A DNA stretch of 64,000 nt from Macrocystis pyrifera (Eukaryota; Sar; Phaeophyceae; Laminariales; Laminariaceae). Shown piece by piece: positions 1 through 64,000 of the stretch (position 1 is its first letter; every line of letters begins with the position of its first letter). The position numbers and the translations under genes are program-made. Below the pieces are notes generated by a model. That model saw only the letters and a list, made by a program, of their open reading frames with translations, was not told the origin of the DNA and ran no database searches. The stretch is taken from NCBI GenBank assembly GCA_031763025.1, contig JASSKH010000028.1, positions 5,160,075-5,224,074 of the forward strand. The letters run 5' to 3'.

Positions 1-2
1 GC

Positions 3-764
3 CCACTTCTCTCGGAGGTCCTTGCCCTCGCCGCGAAAGGCCAGCTGCATACAACCGACGACGACACAGTTCTTCTCGTTTACCGACCACACATAACCTC
101 CCTGGGCAAACCTCGTACGACTACACCGCAACCCCTCACATCGCCACCTCGCATTTACGTCCCGATGTTGATGCGACCGTGGGTCCTAAACACTTGCCAC
201 TCCACCACCTCTTGCCACCTGGGTGTTGCTCGGACACTCAGCATGCTTATGCGCCTCTATTGGTGGATCGGCATGGACATCTCCACCCGCTGGTGGCTCC
301 GCCGCTGCCTCAAGTGTCAGGCGCGAAAGTCTTCACGCCAAACAATTCGTTGGCCCACCCTCTCCCTGCCGCTACCAAACGGCCCCAGTATTCTCGTCAG
401 CGTTGACTATTTCGATCCCTTACCCATCACGCCTCGGGGCAAAGCTTATATTCTACTTTTCACCGACCGCTTCAGCCGCCGCGCCGACATGTACGCCACT
501 ACTGAGGCCGAGTTCACCGCATCCGGCACAGCCGATATCCTCATCGACCGCTACATCCCTCTCTGGGGATGCCCCGTTACCCTCCTTTCCGACAACGGTC
601 CACAATTCTGCGCCAAACTCTCCCGCGCCCTCTATGAGCGGCTCGGCATCAACAAAATCTCCACGAGCTCTTACCACCCCTGCACCAACGGCGGGGTCGA
701 ACGCGTTAACCACACCATGGCCCTGATGCTCGCCATGGTCGGAAACGAACTACAAAACGATTGA
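3..764 (+). pseudogene. Ty3/gypsy retrotransposon pol, integrase part, truncated by window edge
   Basis: The frame is open from base 3, so the gene enters from outside the window. A zinc-binding H-x5-H...C-x2-C region (HSTTSCH near 200, CLKC near 315) comes first. The integrase core follows with the DDE residues visible: D in VDYFDPL, D in LLSDNGPQF, E in GGVERVNHT. An integrase inserts the element's cDNA into the host genome. The frame ends at a TGA (762-764) inside the core, followed in the same frame by the expected continuation (LHLPHVESAYNNS), so this is a nonsense mutation, probably of a Trp codon. The order integrase then chromodomain fits Ty3/gypsy chromoviruses. Reverse transcriptase and RNase H would lie upstream and are not seen. 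The copy is inactive as it stands. Confidence 0.9.
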
Positions 765-2087
765 GACTTGCATCTTCCTCACGTCGAAAGCGCCTACAAC
801 AACTCCGTCAGCGCCGCGACCGGGCTGGCCCCCAACGAAGTACACATTGGCCGTTACCTCGCCTCCCCCTCACCGTGTTCGACTCCCCCAACATCGGCGG
901 ACATCAAAACCTCAACCGGGACTAGCTCGCTTACATTGATCTCGCTACTGCTCGCCAGCAACGCGCCTACCGCGCCGTCCGGGAACTCCACGCGGTCTAC
1001 GTCTCACGCCTCGACCGACGCAACGCACCCATCATGGACGCCCTCCGCCTTTCCCCTCCGTTTTCTGTCGGCGGTTGGGCATGGATGTACAACACAGCTG
1101 CCACTATTCGACAGGGCGCCAAGAAAGGCACCGACGCCACCGTTCTTAAGACCAAACTCTCCTTCAACTGGATTGGCCCGTTCAAGATTCTTGCCGTGGG
1201 CCCAGCACCAGCCTCAGCCGTTCCAGACGGACGGCCCCTTCGCGACAAGCTCCTGTACTTCGACCTTCCCTCGGACATGCCGGGGCGGGACTCCAAGCAC
1301 CGCGTCTCCGTCCTCCGCTGCAAGCCCTGCCGGAACCCCGACGACATCGACGATCTCCCCAAACACCTACCGGCCGACCTGACCAAGTACGTTCTCAGCT
1401 CCCTTCTCCACCAAGTCCCCGCCCTTCCACGTCACCTTCGACGATATCGCTCCACCGCCCGAACGCCTCGAGGTCGACCAGATCTCGGGACACCAACTCG
1501 TTCGTGGTCGGGGAGGCGTTCTCGCCGTGATGTACGAAACACACTGGACCGGGCTCCTTAGCCCTTCTTGGGAACACGAACGTGACCTACAGCTCCACCG
1601 ACCCCCACATCCTCCGCTATTGGTCGGGAAACCCTTCACAGCATCGCCAGACCAACCGTTTATACCGCCAGATGCGCATCGGGGCCGCTCACCGTGAACT
1701 TTCGCGGTCCCGGGGCGAAATCTTCCTCGCTCCCGGATACAGCCTCGTACCACGCACCCTCTGGCTTCACCGTTTCAGCTCCTCACCTCTACCTGCCGGG
1801 GCACACCTCTGGTACAAGGCCCGCGATGGTCTCTGGTGGTTGGGCAAAGTTGCCCCGCGCGCGCCTCGACCGACACCTCCTCCACTCACTTCTACATCGT
1901 CTACTTCCTCGACGACCCGGGACCGATCAAGATCAAACTCCTTCCGTCCCTCTACACCACTTCACGGAGCGCCACTCAAGGATCCTGGCGCCTTCAGCGT
2001 CATCAGGCCGGAGGACTAGCACGCGGAGTACTACGTAATGCTAATGCACCCCCCAACCACTCATCCGCCCGGCCAGTTAACAGTAGC
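765..2087 (+). pseudogene. Ty3/gypsy pol C-terminal region: integrase end, chromodomain-like and Tudor-like tails, frameshifted
   Basis: This continues the pol gene through several frames. 768-860 holds the end of the integrase core (AYNNSVSAATGLAPNE). The frame then shifts, with a TAG near 922, and 930-1420 carries the integrase tail (SFNWIGPFKILAVGP; later KHRVSVLRCKPCRNP). Around 1480-1600 another frame gives a chromodomain-like stretch (YETHWTGLL, PSWEHERDLQL); such domains steer integration toward marked chromatin. From 1795 to 2010 a third module, split over two frames, reads WYKARDGLWWLGK then HFYIVYFLDDPGPIKI. This resembles a Tudor/Agenet-like fold in its aromatic spacing; that name is an inference. 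At least three frame changes and two stops make it a pseudogene. A shorter remnant of the same family lies at 56790-57165. Confidence 0.75.
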
Positions 2088-2948
2088 TGATGGTCGACGG
2101 ATGCGTTAGATTGTAGTGCACTAGTTTTGGGACCGGTATATTCTGTGCGTCCGCTGTCTTTGACACGCGTTCGCTTTGTGTGTTGATTCCATCTAACACC
2201 TCACGTTTCGTTTGTTTCGCTAGGACGCAATTCGCAACAGAAAGTGTTATTGTACCTCCAGGGCCTACCTTTCTGTTATACCTCCTTCTACTTTCCATAG
2301 GGGCGGTTTTTCGGTCTTCATTATTTTTCCTTTTCCGTTTCTTCTTTCTTTCTTCCCTTCTTTTTTTTCTCTCTTCTCTACTCTTCTTCATAGTCTTTGT
2401 TTGACAACCAATCCATGGGGACTTTGTTGTGTCCCTTTCGCTCTAGCTTCATGTAGACTTCGCTCTATATCAACTATTTTTGCCGGCTTTTTCTCCCGCT
2501 TGCTAGTTCGTACCTTACCTGGCTCGGTCTCTCCCGCCTCTCTCGTAGCTTACACCGCGTGTAGCAGCGACGGGTCGCACCGGGCCCTCAGTTGCCGCCT
2601 CCCCCCTCCTTGGTATTCCTAGTTACGTATTGTACCACGTCGAACATCCCGTTGTGCCTTCACTACTGCGTTTCCTTGACGTTCTCCATCTCTGGTACGA
2701 CTGCTGCCCCTACCAGAGGCGTCTTAGCCTCATTTACGAGGTGTGGGTTGGTCTATGATCTCGTTAGTCTGTCGTTTGTTTTGAATAGCAGTATCTTCGA
2801 CCCCCCTCTTTCGATTTTTCTGATGTCTAAGTAACCATCTCTATATCGTCGTGGGATCTGCATCTACGGCTATTCAGGGTGGGCTAATGTGATAGAGTAC
2901 CTTGGTTGGTAGTCAATAGACCAACCATCAGTAGGGGCCGTTAAATAT
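2088..2948 (+). other. Pyrimidine-rich non-coding stretch after the gypsy pol, possibly its 3' LTR
   Basis: No convincing gene. T/C-rich runs dominate 2280-2400. The position just after pol suggests 3' LTR sequence, but no second copy is in the window to test this and no clear TG...CA ends were identified. Confidence 0.3.
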
Positions 2949-2950
2949 TG

Positions 2951-3130
2951 TTGTTCCAGTCGGGTCGTACCCCGTTTACCATTTGATATCTGTAGATACG
3001 CAGGCTATTATTGTTCCAGTCGGGTCGTACCCCGTTTACCACTTGATATCTGTAGATACGCAGGCTATTATTGTTCCAGTCGGGTCGCACCCTGTTTACC
3101 ATTTGATATCTGTCGATACGCAGGTTAGTA
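2951..3130 (+). repeat. Three tandem copies of a 60-bp unit
   Basis: Units begin at 2951, 3011 and 3071 with TTGTTCCAGTCGGGTCG and differ at only a few positions. The low divergence points to recent amplification. A shorter echo of the GATATCTGTNGATACGCAGG part continues to about 3180. Confidence 0.95.
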
Positions 3131-3186
3131 TATCTGTAGACACACAGACTGGTGTACCTGTAGAATCTGATATGCAGGTTAGTAGG

Positions 3187-3457
3187 TTGTACTATTGAAG
3201 CTGAGAATAACACATGCACCCTTACGGGGTGTTGTACTATTGAAGTTTAGAGTATCGTATGTTCCCTTATGGGTTATTGTACTATTAAAGCTTAGAGTAA
3301 CGCATGCACCGTTACGGGGTGTTGTACTATTGGAGTGGAGGGCAACGCATGCACCCTTACGGGGCGTTGTACTATTGAAGTTGAGGTCAACGCATGCACA
3401 ATTTACGGGACGTTACACTATTGAAGTGAGGGTGACGTATGCACCCTTGCCAGTAGA
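3187..3457 (+). repeat. Six tandem copies of a 45-bp minisatellite
   Basis: Units start at 3187, 3232, 3277, 3322, 3367 and 3413 with TTGTACTATTGAAG and end in TTACGGGGTG. The fifth is 46 bp. Because 45 is a multiple of three, one plus-strand frame stays open over the array as a 15-residue repeat (VVLLKLRVTHAPLRG). I see no evidence that it is translated. Confidence 0.95.
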
Positions 3458-3699
3458 ATATAGCCGGTTGAAGCCAGAGGATCTCCTGGCTTCAAAACGC
3501 ATGTGCTCCCCCCCCCCCTCTCTCCTCACTCTTCTCACTTGCCCCTTTTGAGCAAGCCTTGCACCAATAAAACACGAGAACTCCAAAAAGAACTAGGTCT
3601 GAGTTTGACCAAGCACAGACACCTGTGTCACACTTCTTCTGTGGATCATCATCCCGTGGAACCCTTACTGCTCTCCCACGCACACATCAAAGGCGTCTG

Positions 3700-4260
3700 A
3701 AGTGAATTGTGCGGACAAGTCCAATTAGTAACCAATGGCTCAAGTCCGTTTGGACAAATTCATTTAATTGACAGCGTTCGAAATCAATTGTTTGGACAAT
3801 TTATTTAATGCCAGGTAGGCAGCACCCGATTCATCTGTTTACACAATTCCAACTAATGGACAGCACCCGGAATCAATTTTCTTGACACTTTCAACTAGTG
3901 GACAGCACCCGAAATCAATGCTCTAGACAGCTCGGATCAATGGACCAGCACTCGAAATCAATTGGCTGGATAATCCTAGTTAATTGGCAGTTTACGAAAT
4001 CAATTGTTTTGACAATTCCTATTCATAGACAACATCCGGAACCTAGTGCTCACACAATTCCAATTGTTGGATAGTCTTCGAAATCAAATGTCGGGACAAT
4101 TATAATTCACAAGCTATCGCCGAAATCAATGGTCTGGACAATTCCAATTAGTAGACAATCACCGAAATCGATTGTCTGGATTTTATAGACAGTGGCCAAA
4201 ACCAATTATCAAGACAAAAGTAATTCACACACAGCCTCCGAAACCAATTGTAGACACAGT
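3700..4260 (+). repeat. Degenerate ~42-44-bp tandem repeat, about 12 copies
   Basis: The consensus is roughly CGAAATCAATTGTCTGGAC followed by AATTCCAATTAGTGGACAGC. Spacing varies by a few bases and copies are strongly diverged, so this is an old array with no coding content. Confidence 0.8.
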
Positions 4261-4796
4261 AGACTATGGAACTACTGTAGTATAGGAATTGTTCAGGGTG
4301 TGCAATAAATCAACGAGACCAATAGATCATTACGTACCTGGCCCGGTGTCTCATGGTCTTCCTCCCCTTCTGCCCCTCTCTTGTGTTACTCGTGTCCTCG
4401 CGCTCCTCGGTAGTAGCCCGCCCTTCTCCATCCCCGCCTCCACTCATCAAGGACCCAAACTTGCTGCTTAATCCTGTCATGACCCCGATTCCCGCCCCGT
4501 CGGCTCTCGAATCAGCACTTGTTGCGCCATCTGTTATGTCCCCACGCTTCTTGCTGTGTGCAGCACCCGATGACGACATCAGGCCCTATTAATAGAAGAA
4601 ATTGAATATCCAGGAGTAGAACAGGCCGAAGGGTCGGTGCGTTCTGTTGAGGCTTGTCTACCGGGTATATACTCCTGGAAAGCGAACGTCAAGGTTTGAG
4701 TTGTTTCGGATTCGCTGTTTGATCCATTGTTAAGTGTTTGATCCATTGTTAGGTGTGGTACAACACTAGCATACTACTGTGCTATACATAGTGCCG
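4261..4796 (+). other. No gene seen; contains a 19-bp direct duplication
   Basis: GTTTGATCCATTGTTAAGT at 4717-4735 is repeated at 4736-4754 with one change. Otherwise only short, unconvincing reading frames. Confidence 0.6.
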
Positions 4797-5115
4797 GCGT
4801 CCCCGGTGGCGTAGTAGGTGGTCCGCGTGCCTACTGAGATCAATTTCGTGGGTTGTAGTCTCATCGAGTGCATACTCGTAAGGATTTTTTCTTGCATGAA
4901 AAAATTGATTAGCGGAAAGCGCGAAAGCGTGAGTTAGCTACTCCGATGAAGATCGACGAGCAGTGGGAATGCTGAACCCTATGCGCGAAAAAAATGGAGG
5001 CACGTACCGGGGGGGAGAAGGGATGACACCTGTGACCACGGCTGGTCCAGAAGAAGAATGCTGAGGATAAAACCTCCTACGAGTTAAGCTGGAAATTGAA
5101 AGTGATGATAAATTT
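4797..5115 (+). mobile_element. tRNA-derived SINE, copy 1
   Basis: The head carries an RNA polymerase III A box (TGGCGTAGTAGG, about 4806-4817) and a degenerate B box (GGTTGTAGTC, about 4852). A body of about 200 bp follows with a GC-rich stem (GCGGAAAGCGCGAAAGCG) and an A/T-rich tail (GATGATAAATTT). A second copy in the opposite orientation lies at 41452-41772 and matches over the whole length. The two ends of the match define the element. The parent tRNA cannot be named: the head lacks a pairing acceptor stem, as is usual for SINEs. Confidence 0.85.
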
Positions 5116-6330
5116 ATATATATATATCACATATTTACGTTAAAGTTAACAATGGCTCGTAGAATATAATACGTAAAATGTACGCACAAAGCTAGAATAC
5201 TCATGTTTGCCATATTTGCGAGGGGTCAGCCGGGAGTATAACCTATATTTCCGATTCGATCGATTCGATCGCACACACACATATATATCTGATAGGGGGC
5301 TATTTAGCAAGCGGCAGTCAAACCCGGGTCGCCGATGACGCGTCTCAGCCAGCAACCGGCAACGACAGAAAATGAACACTCACAGATCCGCAGGACTGCG
5401 GCATTTGCCACACATCCCCCTTCTCAGATACACTATATTCACGGTAATGATGCCTGCCTTGCGTGTATTGGCCTCTGTCAGCCTGTATGTCTGTCTGCAT
5501 GCCAGCCCGTGCGCTGTATTGGCGCATCGGTCGGCATTGGCGTCTTACACGCGAGATGACACACGCCCTTGGACAAATTTCGAGGTGGATTTTCCCAACA
5601 ACGGAGAGGGAAAACTGAATACGCCGAGCGATGTGGTCTGTGGAAAGGTTTGGACGAGATCGCTCTAAAGCTACTACCGCCGTGGCTTGTGACTCTCTTG
5701 TTTGGAGAAAACCGGCTCGAACACACTTTTCAAGGGCGGTGTGATATCTTGCGTGCTGTTCATGCGTTGTCGTCTTCCCAATCCCCAGTTCCTTCCCCAG
5801 TTCCAAAACCACGCCCAACTACTGTTATTATTAATACTACGGTAGGATAAAGATTGGGCCTGTTTGCGATAAGTTGTACTCATTACTGGTCTACAAGGGA
5901 TATCCCACGGTTTCATATATATTCTGGGGTTCCATGCTAGGTTTCTAGCCATTGCTTGGCATGCCTGGGTCTCCGGGAATGTGGGTATGGCTCGCTTTGC
6001 GAGACAGTCGTGATGATAAGAGACGGCCCGGGATTTGATGCTTAGATATACCTCGTTATATGTTAGGGTAGAGCATGGCGAAAAGGTACGGCTTACTCCT
6101 GTGTGCTTTATGTGGCGGCACCTCTGACGTCAAGGTATTGACTCGCTTCGTATGTATTGGAGCGTTTGACAATGAGGTACTGTGCTTCTGCGTGTGGGTG
6201 TATTTCGGTGGTGGTGTGTTATCTATCTACCGCTCTTCCTCGGCGATCATGGTGTAGACCACGCGTGCAACACGTGGACGCGTCCGACAGCTACTCGTAC
6301 ACAAACAAGGCCCGCCAGCAAGGAACACCA
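5116..6330 (+). other. Non-coding region, no recognised gene
   Basis: The longest frame (minus strand, 5345-5818, 157 codons) has no recognisable motif and overlaps others of similar length. AT microsatellite at 5110-5130 and GATTCGATC direct repeats near 5255. Confidence 0.5.
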
Positions 6331-6425
6331 AATCTGAGCAAGCCTTAGAATTTAGTGTGAAGCCCCTCCTTGGACAACCTTGAGCTATTGTTTTGTAGGC
6401 TATATACCCTGGTATAGTCTAGCGC
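6331..6425 (+). repeat. Dispersed repeat fragment related to 24410-24495 and 25405-25490
   Basis: Shares CTGAGCAAGCCT, the GGACAACCTTGAGC block and a TATA-like stretch (GGCTATATA) with both units of the 23.8-25.8 kb duplication. It may be a promoter-like part of an unidentified element. Confidence 0.5.
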
Positions 6426-8319
6426 TCGCCCTTCAGCACATCTTCTTCATCCACTTTCATTACCGTCCCTTAAAAAGGTGAGTCTAACGTTTTATCAGGT
6501 TCTTCTTGTTCGTGGGTCTTACAGCTGTATATACCCAATCAAGATTCAATCAGGGGAGGCATACTAACTAAGTAAAACGACGCTAAAACAAAAACGATTT
6601 TCGTGGCTTCGTCCAGAATTGTCTTTGATTACGTACTTCGAAGTATGACCTATGTAGGAGTGAGATGTCGTGGAGTAGTCTTTCATTTTTGCCGTGCACC
6701 CCTGGTAGCTATCTCAACGTTTTCGTCCACCAACAACTGCAGGAATTTTCCGTCTCGAGTACGTGACAAGAGAGAGGTGACGGAGAGAAAAAGAGAAAAA
6801 GAGATGGAGGAGGGGGTGGGGCTGGAATAACGGCTTACCACAGTCGTGCAACTAACCGTGCCGCAAGAGGTGGAAGCTGTAGGCAACTAATCACACTCTT
6901 AGTGACTATACATATACTGCAGTAGTAGTAGGTACCACTATAACACAACAAGCACTACAAGAAAGATCAAGAAATTATTGAGTTAGTTTTTTCATCTTGA
7001 ATGAATAACGCCCTGCACATTGTCAGAAGGCAAATAATAAAAAAATATAGCTCAACCCATCCTTAAACTTCCCCATCTCATGTTTGTGTGGGGACAGCTT
7101 ACTGCTTTATATAGTACTTGGAACTGCCGTGAAACTATAGTACAGCAGTATATCATACTCTAGATAATTAAATTAGGGGTTGAAAAAAAATCAAGTACAC
7201 CTTTGCTTCGTACTGCTCCTATCTCTTCCGTGGATGCAAAAGGCGCCGCAACGGCAGCAGGTAGGTGTATTCCTGTCGAAAGCAGCTCCAGGAACAACAC
7301 CGGCAACAGACAGCGGCAGCAGCATGTAGTCGTGGGTCATTACAGAAAAACGAGTGGAAGGGTCTGGCAGGTTGGCCGGAATAGAATGAGTGATTACAGC
7401 AGTAAGTGCCGGTGTTCCGGTACTCGTGATGCTTTGGGTTACTGGTGTAGTACTCTCGTACCTGGAATGAGGTACACCCGAAGTATGCGTTCAAGTGCTA
7501 GTGTTCACGCGATTGACGGCATCTATTCGCACAAATTATCAGCACAGAATGACAATACATCTAACGATACAGAGTAAAAGGCGGCCACGTCTGTAGAAAA
7601 GACGGTTGTCATCGTTGTCTGTGAAAATGGTACATACGCATGCTGCGGCGGCACTGCTGTGTAACCAAACCGTGTTACACCCTTTACTGCACTTGTTGTG
7701 GTACCAGCACATGATGGGTGATAGTCGTGGTGGTGCCAGCCAAGGTTGTAGAGCTCGTGTCTCGCGTATTATCTCGGAAGTCATGACCCGCTCGTGCTGA
7801 CTGCGTAGGACGCAAACCTCAGACCAGTTCAGCTATTACAGACCCCTTCATGTTGGCCCATCTCGCCGCATCCTCGGATAGTTGAGTTTATCATTCGAAG
7901 TACGCGATTAGTGTATCACGCATAGTGCCAAGCCGACTATCGGCCAATCGGGATTACTACTCACAGCTGACATTTCATCAATAATTCAACACTCAACAGC
8001 ACAGGCAGATATTTACAGCAGTGTAAATTAACTTTTCGGATGAGATATCATCCATGTATTTCATTTATGAATAGGTAGTTTCATTATAGAACAAGCGTAT
8101 CCACAGACGCCTACACAAAGATATTCTAACTACAGCAGTATAGGTTTCGGTTTTTCCGCCGATGGCCCGCAACAAAAGCGCCACCAGAGCCTGGATTCAA
8201 GAACAAAACCAGGACCAACGACATGCTCGACACAAAAAACAATGGACAAAAGCCCAAATAAGGCACACACACGTGTTCAATTTGAGCTGAAAGCAGTGAA
8301 ATACCGAAAGCAAGTAAAA
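6426..8319 (+). other. Non-coding region, no recognised gene
   Basis: Only short frames without motifs (for example 7203-7577 plus, 124 codons). AT-rich, with scattered CAGCAGTA trinucleotide-like motifs. Confidence 0.5.
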
Positions 8320-9040
8320 AGCACACGCCTAGAGCGGTGTTTTTTTTTGCGTCTGAGCATTGAGCGTGTGGCCTCCAAAATCTGATTTGTTCTGTTTTCT
8401 TTGAGGAATATAGGTCCCACGGACTCCACGTGGACCTTGCTGAGGGTGACCAGAATTATTTTGTTTCGCATCGGCGGGCGCGTCAATAGTATTTGTCCTG
8501 GCGCCCCCCCTCAGTTGCCAGCTTTGAAGCCTCTCGACCGTTCTCGTGGAACCGCCTGCTCGGCACGAAATTATTTTGCCCTACCAACCCTAAGACCACT
8601 CCACGCGCGGTGGGCCAGACGAACTGCCGTCTTATGTGTTTATGGTGGTGAAATGTGACTCCTGTGACCATTTATGAATCAACAACATAGTAAACATCAT
8701 AACAACTGGAGCACATTAAACACCCAAAGAAGAAAAAGTGCAATCAGCGTACGTATACGTACGTAGAGTTTATACCTTCATAAGAACTGCAACCGAGGAA
8801 CCGGAGACCACATACATACGCAGAGAAAAGCGGTTTAAGTATGGACTCTGGGTGACTGAATATCAGGGAGAACAGTTGAAAGCTAGACCAAGGACAGTCT
8901 TGATAGTAGACAAATCCAGGTGTAAGTGGCCAGTTTCTAGCCAAAAACAGGTGCGATGTGAGGCTGGCCAATGGCAGGGTTCCTGGCGTGTTGGTTTTAC
9001 TTGTTTTTGGAGCGTACGTGATTTTGGTCCATAGTGGACC
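8320..9040 (+). repeat. Dispersed ~0.75-kb repeat, copy 1
   Basis: Matches 26160-26890 in the same orientation, with shared blocks such as GGAACCGCCTGCTCGGCACG, GAAGAAAAAGTG and GGCAGGGTTCCTG/GGGCTCCTG. Divergence is high. No protein recognised, so the class is unknown. Confidence 0.75.
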
Positions 9041-9054
9041 ACAGGTAAATGTAT

Positions 9055-9157
9055 TACAGGGGTCCATAGTTAATAGGACCTATGATATACACAAAAACCT
9101 ATATATTTAGCTATTTTTTCCAACAATATTTGGTTCTATTTACTTTGGTCCCCCGTA
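9055..9157. mobile_element. MITE, copy 1 (103 bp, TA-flanked)
   Basis: Terminal inverted repeats of about 25 bp: TACAGGGGTCCATAGTTAAT at the left, and ACTTTGGTCCCCCGTA as the right end. Element ends next to TA suggest a TA target duplication, as in Tc1/mariner-derived MITEs. Related copies at 27464-27566 and 43656-43760. Confidence 0.85.
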
Positions 9158-9189
9158 GTAGTAGACCAGAGTATCGCGGTAAGGGAATG

Positions 9190-9720
9190 GAATGCAAGAA
9201 CTGACTCGGAAGGCGGCTTCTCTTGTTCAGGAACCTTTTTTTCTTGTTGCCGTGTTATATTCCCGTTTATCCGTTTATGATGAGAGAACAGGTGGCAGTT
9301 TGAGAGTGATTCGATAGGGGCTTGATACAAGGCAACAAGCCCACTCTGCTCTCTTCCATTAACCCGCTAAACGGGTAAACGCACCTGCCCGAGGAACTTT
9401 GCTCGGAAGCTGGTCTACTCTTTTCCTAATGGCGATCCGAATCAAAGGAGTAGCCAAACCCTAGGATACTTATGTAGTCTACTAACCCAATTCTACGGGT
9501 TATCCTGTCTTCAAGGGAGGTCCGTTCTATTAATAGGAGCATTCCTTGAGTCCTTACGAAAGCCTTAAAACTACTGGCTGTCTTATCTACCGAGAGAAAC
9601 TTCAGAGCCCCAGGAATACTCTTAGGGTATTCAAGGCTTCGACACTACGGGCTACATCATGACCACTTCTATAGCCCGACACTGTATATAATATCACATT
9701 AGTCCACCCTGGATAGTCGT
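9190..9720 (-). repeat. Inverted partner of 27590-27920
   Basis: Read on the minus strand this matches 27590-27920, with shared blocks AGCGGGTTAATGGAAG, CAGAGTGGGCTTG, CAAGCCCCTATCGA and GAATACCCTAAGAGTAT. Both copies lie next to the same MITE family, so they probably belong to a larger repeat. No coding capacity recognised. Confidence 0.7.
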
Positions 9721-10337
9721 ATATGCAGACTACACGACGGTCAATGGATTACAACGGAGTTCATCCGAAAAACCGGCAAGGGGGGTCAAAGATGAGGCTA
9801 TTCGAAACAAGGAAATGAAGCTATAGATTTCCCCACACCTCGTAGTGAGTCCTAGGTGTTACGGACAGTGTATAGTCAGAAACTCCCGCTGAAAGAGGGG
9901 CCAAACCGAAAAAGCCGGAGGCCGGAAGAAACACAGACTAGACAAACAGAAAAAAAAGGAAAAAGCATCAACAAAAAGAAATATACCTATCATATATAAA
10001 ATATTAAGACGTACGGTAGGGAAGGGCGGAGTGGTTTACCACACTTTAGTGCCCATTGGTTGAAGCGTTACGGAGTATAGAGGGCGTCAAGCGTTGGCTG
10101 GGTGCCTCATTGTAGGTATGTGGTGGTCACACCTCCATCGCTCAGATAGCGCCGGTGCAACGAAATTGGGCGGTACGTTTTCACTGATCCCGCGACGCGT
10201 ATATTTGGTATAAGGACGTGACGAGGACTTGCCGTGGGCAGTGCAAGGTCGGTCGTGTCTGTACAATTAAGAAAAGACACCGGCAACGTGGTGGCTGGCT
10301 TGAAAAATAAATTCAGCATGCCTATACTACTTGGTAT
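9721..10337 (+). other. Non-coding region, no recognised gene
   Basis: Short frames only (for example minus strand 10107-10406). A-rich tract near 9945-9975. Confidence 0.5.
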
Positions 10338-10784
10338 TTGCACAAAATATCGAGCGGCAACCAGCGCGAAAATGGGGCGGCATGTCAGTGTGAGTTTGCG
10401 CAACAAGGGTTATTGCATGCCGGCGCATTTCTGGAGGATCGCGTGTATAGGAAGTTTGTGGTGCATGGAAGATTTAAAGTATGTGACACCAAAATGAAAA
10501 GAGATGATATCCCCCCGTACGCCTGGAACGAAGAAATGCGCATCGAGCAGCTATTATGGGACAAAAGCTCGAATACGCTAGGCCACGGCGGTACGATACC
10601 AATTTGGCCAGCTTTTAATCATATTGATAGCTGGTCAAAAGAGGAAGGGGCAGCAGAGGCCACAGTTCAAGCTTTGCGTCGCATTGACCCTGTAAACGTG
10701 GGTGAAGGCGAATTGTGTTGTTGGTTTGGGCAGCAAACTATCCTACCTCTTCGTGAAGCTGATGATAGAAAACGCGGCAAATAG
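10338..10784 (+). CDS. Possible hypothetical protein or exon, 148 codons
   Basis: I do not recognise it. The translation is not low-complexity, unlike most frames nearby, and contains stretches such as DDIPPYAWNEEMRIEQL and ATVQALRRIDPVNVGEGE. There is no signal peptide, membrane segment or known motif. It ends at 10784, inside the first unit of a tandem duplication. It could be a chance frame or a fragment of a decayed element. Confidence 0.25.
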   Translation: MHKISSGNQRENGAACQCEFAQQGLLHAGAFLEDRVYRKFVVHGRFKVCDTKMKRDDIPPYAWNEEMRIEQLLWDKSSNTLGHGGTIPIWPAFNHIDSWSKEEGAAEATVQALRRIDPVNVGEGELCCWFGQQTILPLREADDRKRGK

Positions 10785-11014
10785 CAACAGTTTCCGGCGG
10801 AAATAACAAAATAGATAGGGTGTGCTGTATTGTGAAGCCCGGCATCAGATGGGATAGCGCAAACAATATGTCAGATCGAGGGAGCTAATACCCGAACGCG
10901 GCAAATAGCAATTGTTTCCGGCGGAAGTTGAACAGAATAGGGCGTGCTGTATCGTGAAGCCGGGCATCAGATAGGAAAAACGCAAACAATATGCCAGATC
11001 GGAGGAGCTTGTAC
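10769..11014 (+). repeat. Two tandem copies of a ~123-bp unit
   Basis: Units start near 10769 and 10893 with GAAAACGCGGCAAATAGCAA / CCGAACGCGGCAAATAGCAA and share TTTCCGGCGGAA, GTGAAGCC and CAAACAATATG blocks. Confidence 0.9.
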
Positions 11015-11640
11015 GCGAATTTGGGCAGCATCCACCCTGTTTTTATGGTAGAACTGTGACAACCGTGAACAATTTGACAGATTTGGGCAGTATATACCCT
11101 ATTGTTATGATGAAACTGTGCGGGCGCACCACAATCAAGGATTCCCGGATTTTTGTTTTCATTGTCATCTATTATGCTCTGTTTATGGCGAAACCAAAAG
11201 GGCAGGGAAGCAAGATAAACACTATACGTTATTTTCAAGGTTCCCCTCCGGGAGGTGCCGTATTAATAGGGGAGTGGCGCAAGAGCGAAATAATAATACT
11301 CGTATGAAACCCTGCACACTAGTTTAGAAGTATAGCATTTGCACCCACCCATCATTTTAACGTGAAGAACATACACAACATATTTTTGAGGACAGACTAT
11401 TATACTGATGTTCGCGGAATTAGTGTGGGATCAATAGTACAATAATAATATATAATAGGGTATCGGTAAGTGGAGACATATTGATCCAGCTGACTCGCGG
11501 CGATTAATTCGTAAGTACATAAAAGTTGCGCGAGGTCGAGGTTGCGCCAAAATACTTTGTGACCGGCAGAGTAATAAGGTGAAGCACATACATACATACA
11601 TACTGGTACTACAATATATATGTTCCCCCAAGATAAATGT
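11015..11640 (+). other. Non-coding region, no recognised gene
   Basis: Several overlapping short frames on both strands without motifs. A CATA microsatellite sits near 11585. Confidence 0.5.
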
Positions 11641-12555
11641 TTCCGGGTGCTCAGGGTAATATCAAGGTTTCACAGGTAAATATATGCTCGAGAACAAATC
11701 GTAGTCCCGAGTACTGAGAGTATTGGAATACTGGCGGCAAAACTACTGCGAGTACTGAGAAGGCCCAAATACTGAGAGTAATGAGAGTGTGAGCAGTACC
11801 GAACCCCGAGAATACAGGTTGCTTAAAGTATGTACCCGCAGTAGTATCGAAACACGAAATAAATAAATACTTGGGGGTGAAGGCAATATATGCGCAGCAC
11901 CGAACCTCTCGAGATACTGAGAGCATTCGCAGTCATGCATAATGTTATACTTCGAAGTATCGAAATACTGGCAGACTGCTTTGATTGCTCAAGTTTTGTC
12001 TCCAGCGAAAGTAGTTTGCTCCAACTCCCACTCGTGTGGGACTATCTGGGTGTGTTTTGTGCCGAACGCTGGGCCTGAGACTTGTCGACACGGTGCACAA
12101 CGGTTGAAGTATACTTCATGCTCGAAGTACACTGGGCATATTGAGGGTATTTCATTACTGCGAGTGCTGAGTCTCGCAGAAGAAGCAGCAGCACGAACAC
12201 TACCAACGAACGAAATAAATACTGTTACAGACTAGTACTTACTGGTATACTTGTAGTACCCGCGGGACAGATCAACGAGATTCTCGAAACACAACAGGCG
12301 GTATCCATGCCAGCAGCAGTAGCGAACCCCGCATTAGTGCGAGCCCGAAGTATACGCAGTAGTATCTACAGAAGAACCTCAAAATACTGCGAATATATAT
12401 ACTCGCAGTATCGGTATCTCGAGTACAAAAACCCCGAAATACTGCGAGTGAGTGTACGAAGTACCTATCTATACGGTAATAGCAGCAGTATTTTCTCGAA
12501 CATACTTTGCTTTACTCCCAAGTATTCGGAGTACGTAGTAGCTGTGAAATGTTGA
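11641..12555 (+). repeat. Degenerate short repeats of the type CGAGTACTGAGAGTA
   Basis: Variants of ATACTGCGAGTACTGAGAG recur irregularly on both strands over about 0.9 kb. Not a clean tandem array and no gene recognised. Confidence 0.55.
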
Positions 12556-13830
12556 GGTATGAACGCACGCCACACGCAAGCGCGCCCAAACTCTTTAATT
12601 TGGGCTAAAACACACAAGCATGTACTCAATCATATTACGAGGTATACACGTTCAGAAAAGCAAGGTGTGGACGAATGTATTATTATTACTGCTGTAGTAC
12701 TCTGTTATAGTCCTGGTACAAAAATAGTCAAAAGTGAAAAAAAAAAAAACGTGGATGGTGCAAGTCGAACCTCGGAAACGAAAATAAATGTTATCCATCG
12801 CAGTATAAACGTATACGCTAGAACAGTGCTCTCGTACAACTGGCATGTGGTGCACGATCTCCTACATACAGCAGTAGTAGAGTAGCTTGTACAGGTACGA
12901 CTGCATATTCAGCAGTACTGCTGTAAAATGCAACGCGTGGAACGTACGTGTACTGATCCCCTTTCAGCTACTGGCTCTAGGATCTATCAGTCATCAATGT
13001 AGGACACACTGCAATCAGAACTATATACTGTATACAGTACTGCTGTAAGTAAGTACATTTGTACGAAGGCTGCTGTACGAATGAGCCGCAGTACGATCAT
13101 CCATACGCACAAGGTGTGCCCACTGCTGCTGCTGGGCAGCAGGGTTGGTTGTGGTGCTGTAGGAAGCTGGAGGCAAGCACGCTCTGTGCACTGCTGTGGG
13201 TATTGTTCTCTAGGCGGTGGTCCGAGCTCCGTGCAACAACCCAAAAAAAATGTATGTCGTATGGGATAATTTTTGTACGTCCATGCTGGGTACATGCGGA
13301 TAAAAAAATATATGGCAGACGATGGAATGCGGCCGACAGGCTCCGACAGAGACACAACCAACCACAGCAACACTGCGCATATGGTTGTGTCGAACACGCA
13401 CGGCGTGTGGGCGGCAGCGTTGGAACGATGGGATATGTGCATGTTGTTTGTTGTGTGTTGTGTACCTGGTATATGCCTGTGAGCTGTGTGCTCACAGCTC
13501 ATGATGAGAGCCAGGGGGAGAAAAAAGAGAGCATGACAATGTACCGATACGTACGTACAAAATAAAGCCTCTTGACTGAAACCAGGGAAATCGTCTTGTC
13601 CACTCCCGCCGGAAAAAAATATTTAAACGCCTGCCACGCGCTTCAGAGTGCACGGATCGTGCCGAGACCTAGATCAATGTGTCCAGCAGGGCTTCCCGTG
13701 TCCGTGTACTCACTGTTTTGCCTAAAAGTGCTCGTGCGAAGAGAAAAGTTGGCAAAAGTACGAAAATTTGACAAATATACGTGTACATATTAATCGTGGC
13801 GGTGTGCACATGTGGCGAGTATGTCGCTTT
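12556..13830 (+). other. Non-coding region, no recognised gene
   Basis: Frames of 168-171 codons overlap on both strands at 12987-13565. Neither contains a motif, and open frames on both strands suggest composition rather than coding. CAGCAGTA-type motifs are frequent. Confidence 0.45.
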
Positions 13831-13965
13831 CTTCACATTAAACCGTTCTTTCTACCCGTCGACATCCAGCACAACCAGTGTCCGTGCCGATTCTTCGATC
13901 CTAGAGAGATACAAGTTCTGTGGTCACAAAGCTACGCCACAGAGATACTACGTTGCCACGTATGT
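13831..13965 (+). repeat. Dispersed repeat Y, copy 1
   Basis: Begins CTTCACATTAAACCGTTCTT and contains CGACATCCAGCACAACCAGT. Other copies at 14189-14330, 29201-29300 and 41071-41170. It is part of the larger repeats R1 and R2. Confidence 0.9.
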
Positions 13966-14188
13966 GCATGCACCCTGGTAGTATCCAACAGATACATTCC
14001 AAGTATATAGGACAAGTGGTCGGACCCATTCGGGCAGCATAGTATAGTAGGGCCTGGTCGTAGGTAAATGCAGAAAGGAAGTACGGGGGGGGGGGTTACC
14101 GCTACTTATTAAAATATGTCGTAGCTCGGTGTATGAGGCGAATACATTTTGTTCCGAGGCACGAACAAGTTCGGATGTTGTTGTTTTT

Positions 14189-14330
14189 CTTCGCATTAAA
14201 CCGTTCTTTCTACCCGTCGACATCCAGCACAACCAGTGTCCGTGCCGATTCTTCAATCCTAGAGAGATACAGGTTCTGTGGTCACAAAGCTAAGCCACAG
14301 CAGAGATACTATGTTGCCACGTATGCAATG
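14189..14330 (+). repeat. Dispersed repeat Y, copy 2
   Basis: Nearly identical to copy 1 about 358 bp upstream, starting TCTTCGCATTAAACCG and running to the ATACTATGTTGCCACGTATG block. Confidence 0.9.
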
Positions 14331-14654
14331 CAATGCCATGTCATCATACTGCATACGATAGGCACGACATACACATGCCATGACCTAGAGAAACGAAACA
14401 AAGAGAAAAACAAAAAACAAAAAACAAAGAAGACAATTCGAAAGAGCAAAAGAAGCAAGAAAAAAAAAAAAAATACAACTATAATTACGATTTTTGGGGT
14501 CGTTGTCACTTGCTAGCTCTTGGCAGACAGACCGACTGATAGACAGCTCTTCGCAAACAGCCCTTCTTCTTTGAAACAGCCAACAGCCAAACAACCTTTC
14601 TTCCTTCTTTGAAACAGCCGAACAGCCAAACAACCTTTCTTCTTTCTTCTTCGC

Positions 14655-14927
14655 AAACTGCCAACCAATAGACAGCTCTTCGCACGGCGCCTAAAAGAGG
14701 CGTCTCGCCTTCGACGAACGGCATAGGTGCAGCTGTCGGCGGCCAAGCTGCTGCTGTCGGTGCCGAACCTGCTGGTGCTGCAACCCCCGCCTCTCCCTTC
14801 TCCACGCCCCCTAAGCTCACCTCCTCCTCGTCGAGAGGCGCGTGGTCCTCGCCCTCTGGAGAGAGAGCGGCAACGACAAAGGCCGACCTGGTGCCGGCTG
14901 TTGTTTGCGGCCGGTGCACGGACCAGC
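14655..14927 (+). pseudogene. Zinc-finger gene copy A, exon-1 first half
   Basis: Matches exon 1 of the copy-B gene (from 61105), in a Pro/Ala/Ser-rich frame ending VPAVVCGRCTDQ. At 14927 the homology stops abruptly because the rest of exon 1, intron 1 and most of exon 2 lie inverted at 14928-15347. On the plus strand the frame runs on into unrelated, Cys-containing residues and stops at a TGA near 15058. As a gene this copy is broken. Confidence 0.65.
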
Positions 14928-15347
14928 GGACGGCGACAGCTGAATCCTCCGTTCCTTCGTTCACGTCCCGCAAACAGTTGTGCATGTGCGCGTTCGCGTG
15001 CACTATGTGTAAGAGGAGCCGACGCAACGCACGAAGGGGAAAGAACGAGCATGGATGAGTAAAAAAAAAAATAAACGCTTTGACGTAGGTTTGTATGCAA
15101 AAAGGCAATTGAAAACCCCCAACAAACGTACTGGCAACATACAGCATGCACAATAGACATAAGACACTCACCACCGTCAGCAGTCTCGAGGGAGTACGAG
15201 ACAGTCCCTTCCTTGATCGGGCGAGCACAGAACTCGCAGTCGGTTGCCCTGTCAGGATGATCCCGCCACCAGCGCACGTGAGATCCTTGCAGGTGGCGAA
15301 GGCCACACGTTTTTGGCACCAGGCGCGGAGTTCTTGACCAAGTAAGT
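14928..15347 (-). pseudogene. Inverted segment of zinc-finger gene copy A (end of exon 1, intron 1, most of exon 2)
   Basis: The reverse complement of this stretch matches 61361-61780 of copy B. On the minus strand it carries the second half of exon 1 (KRVAFATCKDLTCAGGG, then CEFCARPIKEGTVSYS) and exon-2 sequence (HANAHMHNCLRDVNEG). Compared with copy B it is one base shorter just before the CEFC codons, so the two halves of exon 1 fall in different frames. A GTAAGT sequence sits at the right breakpoint. Inverted orientation plus the frame change makes a working product unlikely. Confidence 0.85.
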
Positions 15348-15419
15348 GCTGCACCGAACGACGTGAGTACTGCTGCTACTGTGGTGCATTTTCGGTGATT
15401 TCTGTGTGCACATGTTTTG

Positions 15420-15742
15420 GTGTCCCTACGTACTCATTTTGCTCGTTTTCGGCTGCCGCTGCTGCTGCTGCTGCTGCTGTCAGCGCCACGCCATGAGTGC
15501 TGCTGCTGCTGTGCACCTGCTTCTCCTGTGCTCTCGCTGCTGCTGTAGTGCTGCTGCGTTGTTGCCGTGCTGTGCACGTGCTGCTCCTGTGCACTTGCTG
15601 CTGCTGTATGTAGTGCTGCTGCGTTGTTGCCGTGCATCATGCTGGAAGCGTACATATTTTCGGATCGTCAATTCCGTAGGTTTTGCGATGGCGGCATACC
15701 AGGGTACATGTTTTTTTTTCATCCTTTTTTTTCATATCGTTG

Positions 15743-15795
<53 letters not shown>

Positions 15796-16334
15796 GCGGC
15801 GATTCATTGCAGCTTCTGCTGCTGCTAATGCTGTAGCTGCTGCTGCTGCTGCTGCTGCTGCTAATGCTGCCGCGATATCTACTGAATGTTCGTATGTACT
15901 CGGATTACTGTTTTTCTTGGTCGTTTTTGTACCCAAATGGTTCTTTTGATACGTGTAAAAATATGTTTGTCGTTTTGCTCCTGTATTTTGCGTACGTACT
16001 GCTTTTTCTCGTTTTTGGCTTGGTTATTTTCATATCGTTGCTATGGTGCTGCTGTGGTGCTGCTGCGTTGTTGCCGTACATCATGTTGCACTTGTGTGTG
16101 TACATATTTCGGTATCGTCAATGAAATTCCGTAGGTTTTGCGATTGCGGCATACCAGGTACCAGGGTACATACTTTTTTTCTTCCTTATTTTCATGTCGT
16201 TGCTATGCTGCTGCTGCCAACGCGGATTATTGTTTTTATTGGCCGTTTTTGTACCCAAATAAATGTTGTTTTTGAACGTAAAAAAAATATTTTGGTCGTT
16301 TTGCTCCTGCATTTTGCGTAAGTACTACTATTTC
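15420..16334 (+). repeat. Intronic CTG-rich long-unit satellite, copy A, left part
   Basis: Units contain TTTTCATATCGTTGCTATG, CTG runs (15446-15480; about 16 CTG at 15744-15793), GTTGTTGCCGTACATCATG and GCGGCATACCAGGGTACAT. Unit length is roughly 420-480 bp, with truncated units. It continues at 18354-18810 and 19227-19440 after the LTR insertions, and the same family fills intron 2 of copy B. Apparent poly-Gln, poly-Leu or poly-Cys frames are by-products. Confidence 0.85.
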
Positions 16335-16643
16335 TGTGAGTCTCAGGTCGTTACTCTACAGTCAGTGGTTCATCCGTTATCGTGGATATTGACTCTTGTA
16401 CTAAAAGTGGCCGCAGATCTCCGTAGATCTGATGATAGTTGAGGCGGGGAATTACCAGCCTCCATCACCAAATAATTGCTGATGACTGTCATGTGAGATG
16501 ACTTGCGTCATGCTTCATGAACACTTCTGCTCGGCTGACCGTGCCGAGCCTCACCTATACCTGGCGTGTCCTCCACGCTACACCTTACCGAAAGAGAAGC
16601 TTGCTGCAGACCCAGGTCGAACCTGAGATACACCCATCTCACA
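16335..16643 (+). repeat. LTR 1 of the miniature array
   Basis: TGTGAG...CTCACA ends. Contains an AGATCT direct pair (16435-16450), a stem GCTCGGC/GCCGAGC and a GGCGTG/CACGC stem near 16562-16580. Differs from LTR 2 and 3 at about three sites. Confidence 0.9.
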
Positions 16644-16693
16644 TTGGCGTCGACTGTGAGGCTTGAGCCTGCAGGAAGTTTTCTTTTTCGTGT

Positions 16694-16924
16694 TTGGTCG
16701 GGACTATGGTCAGGAAAAAGAAGAACGCGGAAAAAAAACCTCCCCCTGAACCCGATCCTACAGCGGTCGTGCAAACGACGGAGGAAGTAGACTTCGAGCC
16801 TTCTGATGAAGGAGAAGTCGAGTCTACGTATACCATAGCAAGTATACATGGTTCCGTACACCATAGTATAGATGGTTCCGTATACCATTGTTATAAAAGG
16901 TTCTGGTTGCGCATATTAATTTAA
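16694..16924 (+). CDS. Short gag-like leftover in the miniature element, 76 codons
   Basis: Starts soon after the primer-binding site. It is rich in Lys, Pro and acidic residues (MVRKKKNAEKK, then EVDFEPSDEGEVEST). The position and composition fit an N-terminal gag remnant, but nothing diagnostic is left. Repeated identically at 17547-17777 in the second internal region. Confidence 0.35.
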   Translation: MVGTMVRKKKNAEKKPPPEPDPTAVVQTTEEVDFEPSDEGEVESTYTIASIHGSVHHSIDGSVYHCYKRFWLRILI

Positions 16925-16935
16925 TATACGCACCG

Positions 16936-17081
16936 CCACTGGTAGTTGATACATCGTTAGTATATGACTGATTATGTAGTAAAATTCTATCATAGTCACA
17001 CAAGCCCGTGGTTTTCACTACGCTGGGAGTGACATGGTTTGAAAATGAACCAGTTGAATCATATACATCAACTACCACTCA
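16936..17081. repeat. Inverted repeat inside the internal region
   Basis: TGGTAGTTGATACAT near 16940 pairs with ATACATCAACTACCA near 17063 around a ~110-bp loop. Repeated at +853. Could be a folded packaging signal or a small nested element. Confidence 0.6.
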
Positions 17082-17187
17082 CTGTACAAATTTCTGACTA
17101 GTAGAGAACCTAGAAACCGTTCCTTCTAGAATGTTCGAAACCTTTGCTGGGTTCTCCAGTAAGAGGCGTTCAAACATTGGGGGGCGA

Positions 17188-17496
17188 TGTGAGTCTCAGG
17201 TCGTTACTCTACAGTCAGTGGTTCATCCGTTATCGTGGATATTGACTCTTGTACTAAAAGTGGCCGCAGATCTCCGTAGATCTGATGATAGTTGAGGCGG
17301 GGAATTACCAGCCTCCATCACCAAGTAATTGCTGATGACTGTCATGTGAGATGACTTGTGTCATGCTTCATGATCACTTCTGCTCGGCTGACCGTGCCGA
17401 GCCTCACCTATACCTGGCGTGTCCTCCACGCTACACCTTACCGAAAGAGAAGCTTGCTGCAGACCCAGGTCGAACCTGAGATACACCCATCTCACA
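17188..17496 (+). repeat. LTR 2 of the miniature array
   Basis: Same boundaries and motifs as LTR 1; appears identical to LTR 3 by eye. Confidence 0.9.
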
Positions 17497-18040
17497 TTGG
17501 CGTCGACTGTGAGGCTTGAGCCTGCAGGAAGTTTTCTTTTTCGTGTTTGGTCGGGACTATGGTCAGGAAAAAGAAGAACGCGGAAAAAAAACCTCCCCCT
17601 GAACCCGATCCTACAGCGGTCGTGCAAACGACGGAGGAAGTAGACTTCGAGCCTTCTGATGAAGGAGAAGTCGAGTCTACGTATACCATAGCAAGTATAC
17701 ATGGTTCCGTACACCATAGTATAGATGGTTCCGTATACCATTGTTATAAAAGGTTCTGGTTGCGCATATTAATTTAATATACGCACCGCCACTGGTAGTT
17801 GATACATCGTTAGTATATGACTGATTATGTAGTAAAATTCTATCATAGTCACACAAGCCCGTGGTTTTCACTACGCTGGGAGTGACATGGTTTGAAAATG
17901 AACCAGTTGAATCATATACATCAACTACCACTCACTGTACAAATTTCTGACTAGTAGAGAACCTAGAAACCGTTCCTTCTAGAATGTTCGAAACCTTTGC
18001 TGGGTTCTCCAGTAAGAGGCGTTCAAACATTGGGGGGCGA

Positions 18041-18349
18041 TGTGAGTCTCAGGTCGTTACTCTACAGTCAGTGGTTCATCCGTTATCGTGGATATTGACT
18101 CTTGTACTAAAAGTGGCCGCAGATCTCCGTAGATCTGATGATAGTTGAGGCGGGGAATTACCAGCCTCCATCACCAAGTAATTGCTGATGACTGTCATGT
18201 GAGATGACTTGTGTCATGCTTCATGATCACTTCTGCTCGGCTGACCGTGCCGAGCCTCACCTATACCTGGCGTGTCCTCCACGCTACACCTTACCGAAAG
18301 AGAAGCTTGCTGCAGACCCAGGTCGAACCTGAGATACACCCATCTCACA
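18041..18349 (+). repeat. LTR 3 of the miniature array
   Basis: Ends at CTCACA (18349) and is followed at once by the TTTC target duplication and host satellite sequence. Confidence 0.9.
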
Positions 18350-18353
18350 TTTC

Positions 18354-18810
18354 TCGTATTTCGTATTGTTGCTATGCTGATGCTGCTGGGTTGTTGCCGT
18401 ACAGCGTGCGGAGGTGGGTCTATAGTGAGGTACCAAAAATACTTTTCGGACGGCCTCGGGGTACATAGTTTTTTCTCCTTTCTTTTCATATCGTTGCTAT
18501 GCTGGTGCTGCCAACGCTGTGGCGATCCGTTGCTGCTTCTGCTGCTGCTGCTGCTGCTCTGCTTTTAGTGCTGCCGCAATATTCACTGAATGTTTGTACG
18601 TACTCGGATAATTGTGTTTCCTGGTCGTTTTGTGGCGCTGCTGCGTTGTTGCCGTACATCATGCAGGACATGATTTGTGTGTCAATTACACTTAAACTTG
18701 TGCGTGTATACATATTTCTGTATCGTCAATGATTTTTTTTTGTCGTGCTGCTGCGTTGTTGCCGTACATCATGCTGGGCATGATTTGTGTGTCAATTACA
18801 CTTAAACTTG
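18354..18810 (+). repeat. Intronic CTG-rich satellite, copy A, middle part
   Basis: Continues the satellite interrupted by the miniature array; contains CATATCGTTGCTATGCTG and two GTTGTTGCCGTACATCATG blocks (near 18645 and 18757). Confidence 0.8.
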
Positions 18811-19226
18811 TGTGGGTTCCAGGTTCTCGACCAGACCATCGCATGGGTATTGTCCCGCGGAGGTCCCACCATTCGCCGAGGTCGTGGATATCCGTATATC
18901 TTATTGTACGACTGTGGTCATCCATATTCCATGACTATTTGTTGTCGTCAGCAGAGATGTCGTCAGCAGTGACATTGTCCCGTGACAAGTAGTCACTGCG
19001 GATTGGAATGCAAGGCCCGTGCCTCGCACACACTCTCTCTTCCTCTTCCATCATCGTTGATGGTTGTTCGTGAGATCGTCCGTACCGATCCCATACCAAA
19101 ACCTGGCGTGTCCTACACGCTACACCTTCTAAGAAAGGGAAGTGCCACAGATGTCGAGTCGAACCGGGGGGTCCTCCCCACATTTGGCGTCGACGGCAGG
19201 ACACGAACCTGGGGGTCCTCCCCACA
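18811..19226 (+). mobile_element. Rearranged solo LTR of a related LTR family
   Basis: An LTR with TGTGGG...CCCACA ends spans 18811-19182. It is followed by primer-binding-like TTTGGCGTCGACGGCAGG and then a second copy of the LTR's last 14 bases (GGTCCTCCCCACA type) at 19213-19226. CTTG flanks both sides (18807-18810, 19227-19230), a 4-bp target duplication. It shares a CTGGCGTGTCCTACACGCTA-like stem with the miniature element, so the families are related. The structure fits loss of the internal region and most of the 3' LTR. Confidence 0.75.
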
Positions 19227-19461
19227 CTTGTGCGTGTATACATATTTCTGTATCGTAAATGATTTATTTTGTGGTGCTGCTGCGTTGTTGCCGTACATCA
19301 TGCTGGACGTGATTTGTGTGTGTACTGTCCTACACTTGTGTGTGTAAATATTTCTGTATCGTCAATGAAATTACGTACTTGCTGCTTCTCTGCTGCTTCT
19401 GCTGCTGCTGCTGCTGCCGTCGTATAGCAAGCGATTACGTACTGCTGTTGTGCCGCTGTAG
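19227..19461 (+). repeat. Intronic satellite, copy A, right part, up to the exon-3 acceptor
   Basis: More of the same satellite, then a CTG run (19390-19420) and the acceptor GCCGCTGTAG. Confidence 0.75.
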
Positions 19462-19896
19462 ATCAGTACAAACAATGAACTCTGCCCCCCCCCCCACGCC
19501 CCTTCCCCCTCCCCCGCCATTCCCTGCACGCCACTCCCGCCCCGCGCACCCTATGTTTACTTCGACCAGGTCCGTGGCAAGTGCTACAACTGCCGCCTGA
19601 CGGACTCCACCATCAAAGACGGAGACATGATCATCAAACGCAAAAAGACTCCTTTCCATTTCGCCTGCTCCAGGGCTTCGCGGAATTCCGAAGCAGTACG
19701 CCAAGCAGATTGTCGCCATCCAGGACGAACGAAAGGAAACAAATTGTTTCCCACATTTCCCAAAATCACGATTATTTCCTACACATATCCAACGGGTTCA
19801 GCAGCGAACAGATGCACATTCTGGGCCTCCCTCCTCGTTACTACAGCAGCCTGGAACTATTTACATATCATGTCTCATCCAAAACTCCTATGCTAG
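19462..19896 (+). pseudogene. Zinc-finger gene copy A, exon 3
   Basis: Follows GCTGTAG as a 3' splice site. In the phase predicted from copy B, the frame gives a Pro-rich leader, then APYVYFDQVRGKCYNC and TPFHFAC: a C-x2-C...H-x2-C zinc finger. An 11-base C run in the leader keeps the frame. The frame ends at a stop at 19894-19896. Just after the finger another frame reads IPKQYAKQIVAIQDERK, which looks more protein-like than the direct continuation (SRNSEAVRQADC), so a 1-base shift may be present; copy B shows the same. Exons 1 and 2 of this copy are broken, so I call it a pseudogene. Confidence 0.65.
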
Positions 19897-20110
19897 CTAC
19901 ATCGAAATCGCGGCCGCCCAGCAACTATACAACATTTCCATACCCGTTGTCGTTGCCGGCACCGCTGTTTTTCTCCTGTCCCAAACCTTCCCTTAAACAA
20001 CAGCCTGTATGTTGTATATCATCCACATGCCAAGCACTACTCCACTCTCTCCCCACACTGATGGAAGATGTTATTCTTATTATTAGACGAATGTCATTCT
20101 TACTCTTGCG

Positions 20111-20860
20111 TCACCCGATCTTACGTTTCACATTACATGCATAAATAAACGCGATTATTACATCTTTCACCGTTTCTTACGCAAATACATTTAGTTTGGT
20201 TGGCTTTGGGCTATGACGCCAATTAATTGCAGTTATATGTACAAGAAACGACGGAATGCCCACTCCGAAGAAGGAAAGCCTTGTATATATATATATATAT
20301 ATATATAAAAAAAACAGAATATCGTGCCCCCCCCGCAGGGGATCCGGCAGACACTTGAAAAGAACGAGCTGGAAAAAAAAAGGAAAAAGAAGAAAAACCA
20401 CCACTAGTCGTCGTCAACAAAGTAAAAATAACAGGCAAACCAAACCAACGCACAAAGCATCCTTCAGGTAGCGGCAGCAGTTTATGGTACGAATAGCACA
20501 GCCAGGGTCTCCCTGCTAGTCCGCCTGGTGCCTTGCTACCCTGTCTGCCGCCTCCGTTCAGCGTTCGTCAACTATGCCCGGCCCCTCGGCGTCAGACAGT
20601 ACGAAACAAGCAAAGCAAGCTCGCCATCCACCCATGCCACACAACTCCTTCAACAAGGCTTATCAATCGGAGAAAGAAAGAGAAAGAAATAAAATGAAAA
20701 TCACATAGGGTCAGCGCAAAAAGAAGACAAAATGAAACAAAAAATAAACCAAAACAAAAGGAAGACAAAGGAAGACCACGTTCGAACCAGCTGCACCAGC
20801 TGGTGGCACGAGTAGTATAGGCATGTTCTACTTCCTATTAATAGTCTGCCCGGTACCTTG
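20111..20860 (+). other. Non-coding region with TA microsatellite and a LINE-3'-end-like repeat
   Basis: A TA microsatellite lies at 20283-20307. CCTTGCTACCCTGTCTGCC occurs near 20531 and again near 20856, next to the LINE end, so a second LINE 3' fragment may be present. A-rich tracts near 20670-20770. Confidence 0.5.
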
Positions 20861-21370
20861 CTACCCTGTCTGCCATCTCCTTCCTACTTTCGTCCACTGT
20901 AATTTCCCTTCGACTCCTGTCCCCCCCCCTCTCGGCATTCCCTTGGTCTGGTTTTCTGCCACTCCTCTTGGTGCCCCATTCCCTTGGACACCACCCACGG
21001 CGGATGCGCGGTGCTGCCTACTCAGCTCAGCCTCAGCTTCGTGCCACCTCACCATGAACCGTTCGACTGCTTCGAGGATCCCCCGGTACCACGTCCCCGC
21101 TTTTTTTGCAGCAGTGGACCACAGCGCGGTCTCAACTCGAAACACCAAGGGGGCAAGTTCCGTTGACCCTTCGGTGGCTCGGAACTCCCCAAGGTCTTTG
21201 ACTATGCATCTATGCCAAGTCTTGAACGGTCCGCCAGGTCTCGGGTTCTCCTCACCAGCCATCGTCCCGAACATCACCCGACTGGGTAATTGATCCTTGC
21301 TTTGCCGTGCCACCCCCCCCCCGCGAAGAAGCGCCGCCGCTTGCGGATGGTCACTTCGATACTCTCGCAA
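20861..21370 (-). pseudogene. LINE C-terminal region
   Basis: After a frameshift near 21300 (at a C run, 21313-21321), the frame resumes as [18 protein letters not shown] and WHRCIVKDL, a C-terminal segment shared by many LINE proteins. It ends at a stop at 20861. Confidence 0.7.
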
Positions 21371-22767
21371 TGTGCCATCTTGAGGCCCTTCGCGTACGAG
21401 AGGGTGGTATGGTCAGTACGAAGTCGGCGCTGGAAGCCAATGGCTCGCAACAGGACTTGGTGGTGAGCCGTTCGAAGCTTGGCAAAGTGTTCCGCTCTGA
21501 GGGTCCACGTCACACATCCGTACAGCAGGGTCTCAATTACCTCGGCCTTCAGCATTCGGACTTTCAGGCTAAGGGGGGCGGTCGTCCTATCATACAGCTC
21601 CGGGCCGAACCGTTTGAGGCATGCTCGCATGAGACGGATCCGTCGGTCGATTTCGAGCGAGAGGTCAGCGTTTTCGTGGATAATGTCGCCTAGGTACAAG
21701 AACTGGGCCGTCTGCTTATACCTCTGGCCTGCTGCTTCGATGACGAGCGGTGGTGCGAGGGTTGTCTGGTCTGGTGTTTGCAGAAGCATTGTCTCCGTCT
21801 TCTGTTTCGATCCCGTAAGGCCTGCTGCTTCGAAGACAGTCACAATGACTGTCATCATTTTCGCGAGCCCATTAGCCGACTTCGAGACAATTGCTGCGTC
21901 ATCGGCGTACAACATGCCCCATACAAGCCTTCTAACGCACGCCAACGGCTCCTGCTTCTCCGTTCCGACTACTCCAGCATCACTGAATTGGACCAAATCC
22001 CTTACGATGGCTAGTACGACGTGTAATGCAACAGCGAGGAATACGTTGAACAGTAACGGTGATAGCACACAGCCTTGCCGCAGCCCCCGCGTCACATCAA
22101 ACCATTCGGAGTGCTCGCCGTCATCCGTACGCACGCGAGCCCGCATGCCATCGCGGAAATTACTGATATTTCTCAGCATCTTGGTTGGTACGCCCAAAGG
22201 TGTGAGTACCTCCCATAACAGTTCTCGGTCGACAGGGTCGTACGCTTTCTGCAGATCGATGAAGCACAAGTACAGGGGGATTTTCCTCTGTCGTCCAAGC
22301 TCTTGCAACCCGACGAACAACATACCAATCGTTGATCGTGCGGGGCGGAAGCCGCACTGTTCCTCCGGGAGTAATTCCACGGTCTAGCAGTAGTTGGGGA
22401 GGCAGGACGCGACGATTTTCAACAAAGCTTTGCCTGCGTGGGCAACAAGGGAAATCCCTGTGTAGTTGTTGCAATTAGTTCGGTCCTTCTTTTTGTGAAG
22501 GGCCTTGATGATCGCATATTTCCATTGCTGGGGGAGTTCTTCTGTTACCCAAACATTGACAAGGATGTTGTGAAAGCACTGGGCGAATGCGGGGTGGTCG
22601 ATTTTCAGCAGTTCGGCCGGGAAACCATCTGGCCCGACAGCATTCCACTTTGGCATCGCTTCCGTCATCTCGTCTATGAATGATTCATCTCCGAGCGACA
22701 GTTTAAGCGGTAGTGGTGGCAAGAGGTCGATGATCGTGGCATCGAGTTTAAGCGATTTCGTGTTCAA
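21274..22767 (-). pseudogene. LINE reverse transcriptase
   Basis: The frame begins with [19 protein letters not shown] and [10 protein letters not shown] (reverse transcriptase block 0/1). A TAG at 22384-22386 interrupts it. It continues with [49 protein letters not shown] and MLYADDAAI, the catalytic YADD. Later blocks include [15 protein letters not shown]. This enzyme copies the element's RNA at the nicked target. The two halves are in the same frame, so the TAG is a single nonsense change. Confidence 0.92.
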
Positions 22768-22790
22768 GAGTTTGTGTTAAAACCCCCCCA

Positions 22791-23447
22791 TCATTCACGA
22801 ATTCGCACCTTATCCCGCAACAGCGTGCTATCCTCGTCCCTAATGAACTGTTCGCTTCTCGCTTTAGTCCCTTCCAATCCTACCGTACACTTCAGGTGCT
22901 TGTAAAAGCCTCTCTGGTCGTTGTTCTCTAGGAGTCGTTCGGTTTCAGCGAGGTACGCTTCGATGTACGTATGCAGTCCTGCGGCAATCACCTTCTGCAG
23001 GTTCGCACACGCAGATCTCAGTGTCTTCCACGAGGTTCTATCCCGGGGGTGGGCACGCAAGAATAGCGGTGCATCCTCCCTCGCTGTCCATGCTAATATG
23101 AATGCGGCCAAGGTTTTGGCAGACTCACACCATCCATGTCTGCGGTGGCGACGTGAAGGGGGTGGTACATCTTTTTCGATCGCATCAATATTAGCCGCAG
23201 TGAAAACCTCAACCATGCCAGACGTATTACAAGCTGGTTGAGAGATGACCCTCGCGACTACTCTTTCACGACACTTTTCATCGGACATAAAAACTGCATG
23301 TCGAACTCTCGGCGTTTTGTCGGTCTCGGCGTTTTGTCGGTCTACGTATTTGTTTGTTGGACGCACAGTGACCACTGAGTCGGACTTTGATATACAAGAT
23401 GTTGTAGTCTGAGTCAGCCTTAGGAGGCTGTGGGACGACTTTAACAT
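22791..23447 (-). pseudogene. LINE linker between endonuclease and reverse transcriptase
   Basis: About 218 codons with a helical, charged character (LHTYIEAYLAETERLLEN, RGFYKHLKCTVG), typical of the region between endonuclease and reverse transcriptase. It ends in a stop and is out of frame with the reverse transcriptase that follows. Confidence 0.7.
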
Positions 23448-23739
23448 CTTGTACTCTAGATCGATGGGCTTGACGGGTTAGAATGTAGTCGATCCGCTGA
23501 AGGTCGTTCGGGCTGGTGCCGTTGTGTGTATGCGAAATCCCGCCCTTGCACGTGCTGAAAAACGTGTTGGTGAGAGCTAACTTGCAATTGATGGCGAACG
23601 ACAGGAGTCGTTTGCCATTATCGTGTACGTCGTATGGAAAGTTGTATACTACTGGTTCAGGTACTATGTAAAAGCACATACCTGGTATATACCTCTGTAA
23701 AACATGATGTAGCATGGTTGGTGGCGCAGTGACCAACAA
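23278..23739 (-). pseudogene. LINE endonuclease C-terminal part
   Basis: Contains NDLQRIDYILTRQAHRSR and then KADSDYNILYIKVRL, the end of an APE-type endonuclease, which nicks target DNA to prime reverse transcription. The family normally has His in the SDH position; here it is SDY, so the catalytic His appears lost. An imperfect ~18-bp duplication (CGGCGTTTTGTCGGTCT, about 23311-23345) sits where the frame changes to the next segment. Confidence 0.75.
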
Positions 23740-23820
23740 ATTATACTATTAACATATATAATATATACCTGGTATATGTTTTTGGCATTGGAGAATTCCG
23801 GGGTGGGGGGGGGAAACGGC

Positions 23821-24834
23821 GTTGTATACAAGATATCATACAACCAGCACTACTCGTTCTAAAACAATAAACAAGAAGGCTGCGTACAGATATTATTAAT
23901 ACCTGGTACCTGGTGCAGGGTATTTATTTATTTTCCACTACGGCAACCTTGTACCTGGTAGGCGAAAAGGTGAAGTGATGCAATTTGTTTTGGGTTTAGG
24001 AGTCAGATGATTCGACGGGCAGAGAGCCCGGTCATGGTACGACTCGAGAGGGCCTAATTTGCTGATCGTGCTCTCATTAGTGACAGGTACTGTACCACGT
24101 AGTTCACAGCAACAACACCAAGCTGGTGCACCGGTGCAGCAATCAATATGTGGGTGATGTTCGCTCGTAGCGCTGAGGGCAGTATGTATGCACACAAAGA
24201 GATGCAAAAAAAAAGCCGAAAAAGCAAACTGAAGCAACGAGGTACGCGATACGCGATGGCTCTGATAATTATATACCAGGCACCTGACAGCCTGATAGCT
24301 GGTATTAATACTATATTAATACTCGAGTATTATTTTACGCTGCCGCCGATCATCCAATGAAAAAAAATGCAGTATAGGCGCGGAAACAAGAAACACCTAA
24401 TTAATCTGAGCAAGCCTGAGATTGTCATTGGGGCGCCATCTCCAAACAACCTTGAACATAGACGGGTTATTATATACCTGGTAGGATTTAGTCTAGAGTT
24501 CACCAATGAGCCGTGTTTCTTGGCTCAATTTTCTTAGCGTTCTCCAAAAAGTGAGCAATATGTTCTTATCGGCGGGCCTATACTGTATTGGGATATATGA
24601 AGCCACCCATGAAGCCACCCGTCGCGGGGCAGGTGACTTCGCCCGGGATAACCTCCGCCCCCAAGTGCGCGTTCACCGCTGTGTCTTCCCTGGGATTGAA
24701 ATGACGTTCCAGAAAAGACTATGCTAAGCTTGTGGGGGGGGTGGGAAGGTCTGTATTCTTACCGGCACCCAACTCCCTGTCCTCGCTGCGAGGCTCGTTT
24801 TGAGCCGAATGGATCGAAAAAAACGGTGCTACTG
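23821..24834 (+). repeat. ~1.0-kb tandem duplication, unit 1
   Basis: Matches 24835-25835 in the same order. Shared blocks include TACGCGATACGCGATGGCTC, AGAGGGCCTAATTTG, AACAAGAAACACCTAATTAA and CTGCGAGGCTCGTT. Possible short coding remnant at 24506 (MSRVSWLNFLSVL), similar to one at 25496, unrecognised. Confidence 0.85.
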
Positions 24835-25835
24835 CTGTTGTACCTCGTATACAACCGCCACTACTCAAACTAAAACACGATATGAGAAGAATGGCTGCGT
24901 ATAGGTATTATTATTTTCTTGTATTTTTTTATTTTCCACTTTACGGCAACCTGGTGCCTGGTAGGCGAAACGGTGAAGTGGTGCAATGTGTTTTGGGGTC
25001 AGGAGTCAGACGATTTGACGGGCAGAGCCCGGTCAGGGTACTACTCGAGAGGGCCTAATTTGTCCATCGTGCTCTTATTGTTGCCAGGTACTACGTAGCT
25101 CACAGCAGCGACACGAAGCTAGTGCACAGCTGCAGCAATCAATACATGTGCAAGGGGTGGGTGATGTTAGCTCGTAGCCCTGAGGACGGCATATGCACAC
25201 AAAGAGGTGCAAGAAAGCCGAAAAAACAAACTGAAGCAGAAAGGTACGCGATACGCGATGGCTCTGGTGACCTTGTACCAGGCACCTCATAGCTGGACCA
25301 GGCAACTGATAGCTGGTACTAATACTAAATGTGTTTTTTTTACGCTGCCGCCGATCATTCACTGTAAGCACAGTATAGGCCCGCCAACAAGAAACACCTA
25401 ATTAATCTGCGCAAGCCTGAGATTCTCATTGGGGCGCCGTCTTCAAACAACCTTTAGCATAGGCTATTATAAAAGATTTAGTGTAGAGTGCACTAATGAG
25501 CAGTATTTCTTTGCCCAATTTGCTTAGCATTCTCCACAAAGAGAGCATTATGTTCTTATTGGGTAGTTTCTTATTGGCGGGCCTATACTCTGTATTGGAA
25601 TATATGAAGTCATCCATGAGGCCACCCGCCGAGGGGAAGGTGGTGTCGCCCCGGATAAATTCCGCGCCAAGTGCGCGTTCAGCGCTGTGCTCTCCCTGGG
25701 ATGGGATTGGATTGGAGGCCGTGCAGGAAAGACTATAGTAAGTTTTTAGGGTTGGGAAAAGGTCTGTAATCTTACCTCACCTAGTTCCCTGTCCACGCTG
25801 CGAGGCTCGTTCTGCGTTTGGGGCCGAATGAATCG
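24835..25835 (+). repeat. ~1.0-kb tandem duplication, unit 2
   Basis: Second unit, diverged by substitutions and small indels. The frame at 25496-25738 (MSSISLPNLLSIL, then FLLGSFLLAGLYSVLEY) has a hydrophobic stretch but no known family. Confidence 0.85.
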
Positions 25836-26159
25836 TTGGGCTCTTATGACACGTAGACAGTCGGACAAAACCCTGGAACTACCTTTTGGTACCCAGCTGA
25901 GTTTCCGTTGATTGGTTGACGATTTTACGGGCACAACAACAGCCAAAAACGTCCTCGACCAGCACTCCCTTTGTTTGTATTGTTTGTAGTGTTGGATATC
26001 GTACCGAAATTTTCGATATATCGTTTGATTAAAAACAAATCCGGCGAATACCAAAATCAGTTACACCTGATCTGTTTGAGCCAAAATCAAGTACATTCTG
26101 AAACCAAGTAAAAACGGTGTTACGTCCATGAAAATCCGGCAAAAACGGAATGCGCCTGA

Positions 26160-26890
26160 AGCATTAAGCGTGCCACATTGACTCCAAAATCTCAGTTGTT
26201 TTGTTTTCTTTAGGGTGTAGGTACCACGGGCTCCACTTGGACCTCCAGAGAGTCACTATTACTATGCTTCGTTTGTTTTGCCACGGCGGGAGCGCCAAGA
26301 GTATACAATCTGCCCCTCCCCCCGTTGACAGCTTTAAGGCTTCTAGACCGTCCGCGCGGAACCGCCTGCTCGGCACGAAATTATCTTGCCGTACCAAACC
26401 TGAGACCACCTCGACGCGGGGTGGTGCAGACAAAATGCCGTGTGACCATAGTGCTGTATGGACTGCTGTGACCATAGAAAAAACAGAGTACGCATCACAG
26501 CAACTAATTGAAGCACGTCGCACACCCCAATGAAGAAAAAGTGAAACCAGCGTAGTACGGTATGCATTCATATAAATACGTACTTTTACGAACGACGTAT
26601 GAGTACAGAGTTTATACGTAGGTCAATACAGAAGAAATTCAACCGAGGGAGAGCAGACGCATACAGAGAGAAAAAACAGTATATGTACGTATGGGCTCTC
26701 TGATTGAAAGTTGGCCAAAATCAGTTAAAAATGCTAGACAGTAGAAAAAGTCAGGTACACCTTTTTTTTGCCTTTCCAAGCCACAAAATCAGTCAGTCAC
26801 GATGTCAGCCTGGCCGATAGCAGGGCTCCTGCGGTGTTTTGTACTTGTTTTTAGAATGTAACTGATTTGGGCCGAAAAGTGGCCAGGTAT
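26160..26890 (+). repeat. Dispersed ~0.75-kb repeat, copy 2
   Basis: Partner of 8320-9040. Followed by GATAACGATAA-type motifs (26945-26975), also seen near 58290-58370. Confidence 0.75.
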
Positions 26891-27149
26891 TCGTACCTGA
26901 TTTTGCTAATACCCAAAAATTATCGAACCGAAAAAAATTATGTATTTCGATAATTCGATAAACGATAACAATACGATAAGACGACAAAAGACCGAACGCC
27001 TCAGGGGGATAGTAGACGCGGCAAGAAATCAGGCCATGCGTATAGCACCAACCATCAAATAATGTACTTGGTTGACATGTTCAGAACCAGGTGTATGTAC
27101 AAGGTATTTTTGTAGCAGTACAGCAGCAGCGTACCTAATAAAAAAGCGA

Positions 27150-27430
27150 GCAAGCGCTAAGAAAAGAAAGATGAGATTAGCAGGAAATATGAAATTCGGG
27201 GGTCGTTTTACTGGAATTAGCGGACAACGCGCCCCCCTTCTCAATTACGAAATTCAACCTGGGCCAGGTTTCTTGTTTATTATTATTATGTCTCCTGCCT
27301 ATATACTACTGTACGTTGATTCTGGAAACTACTCTCCTGGTGTTGGTTGTGTTCACCGGCACATATATATATGTATTATATATATATGGTTTGTTGTGTA
27401 TGCATGTAATGCGATAAACAGCTGAGCTAT
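27150..27430 (+). repeat. Diverged repeat related to 27990-28210
   Basis: Shares CCTGGGCCAG, TGTATGNATGTAATGCGA and other short blocks with 27990-28210, in the same orientation. No recognised protein. Confidence 0.5.
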
Positions 27431-27463
27431 ACCTATTAATAGTATATAATAAATACGTAGTAC

Positions 27464-27566
27464 TACGGGGGTCCATAGTTAATAGGACCTATGGTATACA
27501 TAAAAACCTATATATTTACGTATTTTCACTAACAATATTTGGTCCTATTTACTATGATCCCCCGTA
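27464..27566. mobile_element. MITE, copy 2 (103 bp)
   Basis: TACGGGGGTCCATAGTTAAT at the left pairs with the right end ACTATGATCCCCCGTA. Best-preserved copy; ends lie at TA. Confidence 0.9.
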
Positions 27567-27589
27567 ATAGTAGCAGCAATATGTGATAT

Positions 27590-27920
27590 GGTACAGCAGT
27601 ATCAGGCTATGGAGGAAGTAGTCATGATACAGCCTGTAGTATCAAAGTCCTGAATACCCTAAGAGTATATTCCCGGGGAAGGTTAGGATAGCCGATAGGA
27701 TAAGAGTAGTCATGCTCTCGAGGAAACTTTCTCGGACAAGTGTCTTTACCCGTCCAGCGGGTTAATAGAAGGAGGGCAGAGTGGGCTTGATGCCTTGAAT
27801 CAAGCCCCTATCGATTCACTCTCCTCGCAATAACTCCCTTCTCTCATGAATGAGGAATAATGCGACAACACAAGAAGACATCTACTAAACAAGAAGAGCT
27901 GACTTCCTAGCCAGTTCCAG
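27590..27920 (+). repeat. Inverted partner of 9190-9720
   Basis: Contains the small palindrome ACCCGTCCAGCGGGT, matching ACCCGTTTAGCGGGT in the partner's reverse complement. Function unknown. Confidence 0.7.
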
Positions 27921-28214
27921 TAGTACCTTCATCAATCTCCTTACCACCGTTACTCGGGTTATACTACAGGATGCCTACTAAGAAAACGCGCAATAAGAAT
28001 GGCAGGCTGAGATTAACAAGAAAAATTGAGGCTCGGGATTCATTACAACTATACACTGAAATGAGTGTATAACGCACCCATTCTCATTAGAGAGATCCAT
28101 CCTGGGCCAGCTTTTCTGGTTCCTATTGAGTGTTTATTGCACATTGGACACCAATGATATACAACGCTACAAGGTTCTCTTCGGGATGTATGTAATGCGA
28201 ATCCCGGCGGCGTC

Positions 28215-28569
28215 GCAAGGCGAAAAAGGAGTCACAGGTAGCACGCGTATATTATTATAATAGCTGTTGATTCATGACGGAAACGCGAGCCATGGGTTAG
28301 CGTGCTGCTCGAAGGAAAGAGTAATAGTTATTAATAGTGGTCAGCAGAAACTGAGTACTACACTTTCCGGGGTAATATTTACCCCCTGCCGTAACGTGTG
28401 ATCAAATAGCGATAGATAGTGTCGCTCACGGTTCACCAACAATAGCCAACAAACGAATCAACGCTTTTTTCTGTCCTTGCAGGTCCTTGTGGTCGATACA
28501 TATATCGGGCACGATATCAGCAAGTGTATTTTTCACACCAAAAAAAATGTGATTTGAGTGAAGTACTCA
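28215..28569 (+). other. Non-coding spacer, nothing recognised
   Basis: Short frames only. Confidence 0.5.
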
Positions 28570-30605
28570 TAGGCTATATGTATTACTATGATTATGTTGC
28601 GGCTCACCACAGGCGACTATTTCTTTCTCCAGTCTTACTTCCAGTCATCCGAGGCTCAGCACAGGCGAGTAGTTTCTTGCCCCCAGTCTTAAATCCAGTC
28701 ATCTCTGCTCGCCTCGGCTCACCACAGGCGAGTATTCTATATGAATTTCGGTCGTGCGTATTTCGGTCGTGCGTGTCGTTGCGTGTCACATGCGTGATGC
28801 TGATTCCTCCGACATCTCGATGTGATGCTGTTGTCGTCACAGAATCATTTTCGCGTACCATTACTGAAATTCTCCAACGAGCCAAACATATATATTCTTT
28901 ATCGCACTGCCTGGCCAACACCGGAGATTTTTTTTTCGTACGTACGTGACAAAAGCCAAGCGTCACAACTCTGTCTCATATAGCCATTGCTATTAATAAT
29001 CTATACGAATTTCGGTCGTGCGTGTCGTCGCCTGTCACATGCGTGATGCTGCTTCCTCCGACTTCTCGGTGTGATGCTGTTGTCTTCACAAAATCATTTT
29101 CGCGTATCATTACTGAAATTCTCCAACGAGCTTAACATATACACATATATATTCTTCATCGCACGGTTGTTGTTGTTGTTGTTGTTGTTGTTGTTGCTTT
29201 CTTCACATTAAACCGTTCTTTCTACCCGTCGACATCCAGCACAACCAGTGTCCGTGCCGATTATTCAATCCTAGAGAGATACAAGTTCGGTAATCACAAA
29301 CTGCCTGGCCAACACCGGAGTTTTTTTTTTCGTATGTACGTGGCAACAAGCGTCATCACTCTCATGGCTATTGCTATTAATATATAACATTGTTACTATT
29401 CATTATATGTATGTATTATTAATATGATAGTATTTTAATAGGCTGTTGTTGTGTGATTCTCGGGTACTCTGTTTTCTTCATTTCGTCTCCCCCAGTTCAG
29501 CAAATGTACGTACCAGGTATAGTATGTATGTGTGTATACCCATGAAGAGTACTATTAATACATACAGCAGCAGGAGTACACGGTCTTCTTCCTCAATGTT
29601 TCAACCCTTTCAAGTCTCTGTCTTATAACCTTGATCCGGGGTGGTCGTACAGAGCAAGCTCTTCTCCTCCCTCCCCACTACTATGCTGTCGAGCATGCGG
29701 TCCTTTCTTTGATGCCTGCGTGTTGCTTTGGGAGAGTGATACATATTACCAGGTATTTTATTAGAGTGTATATAGAGCAAGCTCTTCTACTCCCTCCCCA
29801 CTACTATGCTGTCGAGCATGCGGTCCTTTCTTTGATGCCTGCGTGTTGCTTATGGAGAGTAACACATATTATTTTATTAGAGTGTATTCTGTGTTTCTCG
29901 GCTATTTGTGTTCTTGATTCCGTCTCCCCGGAATCAGCAATTTTACGTACCAAGTATGTATGTACACCCATGAATAGCACTACATACAGCAGTAATAAGT
30001 ATTAATATAGTAGTTGTGGTCTTCCTCACACTACTGTTTCAACCCTTTCAAGCCTCTCTCTGTCTTATAACCTAGATCCGGGGTGGCCGCAGAGGAAGCT
30101 CTTCTCCTCCCTCCTCACAATAAAATTGTCAAGCGTCATCACTCTCATGGCCATTGCTGTTAATAAATAACATTGTTACCATTCAATATATATATGTATT
30201 ACTAAAAGTATTTTATTAGATTGTTGTGTGATTCTCGGGTACACTGTTTTCTTCATTTCGTCTCACCGAGTTCAGCAAATGTACGTACCGGGTACGAGTA
30301 TAGTATATATGTGTGTATACCCATGAAGAGTACTATTAATACATACAGCAGGAGTACACGGTCTTCTTCCTCAATGTTTCAACCCTTTCAAGCCTCTCTC
30401 TGTCTTATAACCTAGATCCGGGGTCGGTCATAGAGCAGGTTCTCCCCCCTCCTTCCCGCTGTTGTGAAGTTTGCACACCTCGGATAACGTAACACTTAAC
30501 GTTTTATGTTAATGTTAGGCGTCAGCGAAAAAAAAACGTAACATTACGTTGCTACGATATCTACTTTCTGGATTTTGTGATAACATGGTGTTAGTGTGTT
30601 AAGAT
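28570..30605 (+). repeat. Repeat R1, intact ~2-kb unit
   Basis: Start 28570 matches 30610 (GTATTACTATGATTATGTTG, then GGCTCACCACAGGCGA blocks). The remainder matches 41071-42590. Internal parts are themselves duplicated: 28740-28920 resembles 28995-29160; 29420-29640 resembles 30210-30430; 29650-29740 resembles 29765-29885. It contains repeat Y (29201-29300), a TTG microsatellite (29164-29195), and the uninterrupted site CTTCACATTAAACCG used as target in R2. No gene recognised. Confidence 0.85.
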
Positions 30606-30974
30606 ATTGGCGGGCGATATGTATTACTATGATTATGTTGCGGCTCACCACAGGCGACTATTTCTTTCTCCAGCCTTACTTCCAGTCATCCGCGGCTCAG
30701 CACAGGCGAGTTGTTTCTTGCCTCCAGTCTTACTTCCAGTCATCTATGCTCGCCTCGGCTCACCACAGGCGAGTATTCTATATGAATTTCGGTCGTGTGT
30801 GTCGTTGCGTGTCACATGCGTGATGCTGATTCCTCCGACATCTCGGTGTGATGCTGTTGTCGTCACAAAATCATTTTCGAGTACCATTACTGAAATTCTC
30901 CAACGAGCTAAACATATATATTCTTTATCGCACTATGTTGTTGTTGTTGTTGTTGTTGTTTTCTTCACATTAAT
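30606..30974 (+). repeat. Repeat R2, left part
   Basis: Second R unit up to the retroelement insertion. Ends in a TTG microsatellite and CTTCACATTAAT. Confidence 0.85.
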
Positions 30975-31306
30975 AAAGAGGAAGGTTGTCGTTGGGGCAA
31001 CCTGGTGTTTGGGGGTAACGGGTAGAAAAGATAAACCAGTGAAGGAATGAGACGGTTTCGGAGGGTTTCCCATATAATAACAAGGGATGTTTAGTACGGG
31101 GGTATGAATGAAAAATAATAGAAACCCCGGATGATAAAGGAAGAAAGACCAAAGCAGTTCAGACACGAGCAAGCAGCGGTAGAGCGGTGTGAAGCGGGGT
31201 CGTCGGGCAGCGAGTATCCAGAATAGATTGCGGACGGGCAAGGCCCTGCACGAGCTGAATAGAACCGGGCAGGGGACGTCAGGGAGTCATCTAGTTGTTT
31301 TTTTTT
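30975..31306 (+). repeat. A1, left split direct repeat
   Basis: Matches A2 (37441-37771) almost base for base, from AAAGAGGAAGGTTGTCG to the T run after GTCATCTAGTTG. Probably holds the 5' promoter and one half of the recombination site. Confidence 0.95.
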
Positions 31307-31375
31307 AGGACGTCAAGGAGTCGTCAAGTGGTCAGCAGTCGTTGAGCCTGTGCGTTGGGAGGGTCGACGGGCAGG

Positions 31376-32006
31376 ATGGCGGAACCTCTTACCGCGATAC
31401 AGCAGCAGGACGAGGAGCACGACAATCTTGTGGGAGGCCCAGGGCCAAGGCGGGGGTCGCCCCAAGGGAACGGGGCGGCCGGTAACGCGGAGGATGATCA
31501 GTCTTCAGCAGGAGGGCCCGGCAACAGCGAAGACGGTAGAGTGCGAACGAATACCCTGAGTGGCCTGGGCACGAGTAGGAATGTGCACTTCGAGGATAGT
31601 CAGATTGTACACCAAGGAGCTCAAATGCGGTCGGGTAGGGGGGGTAGGGGGGGGTACACGTCGCAGGGTAGGGGGCGGGGGGAACGGCTCGTATGGGAAC
31701 CGCGAGCAGTCAAATGCCATGCAACATGCCACACTGCAGCACCACGACCAAAATTTTCCCCGGAAACGAGTCTCAGGGCCCCCCATGGTCGGGTGGAAGG
31801 AGTTCGTACCGGCAGGAGGCGGGGGGGGAGGCGGGCTAGCAATCAGCTCACGAAATCTAACAGGCCCTCACAGGCACCCTGGGGCCCGGGAGGTCAGCCG
31901 CAGCAGCAGCAGCAGCAGGGGTGGGCACCGCAGCAGCCGCATAGCCGGGGCACACCACAGCAGCGACAGCAAAAGTGGGCACCACAGCAAGAAGGGTGGG
32001 CATACA

Positions 32007-32056
<50 letters not shown>

Positions 32057-32875
32057 CACAGCAGCAGCAGCAGCAAGGGTGGGCATCAGAGCAATGCGGC
32101 AGGGAAAACGCGGGGGGGGGGGGGGAGAGGGGGGGGGCATAGGTTGGGGGGGGGAGTACCGAACCCGCGACAACAGCAACAGCGGCCAAGCATGCAGCTA
32201 CAGCAGCAGAAGCAGTCAGACCTCGGGGGGTTCGGGGATGTAAGCGAGTGGGAGATAGACGTGTCGGGGTCGCGACAGCAGCAGATGGAGGCACCCGAAG
32301 GACAGTGGGGGTGGGCGGGGGAGGAGACAAGTCCGTGGGAGAGGGGAGCACGGAGGTTGCACCGGCAGTCACAGCACGAAGCAGCTCCCGGGTGGGGGGA
32401 AGGCAGCAGTTCATTACTCAGCACCAGGTCGCAGTGGGGGGAGGGAGGAGCATCGAATTTCTCGTCCGGGTTGCGAGGTGGGGGGGGGGGGGGGGAGAGA
32501 TGGGGATGGGGAGGTGGGGAGCGGGGAAGCAAGCCATCAGTAGCGGAGACGATGTGGCGCACGAGCAACCGCACAACAGTGGTCTGGTCATCACTGCGCG
32601 GGGGTGGGAAACCCCCACCCTTTGATTCGGCGGAGGCTTTGGGCACGATTCCAGGGACTTTCATCGTCAAGGGGGAAGGGGCACAGCAGGTAGCAGCGCT
32701 GAGCAACATTGATGTGCGGAATTTCGCGCAGAGGGACCATTTTGGCGGGGGGGGGGGGGGGGAGCGCGCAGGTGTCGCTGGACCACAGGGTGGAGGCAGT
32801 GTTTCTTTTGTTGACGTACCTCATGCAGTACGTGGTGGACGAAAACAAAGCCTTTGGCCAAGCGTCGCTGCGTAG
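31376..32875 (+). CDS. Gag-like ORF 1 of the YR element, Gly/Gln-rich
   Basis: ATG at 31376 (MAEPLTAIQQQDEE). The product is low-complexity, rich in Gly, Gln, Arg and Ser (repeated GWAPQQ, SSSSSKGG). A run of about 44 G (32011-32054) codes for poly-Gly. No zinc knuckle is seen in this frame. In other retroelements the first ORF makes the RNA-binding coat protein, and position alone suggests that here. The frame after the G run at 32748-32761 is uncertain: a better protein-like frame (32709-32996; VFLLLTYLMQYVVDENK, then NKLVKRFRVVAQGVKTF) starts near there, so this annotated end may be wrong. Confidence 0.6.
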
Positions 32876-33794
32876 GACGAATAAGCTGGTGAAGCGTTTC
32901 CGGGTGGTCGCGCAAGGGGTGAAGACGTTCCACGCGCAGAATACGCAGGTGGCCCTGTCGGAGCAATTTGAAGCAAAAATTCGTGCAATGTTTTAACAAA
33001 GACCTCCAGGAGTGGTCGGAGGAGGTGGCCCGGCAAGCACATATGTTGAAACAGGAAATCAGCACGTTTCCAGGGCCGAGCGACGTGTACCCGTTGCCCC
33101 TACCGCCGTTCTCGCGGACACATACGTGGGTCACGGCAGCTCCCATCCACCTGGGGGAGGTAGGACACGCCGAGGAGCACGCCGTGGGGGGGTACAAGAG
33201 AGGACGGGGAGGGGGGGAGGGGGGGAGCAGGCGGGGGGACAAGCGGAAGCGGGGCCGCAGGGGGGTGGGGTGGAGGGGGGGGGGGGGGGAACGAGCAAGG
33301 AGTGGGACGGGGAGCAGTGGGGGGGGTGGGGCGGGGAGGAGGGGCGGAGGGGACGGGGCGGGGGAGGCAGGCGGAGGGGGGGGGGAAGGGGGGGGGGGGG
33401 GGGGGGGGGGGAAGGAGCGTACGACCGACCCTGCCGGGGATTATGAGGAACTCGGTGCGTGCCTCCACGAGCCTAAGAGGGGGCTGCCGTGCAGGTACAG
33501 GCACGAAGGCAGGTACAAAACCCCGAAGGGTGCGTATCTGCCGAGGGACGGAGGCGGTTTGGGGGCAAGCGTAAGAGGGAAAGGGACGGGGGAGGGTGGG
33601 GGAGGAGGACGGGGGACGGAGAAGGAGGGGAGGGGAACGACGGGCCGGCGAAGAAATGAGGACACGGGCTCCGCGGCACAGCGGAGCCAACCAAGCGAGC
33701 AATCGTCACGAGCTCGGGGGCGACGGCGACGAGGGCGACGGCGGGGGGTTCGGGTTGGGCGCTTGGCCAGAAGGGGGGTCCGACTCCGGGGTCG
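32760..33794 (+). pseudogene. Gag-like C-terminal region, split over frames
   Basis: Protein-like stretches alternate between frames: VSLDHRVEAVFLLLTYLM to FEAKIRAMF (stop at 32994), then FNKDLQEWSEEVARQAHMLK from about 32985 in the next frame. G-run-encoded Gly/Arg follows (33200-33420). A short Cys/His stretch (ELGACLHEP, LPCRYRHEG, about 33452-33515) may be a degenerate RNA-binding knuckle. Frame changes coincide with homopolymer G runs. Confidence 0.5.
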
Positions 33795-34637
33795 GTGGTT
33801 TTGTCACAAACAGGTGCGATATCCGGCCGGCGCGTTGAAGACCAGAAACGTTGGGAGGTTGCACAGGGGTTGTTGGGGAAGGTGTCGGGGAAATCGGTGA
33901 AGGCGGCAAGCTTAGTGCGAGTTTTAGCTACGACGGCTGGGGCGGTTTTGTCACGAGTAACCGAGGCGGGGGAAGGGTGGGTAGGGAGGGTGGTGCAATG
34001 GTTGGGGGGTTCGTTGACAGCACCCCACATGGATCCAGAGCGCGTACAAGCGTTCTTCGGAGACAAGCACCAATTCCCGGAAATCGACAAGTTGAGGCAC
34101 ATAGCGCGCGTGGGGGTACCGGTAGACGTTGGGCCAGGGGGGGACCTTGCACAGGAACTAGCATATGGAAACCATTCAAACGCGCAGAAATTTAGCGACG
34201 CAGTGTGGGGAAAAGCGGTTGCGGACGTAGCGGGGGGAAGGGCGATTGTTTTCCCGAAGAAGCAAGCAGAGAAGATTCCGGGGCTGCGGGTGTCCCCAGT
34301 TGGGGTAGTAGAAGAGCGCGAAAAGATAAGGATAATCCACGACATGACATTCGAGCACGCAAATGGACGCGGGTCGGTGAACTCGACGACGGATTGGGAT
34401 GAGATTCCGGCATGTGCGCTGGCGGGGGTGATGCATGAGGTTTTACAAAGGGTACTGGGGTTGAGGGTTAAGTTCGGGGATCGAGCGCGAATTCTTATTC
34501 AAAAAATGGACGTCAAAAATGCGTTCAGACAGATCCCAGTAGACCCTGACGGTGCAGCGGCTTTCGGGTATGTACTGGGGGAGTACCTTTTCGTCGATTT
34601 GCGCTTGCAGTTTGGGTGGAGGGCTAGTCCGGGGTGA
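33795..34637 (+). pseudogene. YR-element reverse transcriptase, first part
   Basis: Conserved blocks are KIRIIHDMTFEHANGRG, then KMDVKNAFRQIPVDPDG with the first catalytic Asp (motif A, around residue 235), and VDLRLQFGWRASPG (motif B region). These are typical of DIRS/Ngaro-type reverse transcriptases. The frame stops at TGA 34635-34637 right after GWRASPG; the same frame continues with the expected WGVISAAMQHAQ, so this is a nonsense change, probably of a Trp codon. The protein copies element RNA into DNA. Confidence 0.9.
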
Positions 34638-35179
34638 TGGGGAGTGATATCAGCTGCGATGCAGCATGCTCAACGTAACACCACGAGAGCATCCGCGTCG
34701 TTCTCGTGGGCGGGAGACCGCGCGGTAGAGCACGTGACCGTTGCGCAGGCAACGGGGTGTCCGATAGCACAGTGGCCGGCAGAGTGCGTAGTGCGGCCAG
34801 CGCACGGGGAGGGCCGGACGGCCCAGCCTTTGTGTTTTTTTTTATGGATGATGCCATCTCAGTAGAGGTTCTGTGGGATCCGGAAGGGGCGCGGTGCTTG
34901 GACTTGTCTCGATCGCTAGCGGGAATCCACGAGCAGGCTATGGGCGAGAGGTCAGAAGGGGAGGAACCGTTACTTTCGGGGGAAAAGGTGACAGGCTGGG
35001 CAACGCGACAAGAGGTGTTGGGGTACGATGTTGACACAGAGAGCATGACTATTGCCCTCCCGAAACGAAAGGTAGACGAATTACGCGCGCGATTGGCACA
35101 GTGGCCAGCAGGGCGGCAGACGGCAACGGTGAGGGAGGTGCTAGTGTTGGCAGGAAGTTGCACGACGCATCCTTTGTAA
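34638..35179 (+). pseudogene. YR-element reverse transcriptase, second part
   Basis: After the stop the frame runs (WGVISAAMQHAQ to RTAQP) until a T run near 34837-34846. There it switches to FVFFFMDDAISVEVLW, carrying the catalytic Asp pair (FMDD). GEKVTGWATRQEVLGYDV and LPKRKVDELRARLAQWP follow, the region joining reverse transcriptase to RNase H. The switch at the T run needs one base inserted or lost. Confidence 0.85.
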
Positions 35180-36184
35180 TCCGGCCCGGACGGTACTTCG
35201 TCCGTCGGCTTCTGCAGTTATCTAATCTGCATCTTGATGGGGTGGAGCGGGCCGGGGGGGGGGGGGGGGGGCGTGGGGTAGGTTCAGAAAGCAGAAGGAA
35301 GCGAGACGAGTTTTACGGTTGTCGCGGGAGTTCATGGCAGACGTGGGATGGTGGAGGTGGTTTTTGGAGACGGGGGGGGGGGGTACGGGGGAGAGAGCAT
35401 AACAGCACCGTCTTTCAGCTTCGTGAAGCAACGGCCGAGTAGAACCTGATTTTCGGACGCTTCATTGACAGCGATAGGGGGGTTGTGCATGGAAACGGGG
35501 GTGTACTGGAGATTCGCCCTGCCAGAAGAGGTGCAGAAACGTACGATAAGGGGGGGGGGGGGCAGGCGGTAGCTGATTTAATTTCCATTAACCTGCTGGA
35601 GGTCATGGCCATGGTGGTGACGGCGTTCGTAATGGTGGACGTGAGGGGGGAGAGACCGGGTAGGAAGGGGGAGGCAGTTTTGATGAGGGCAGATAACGAA
35701 GCAGCCGTAACCTGGGTAAAGAGATGTCGAGGGGGGGGGTAAGAAACAAGCGAGAGTAGGGGCATTGGTGAGAATGATGGGGGCGTTGGAAGCAAGGGGA
35801 AGATGGTGTTTTCTGGCAAGACACGTACGGGGGGTCAATAACAGGTTGGCAGATGGTCTGACTAGGTGGCGGGAGGAGCAGATTCCCGAGAAACTGAACG
35901 CAGAATGTCCCGAAATCGCTTGGCAGGTGGAGGAACTGGGACCGGGGGAGCAGCTAATGTGTTCGGAGATATTGCGAGAGAGTTGCAGCTTCGTCTCGAA
36001 AAACTTACGAGGCGAATTGGAGGATGTGGGTGAGCTGGCGATCGTTGGTCGGGAAGGGGTGTTGGCTGCAGAAAGACATGGGGGAGATGGAGTTAGTGGG
36101 GGAGTTGGTCGAATTCATGGGGTAGTGCTGCGCAGAAAAAGCGAACAAGGCGTCGACGGTAGTAGGCAAGTTAGTGGCGATTAA
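35180..36184 (+). pseudogene. YR-element RNase H domain and linker
   Basis: The fragments PGRYFVRRLLQLSNLHLDG (35186 on) lead through G runs at 35255-35272 and 35377-35387. The RNase H core then reads ISINLLEVMAMVVTAFVMV (Glu), RADNEAAVTWVKRC (Asp) and HVRGVNNRLADGLTRW (Asp). A G run at 35731-35739 shifts the frame between the second and third block. RNase H removes the RNA strand during reverse transcription. The C-terminal 130 residues lead into the recombinase. Confidence 0.85.
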
Positions 36185-37076
36185 CTTCTACCATGAGCAG
36201 TTCGTGGGGCTTTCGGTGCCCATGAGTAACCCACTGATCAGATCGGTGAGGCAAGGTATCAAGAGGGCACACGTAGAGAGGGGTAGTCAGCAGAGGGTAA
36301 GAAGACCATTGACTTGGGGGATGCTGAGGGGGATGCAAGGAAGCACTGCATCATGGGGGGAAGGGGGGAGGATGTTATGGATAGGTCTGGCACTGTCCTA
36401 CTTTTTGATGTTACGAGCGTCAGAGTTGTTTGCCAAGGAGAGAGGGGTGTATCATAAGGTATACTGCTTAAGGAGGGGGGATGTTGCGTTTTTCAGAGAT
36501 AACGATCAACTGGCGGAGGGTAGCATTCGGGAAGCAAATAAGGTAGAGGTGAGGTTCAGGGGATCGAAGGGAGATCAAGGAAGAAAAGGGGCGGTGCTAG
36601 TCAGGACAAGACCAGGCCGGGGTGGAGGAGAGGAAAGGGGGGCAGTGGGGCTATTGGTGGAGCTTTTCGAGATGTACAATGACGGGGAGTTGACAGGGGA
36701 AGCCCCTTTGATGACATACAGAGGAACGGACGGTTGGAGGGTCTGGTCCAGGGGGAAGGCAACCCAGTGCTTGAGGAAAGGTCTCGCCAGTGGAGGGAGG
36801 AGGTAGAATGAAGAGGGGAGAGGAGCAGGGGCAAGTCTGATTCCGGAAGAATTCGCGTTGCATTCGGGGAGAATAGGGGGGGCAACCAGACTGGCCGCGA
36901 GAAGAGTGCCAGAGGCAGTGATTAAGAAAGAAGGAAGGTGGTCGTCGGACTCGTTTATGGTGTACGTTAGGGCTAATATGGAAGACCCGGTATGGGTATC
37001 AGAGGTGTTGGAGCATGGGGGGGGGGAGTTTGAGAGACAGCCAGGACAAGGGACGAGATGGGGTGGAATACTATAG
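36174..37076 (+). pseudogene. YR-element tyrosine recombinase
   Basis: The N-terminal helical region includes NPLIRSVRQGIKRAHVE. ALSYFLMLRASELFAKE carries the first catalytic Arg. After a TAG at 36804-36806 the same frame continues to LHSGRIGGATRLAARRV (the H-x-x-R motif), EGRWSSDSFMVYVRANM with a Trp in the usual last-motif position, and the nucleophile Tyr. This enzyme would join the circular DNA copy to the target by strand exchange. All catalytic residues are visible; the single TAG is the only break seen. It ends just before B1. Confidence 0.9.
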
Positions 37077-37181
37077 GTGCTACTCCGCCCGGTATAGTAT
37101 GGACCGCTTGGGAGGCTGCAAAGTACCCAAACAGACCTTACACATATCCGGACGAAGAAGGAAGGAACCGCGGTCTCGTGA

Positions 37182-37440
37182 GGGGAGGCGTTCCACTAGC
37201 GGAACGCGACCGGTAAGGAGGTCGACCGCGTTTCGTTGGTGTGGAAGGGGGTGGGAGGCGTAAGCAAGCGAAAGGGACAAGGCAACCCCCATTTCTTTCT
37301 TCCCTCCGGCTATTTTATTTAGGGGTAAGGAAGGCGTACGCATGCGGGGGGGGGGGACGGGCCAGGGCACCCCCCCCCCTCTCCCACCATTTCGGCTTCT
37401 TCAATTAATATCAAGCATTTTTTCGTGGAAGTGGACAACC
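37182..37440 (+). repeat. B1, internal split direct repeat
   Basis: Matches B2 (40795-41070). Contains AGGAGGTCGACCGCGTTTCG, a G run and ATCAAGCATTTTTTCGTGG, ending GTGGACAACC directly against A2. Confidence 0.93.
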
Positions 37441-37771
37441 AAAGAGGAAGGTTGTCGTAGGGGCAACCTGGTGTTTGGGGGTAACGGGTAGAAACGATAA
37501 ACCAGTGAAGGAATGAGACGGTTTCGGAGGGTTTCCCATATAATAACAAGGGATGTTTAGTACGGGGTATGAATGAAAAACAAAAGAAATCCCGGATGAT
37601 TGAGGAAGAAAGACCAAAGCAGTTCAGATACGAGCAAGCAGCGGTAGAGCGGTGTGAAGCGGGGTCGTCGTGCAGCGAGTATCCAGAATAGATTGCGGCC
37701 GGGCAAGGCCCTGCACGAGCTGAATAGAACCGGGCAGGAGACGTCAGGGAGTCATCTAGTTGTTTTTTTTT
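37441..37771 (+). repeat. A2, right copy of split direct repeat A
   Basis: Near-identical to A1. The B1/A2 junction (GGACAACC AAA GAGGAAGG) is the sequence expected at the joint of a circular intermediate. Confidence 0.95.
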
Positions 37772-37845
37772 CCCGCCCACCCTCCCGCAACAATTTTCCA
37801 CGGCGGATGGGCAAACGGAGGGGAAGGAGACACAGTGGCCGATTA

Positions 37846-40760
37846 GTAATGGCTTAATCCCGATCGCACGGGCCGTTTGAAACGGAATCATTACGCTCAT
37901 AATCGTTTGGTTTTCGTGGTGGGCTCCCGATCGCACGGGCCGTTAGAAACGGAACCACTAGAAAGAACGCGTAAGTGGTGGTCGATTAAGTGGTGGCATA
38001 ATCCCGATCGCACGGGCCGTTAGAAACGGAATCATCACATAATCGTTTAGCAATCGTGGTGGGTTCCCGGTGCGAACGGGCCGTTAGAAACGGAACCACC
38101 CGAAAGCACAGGCACATAGTGGTCGATTAGTAGTGATTTAATCCCGATCGCACGGGCCGTTTGAAACGGAATCGCTACACTCATAATCGTTTGGTTTTCG
38201 TGGTGGGCTCCCGATCGCACGGGCCGTTAGAAACGGAACCACTAGAAAGAACGCGTAAGTGGTGGTCGATTAAGTGGTGGCATAATCCCGATCGCACGGG
38301 CCGTTAGAAACGGAATCATCACATAATCGTTTAGCAATCGTGGTGGGTTCCCGGTGCGAACGGGCCGTTAGAAACGGAACCACCCGAAAGCACAGGCACA
38401 CAGTGGTCGATTAGTAGTGATTTAATCCCGATCGCACGGGCCGTTTGAAAACGGAATCATTACACTCATAATCGTTTGGTTTTCGTGGTGGGATCCCGAT
38501 CGCACGGGCCGTTAGAAACGGAACCACTAGAAAGAACGCGTAAGTGGTGGTCGATTAAGTGGTGGCATAATCCCGATCGCACGGGCCGTTAGAAACGGAA
38601 TCATCACATAATCGTTTAGCAATCGCGGTGGGTTCCCGGTGCGAACGGGCCGTTAGAAACGGAACCAACCGAAAGCACAGGCACATAGTGGTCGATTAGT
38701 AGTGATTTAATCCCGATCGCACGGGCCGTTTGAAACGGAATCACTACACTCATAATCGTTTGGTTTTCGTGGTGGTCTCCCGATCGCACGGGCCGTTAGA
38801 AACGGAACCACTAGAAAGCACGCGTAAGTGGTGGTCGACTAAGTGGTGGCATAATCCCGATCGCACGGGCCGTTAGAAACGGAATCATCACATAATCGTT
38901 TAGCAATCGTGGTGGGTTCCCGGTGCGAACGGGCCGTTAGAAACGGAACCACTCGAAAGCACAGGCACATAGTGGTCGATTAGTAGTGATTTAATCCCGA
39001 TCGCACGGGCCGTTTGAAAACGGAATCACTACACTCATAATCGTTTGGTTTTCGTGGTGGGATCCCGATCGCACGGGCCGTTAGAAACGGAACCACTAGA
39101 AAGCACGCGTAAGTGGTGGTCGATTAAGTGGTGGCATAATCCCGATCGCACGGGCCGTTAGAAACGGAATCATCACATAATCGTTTAGCAATCGTGGTGG
39201 GTTCCCGGTGCGAACGGGCCGTTAGAAACGGAACCACCCGAAAGCACAGGCACATAGTGGTCGATTAGTAGTGATTTAATCCCGATCGCACGGGCCGTTT
39301 GAAAACGGAATCACTACACTCATAATCGTTTGGTTTTCGTGGTGGGATCCCGATCGCACGGGCCGTTAGAAACGGAACCACTAGAAAGCACGCGTAAGTG
39401 GTGGTCGATTAAGTGGTGGCATAATCCCGATCGCACGGGCCGTTAGAAACGGAATCATCACATAATCGTTTAGCAATCGTGGTGGGTTCCCGGTGCGAAC
39501 GGGCCGTTAGAAACGGAACCACCCGAAAGCACAGGCACATAGTGGTCGATTAGTAGTGATTTAATCCCGATCGCACGGGCCGTTTGAAACGGAATCACTA
39601 CACTCATAATCGTTTGGTTTTCGTGGTGGGCTCCCGATCGCACGGGTCGTTAGAAACGGAACCACTAGAAAGCACGCGTAAGTGGTGGTCGATTAAGTGG
39701 TGGCATAATCCCGATCTCACGGGCCGTTAGAAACGGAATCATCACATAATCGTTTAGCAATCGTGGTGGGTTCCCGGTGCGAACGGGCCGTTAGAAACGG
39801 AACCACCCGAAAGCACAGGCACATAGTGGTCGATTAGTAGTGATTTAATCCCGATCGCACGGGCCGTTTGAAACGGAATCACTACACTCATAATCGTTTG
39901 GTTTTCGTGGTGGGCTCCCGATCGCACGGGTCGTTAGAAACGGAACCACTAGAAAGCACGCGTAAGTGGTGGTCGATTAAGTGGTGGCATAATCCCGATC
40001 GCACGGGCCGTTAGAAACGGAATCATCACATAATCGTTTAGCAATCGTGGTGGGTTCCCGGTGCGAACGGGCCGTTAGAAACGGAACCACCCGAAAGCAC
40101 AGGCACACAGTGGTCGATTAGTAGTGATTTAATCCCGATCGCACGGGCCGTTTGAAAACGGAATCACTACACTCATAATCGTTTGGTTTTCGTGGCGGGA
40201 TCCCGATCGCACGGGCCGTTAGAAACGGAACCACTAGAAAGCACGCGTAAGTGGTGGTCGATTAAGTGGTGGCATAATCCCGATCGCACGGGCCGTTAGA
40301 AACGGAATCATCACATAATCGTTTAGCAATCGTGGTGGGTTCCCGGTGCGAACGGGCCGTTAGAAACGGAACCACCCGAAAGCACAGGCACATAGTGGTC
40401 GATTAGTAGTGGCTTAATCCCGATCGCACGGGCCGTTTGAAAACGGAATCACTACACTCATAATCGTTTGGTTTTCGTGGTGGGCTCCCGATCGCACGGG
40501 CCGTTAGAAACGGAACCACTAGAAAGCACGCGTAAGTGGTGGTCGATTAAGTGGTGGCATAATCCCGATCGCACGGGCCGTTAGAAACGGAATCATCACA
40601 TAATCGTTTAGCAATCGTGGTGGGTTCCCGGTGCGAACGGGCCGTTAGAAACGGAACCACCCGAAAGCACAAGCACATAGTGGTCGATTAGTAGTGGCTT
40701 AATCCCGATCACACGGGCCGTTTGAAACGGAATCACTACACGCATAATCGTTTGGCAGTC
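37846..40760. repeat. Structured higher-order satellite inside the YR element
   Basis: About 10.2 copies of a ~284-bp unit (starts near 37846, 38131, 38415, 38700, 38984 and so on). Each contains four ~71-bp subunits, roughly 40 in all. Every subunit has two adjacent hairpins, CCCGATCGCACGGG and CCGTTAGAAACGG (or CCGTTTGAAACGG), enclosed by a third stem such as TAGTGATT/AATCACTA or GTGGT/ACCAC. Each can thus close as a three-way junction. Compensating versions (CCCGGTGCGAACGGG) keep the stem. Spacers repeat ATAATCGTTT and GTGGTCGATTA, which can also pair. It does not code and lies between A2 and B2. Confidence 0.95.
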
Positions 40761-40794
40761 GAGGTGGGTCCCCGGCGGGGAGGCGTCTGGGGGG

Positions 40795-40957
40795 GGGAGG
40801 CGTTCCACTAGCGGACCGCGACCGGTAAGGAGGTCGACCGCGTTTCGTTGGTGTTGGAGGGGGTGGGAGGCGTAAGCAAGCGAAAGGGACAAGGCAACCC
40901 CCCTTTCTCTCTTCCCTCCGGCTATTTTATATAGGGGTAAGGACGGCGTACGCATGC

Positions 40958-40988
<31 letters not shown>

Positions 40989-41070
40989 AGGGCACCCCCC
41001 CCCCCCCCCCCACCATCATTTCGGCTTCTTCAATTAATATCAAGCATTTTTTTCGTGGAAGTGGACAACC
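40795..41070 (+). repeat. B2, terminal split direct repeat
   Basis: Matches B1, with a longer G run (about 28 G from 40959) followed by a C run near 40997-41012. Ends GTGGACAACC against repeat R2 sequence. Confidence 0.93.
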
Positions 41071-42590
41071 AAACCGTTCTTTCTACCCGCCGACATCCAG
41101 CGCAACCAGTGTCCGTGCCGTTTCTTCAATCCTAGAGAGATATAAGTTCTTTGGTCACAAACTTCCTGGCCAACACCGGAGTTTTTTTTTTCCTATGTAC
41201 GGTGGCAACAAGCGTGATCACTCTCATGGCTATTGCTATTAATATATAACATTGTTAGTATTCCTTATATATATGTATTATTAATGTAATAGTTTATTAT
41301 AATAGTATTTTAATGGAGTGTTGTGTGATTCTCGGGTACTCTGTTTTCTTCATTTCGTCTCCCCGAGTTCAGCAAATGTACGTACTGGGTATAGTATGTA
41401 TGTGTGTTTGAAGTGTACTATTAATACATTTTATGTATTTTTAATTTTTTTATTTATCATCACTTTTACTTTCCAGCCCCTCGTAGGAGGTTTTACCCTC
41501 GACGATCTTCTGGACAAACCGTGGTCACAGGTGTCGTCCCTTCTCCCCCCCGGTACGTGCCTTTAGTTTTTATCGCGCATAGGGTTCAGCATTCCCACTG
41601 CTCGTCGATTTTCATCGAATGTACAGCTAACTCACGCTCTCGCGCTTTCCGCTAATCAATTTTATGCAAGAAAAAGTCCCTATGAGCATGCACTTGGTGA
41701 GACTCGAACTCACGAAATTGATCTTGATAGGCTCGCGGACCACCTACCAAGCCACCGGGGACGCCGTACAGCAGGAGTACACGGTCTTCTTCTTCAATGT
41801 TTCAACCCTTTCAAGTCTCTGTCTTATAACCTTGATCCGAGGTAGTCGTATAGAGCAAGCTCTTCTGCTCCCTCCCCACTACTATGCTGTCGAGCATGCA
41901 GTCCTTTCTTTGATGCCTGCGTGTTGCTTTGGGAGAGTAATACATATTATTTTATTAGAGTGTACAGTATGTATTCTGTGTTTCTCGGCTATTTGTGTTT
42001 TTGATTCCGTCTCCCGGAATCAGCAATTTTACAAATACCAAGTATGTATGCATACCCATGAAGAGTACTAATAATAGTAGTTGTGGTCCTTCTTCCTCAC
42101 TACTGTTTCCAAGCCTCTCTCTGTCTAATAACCTGGATCCGGGGTGGCCGCAGAGGAAGCTCATCTCCTCCCTCCTCACAATAGCATTGTCAAGCATGTC
42201 ATGTGCTGTGTGGCAATTTCTGCTGCAGCAACTATCAATAACAAGGTACATCGACTGGTGTGTTCTTTTGAGGTTTTTTCCCCCCGATCTTTCGCACAAT
42301 CCATTTTTTATATTCGCCCTCATTTATTTGCTCGTTTTATTTTGCTCCCTTCTGGGAGGCGTCGTATATAACCTAGATCCGGGGTCGGTGACAGAGCAGG
42401 TTCTCCCCCCGCCTCCCCGCTGTTGTGAAGTTTGCACACCTCGGATAACGTAACACTTAACGTTTTATGTTAATGTTTGGCGTCAGCGAAAAAAAAAACG
42501 TAACATTACGTTACTACGATAACTGCTTTGTGGATTTCGTGATAACATAGTGTTAAGTGTGTTATGATATTGGCGGGCGATCGCGTAACG
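41071..42590 (+). repeat. Repeat R2, right part
   Basis: Resumes at AAACCGTTCTTTCTACCCG, the exact continuation of the R1 target, and matches R1 through GATATTGGCGGGCGAT near 42570. Interrupted by the SINE at 41452-41772. Confidence 0.85.
41452..41772 (-). mobile_element. tRNA-derived SINE, copy 2
   Basis: Minus-strand element. Its A box (TGGCTTGGTAGG) and B box (GTTCGAGTC) are better preserved than in copy 1, and its T-arm-like stem GTGAG/CTCAC is intact. It splits repeat R2 between ATTAATACAT and TACAGCAGGAGTACAC, so it is a later insertion. Target duplication is not clear. Confidence 0.88.
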
Positions 42591-44110
42591 TTAAGTTAGA
42601 GTGTCACCTTGATCTCGTACTGACCACAGTATATGTTACGGTGTTAGGGTATGCAGCCCATAGCGAGTAACACTAGGTTAGCGTGTTGTTAGCGGAATTC
42701 CTGGTGGCTGTCGTAACACACGTTGAAGGGATAACGTACATGGTCAACTAAACGATAACAGTATGTTGCCGTGTTAGCGGCATCAGCCCGGAGCGAGTAA
42801 CTTTATGTTAGTGTGTCAGCGGGATTCTTCGTGCTACCGTAGCACCCTTTCGACGGCCAACGTAAACGGTCAAATAAATGCGTACATAACACTATGTTAG
42901 TGTGTTAGTGAAATTCCTAGAGGCTCCACAAAAAATAATGCGTTTTTTGGGGGGATCTCTCCATAATATCCCCTGTTTCGGAGTTTTAAAATATGGAGGT
43001 TTATTTTTTTGCGGGGAAGCCATTCTATCCTCCCCCCGGGGATACGTTGTAGGTATCCCCTACTAAGATGTCGGCGAAATTGGATAACACGGATACGCTA
43101 TGTTACTCCCACACGTCCGCTTTACCACTAACACAGGTAACACATGTTAGATATCGGGAAGATCCAAAGGGTAACGTAGTAACATTGCGTTATAACGACT
43201 TCGGTCCCAACGGTAACTCAGTAACATGGAGTTAGACGCCGATTGGTTTTTATGGTAACACGGTAACGGAATGTTACCATCATCAGATCTTCACTGACGG
43301 TAACACCGTGGCATAATGATACAGACTTCATCCTTAAGGCTAACATCCTAACATAATGTTACGTGTGGACCGGCTACGACTGTAACGTATCTAACGTACG
43401 TTATAAGTGTTACGTTATCCGACCCTGAGGCAATCAGATGGGGGGTCCAGATAACGTATAGTGTTAGTAGTGCTGGCCATTGCGTTATGTCACGTTGGTG
43501 TGCTATCTGTAACACGATGTTATGTGCTAGTAGTGCTGGCGAACATGGTAACGCTATGTTAGGGTGTTACGTACAACATTCCTTCGAAGGGTAACATAAT
43601 GTTAGTGTGTTACGTATAACCCTGCGTCGACAGTAACATTATGTTATCGTGTTAATACGGGGGGACATAGTAAATAGGACCAAATTTTTTGTTAGTATAC
43701 ATAGGGAAATATATGGGTGTTTGTGTGTACCGTAAATCCTATCAACTATGGTCCCCCGTAATGGTAAATATGCGGATAACGATCTGGGCATGTTAGAGCG
43801 ATAACGTACGTGTTTGGTCACAGCCTAACACCGTGTTACGGTGTTAGTTCAAGGACTGACCACAGCAAAACATAATGTTACTGTATTAGAGCTGGACGAG
43901 ACCGAGAAGCAACATAATGTCAAGGCTCGTGCACGTTCGTGGGTTTCCAGTTAACACTGTGTTAGCGCGTTACCGTGATCGCTCCTCTACTGCTAAGACT
44001 ATGTTGGTACGTTACCACGTCCCTGTGTTAGGCCCCATAAAGTAGATGAGTGTTATCCGAGTGTTACGTTATCCGAGGTGTGGAAGTTTGAGCACTCAAG
44101 TGCGTCAGCG
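42420..44110 (+). repeat. Diverged satellite of TAACATAATGTTA-type near-palindromes
   Basis: Motifs such as GTAACATAATGTTAGTGTG recur at irregular 40-60-bp spacing on both strands for about 1.7 kb. The motif is already present at the end of repeat R1 (30490-30600), so the array may have grown from R. No gene. Confidence 0.75.
43656..43760. mobile_element. MITE, copy 3 (105 bp)
   Basis: TACGGGGGGACATAGTAAAT at the left, ACTATGGTCCCCCGTA at the right. Inserted in the TAACATAATGTTA array. The interior differs most from the other two copies. Confidence 0.85.
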
Positions 44111-44620
44111 ATAATAATATAAGTGCAATAGTTGGTATCGATGTCCATCAGCCGAGCCCCGGGTCACCAGGCGTCTGTCGCTCATTATTCTTCCCTCTGA
44201 CTATTACTCATTCCCGTCGGGGATTCGTCCAACATGTGTTACGGGCCCTTGGCATCGAAAACTGCCATTAAATTTGCAGTGCGGGGCCTTAAGCGTCGAC
44301 GGCGGCCGTCACGCCGCCGGCGAAAGCCCCCTTGTAGATATAGATAATATATTGCAGTCTTGTAGTCTCATGAATACGATTATATATATAATCCAAAAAA
44401 GGGATAACCTGGCGGATATTCCGTTAATCGAGAGTAACGTTCTTTTAGGAATGTTCTCAGGGTGGACAACCCGTTAGAAGAGAGTAATGCTCCTTAACGC
44501 TGATAGGATCATGAAGTGAGAAGATCTTATATTAGCAGAAGAACGATCGGTAGCCATAGGAAAGTTCTGTAAGTCTTAGAGTACATCAGATAAAAGGAAT
44601 TTAGGAGAGCTTGTGGCGTG
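44111..44620 (+). other. Stem-rich region of unknown nature
   Basis: Nested inverted repeats: GGCCC/GGGCC around CTGC-loop-GCAG (44247-44287), then GGGGC/GCCCC around GGCGGC/GCCGCC (44283-44333), followed by AT-rich sequence. It could be a structured RNA or a fragment of one. No known core motif identified. Confidence 0.4.
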
Positions 44621-45689
44621 GGGTGGGACGAGTATATCTGGGTGTCGAGTTCCTCCCGCCTATACCTCTCACTTCTCTACCAGGGCACAATCAATAAAAA
44701 AGATCTAAATCAGAAGAAGCAGAGCACTGCTTCCGAGCTCCCAGAAACACCTGCGTCCCTTAACCTTACCCTACCTCGGTCTCCACTTCACATCTGGCGT
44801 CGTCGCATTCAACGAACATTCTGGCCAAGCTTAGGACTGCAGCACACCACTTCACAAAAAACCTGTTGAACTGCACAACAAGATGATAGAAATAACATAG
44901 TTTGCTGTGCGACAAATACTCGAAACATCGTGGTGTATCCACGCCCAGGCTGCCCCACAGTTTCACCGTACGCAATCCCTCTCTCGATTACGAGTATCGT
45001 AGTCTCTGCCTTTCGAGTATCGTAGCATATCTGCTCTCGAGTAATACAATATATCTGTCTTCGCTCAAGATGGTCTGATGATATCTCGTTGCCACGATTT
45101 TCACTTGGATGTGCTCGATCAAGAGGTTCAATCGTTGTTGTTCCCCCGCTTTTGGTTTTGGAACGTTTATATGCAATACAAGTCGATCATGTCTTTTCCA
45201 AACGCACACGGCCCCGACCCGTAAGCGTCGGGATTAAGGAGACAGATAATTACCCGTATCTGCACATAATAGCATACCAGTCGATGAGATGCACGGTATC
45301 CACGCTTCCGCGCTCGCTGCCTGTGCCACGTATGAAGCGCTCCACCTCTGCTCCGCTTCCGATGTTGAATCAGACTTCACGACATACCTGATCCAGAATT
45401 CACAAACTCCTGGCCCAGCGAGGGACCGCTGTCCAGGTACAAGCCACGGGCCCTGTCTGTTCGCGTGTTCTACCAGTTTGCCAGCACCGTTCTGTGCGGT
45501 ATCCACTTGGTACTGCCACAAGGGCGATCAACCTAACAGTGCCCGCTGCTGCTGTCGAAGTGACTACGTACTACTGATACGTACCCAGCCGAAGAATATG
45601 AACCATAACGCCTAATTCTCTCTACAACAACAAACTGCAGTTTATTATCATATCGGTTCCCGATCCTTAATAATATTTCCATTAAATAC
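44621..45689 (+). other. No recognised gene
   Basis: Frames of up to 108 codons (for example 45289-45615 plus) without motifs. A short CGAGTATCGTAG-type repeat at 44990-45070. Confidence 0.45.
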
Positions 45690-46790
45690 ATGCGGTACCG
45701 TGGGTTGACTACTATACTGTTGCTATATACACCACGACCGCTACTACGCAGATGTAATACAGGTAGAAGCAGCATGCACTCCACAAAATACTACCGACCG
45801 GGTACACTACTACCACGGCTACTAACAACTAACTATATTACTGTACTAAGTACTATACTGCTAGAGCATGACCAATCTCTTATACAATACAGACCTCATG
45901 GTAAACAGAGAGGTCAAGTAACCACGGCGGTACCATGGGTTGGGGCATGACTACTACTATTCATAATTGTAAATGTACAGTCTACTTACGGTATATGGTT
46001 GAGGGCATCTACTACTGCTATTGGCCAAGCAGAAGAACAGCATGCAGACGGCAACAACAGCAATACCGGACACCACAGCGACTACGACTATTGCAAATAC
46101 TTATAGTACAGGTAGTACTACTAGTAGCTGCTATTGGACAGGCATTAATAGGAGCAGCGTGCGCTCGGTGCCATGGGCTGACTTCTGCTACTATACGCCA
46201 CTACCACTACTGCGCAGATGTAGTGCAGGTAGAAACAGCATGCACTCTACCAAATACTAACGGGAACACTACTACTACGACTATTAACTACAAACTATAC
46301 TGCTACCTCGTGAGTACTGCTGCTAGAGGGTGACCAACCGCTCATAAAATACAGACCTCATGATAAACAGAAAGGTCAAGTGACCACGCGGTACTATGGG
46401 TTGGGGCAAAACTACTATTATTATACTGTACTGCTGTTACACCATACACCACTGCCAGTAATACGTAGATGTCGTACAGACAGGTAGAGAAGCAGCATGA
46501 TGATTAAATACTACACTAGTACCTACTACTACGACTACTGTTAATATTTGTAATTGTGCAGGCTTCGTATTATATACACTAGAGTGCATCTACTGCTATT
46601 GGCCAGGTAGAAGAACAGCATCCAGACGGCAACAACAGCAATAGCGGACACCACAACGGCTACGACTATTGCTACTACTAATGGTACAGGTAGTACTGCT
46701 GCTACTGAACAGGCATTAATAGAAGCAGCATGCATTCGGTACCATGCTACTATTAATTGTAATACTACAACTACAACAACTATTAATTTT
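45690..46790 (+). repeat. Diverged tandem duplications, ~477- and ~582-bp offsets
   Basis: CGCAGATGTAATACAGGTAG at 45738 recurs near 46214 and, changed, near 46464. AGAAGAACAGCATGCAGACG near 46031 recurs near 46609. Interspersed ACTACTA motifs blur the edges. Confidence 0.8.
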
Positions 46791-46812
46791 ATGACGTTGT
46801 ACCAAATGTCCG

Positions 46813-46920
46813 TTTTTTTTTCCGGAATGGTTGTCTCGTGTGGCCGCGGGTCGTTTGTCGTGCTGCCTGCTGCGGGGCTCGCAGGGGTGCGGCGTGGACA
46901 GTACGGTGCACGGTACGGTG
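46813..46920 (+). repeat. Direct repeat with 52570-52670
   Basis: Shares TTTTTCCGGAAT, GGCCGCGGGTC, GGGCTCGCAGGGG and GCGGCGTGGACAGTACGGTG in the same order. Possibly a conserved exon (both read LAAG..SC.LL.GSQG.GVDST in one frame), but no family recognised. Confidence 0.6.
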
Positions 46921-47112
46921 CACTACTACTACTATTACTGCTGCTGCTGCTGTTACCACTACTACTGCTACTACTACTACTACTGCTACTACTACTCCTG
47001 CTACTATTTCTGCCACTACTACAGTATACTACTGCTGCTACTACTACTACTCCTACTACTATTACTACTACTGCTACTACCATCAAATACTACTATACTA
47101 CAACTACTACTA
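46920..47112 (+). repeat. TAC/CTA microsatellite
   Basis: About 190 bp of imperfect ACT/CTG trinucleotides. Confidence 0.95.
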
Positions 47113-47439
47113 TGACAGATGCACACCGAGACAGGGGGGGGAGAGGGAGACGGGCGGCAGAATGAGCCTAGTTCGGTGGCTCTTGCCCGGTTTAATTACC
47201 TGCTGCTGAGAGAGTGCGACTGGACAACTCGTTAAATATTATACCTACTACAAGGGGGGCTTCGCCGGGGCGGGCTGACGCCCGCCTGCAGCTCCGCGCA
47301 TGCCCGTAATGGCTGGGCGTACCCGTAATGGCTAGGCGTACCGGTATGCAACTCGAGGCTGTTAGTGCGACAGTACTGCCAACGGGTGCATTAAAAAAAA
47401 CAATTTTGATCAACAGGAAAAATCCCGAGGAAAGCCCTG

Positions 47440-47525
47440 CAAATTTCAAGTCCTAATTCGCAGTGGTTCACGAGATACGACCTTCGGATGGTTTATCCAT
47501 TTTTCGGCTGGCCCAGCTCGTACGT
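47440..47525 (+). repeat. Inverted match to 55826-55910
   Basis: TGGTTTATCCATTTTTCGGC and GAGCTGGGCCAGCCGA (reverse complement) are shared, with CACGAGATACGACCT between. A dispersed element fragment of unknown class. Confidence 0.7.
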
Positions 47526-49250
47526 ACGAGACGCTCGGCGTCCGTACTCTTTATTCCGTATGCAGATAGATACAAAACAGTTATTAATAGTTGGCCAACA
47601 GTCGATCGGTTTTAATCGACGATACGAAGCGCCGGCGTTGGTGCAGCAAGTTCACAGCAGCAAGCACCAGCACCAAGCACCAGCAGCATAGCGTACAGGT
47701 ACGTACCATAAGAGTACTACGCTGGCACGAGACTTCCACCGAGACTCCACAAAAATGCCAATTGCGAGACGGTACTCGTACAGCTTCCGAAGCAGAGATG
47801 GGTCCGAATTGCAGCATTAATGCGGAGACACATCACCAAGAGGAGTTGACTTGCATGTTAACCACGCTCACGGGGGTTCGCAGCAAAAACGTGTTCCAGG
47901 CATAGCAGCACTGCAGCAGCAGGAGCAGCAGCAGCAGAACAGGACAGTAGCTGCACATACATAGTAGCAGCGCCAGAGCAGCAGATGAGCAGCGGCAGTA
48001 GCACCAGCACAGTAGCATTAGCAGCACATCACGCTGGCCCGAGGCTGCCACAACAGTCGGGGCCGGGGAGCTCGATGGCGCACGAGGAGGAAGAAGCACG
48101 GCGTCGTCGTCGCGCCTCGTCGCAACCGGTACTTGTTCATGATTTTATTTTTTGCTTGGCGGTTACACGATATAAAAGAAAAACGCCTTCGCGATATATT
48201 CGAAACTCCACGCCTCATGTGATACTGGTGCCCAATGGCAATGACGAGTACTCTGGTGCCTAATGGGAATAACTATCACATTGATGGCAAGCATTGCCAT
48301 CGCTGCTGCCTGCTGCGTGTAAACAAAAAACAAAAATGTAGACACCGTTTGTACCCCACCACTGTACCACTCCTCCCGCGGCGTGGACTCATCCCATTCG
48401 GTCGAAACCAAAGACCCCGTCGGCGCCTGGTCACCCGGCGTGCACAGCAGCCGAAGAGGCTCGTGGCGCTCGCTTCCCGACCATATACTAGACTACGAAC
48501 CTCAACATTTTGCGCAAAACTCGTGCTTTCACACGTAAAATAGCCCGAATCGGAATTTCGACACTAGTTTCTCGAACGCCCAACCCTCAACGCACAAGTA
48601 ACGGCGGAGCATGAGACCGGCCACCCCAGACCATATTTCCCACCCCAGACCATATTTCCCACACTCTTGCCGCCATGAGCTGTCGCAATCTGTGGAGGAT
48701 TCGGCCTCTCTCGTTAAAAGAAGAGGTCCAATCTGGGTGCCGGCATAAAAAAACTAGAATAATTTGGAAGAGGCGGTCAGGCGGGCACCCATCCATGCTA
48801 CTACGATCACCGTCTGGAGTACGATGTTATTTTTGTTTTTGCGTTGTCTCTCCCTTTCTTTGTTTCCTTTCCCGGCCCCGCCGTCCGTATGCCAGTATCT
48901 TCCTCTCCTTCGAGTTGCTTCGTCCGCGCGGTAGCTATCTGTCCTTCGTCAGTGCGTATGCGTTCCGTCTTGCTGCCTTTCTGATCTCCTTGCATCATTT
49001 GTGTTCTGTTTCATTGCCGACTGTATTTTTGTTTTATAGTCTATTTGTTCTTATTTTCAAGTATGTGTTGTAACGTTGTTGCGTTCTCGTACCCGGTACG
49101 CTGGCACTTCACTTGCTTGACCCTTGAATTTGCGATTATTTTTTTTTTTTTTGTCTTCCTCTGTCTCACAGTCTGTGACCACAGAATCAGTATCTCTCTA
49201 TAATGAGGAATCAGGACGGACATTGGGTGTACTGATGGAGCTGGGTGTAG
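47526..49250 (+). other. No recognised gene
   Basis: AGC-rich stretch at 47640-48010. ACCCCAGACCATATTTCC is duplicated at about 48623-48660. 48830-49160 is pyrimidine-rich. Frames up to 132 codons without motifs. Confidence 0.45.
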
Positions 49251-49639
49251 AAAGGATGATTTAACAACAACAGCAACAACAAGGGTTTGACGGGCCAAGA
49301 GTAGGACTGACGGGGCGAAACAAGTAGGCCGACAAGAAAATTCTTTGGCACACAAGACTGTGATAAATCAAGTATCGACCACTCAACTGGTCCAACTCAC
49401 AGCTGACGTATTCACACCCCGCCAGCCGGCAGCCAGGGCACAGCGCAAGCACGCCCGAGGCAGCCCCAGACACAGTCGGGATCGGGGATCAGGATGAGGC
49501 AGTTTCGCTCCGTGAGGTGAACCTCATCTCGCGCTAGCACGAACAACGCAAAACAATGAGAGTAAAAAACGCTGAGGAGCGCTTAGAGCACAGGGTCAAC
49601 AGTATCTTGTATATATATACAGTAGATACCTGCTGCCTA

Positions 49640-49812
49640 TTTCTCTCAGGCAGACAGGCCGAAGGAGCCAGCTTGGTGGTCACGTACGTGCTCGGTGTGG
49701 GGTGTGTGGTGTACGTCAAAAGGCTAGGCGAAACATACATGACGCTCGACAGACGTTTACTGCTGCTGTGTATCTACTGCTTTTGCTGCTGCTGCTTCTG
49801 CTGCTGAGGTTG
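49640..49812 (-). pseudogene. Decayed copy of the exon at 49.9-50.3 kb
   Basis: On the minus strand this resembles the exon next door (TSVERHVCFA, a stop, then PHTEHVRDHQ against TSVGCRICCTK...NTEHVRDHN). It has a stop and lost cysteines. The CAACCTCAG acceptor-like sequence is kept. Confidence 0.5.
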
Positions 49813-49861
49813 ATAGAAACCAAAACTTGACAAACGGGCAATTTCAAAAGTGATGATATTT

Positions 49862-50320
49862 TCAACCCAGAGTAAATTCAGCGGAGAAAAGTCTTCGTTG
49901 TTGAAAGTGTACACAGCTCGTCGTATCATACGGGAATTTAAGAACAAATAAAATATCCAGCCAGTCGGGCAGTGTGGGCCATGCCCGCTGCCACGCACCG
50001 AGGCAGTACAACGAGACGGAAGGCAGTATGAAGTTGGCTCTGTTGCTCTTGCACATTGCAATTACCTGCTGCTGAGAGCGTGCGACTGGACAACTAGCCA
50101 GGTATGATACCAATACCTCGTACCAAAAAGTCTCCCAGGTAGACGGACCGTTGTGGTCACGAACGTGCTCGGTGTTAGATGTACACCACCCGTCAAAGGG
50201 CTTGGTGCAACAGATACGACAGCCGACAGATGTGTACGGCTGTTGCTCCTCTATGTCTGCTGCTGCTGCTGCTGCTGGTGCTGGTGCTGGTGCTACTTCT
50301 TCTACTGAGGTTGAAAACAT
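49862..50320 (-). CDS. Putative exon with a BED-like C-x2-C...H-x3-H zinc finger
   Basis: On the minus strand, after an acceptor-like CAACCTCAG near 50312, the frame reads an Ala/Pro-rich leader and then VGCRICCTKPFDGWCTSN and TEHVRDHNG. This gives Cys-x2-Cys and His-x3-His as in BED fingers, common in transposase-derived DNA-binding proteins. YEVLVSYL follows, then CPVARSQQQ directly before GTAATT, a possible donor. The last ~40 bases also occur at 47176-47225 before another GTAATT, so the exon end is repeated. The frame runs on to a stop at 49862. The zinc-finger call is an inference; the gene may be an element remnant. Confidence 0.4.
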   Translation of the reverse strand: MFSTSVEEVAPAPAPAAAAAADIEEQQPYTSVGCRICCTKPFDGWCTSNTEHVRDHNGPSTWETFWYEVLVSYLASCPVARSQQQVIAMCKSNRANFILPSVSLYCLGAWQRAWPTLPDWLDILFVLKFPYDTTSCVHFQQRRLFSAEFTLG

Positions 50321-51039
50321 ACGTACAGCAAAGAGAGTGTTCGAGGGTGGCGGGTTATTTACTTACTCAAACCAAAAATGTGAGGTTTTTCATGTCACGT
50401 ACTCGGCTCAGTGCGGCGGAAAGCAATCCCTTGTTTTTTAGAGCCAATTCAGCGACGTTCAATGCCCCGAGTACCGCCAGGGTGCTCGGCCGGGATCCAG
50501 ACATACGTCGTAATGTACCCATGGCCCCCTTGCTTGCCCCGCAGTCGAAAGTGCGAGAAAGAACCCTCGGCCGCCGGAGAGCAGCATGCCTGAAAACAAA
50601 AATGCATCTCATACATACACACATTTCGATGAGTGGATAGCGTTGTCACCATATATATGTGTAACAAGGAACACAGTGTGGGGTGGAGAGGGAATACGGC
50701 TACGGTAGAGGTAGCAGGATGGTGTGGGAAGACCCTCCTGGGTACGATTGTAAGCAGTATGAGATATTGGGCAGCTGCACCGTCTGCGCGTTGCAACAAA
50801 AACCCGGCCAATTATTAGAACAGCGAATTGTCATTCGTCATTAGACGCTTTTAATAGTTTGGGGGGGGACAACTTGACTCTTGCAGCAGCAGGTAGCAGG
50901 AGGGTAGGTGCAGGGGGGTGGCAGAAATTCCACAGGAATTAAGAAAGGGCGGTCAGAATTGATTGCAGTAAATATATTCGTATGGGGATTTCGCGTTTGT
51001 TTTTGGTCTAGTTTCATCAAGTATTCAAGTCAGATTGGT
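50321..51039 (+). other. No recognised gene
   Basis: Overlapping short frames on both strands (50367-50811) without motifs. Confidence 0.45.
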
Positions 51040-51460
51040 CATTTATAAATTCTTTATTTAATGGATTCCCTTCGATATGTGGATAGTGTGATTGGAACAA
51101 GCACAACACTGACTGTCAGGTGGCAAATAAATATAACATAAATGTGTAACAAGGTACTGTTATGCGGGTCGTCTAGTTTTATGGTACTGCTTTGGATGAG
51201 GCTGGAGGCCCGGTAAATACCTGGGTTCAGGTATTGGCATCGTATTTGTAGTACTTGGGAGGCGTATCTTAGATGGGAAACCAGGGTTTGTCCCAGCGAG
51301 GCACGAGCTTGGCTTTTAGTCTCCTCGTGCACGCAAGGAATAAAGCTGCTCTTCTTTTATCTCTAAGCAAACAACACACACACGTGAGTACCAACGAGCA
51401 CCGACTTAATAGGCAAACCCGTCCGGGGAAACAACGTGTCCCGACCTCGGGGTTGGCCTG
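51040..51460 (-). repeat. Gypsy-family LTR fragment, copy 1
   Basis: Reverse-complement match to 56225-56520. Shares CCTGGGTTCAGGTATT, GGCGTATCTTAGATGGGAAA and GAGTACCAACGAGCACCGAC-type blocks. Confidence 0.75.
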
Positions 51461-51659
51461 GGTAATCGGGTCACTCATTTGTGGCACAAGCCCATTTCCG
51501 GAGTTGTGGGATGGGTTTAGGTGGTTGTTGGCGTGTTCCGTGTTATGTTTCTTATCTTTCCACCGGTCCCCTCCGCCGCTCGGGAGCTGGGAGCGATCTG
51601 GATAAATTTGACAACACCTACTGGGGAACAGGGCGGTCTCGTTTTTTTGTGTTAATATT

Positions 51660-52190
51660 TCGCTTTCCGTAGACACTTTGTCGCCCTACCCACGTTGCGG
51701 GTGGTATAGTGATGGCTTTTATTGACGATTTATTCCTGCCTCTTAATGTTAGGCCTTCCTTTCTTTTCTCGCTTTTTGTCGTACCTTACCCTTCGGAGAT
51801 GTGGGAGGGGGTTTTGAGAGGCCGCTCTTCGACTCATGTTCTAGCCCGTGGAATCGGGGTTTCCAATAGTTCCCCATAATTCTGCATATACGGCTCATCA
51901 GAGTGGGCTAGTGTTATGGTACTGATTTGAATAAGGCTGACAGCCCGGTAAATACCTGGGTTCAGGTATTGGGATCGTATTTTGGAGTACTTGAGAGGCG
52001 TATCTTCGATGGGAAACCAGTTTTTTTTTCCCACCGAGGCACGAGCTTGGCTTTCAATCTCCTCGTGCACGAAAGGAATAAATCTGCTCTTCTTCTATCT
52101 CTAAGCAAGCAATACACGTGAATACCAACGACTACCGACTTGATAGGCGAAGCTGTCCAGGGAATCAAAGTGTCCCGACCTTGAGCTTAA
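51660..52190 (-). repeat. Gypsy-family LTR, copy 2
   Basis: Covers the whole LTR seen at 56225-56789 but inverted. Runs from CTTTCCGTAGACACTTTGTC to GTGTCCCGACCTTGAGC. Confidence 0.75.
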
Positions 52191-52199
52191 CTGTACCCG

Positions 52200-52800
52200 A
52201 TGCCACATACCAGGTATAAAACGGCAGTGCCAATGTTTCATACCACTACCACCGCAGCTGGAGCAGTAGAGTATGTTTTCTACTCTGTTTCTAGTTGTAT
52301 CTTACCCGCTATAGGCCCTGTGAGGGTAGTGCAGAGGCGTTGGCTGGTATGGATGGGGCACGCAGCTTGTAGTTCACGATCTTCTTACTGCTGCTAACGA
52401 ACGTGGCACGAGAAAAAACACACACAAGAGATGTCTTGGATTCTAACCTCCGACCTGTTTGTTGTGACGCATAAGGAAAGCACGCTATCAATAATGTTGA
52501 TCTACCCAATCTGTTATTTATTTTGCCTAGGTTGATGTGCATCTGTATTACTTTGTCCCAGATGGCCGCTTTTTCCGGAATAGTTCACTTTTCTCAATTG
52601 GCCGCGGGTCTTTTCTCGTGCTTGCTGCTGCTGGGCTCGCAGGGGGGCGGCGTGGACAGTACGGTGCAAGCGTTGGCTACGGCCGGGCTCCGTGGAACAT
52701 GTTCTAGGTGGTCAAAGTCACGTGACCCAGCACGCAACTGAGGGATGGGGTCTCACTTCCGAAAAGCCATCTAGGGGCTTGGAAACCTACCCGGATCTGC
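52200..52800 (+). other. No recognised gene, except the repeat shared with 46.8 kb
   Basis: The block at 52570-52670 matches 46813-46920. The rest has no motif. Confidence 0.45.
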
Positions 52801-53250
52801 TGCAGCAGCAGTAAAACAACAGCAACAACGGGCGTACGAGTGCTGCTCGAGTCGAGTGTTGCTCGAGTGTCGCTGGGTGCTGCTGCTCTGCTGCTGAGTG
52901 CTCGTGTGCCCGTGGCTGCTTCGTCACGTTGTGCTCATGTTCGTCTCGTGCTCGTTGCGCTTGAGCAATCGAGTGATCGTGATCCCGTGTCTTTCTATTG
53001 CGGTGCGATAGGCTTGGAAACCTACTGCCCATCATGCTCGTGCGCTCGAGTGCTGCTCGAGAAGTACGCAGCAGCACAAGAACAGCAACAAAAGGCGTAC
53101 GAGAGCTACTCGAATCGAGTGTTGCTCGAGTGCTGCTGAGTGTTGCTGTTGCTGCTGCTGAGTGCTCGTGTGCTCGTGAGTGCTTGGCCACAAGACGTGA
53201 GGAAAGGCTGTATCCACCACGTACGTACATACCTGATGGCATTTTTTAGT
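52801..53250 (+). repeat. CTGCTCGAGTG-type repeats
   Basis: GGGCGTACGAGTGCTGCTCG (52841) and a variant near 53096 head two diverged copies of a ~250-bp unit with many GCTCGAGTG motifs. Confidence 0.7.
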
Positions 53251-53345
53251 ATCTTATTATTGATCAGTTATCGGATATTTGCACCACGTATTGCGTTGCG
53301 TGTAACAGCCGAGTGTTCACTGCCCATTGTACAATGTGCCCTCCC

Positions 53346-53760
53346 GTGCCACACGGTTTGCTTACTATTCTGCTACTCCTGCTGTTGCTGCCGAGTTACT
53401 GCTACACACAATCACGGTATCGCTGCTACTGTTCCTGGCACAGGTTGCTTTTCTTGCTGCTACCCTTATTTTTTTTTTACCCGTGCCACGCGGTAGTTTA
53501 TCTTGCTGCTCCTGTTGTTGCTGCCGCTGCTGCTGCACACTGCTGCGCAATCACGGTATAGCTGTTACTACTACTGTTGCTGCTGGCGCCTTTTCTTACT
53601 GCTACCCAAAGTATTTTTTCACCTGTGTCACATATTGGCTTATCTTGGTGCTTCTGCTGATGACGCTACTGCTGCACACTGTCACGGTATAGCTCTACTG
53701 CTGTTATTGCTGTGGCGCAGGTTGCTTTCCTTGCTGTTATCTTAGTTTGTTCGTGTCCGT
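53346..53760 (+). repeat. Three tandem copies of a ~140-bp unit
   Basis: Units start near 53346, 53484 and 53625 with GTGCCACNCGG-type sequence and share AATCACGGTAT and the TTTCTTGCTGCTACCC block. Confidence 0.85.
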
Positions 53761-53889
53761 GCGATTGATGTTTTTATCACACTCTGGCTATTTCGTGTAC
53801 CAGTATATTTTGTACCGGGTGTTAATTGCGTTTCGCGTCTATAGGGTTGTCCGTCAACTCATTGTCGAGCTTGATTTGTTTTGATTGAT

Positions 53890-55330
53890 TCTTTGATATT
53901 CCCGACGAAACATGTGCAGTTCATGCAGATCATACAGATCCCACCCGGTCAAGATGTACAGATCACACAGACCAGGATCCCACTCAGATACGCACCTGTC
54001 AAATATTACAGATCCTGCAGATCATACAGATCCTGCAGGTCATGCAAACCCACCGATAAACATGTGCAGATCATGCAGATCGTGCAGACCCCATCCCGGT
54101 CAAGATGAACATATCGTATGGATCACATATATTCCACTCAGTCAAGTAGATCATACAGATCCTGCAGATCACTCATATGTACAGATCACACAGATCAAAT
54201 TCCCACTCAGGTACACACGAGTGAATATCTACCTCATACGGACCCCCATCCCGGCTAAACATGATGTAAAAAATTATGAAGTATCCAGATTTACAAATCC
54301 TGCAGATCATACAGAAATCCTGCAAGTTCCCACTCAGGTACACACGTACGTGTGAAATATCTACCTCATCATACAGATACCACCCGGAAAATACGTACAG
54401 ATCACACACATCAACATCCCCCTCAGGTACACATCTGCCAAACGTTACAGATCCTGCAGATCATACAGTTCCTGCAGGTCATGTCAACCCACCGATAAAC
54501 ATGTGCAGATCATGCAGATCATACAGACCCCATCCCATCCCGATCAAGATGAACAGATCATACAGGTCACACAGATCCCACACACGTAGATCACACAGAT
54601 CTGCAGATCACACATGTGTACAGATCATACAAATCCTGCAGATTACACATAGGTACAGACGTCTGAAATATCTCCTCCATACAGACTCCATCTCGGCTAA
54701 ACATGATGTAAACGAGTGTGAAATATTCAGATTTTACAGATCCTTCAGATAGTAAGGAAATCCTGCAAGTTCCCACTCAGGTACACACGTGTGAAATATC
54801 TACCTCATACAGAGCCCATACCGGCAAAACATTCTGAAGTAAAGTGTGAAGAATCCAGACTTTATAGATCCTCCAGATCATACACAAATCCTGCAGACCA
54901 CCTGGCACACAAGTGCAAATGATACGGAACGTACATGTCTCTCCAGGCAAACTAGTTGGAGTGTGTAGATAATAGATTCTTCAGATCATGCACATATATC
55001 TTCCACATCATGCACACATGGCATTTAGATCATCCCACTCGGCACTCAAGTGCAATCATAAAGACCAAGCAGATCTCACCGCCAAAAAAAGGGTGATACA
55101 TCTACATTATACAAATCCTGCAGATCGTACAGATCCTTCAGATCATGCAGACCCACCCACGCAAAACTATTCATCAGTTGATACGGTACATGTAGATTCG
55201 ATTAACATGCGCAGATCAATCGTGCAGACTCCACCCGGTAGAGGTGTTCAGATCATCAAGAATCACACTTATATCGATGATACAGATCCCTCCCAGGCGA
55301 TAAATACCGGGATGACACAAATCCCGTCAA
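53890..55330 (+). repeat. CAGATC satellite with ~436-bp higher-order period
   Basis: ACAGATCCTGCAGATCATAC-type motifs fill 1.4 kb. Larger blocks recur at about 436 bp (53993 and 54429; CCACCGATAAACATGTGCAG near 54049 and 54490). Open frames here are repeat by-products. Confidence 0.9.
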
Positions 55331-56224
55331 TTTCCTTCTGAATGCTACGCTTTCGCCAAGACATGCGAGAGCATCGAAGACTAGACTACTACTCTTCGTT
55401 CTTTGCAATATTACAGTACTACTGTAACCCAAGACTAATTTTACTCCGACATCATTCTTACTCAAACCAGAGGTGCAAGGGTTATACCTGCGTCTCCCTT
55501 GTCAACTTGCGACACCCCCCGGATTTCATGCCACCCGCATCCCGAAGGGGGACCTTGTATATATGTACAGAACGATCAGACAGTTGATATCGGAACAACC
55601 CTTGTTGAAAAATATACAAAAACAGCACGCCCCTCTGAGACACGACGCGAGCACGGCCGTGGCTATCCCCGGCAGAGACGGGGAGGGACGAGCAAGGTGA
55701 GGCGCGAACATGAAACGACGCACCGACTGGTAGACCCCATTGCGAGCTAGCTCGTAAGCGACTAAAAAATCAAATCATGAAGAAAAAAACGATCTTCAGC
55801 ACCCAACCTCAATCAACTTTATATCTGTACGAGCTGGGCCAGCCGATAAATGGATAAACCATCCGGAGGTCGTATCTCGTGAACCTGTGCGAATTAGGAC
55901 ATGAAAATTGGAGGTACTAACTCCGACATAACACTGCATGCGCCAAAGAGAAGTATATCAAAAACATGACACGTTTATAATTCGACTCGATCTCTACGAG
56001 ATGTCGGTGAAAACTAAATATAACAACTTTTCAACACGAATTTTGCATTAAAATCGTCGATCCCGATCAAAGCGAAAATTGATGAAGACCTAGCGGAAGA
56101 TAATACGAGAAGACCGATAGTTTCATTGCCCAGTTCGCCACCCATCAAGAGATATTGCCAGAACACAATTTCCATACGTGAAACAAGTATTCACGATTCT
56201 GTTGGTTTTTCTGCGATCCCCCGT
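55331..56224 (+). other. No recognised gene; contains the inverted match to 47.4 kb at 55826-55910
   Basis: Short overlapping frames only. Confidence 0.45.
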
Positions 56225-56789
56225 GTTAAGATCAAAGGTCGGGACACTTTGTATCTCTGGACAGCTTTGCCTATTAAGCCAGTACTCGTTGGTACTCACG
56301 TGTGTTGTTTGCTTGGAGATAGAAAAAGAGCAGTTGTGTTCCTTTCGTACACGCGCGGAGACTAGGAGCCTAGCTCGTGCCTCAGTGGGAAAAACCCTGG
56401 TTTCCCATCAAAGATACGCCTCCCAAGTACTCCAAATACGGTCCTAGTGCCTGAACCCAGGTATTTACCGGGCTTTCAGCCTTATTCAAATCAGTACCAT
56501 AACACTAGTCCACTCTGATGAGCCGTATTTGCAGAATTATGGGAAATTCTTTGAAACCCCGATTCCACGAGCTAGAACATGAGTCAAAGATGCGGCTCTT
56601 CAAAACCCCCTCCCACACCTCTGAACGGCAAGGCAACGAAGCCGGCAAGGTACGTCAAAAAATAGAATGGAAGGAAAGTCTAGCCTTAAGGGGCAAGCAT
56701 AACTCGTCAACGAAAGCCATCGCCATGCCACCCGCAACGTAGGTGGGACGAGAAAGTGCACTGTCTACGGAAAGGCGAAATGTGCACAC
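56225..56789 (+). repeat. Gypsy-family LTR, 5' LTR of a deleted element
   Basis: Begins TGTTAAGATCAAAGGTCGGG and ends near GAAATGTGCACACA. The same start recurs at 57163 right after the pol remnant, which fixes the orientation as plus. Confidence 0.7.
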
Positions 56790-57165
56790 AAAACAAATGT
56801 AATGGATCTTCCTCACGATATGCCCGCCGCTGATACTCGCTGGCGCGTATCAGTTCAACGCTGCCAAGCCCTGTGCTAACGCTCACGACCGTGGCGACAT
56901 ACCAACGTATTTGCCGGCGAGGTTGACGCAACACGTGCTCAACAACTTCTCCAAGAGTTCCCCCCCGCACCACGTCACCCAGGACGACGTTGCGACCTCT
57001 CCTCAACGACACCAAGTGGCCAAGAATACCGAACGTCAATCAGTTAGAGGTCGAGGTAGCGGCATCGCGATGATATACGAGACGCACTGGACAGAGCTAT
57101 TCCGTCCATCCTGGAAACGGGAAATGGACCTGCAGCTTTCCCAAGCCGACGACGCCACTTGTTAA
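56790..57165 (+). pseudogene. Gypsy pol remnant: integrase tail and chromodomain-like end
   Basis: Reads DLPHDMPAADTRWRVSVQRC, then LPARLTQHVLNNFSKSS, then YETHWTELFRPSWKREMD. This parallels DLPSDMPGRDSKHRVSVLRC and YETHWTGLLSPSWEHERD in the element at the left edge, so both belong to one family. Everything between the 5' LTR and this C-terminal piece has been lost. It ends at a TAA that overlaps the start of the following LTR (TGTTAAG). Confidence 0.7.
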
Positions 57166-57275
57166 GATCAGAGGTCTGGACAACTTGTATCGCTGGACAG
57201 GTTTGCCTATTCAGCCCGTACTCATTGGTACTCACGTGTGCTGTTTGCTTAGAGGTAGAAGATCACTTTTATTCC
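57163..57275 (+). repeat. Gypsy-family LTR, 3' LTR start, interrupted
   Basis: TGTTAAGATCAGAGGTCTGG through GCTGTTTGCTTAGAGGTAGA, then homology breaks at the 5S-like sequence. Confidence 0.65.
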
Positions 57276-57360
57276 TTACGGGGTCCCAGATAGCGCAGTC
57301 GAAGTTAAGCACGCCTTGACCGAGGCATTTATGCTCGCGTGGGTCTGGCCAGACCATAAT
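57275..57360 (+). ncRNA. 5S rRNA-like fragment (pseudogene or SINE3-type head)
   Basis: CGAAGTTAAGC is the conserved 5S internal-promoter core; ACGCCTTGACCGAGGC and CGTGGGTCTGG follow at 5S-like spacing, matching the 3' two-thirds of eukaryotic 5S. The 5' third is absent or unrecognisable, so not a working gene. It sits inside an LTR. Confidence 0.45.
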
Positions 57361-57458
57361 CCGCTCCACTTCGTCGTGGTTCTGAAAAAGGTAAGCCTTT
57401 TCAGCCATCATATACTGCTCTGCGCAGGAAGATGATACATCGTCAACAAATCCGAAGC

Positions 57459-57770
57459 CGACGACGCCACTTGATAAGATCAGAGGTCGGATCAAAACTT
57501 TGTATCCTTGGACAGCTTTGCCTATTAAGCCGGTACTCGTTGCTACTCACGTGTGTTGTTTGCTTAGAGATAGAAGAAGAGCAGCCTTACTCCTTTCGCG
57601 CACGCGGAGACTGGGAGCCAAGCTCGTGCCTGGCTGGGAAAACCCCAGGTTTTCCATCTACGATACGCCTCCCAAGTACTACAAATACGATCCCAGTTCC
57701 TGAAGCCAGGTATTTACCGGCCTTTCAGCCTCATACAAAGCAGTGCCATAACACCCGCTCAATTTTGCGA
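57459..57770 (+). repeat. Gypsy-family LTR fragment, second 3' copy
   Basis: AAGCCGACGACGCCACTTG, also found before the first copy at 57143, heads TAAGATCAGAGGTCGGATC and ~300 bp of LTR. Confidence 0.7.
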
Positions 57771-59640
57771 GTTTCGATCTGCAAAAATAACCTCGTATTT
57801 GCACATGCGTAGACAAACCGAAAGCAAGCCCATTTTTTTTCCAGGAAAATTACGGTCGCTTTTGTATTTGCTGGATCTTTGCATCTGTCACATCTCTCGA
57901 ACAAAAAAAAGAGCTTGCTTTCCTTTGTGGAGGTTGGTGCATCATCAACACCTTGTTAAACAATTGCATCCAAATAGTATCGCATATCAGGTAGTATTGA
58001 GTAGGGTTTGGCCAATCTACCGCTTCGGCAGCTCCTTGACTGGCCCAGCTCATATGTTAGGTGTGCGTGATGAAAACATTAGACATAAACAAACGTGAAA
58101 CCTGATAAATGGTATGATAACATGGCACCCGTCACCGTGTACGCCGCAGAGCGGCAGGACCTATGCAACTTGTGGCAGAGACGTTGTAAATCTTGAGACG
58201 CGAATCATCCAGGGTCTTGTGTGGATCACGCGACAACAACGAAAAAAAATGAAATGGGCAGGGTGTGTGTTTTGCGCGCTTTGTGCGCCGGTTTTCGCCT
58301 CCGTTATCGTTATCGTGATCGACTTTTGGGGTTTTCGGTACGATAACGAAAATTATCGTTAGCATTATCGCTATCGAAGTTATCTCGGCCTTATCGTACC
58401 GAAACGTTTATGGTTTCGATGTTCAACTCTATTGAATTGGCCCTTTTTTGGCTAGGGGGGCGGGGGTACCAGGAAACCATCCCCGCCCCAGAGCATCCCT
58501 AATTAGTTATGTTTAAAACAAACCTACACTTATTCCTAGATAAAACTAACTAGAGGCTTTCGTGGGGGAAATAACCGGTTTGAAACCGAAAAAGCGTGCC
58601 GGGACTCTTCCCTCCACCACTGCTCACGAGCACACCAGCGTGGCGCACAAGCACACACAACCGATCTACAGTATGAGCTCTGCGGAGGGTGCAGCAGCAC
58701 GTACAGCAGCACCGTTCAGTGTACAGGCTTAGCTGGATAGTGACTGCTACCAAAGCCATCTCGGGCGGTCAATTCAAGGTTGATACCTTGGGTGCGACTC
58801 AGGCTATCTATCCTGTGTGGTTGGCGGTTTTTGTCTATGGCTAGTTCTCTATGAGGACAAACGAGAATGTACATCGTCGAGGTAGGGCAAGGAGGTGTTG
58901 TTGTTTTTGTCGTTATAACTACTATGTCGGCTACCTGGCATATTTCTACAGTAGTAGTCTTGGGTTTGTACGCCCGTTCAGGTGTGATCTTCCGGGCCAA
59001 GGCTCCACACACATAACAGCAAGACAATTTCCACATTTGTTGGCATCGACTTGTTTGTTTTGACTGGCGATGGCCATGGAAGAAATTCATTGGCTGTAGT
59101 TCCGCAACTATCTATCTTTGATTCTAACAAAGTTGGCGGTTGATGATGTTCCTGCATGCTCCAGCTCCACCATTTCTAGCTTAAAGACCTGCAAGAACCA
59201 CAACCACCCTTGTTTACAGACTGGTTCCCCTTGGCGCTGGCTGATATCACATACTTATATAGTATGCATGTGTTGATTGTACTCAGATACACGACATAGA
59301 AGATCCATGGTAGATTGGGGAGTTCCACGCTGGAAAGGGATTCCGGCAGTGGGGTATTGGGATATCGGGGTAATGTGTGCCCACCAATGCCACTCGTCAG
59401 GTAGAACCCTCTACTGCATGTGAGGCGAGTCAACTCGACAGCTCGGATATAATACAAGAGGAGTTCCGTGTTACTGTCTGGAGTCAACCACGCGTTCCCG
59501 TGCCAGCTGCGCCTACACCTTTAGAGATCAATCAACACACTAGTGAATACCGGTGATCTTCTATTGGCAAGCGTAGCCCAGGCCAGCCCAACGAGGCGGG
59601 ACCCTGCTTCCAGCATGTCTATTCTTTTTAGATGATGTGC
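57771..59640 (+). other. No recognised gene
   Basis: GATAACGATAA-type motifs at 58300-58380. Frames up to 124 codons (minus 58716-59090) without motifs. Confidence 0.45.
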
Positions 59641-60460
59641 TTCGTAAGGGAGCCAGCGTGTGTGTGTATTTTGAAGATGAGATCGAGGTCCTGGAGGAGA
59701 GGACGTGTGTGTGATTAGAGAAAGGAGATGCCGCACCAGGAGAGCAGCAGCGATCCCAGCGGGGCCAAGTTTGTGCCGGACCTGGTAGAATCGCTTTGCA
59801 CTGGTGGCGAAGGCGCTGGAGAGTAGTAGTTGCAGGGACAGCAGCAGCTCCAGCAGCACCGTCAGCAACGTCGGCAGTCAGAGGATTGCTGCACTTTTGT
59901 TGCGACGATGAAGCGCATGCAGTAAGCACCATTACCGCCGCCGTCGTGTCGACCGCCGTATAACCGTCGCTGCTGCAACACCCCGGGATAGCCAGGCATC
60001 TGCCTGAACCTATGGGTTCGCTGCGCGCTGGCGACATAAATGTAGAACGTATATTATTATATGAAAGAGAGAGTTTGGCCGGCAGGAGCCGGGAGGGAAG
60101 GTGGAGACCGCGGGAGCGACGCTGAAAGCATTCTGGCAGAATCCGCCTGGACTGCTGAAGCACCACGCCCGCAGGTGGTTGATGGGGGGGATGTTGCCCC
60201 CGAGGAAGGAGTCGAGGGGAGAGAGCGAAGATGGGCGCAGGGGGAAGAGTCTGCATCATCATCTGTTCGGGATGCTGTGCCCCAAGAGAAAGGAGGAAAG
60301 AAGGGATCGAGGCGCCACCGGCAAGGACTTACGTCCGCACCAGGCACGTTTGGCTTTGTTGATTGACTGCTGTGGTGATTTTCGTTTTTTAATTGATTGT
60401 GTATCGATTTGAGAGTAGGAGAGAATCTGCGAACATTGGAGATTCAGGTTTTTTTGGGAA
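59641..60460 (+). other. Weak coding signal, not assigned
   Basis: Protein-like stretches appear in plus frames (VYFEDEIEVLEERTCV near 59665; LKAFWQNPPGLLKHHARRW near 60126). There is no continuous model and no family. A minus-strand frame of 233 codons (59561-60262) looks compositional. Confidence 0.3.
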
Positions 60461-60904
60461 TACTGGAAATGAAATGGGATGAACAGAGGTATACATATAC
60501 GTATAGCTTTCCTCACTGAAGTTTTTCTGTAGACGCACTGCTGTAGGACTATGACGTCTGTCTGTTTTATGGTTGACTGGTCGAGGGCTCTGGTTGAGCA
60601 TCGACACGAGTACAGCAGGAAGAGGTGTATGTGATGACCCCTTGTGCCCAACTACAGCAACACGTCTGTTTGCGGCATTTCACATATTTACATCTTTGTA
60701 TGCGGGTATCTCGTTTTTGAGTTGTTGGGTTGGTGTGTAGCACGACCCGCGCCACTTGTTACGTGCTAAAGGCAAGATATTTGCGGACGGAGTAATATAC
60801 TATACGAGTACAGGAGCAGCAGAAGTAGTATGGTACTGCTGTGAGCTGAGACGAAAACGGTTTACTTGGCACTGCTGTATATGTTCATCAAGTATGTACT
60901 GCAG
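60461..60904 (+). other. Spacer, nothing recognised
   Basis: Short frames only. Confidence 0.5.
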
Positions 60905-61104
60905 CATATAAAAATACAACTATAATTACGATTTTTGGGGTCGTTGTCACTTGCTAGCTCTTGGCAGACAGACCGACTGATAGACAGCTCTTGGCAGACA
61001 GACCGACTGATAGACAGCTCTTCGCAAACAGCCCTTCTTCTTTGAAACAGCCGAACAGCCAAACAACCTTTCTTCTTTCTTCTTCGCAAACTGCCAACCA
61101 ATAG

Positions 61105-64000
61105 ACAGCTCTTCGCACGGCGCCTAAAAGAGGCGTCTCGCCTTCGACGAACGGCATAGGTGCAGCTGTCGGCGGCCAAGCTGCTGCCGTCGGTGGCGAA
61201 CCTGCTGGTGCTGCAACCCCCGCCTCTCCCTTCTCCACGCCCCCTAAGCTCACCTCCCCCTCGTTGAGAGGCGCGTGGTCCTCGCCCTCTGGAGAGAGAG
61301 CGGCAACGACAAAGGCCGACCTGGTGCCGGCTGTTGTTTGCGGCCGGTGCACGGACCAGCACTTACTTGGTCAAGAACTCCGCGTCTGGTGCCAAAAACG
61401 TGTGGCCTTCGCCACCTGCAAGGATCTCACGTGCGCTGGTGGCGGGATCATCCTGTACTGGGCAATCGACTGCGAGTTCTGTGCTCGCCCGATCAAGGAA
61501 GGGACTGTCTCGTACTCCCTCGAGACTGCTGACGGTGGTGAGTGTCTTAGGTCTATTGTTGCATGCTGTCTGTTGCCAGTACGTTTTTTGGGGGTTTTCA
61601 ACAGCCTTTTTGCATACAAACCTACCTCAAAGCGTTTAGTTTTTGGACTCATCCATGCTCGTTCTTTCCCCTTCGTGCGTTGCGTCGGCTTCTCTTTTAC
61701 ATAGTGCACGCGAACGCGCATACGCACAACTGTTTGCGGGACGTGAACGAAGGAACGGAGGATTCAGCTGTCGCCGTCACCGCTGCACCGAACGACGTGA
61801 GTGCTGCTGCTACTGTGGTGCATTTTCGGTGCACACGATTTCTGCGAGTACATGTTTTGGTGACCCTATGTACTCCTTTAGCTCGTTTTCGGCTGCTGCT
61901 GCTGCCACTGCTGCTGTCAGCGTCACGCCATGAGTGCTGCTGCTGTGCACCTGCTGCCCTTGTGCACTTGCTGCTGCTGTAGTGCTGCTGCGTTTTCATA
62001 TCATTGCTATGCTGCTGCTGCTGCTGCTGCCAACGCTGCGGCGATTCGTTGCAGCTTCTGCTGCTGCTAATGCTGTAGCTGCTGCTGCTGCTAATGCTGC
62101 CGCAATATCCACTGAATGTTCGCTGCTGCTGCTCCTGCTAATAATGCTGCCGCAATATCCACTGAATGTTCGTATGTACTCGGATTACTGTTTTTGTTGG
62201 TCGCTTTTGTACCCAAATGGTTCTTTTGATATGTGAAAAAATATTTTTGTCGTTTTGCTCCTGCACTTTTCGTACGTACTGTTTTTCTCGTTTTTGGCTT
62301 GGTTCTTTTCATATTGTTGCTATGCTGCTGCTGCTGCTGCTGTGGTGCTGCTTCGTTGTTGCCGTACATCATGCTGCACTTGTGTGAGTACAAATTTCTG
62401 TATCGTCAATTAAATTCCGTAGTTTTTGCGATTGCGGCATACCAGGGTACATAGTTTTTTTTCTTCCTTATTTTCATATCGTTGCTATGCTGCTGCTGCC
62501 AACGCGGATTATTGTTTTTATTGGCCGTTTTGTACCCAAATGGTTCTTTGATACGTAAAAAATATATATTGGTCGTTTAGCTCCTGCATTTTGCGTACGT
62601 ACTTCTTTTCTCGTGTTTAGCTTGGTTCTTTTCGTATTGTTGCTATGCTGTTGTTGCTGCGTTATTGCCGTAGAGCATGCGGGGGTGGGTCTACAGTGAG
62701 GTACCAAAATTCTTTTCGGACGACCTCGGGGTACATACTTTTTTTCTTCCTTCTTTTCATATCGTTGCTATGCTGCTGCTGCAGCCAACGTTGCGGCGAT
62801 CCGTTGCTGCTTCTGCGGCTGCTGCTGCTAATGCTAATGCTGCCGCAATGTTCACTGAATGTCCGTATGTACCCGGATCGTTGTTTTTCTTGATCGTTTT
62901 CGTACCTAAATGGTCGTTTTGGTACCTGGAAAAAAATATTTTGGTCATTTTGCTGCTGCATTTTGCGTACGTGCTGTTTTTTTTTTTTCTCGTTTTGGGC
63001 TTCGTTCTTTTCATGTCGCTGCTAAGCTGCTGCTGTGGTGCTGCTGCTGCGTTGTTGCCGTACATCATGCTGGTCATTTGTGTGTTCATTTTTTTGTTTC
63101 GCAAATAAAATTCCGTAATTTTTGCGGTCGCGGCATTCCAGGGTACATACTTTTTTTCTTCTTTTTTTTCATATCGTTGCTATGCTGCTACTACTGCCAA
63201 CCCTGCGGCGATCCATTGCTGCTTCTGCCGCTGCTAATGTTGCTAATGCTGCCGTAACCACTGCTCGAAGCCGTTGCTGCTGCTGCTGCTATTACTGCTA
63301 ATGCTGCCTCAATATCCACTGAGTGTTCGTATGTATTCGGAATACTGTTTTTTTCTTGGGTCGTTTTTGCGCCCTAATGGTCGTTTTGGTACGTTAAAAA
63401 AAATATTTTGGCCGTTTTCCTGCTGCGTTTTACGCACGTCCTTGCTGCTTCTGCTTCTGCTGCTGCCATGGTATAGCAAGCGATTACGTACTGCTGTTGT
63501 GCCGCTGTAGATCGGTACAAATAATGAACTCCCCTCTTCCCCCTCCCCCGCCATTCCCTGCACGCCACTCCCGCCCCGCGCACCTTACGTTTACTTCGAC
63601 CAGGTCGGTGGCAAGTGCTACAACTGCCGCCTGACGGACTCCACCATCAAAGACGGAGACATCATCATCAAGCGCAAGAAGACTCCCTTCCATTTCACCT
63701 GCTTCAGGGCTTCGCGGAATTCCGAAGCAGTACGCCAAGCAGATTGTCGCCATCCAAGACGAACGAAAGGCAACAAATTGTTTCCCACATTTCTCAAAAT
63801 CACGATTAATTCTTCCTACACATATCCAACGGGTTCAACAGCGAACAGATCCACATTCTGGGCCTCCCGCCTCGTTACTACAGCAGCCTGGAAGACTATT
63901 TACATATCAGGTCTCATCCAAACTCTCCTATGCTGGCTAAATCGAAATCGCGGCCGCCCAGCAACTATACAACATTTCCATAACCGTTGTCGTTGCCGGC
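61105..64000 (+). CDS. Spliced gene for a protein with two C2HC zinc fingers (PARP-finger-like), copy B, partial
   Basis: Proposed exons: about 61105-61537, 61705-61796, and 63511 to the window end. Exon 1 follows a CCAATAG acceptor, is Pro/Ser-rich, then Cys-rich (VVCGRCTDQ, FATCKDLTC), and ends after CEFCARPIKEGTVSYS at donor GTGAGT (61538). Exon 2 starts after TTTTACATAG and reads VHANAHTHNCLRDVNEG, ending at donor GTGAGT (61797). Exon 3 starts after GCTGTAG and reaches GKCYNC and TPFHFTC. The three phases join without a shift, which is strong support. Finger 1 is C-x2-C-x23-H-x3-C across intron 1; finger 2 is C-x2-C-x21-H-x2-C. Such fingers suggest DNA binding; the PARP comparison is an inference. 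The start lies upstream and is unknown. Confidence 0.65.
61797..63510 (+). repeat. Intron 2 of copy B: CTG-rich long-unit satellite
   Basis: TTTTCATATCGTTGCTATG-type motifs near 61993, 62308, 62470, 62755, 63009 and 63169 mark units of roughly 410-480 bp with truncations. Units carry CTG runs, CGCTGCGGCGATCCGTTGC-type blocks and CACTGAATGTTCGTATGTAC. Confidence 0.85.

Follow-up and report, generated by a model that had tools for sequence, protein, structure and literature searches.

TOC1 of Chlamydomonas, a split-repeat tyrosine recombinase (YR) element of the PAT group reportedly described by Day and Rochaix in 1991, is said to carry an internal array of ~76-bp repeats; it belongs to another lineage and has another repeat unit than the element studied here. 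The Ngaro elements of Cafeteria burkhardae have the order A1-[ORFs]-B1A2B2, possess a reverse transcriptase (RT) and a YR, and occur also as solo AB repeats; they are ~6 kb long, and the term 'tandem repeat' is absent from the main text of that report (PMC8547959). In the brown alga Ectocarpus, 15 Ngaro and 5 PAT-like families are known, and an internal array is not described in the main-text passages on them (PMC12477816). In about half of the Retand LTR elements examined, tandem arrays lie between pol and the 3′ LTR (PMC11963269), and the tandem arrays of retrotransposons can seed satellites (PMC7004042). The Helentron-type Cg_HINE elements of the oyster show satellite-like central repeats, fixed ends, variable copy number and no target duplication, but they are non-autonomous rolling-circle DNA elements (PMC7492417).

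Here, we analyzed a window of 64,000 nucleotides from the genome of the brown alga Macrocystis pyrifera (contig JASSKH010000028.1, positions 5,160,075 to 5,224,074). It contains a YR retrotransposon that differs from the Cafeteria Ngaro elements in that a 3-kb array parts A2 from B2 and in that its solo units have the form A-[array]-B. Retand elements resemble it in that their tandem arrays, placed between pol and the 3′ repeat, are specific to a family; they are LTR elements with an integrase and arrays in about half of them (PMC11963269), whereas in the window family every sampled end bearing B2 has one. In the literature searched, mostly papers outside subscription, no tandem array of the A2-B2 type was found in YR elements. 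Internal tandem arrays in retrotransposons are already known, and that of the window family is a new, regular form. A first-pass annotation of the locus, which knew of no such cargo in Ngaro/PAT elements, was too strong on this point in view of the Retand arrays and of the array reported for TOC1.

Structure of the Carrier Retrotransposon

The following features of the element were located (window positions).

30975..41073, + strand: whole YR retrotransposon copy, A1-ORFs-B1-A2-[array]-B2, delimited by split direct repeats, with flanks matching an uninterrupted duplicate of the site
30975..31306, + strand: A1 repeat, 96.4% identical to A2
31346..32875, + strand: Gly/Gln-rich ORF in gag position, no Pfam family matched
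33660..35179, + strand: RT region in two frames (ORFs 33660-34637 and 34679-35179)
36126..36965, + strand: tyrosine recombinase region, in-frame stop at 36804-36806, H-S-G-R codons from 36861, Y codon at 36963
37173..37443, + strand: B1 repeat, 88.6% identical to B2
37434..37456, + strand: B1/A2 junction GACAACC-AAAGAGGAA-GGTTGTC, inverted arms round a 9-bp centre
37441..37771, + strand: A2 repeat, 96.4% identical to A1
37772..37833, + strand: 62-bp spacer from A2 to the array, present in most other array-bearing copies
40785..41073, + strand: B2 repeat, 88.6% identical to B1
28990..29460, + strand: empty site, a second copy of the target that lacks the element, found by sequence comparison with the element flanks

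The direct repeats are split in the order A1-ORFs-B1A2-B2 with the internal repeats downstream of the YR, and YR and RT lie on the same strand, both as in the Ngaro group; B2 stands apart from A2 because the array intervenes. The identities of A1 with A2 (96.4%) and of B1 with B2 (88.6%) place the array between A2 and B2. A methyltransferase, the absence of which separates Ngaro from PAT/DIRS, had no Pfam match in six element ORFs, in a scan that missed the RT and the YR too. The recombinase of the element resembles Cre: a profile built from 11 database relatives matched Cre with an E value of 0.0011, and the predicted structure of one relative (P0031, mean pLDDT 61.3) gave Tre/Cre as the top fold matches (best E 1.2e-3, none below 0.001). 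Pfam showed no YR match in the window ORFs or in the relatives, and the only named relative in the recombinase database search was the Ectocarpus protein P0075 (40% identity). In the second RT ORF, which belongs to a region with 30 database relatives, we read the motif F-M-D-D, which we take to be an RT signature. Pfam RVT_1 reached E 0.23 in one relative, below the cut-off, and no solved structure was matched. Since the RT region changes frame, the RT of the window copy is broken, and so is its recombinase, because the in-frame stop precedes the H-S-G-R and Y codons. The split direct repeats and the Cre-like recombinase bear out the earlier reading that a YR retrotransposon carries the array, in its A2-B2 interval.

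The host stretch is duplicated (28570-30960 and 41071-42580), with one copy filled by the element and the other empty. Comparison with this one empty site indicated integration without a long target duplication, the junction being marked by no more than a run of A common to both and a single additional T. Judged by its sequence, the B1/A2 junction is a likely candidate for the recombinase crossover site; blast of the array against this junction gave no match. On the minus strand at 41690-41765 lies a tRNA-like stretch, perhaps a SINE by eye, in which ARAGORN calls no tRNA. Elsewhere in the window, at 21274-22383 of the minus strand, there is a reverse transcriptase ORF (Pfam RVT_1, E 4.9e-23), by eye of non-LTR type.

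The Tandem Array in the Window

The array and the first copy of its core have the following positions.

37834..40784, + strand: tandem array of 41 subunits in T1-T2-T3-T4 units (TRF, pattern search)
37859..37885, + strand: first copy of the 27-bp two-hairpin core CCCGATCGCACGGG-CCGTTTGAAACGG (pattern search, column variability)

The 41 subunits of ~70 bp each amount to 10.3 copies of a 284-285-bp unit. TRF called the array at 37830-40755 (period 285, 10.3 copies, 98% matches), and a pattern search of the window revealed 41 two-hairpin cores with a spacing of 77/67-68/77/63. Both methods agree with the ~10 units of 284 bp, each of four ~71-bp subunits, that the first-pass annotation had described between A2 and B2, and its placement was likewise confirmed: A2 ends at 37771 and B2 starts at 40785, directly after the array. 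The unit consists of four subunit types in the fixed order T1-T2-T3-T4, the array has T1 at both ends, and a degenerate part-subunit lies at its 3′ edge, adjoining B2. Each subunit is made up of CCCG(N6-7)CGGG and CCGTT(N3-4)AACGG side by side, enclosed by a weaker closing stem, and the outer stem CGATTA/TAATCG is common to T1 and T3. The two hairpins claimed for each subunit were found, as sequences, in 41/41 window subunits, the second one starting with T instead of C in two. Units u5 and u6 are identical in sequence. When up to 3 mismatches were allowed, the core 20-mer gave 31 matches in the window, all inside the array, with 0 expected by chance.

An Rfam search over 37000-41500 gave 32 weak matches, 0 at the gathering score and 0 within the array, and thus no known RNA family or ribozyme. 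A tRNA origin was rejected, as ARAGORN found no tRNA. Viral contigs searched by the core pattern, by the B1|A2 junction and by the RT yielded nothing relevant; the sole viral-contig match (L009) has non-repetitive surroundings and looks like chance. Searches of bacterial and archaeal genome contigs and of phage records revealed no such array.

Arrays Elsewhere in the Genome

The genome searched was that of the window itself (537,376,219 bases, 223 contigs). The best 40 of 144 candidates from the array search were scored, and the listed rows were grouped into 40 loci including that of the window. Together with 5 arrays met via the recombinase search, the 39 other listed loci (20 + 8 + 11) gave 44 further arrays. 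Subunits in these arrays were called by template search, as a fuzzy pattern missed some of them. A2 or its 62-bp spacer lies directly 5′ of the array in 42/44 and a B repeat lies 3′ in 38/44, with both sides present in 36 and neither in 0. The question of whether the array is always found between A2 and B2 was therefore answered by 44/44 arrays adjoining an element repeat, and the 7 arrays met later also adjoin A2 or B (7/7). None of the 44 was free of element repeats, which speaks against a source of the subunit outside the element; arrays independent of mobile elements, the mark of a satellite, thus number 0/44.

The copy number, the variability of which had been asked about as well, ranges from 4 to 67 subunits among the complete arrays (n = 36), and none has fewer than 4. 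Sizes are scattered over the A2 tree, with 41 beside 9 subunits. The strict T1-T2-T3-T4 order is kept in 22/40 listed arrays overall. In the first 20 loci and the window (389 subunits), it was seen in 15/21, with T1 at the start in 19, at the end in 18 and at both ends in 17/21. The 8 most divergent loci showed it in 0/8, partly, perhaps, because the templates miss or mistype subunits there, and the last 11 loci fetched in 7/11, the order being disturbed in 4/11. The locus with 67 subunits (L030) is a rearranged array with altered order and extra T3-T4 pairs.

Four copies of a related family, with ~65-72% nucleotide identity in parts of the recombinase, were also fetched. Two of them (L053, L054) have, in place of B, a 953-955-bp direct repeat (97% and 96%) in copies ~1.1 kb apart, and TRF found no tandem array in this ~1.1-kb interval. 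The other two (L055, L056) showed no such repeat pair within 5.3 kb. Because L053 and L054, the two comparable copies of another family, show none by TRF, the tandem array appears to belong to the family of the window element.

Element Copies Sampled without Using the Array

The best 150 of 2268 candidates from a recombinase search were scored, and the first 15 by rank outside the array list were taken as a sample; C207:7793802, near L029, was passed over. In the 1.9 kb past the recombinase match, the array followed A2 in 5/15 copies and was absent from 10/15. In one of the latter (L040), the recombinase stops at window-equivalent position 37085, and 5.7 kb further on L068 resumes at 37081 and runs through B1, A2, the array and B2. 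The pair (G000:C201:1211700-1218700), linked by coordinates alone, is read as one copy with a nested insertion of ~5.5 kb, a 5-bp overlap of its halves and an intact 3′ end with the array. As L040 is thus split, 6/15 copies have the array and 9/15 lack it.

Copies without the array end within A2 at position 263 (L041, L043), 230 (L050), 323 (L051) or 328 (L049), or at 329-330 in a host context common to all four copies concerned (L038, L039, L042, L048). L050 is the only copy in which the cut A2 adjoins a remnant of B (31 bp from its end) with no array. L038, L039, L042, L048, L049 and L051 stop a few bases from the A2 3′ end in three host contexts, a possible recurrent truncation point.

A search with the B repeat was handled in the same way: the best 40 of 274 candidates were scored and sorted by hand into 20 B1 copies (recombinase before) and 20 B2 copies. 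The B2 copies, chosen by B sequence, have the array directly before them in 20/20, two (L069, L070) without A2 in the fetched piece. Among the 20 B1 copies, 12 run through A2 to the array and 7 break earlier (L041, L043, L075, L076, L077, L079, L080); the remaining one, L071, was not followed downstream. Copies lacking the array, named at the outset as evidence against its belonging to the element, thus exist as 14 distinct cases, every one of them broken inside A2 or at most ~25 bp past it, with 0 joining a whole A2 to B2. Every complete element end sampled among these best-scoring candidates carries the array.

Two units consist of A-[array]-B with AAA ends (L016:2609-4814 and, reversed, L018 2686-5422), and no element DNA lies within 2.6-2.8 kb on either side. 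They are the analogue of solo LTRs, with the array kept. In L026 (reversed, 4274-4936), a B repeat is joined directly to an A repeat with arrays on both sides, as in tandem or nested units.

Conservation of the Core and Pairing of the Stems

Column variability was 1.8% in the 27-bp core and 4.6% in the linkers (p 9e-5; p 0.0085 with one majority per locus). A2 (2.75%) and part of the recombinase (2.9%) were taken as one copy per locus and are not strictly comparable with these figures. Stems and loops did not differ in variability (p 0.41). When T2 was compared with T3, 27/27 core letters were the same, whereas the 24-nt flanks differ at 28/57 aligned positions (p 1e-6). Excess core conservation was found in four of the other five type pairs (p ≤0.011), T2 against T4 showing none (p 0.11). 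This comparison of types and loci indicates a constraint on the sequence of the core.

Pairs were counted by a fixed register in the window and then by template alignment in 34 arrays, where 485 of ~540 subunits found by looser scans (389 in the first 21 arrays, 130 in the 8 most divergent ones, the remainder among the arrays fetched later) were used (157 distinct patterns), those with a closing stem not fully aligned being dropped. The search for compensatory changes proposed in the first-pass annotation came out negative: 165 stem-breaking changes were counted (T1 40, T2 42, T3 36, T4 47), of which 0 were restored, and shuffles restore ~3. Pairing across the 34 arrays was not clearly higher than in shuffles for any type, and no covariation emerged. 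As changes in decayed copies are mostly neutral, this tally is compatible with selection on active copies, yet it gives no support for it.

In the window, 624/656 stem cells pair. The 5′ closing strand is identical in three of the four types, and 6/24 type permutations pair equally well. A shuffle of distinct rows of the window array gave p 0.003; since the rows are related, this value was discounted, being outweighed by the test on types and by the 34-array set. Variant letters keep pairing in 16/60 cases in the closing stems (11.9 expected), 10/28 in the first hairpin (10.8) and 6/34 in the second (7.6), some T2 rows being shifted. One closing-stem pair changes with place: it is A-T in the first T1 (exact stem in 13/21 arrays), G-C in the last T1 (16/21) and G.T in the commonest inner T1 (15/21), but G-C there in the window. 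Of the claim that differences between subunits preserve pairing, this one pair stands, and the rest is not sustained given the equal permutations and the 165 uncompensated breaks.

Minimum free energy folds were two side-by-side hairpins in 28/41 window subunits (T1/T3 21/21, T2 7/10, T4 0/10), the other 13 folding otherwise, and in B-type subunits 1-2 outer pairs are missing. Mean folding z values per subunit were -0.50 for T1, -0.37 for T2, -1.69 for T3 and -1.60 for T4 (15 each), with controls at -0.28 (sd 1.32, n = 50). Three whole 9-subunit arrays had z values of -1.65 to -2.3 on the + strand (20 shuffles each), and one 285-bp stretch had -3.2 as RNA and -6.2 as DNA. The idea that T4 carries its first hairpin inverted (edit distance 2, against 3 in direct orientation, p ~0.02) was dropped, most other T4 cores reading CCCGGTACGAACGGG. 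The structural selection put forward for the array is not supported by these data, with 0/165 breaks restored, weak subunit z values, stems as variable as loops and 0/10 T4 subunits folding as drawn.

Probable Origin and Possible Role of the Array

We consider it likely that the array is a tandem repeat of higher order that is specific to this family, is inherited within it and occupies the noncoding A2-B2 interval of an Ngaro-like YR retrotransposon; its core is most likely a sequence-level site. This reading starts from the observed location, presence, order, size and core conservation and extends to a probable amplification route and function. As the order and spacing of the subunits suggest, a two-hairpin unit of ~70 bp would have grown into a ~140-bp pair and then into the four-part 284-bp unit in the common ancestor of the sampled copies. 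New copies of the element would inherit the array by retrotransposition, and the number of units would then shift by unequal exchange or copying slippage, which is inferred from sizes of 4-67 subunits in whole-unit steps. The conserved core would most likely act as a repeated docking site for a protein on DNA or RNA, recognized at the sequence level and tolerated or used by the element. Its low variability agrees with a cis-acting site present many times, but could also stem from copying of the core between subunits and not from selection, and does not prove a three-way junction. Points against the favoured reading are the lack of excess core conservation between T2 and T4, the disturbed order in 6/21, 8/8 and 4/11 listed arrays, and L050 with its cut A2 and B remnant but no array.

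The chance that the repeat is a passive passenger, born once in a noncoding interval that tolerates it and carried along without a role, is just short of even; its palindromes would then do no more than favour slippage or exchange. The spread from 4 to 67 subunits, the uncompensated stem breaks with weak folding and the related family without a tandem array all agree with such a passenger, as do the similar Retand arrays of unknown function (PMC11963269), but it leaves unexplained why the core is less variable than linkers of the same units and why the array is kept in 20/20 B2 copies, with 0/36 complete arrays below 4 subunits. It is possible, though less probable than not, that the core would bind a host or element protein and so form a repeated cis-acting site, in the role of an enhancer, an insulator or a signal for RNA packaging. 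A comparable repeated cis site is known from gypsy, with its array of Su(Hw) sites. Conservation of the core across types and loci, the constant position of the array and its retention in solo A-array-B units would suit this possibility, although the last point is equally predicted for a passenger. That the array might be an obligate cis-acting organ, its 27-bp two-hairpin docking sites being needed for the life cycle of the element, seems rather doubtful.

It is improbable that structural selection maintains a three-way junction of RNA or DNA with a part in circle formation, recombinase binding or packaging, as first proposed for this locus. That proposal can draw on the hairpin sequences in every window subunit, on the z values of the 285-bp stretch (-3.2 as RNA, -6.2 as DNA) and on the one closing pair that is A-T, G.T or G-C by place in the array, but these are set against 165 stem breaks with 0 restored, stems no less variable than loops and weak subunit z values. 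Moreover, 13/41 window subunits, including all T4, fold otherwise, B-type subunits are short of 1-2 outer pairs, and array and B1/A2 junction have no blast match. Almost no credence can be given to an independent genomic satellite entered by elements, or to an assembly artefact; the array has the regularity of a satellite, yet 44/44 further arrays adjoin the element's own repeats, and two precise solo units have element ends.

The favoured reading, an inherited array belonging to the family, means that a single retrotransposon family was the place where a satellite of higher-order structure arose and multiplied. If the array were an obligate organ, the working 3′ end of the element would be a higher-order satellite, and the element would spread satellite arrays whose length can be adjusted, some of them in the form of solo A-[array]-B units. 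Dozens of array copies of varied length and divergence in one genome make two questions testable, namely, what role internal tandem arrays have for retroelements and how transposons seed satellites.
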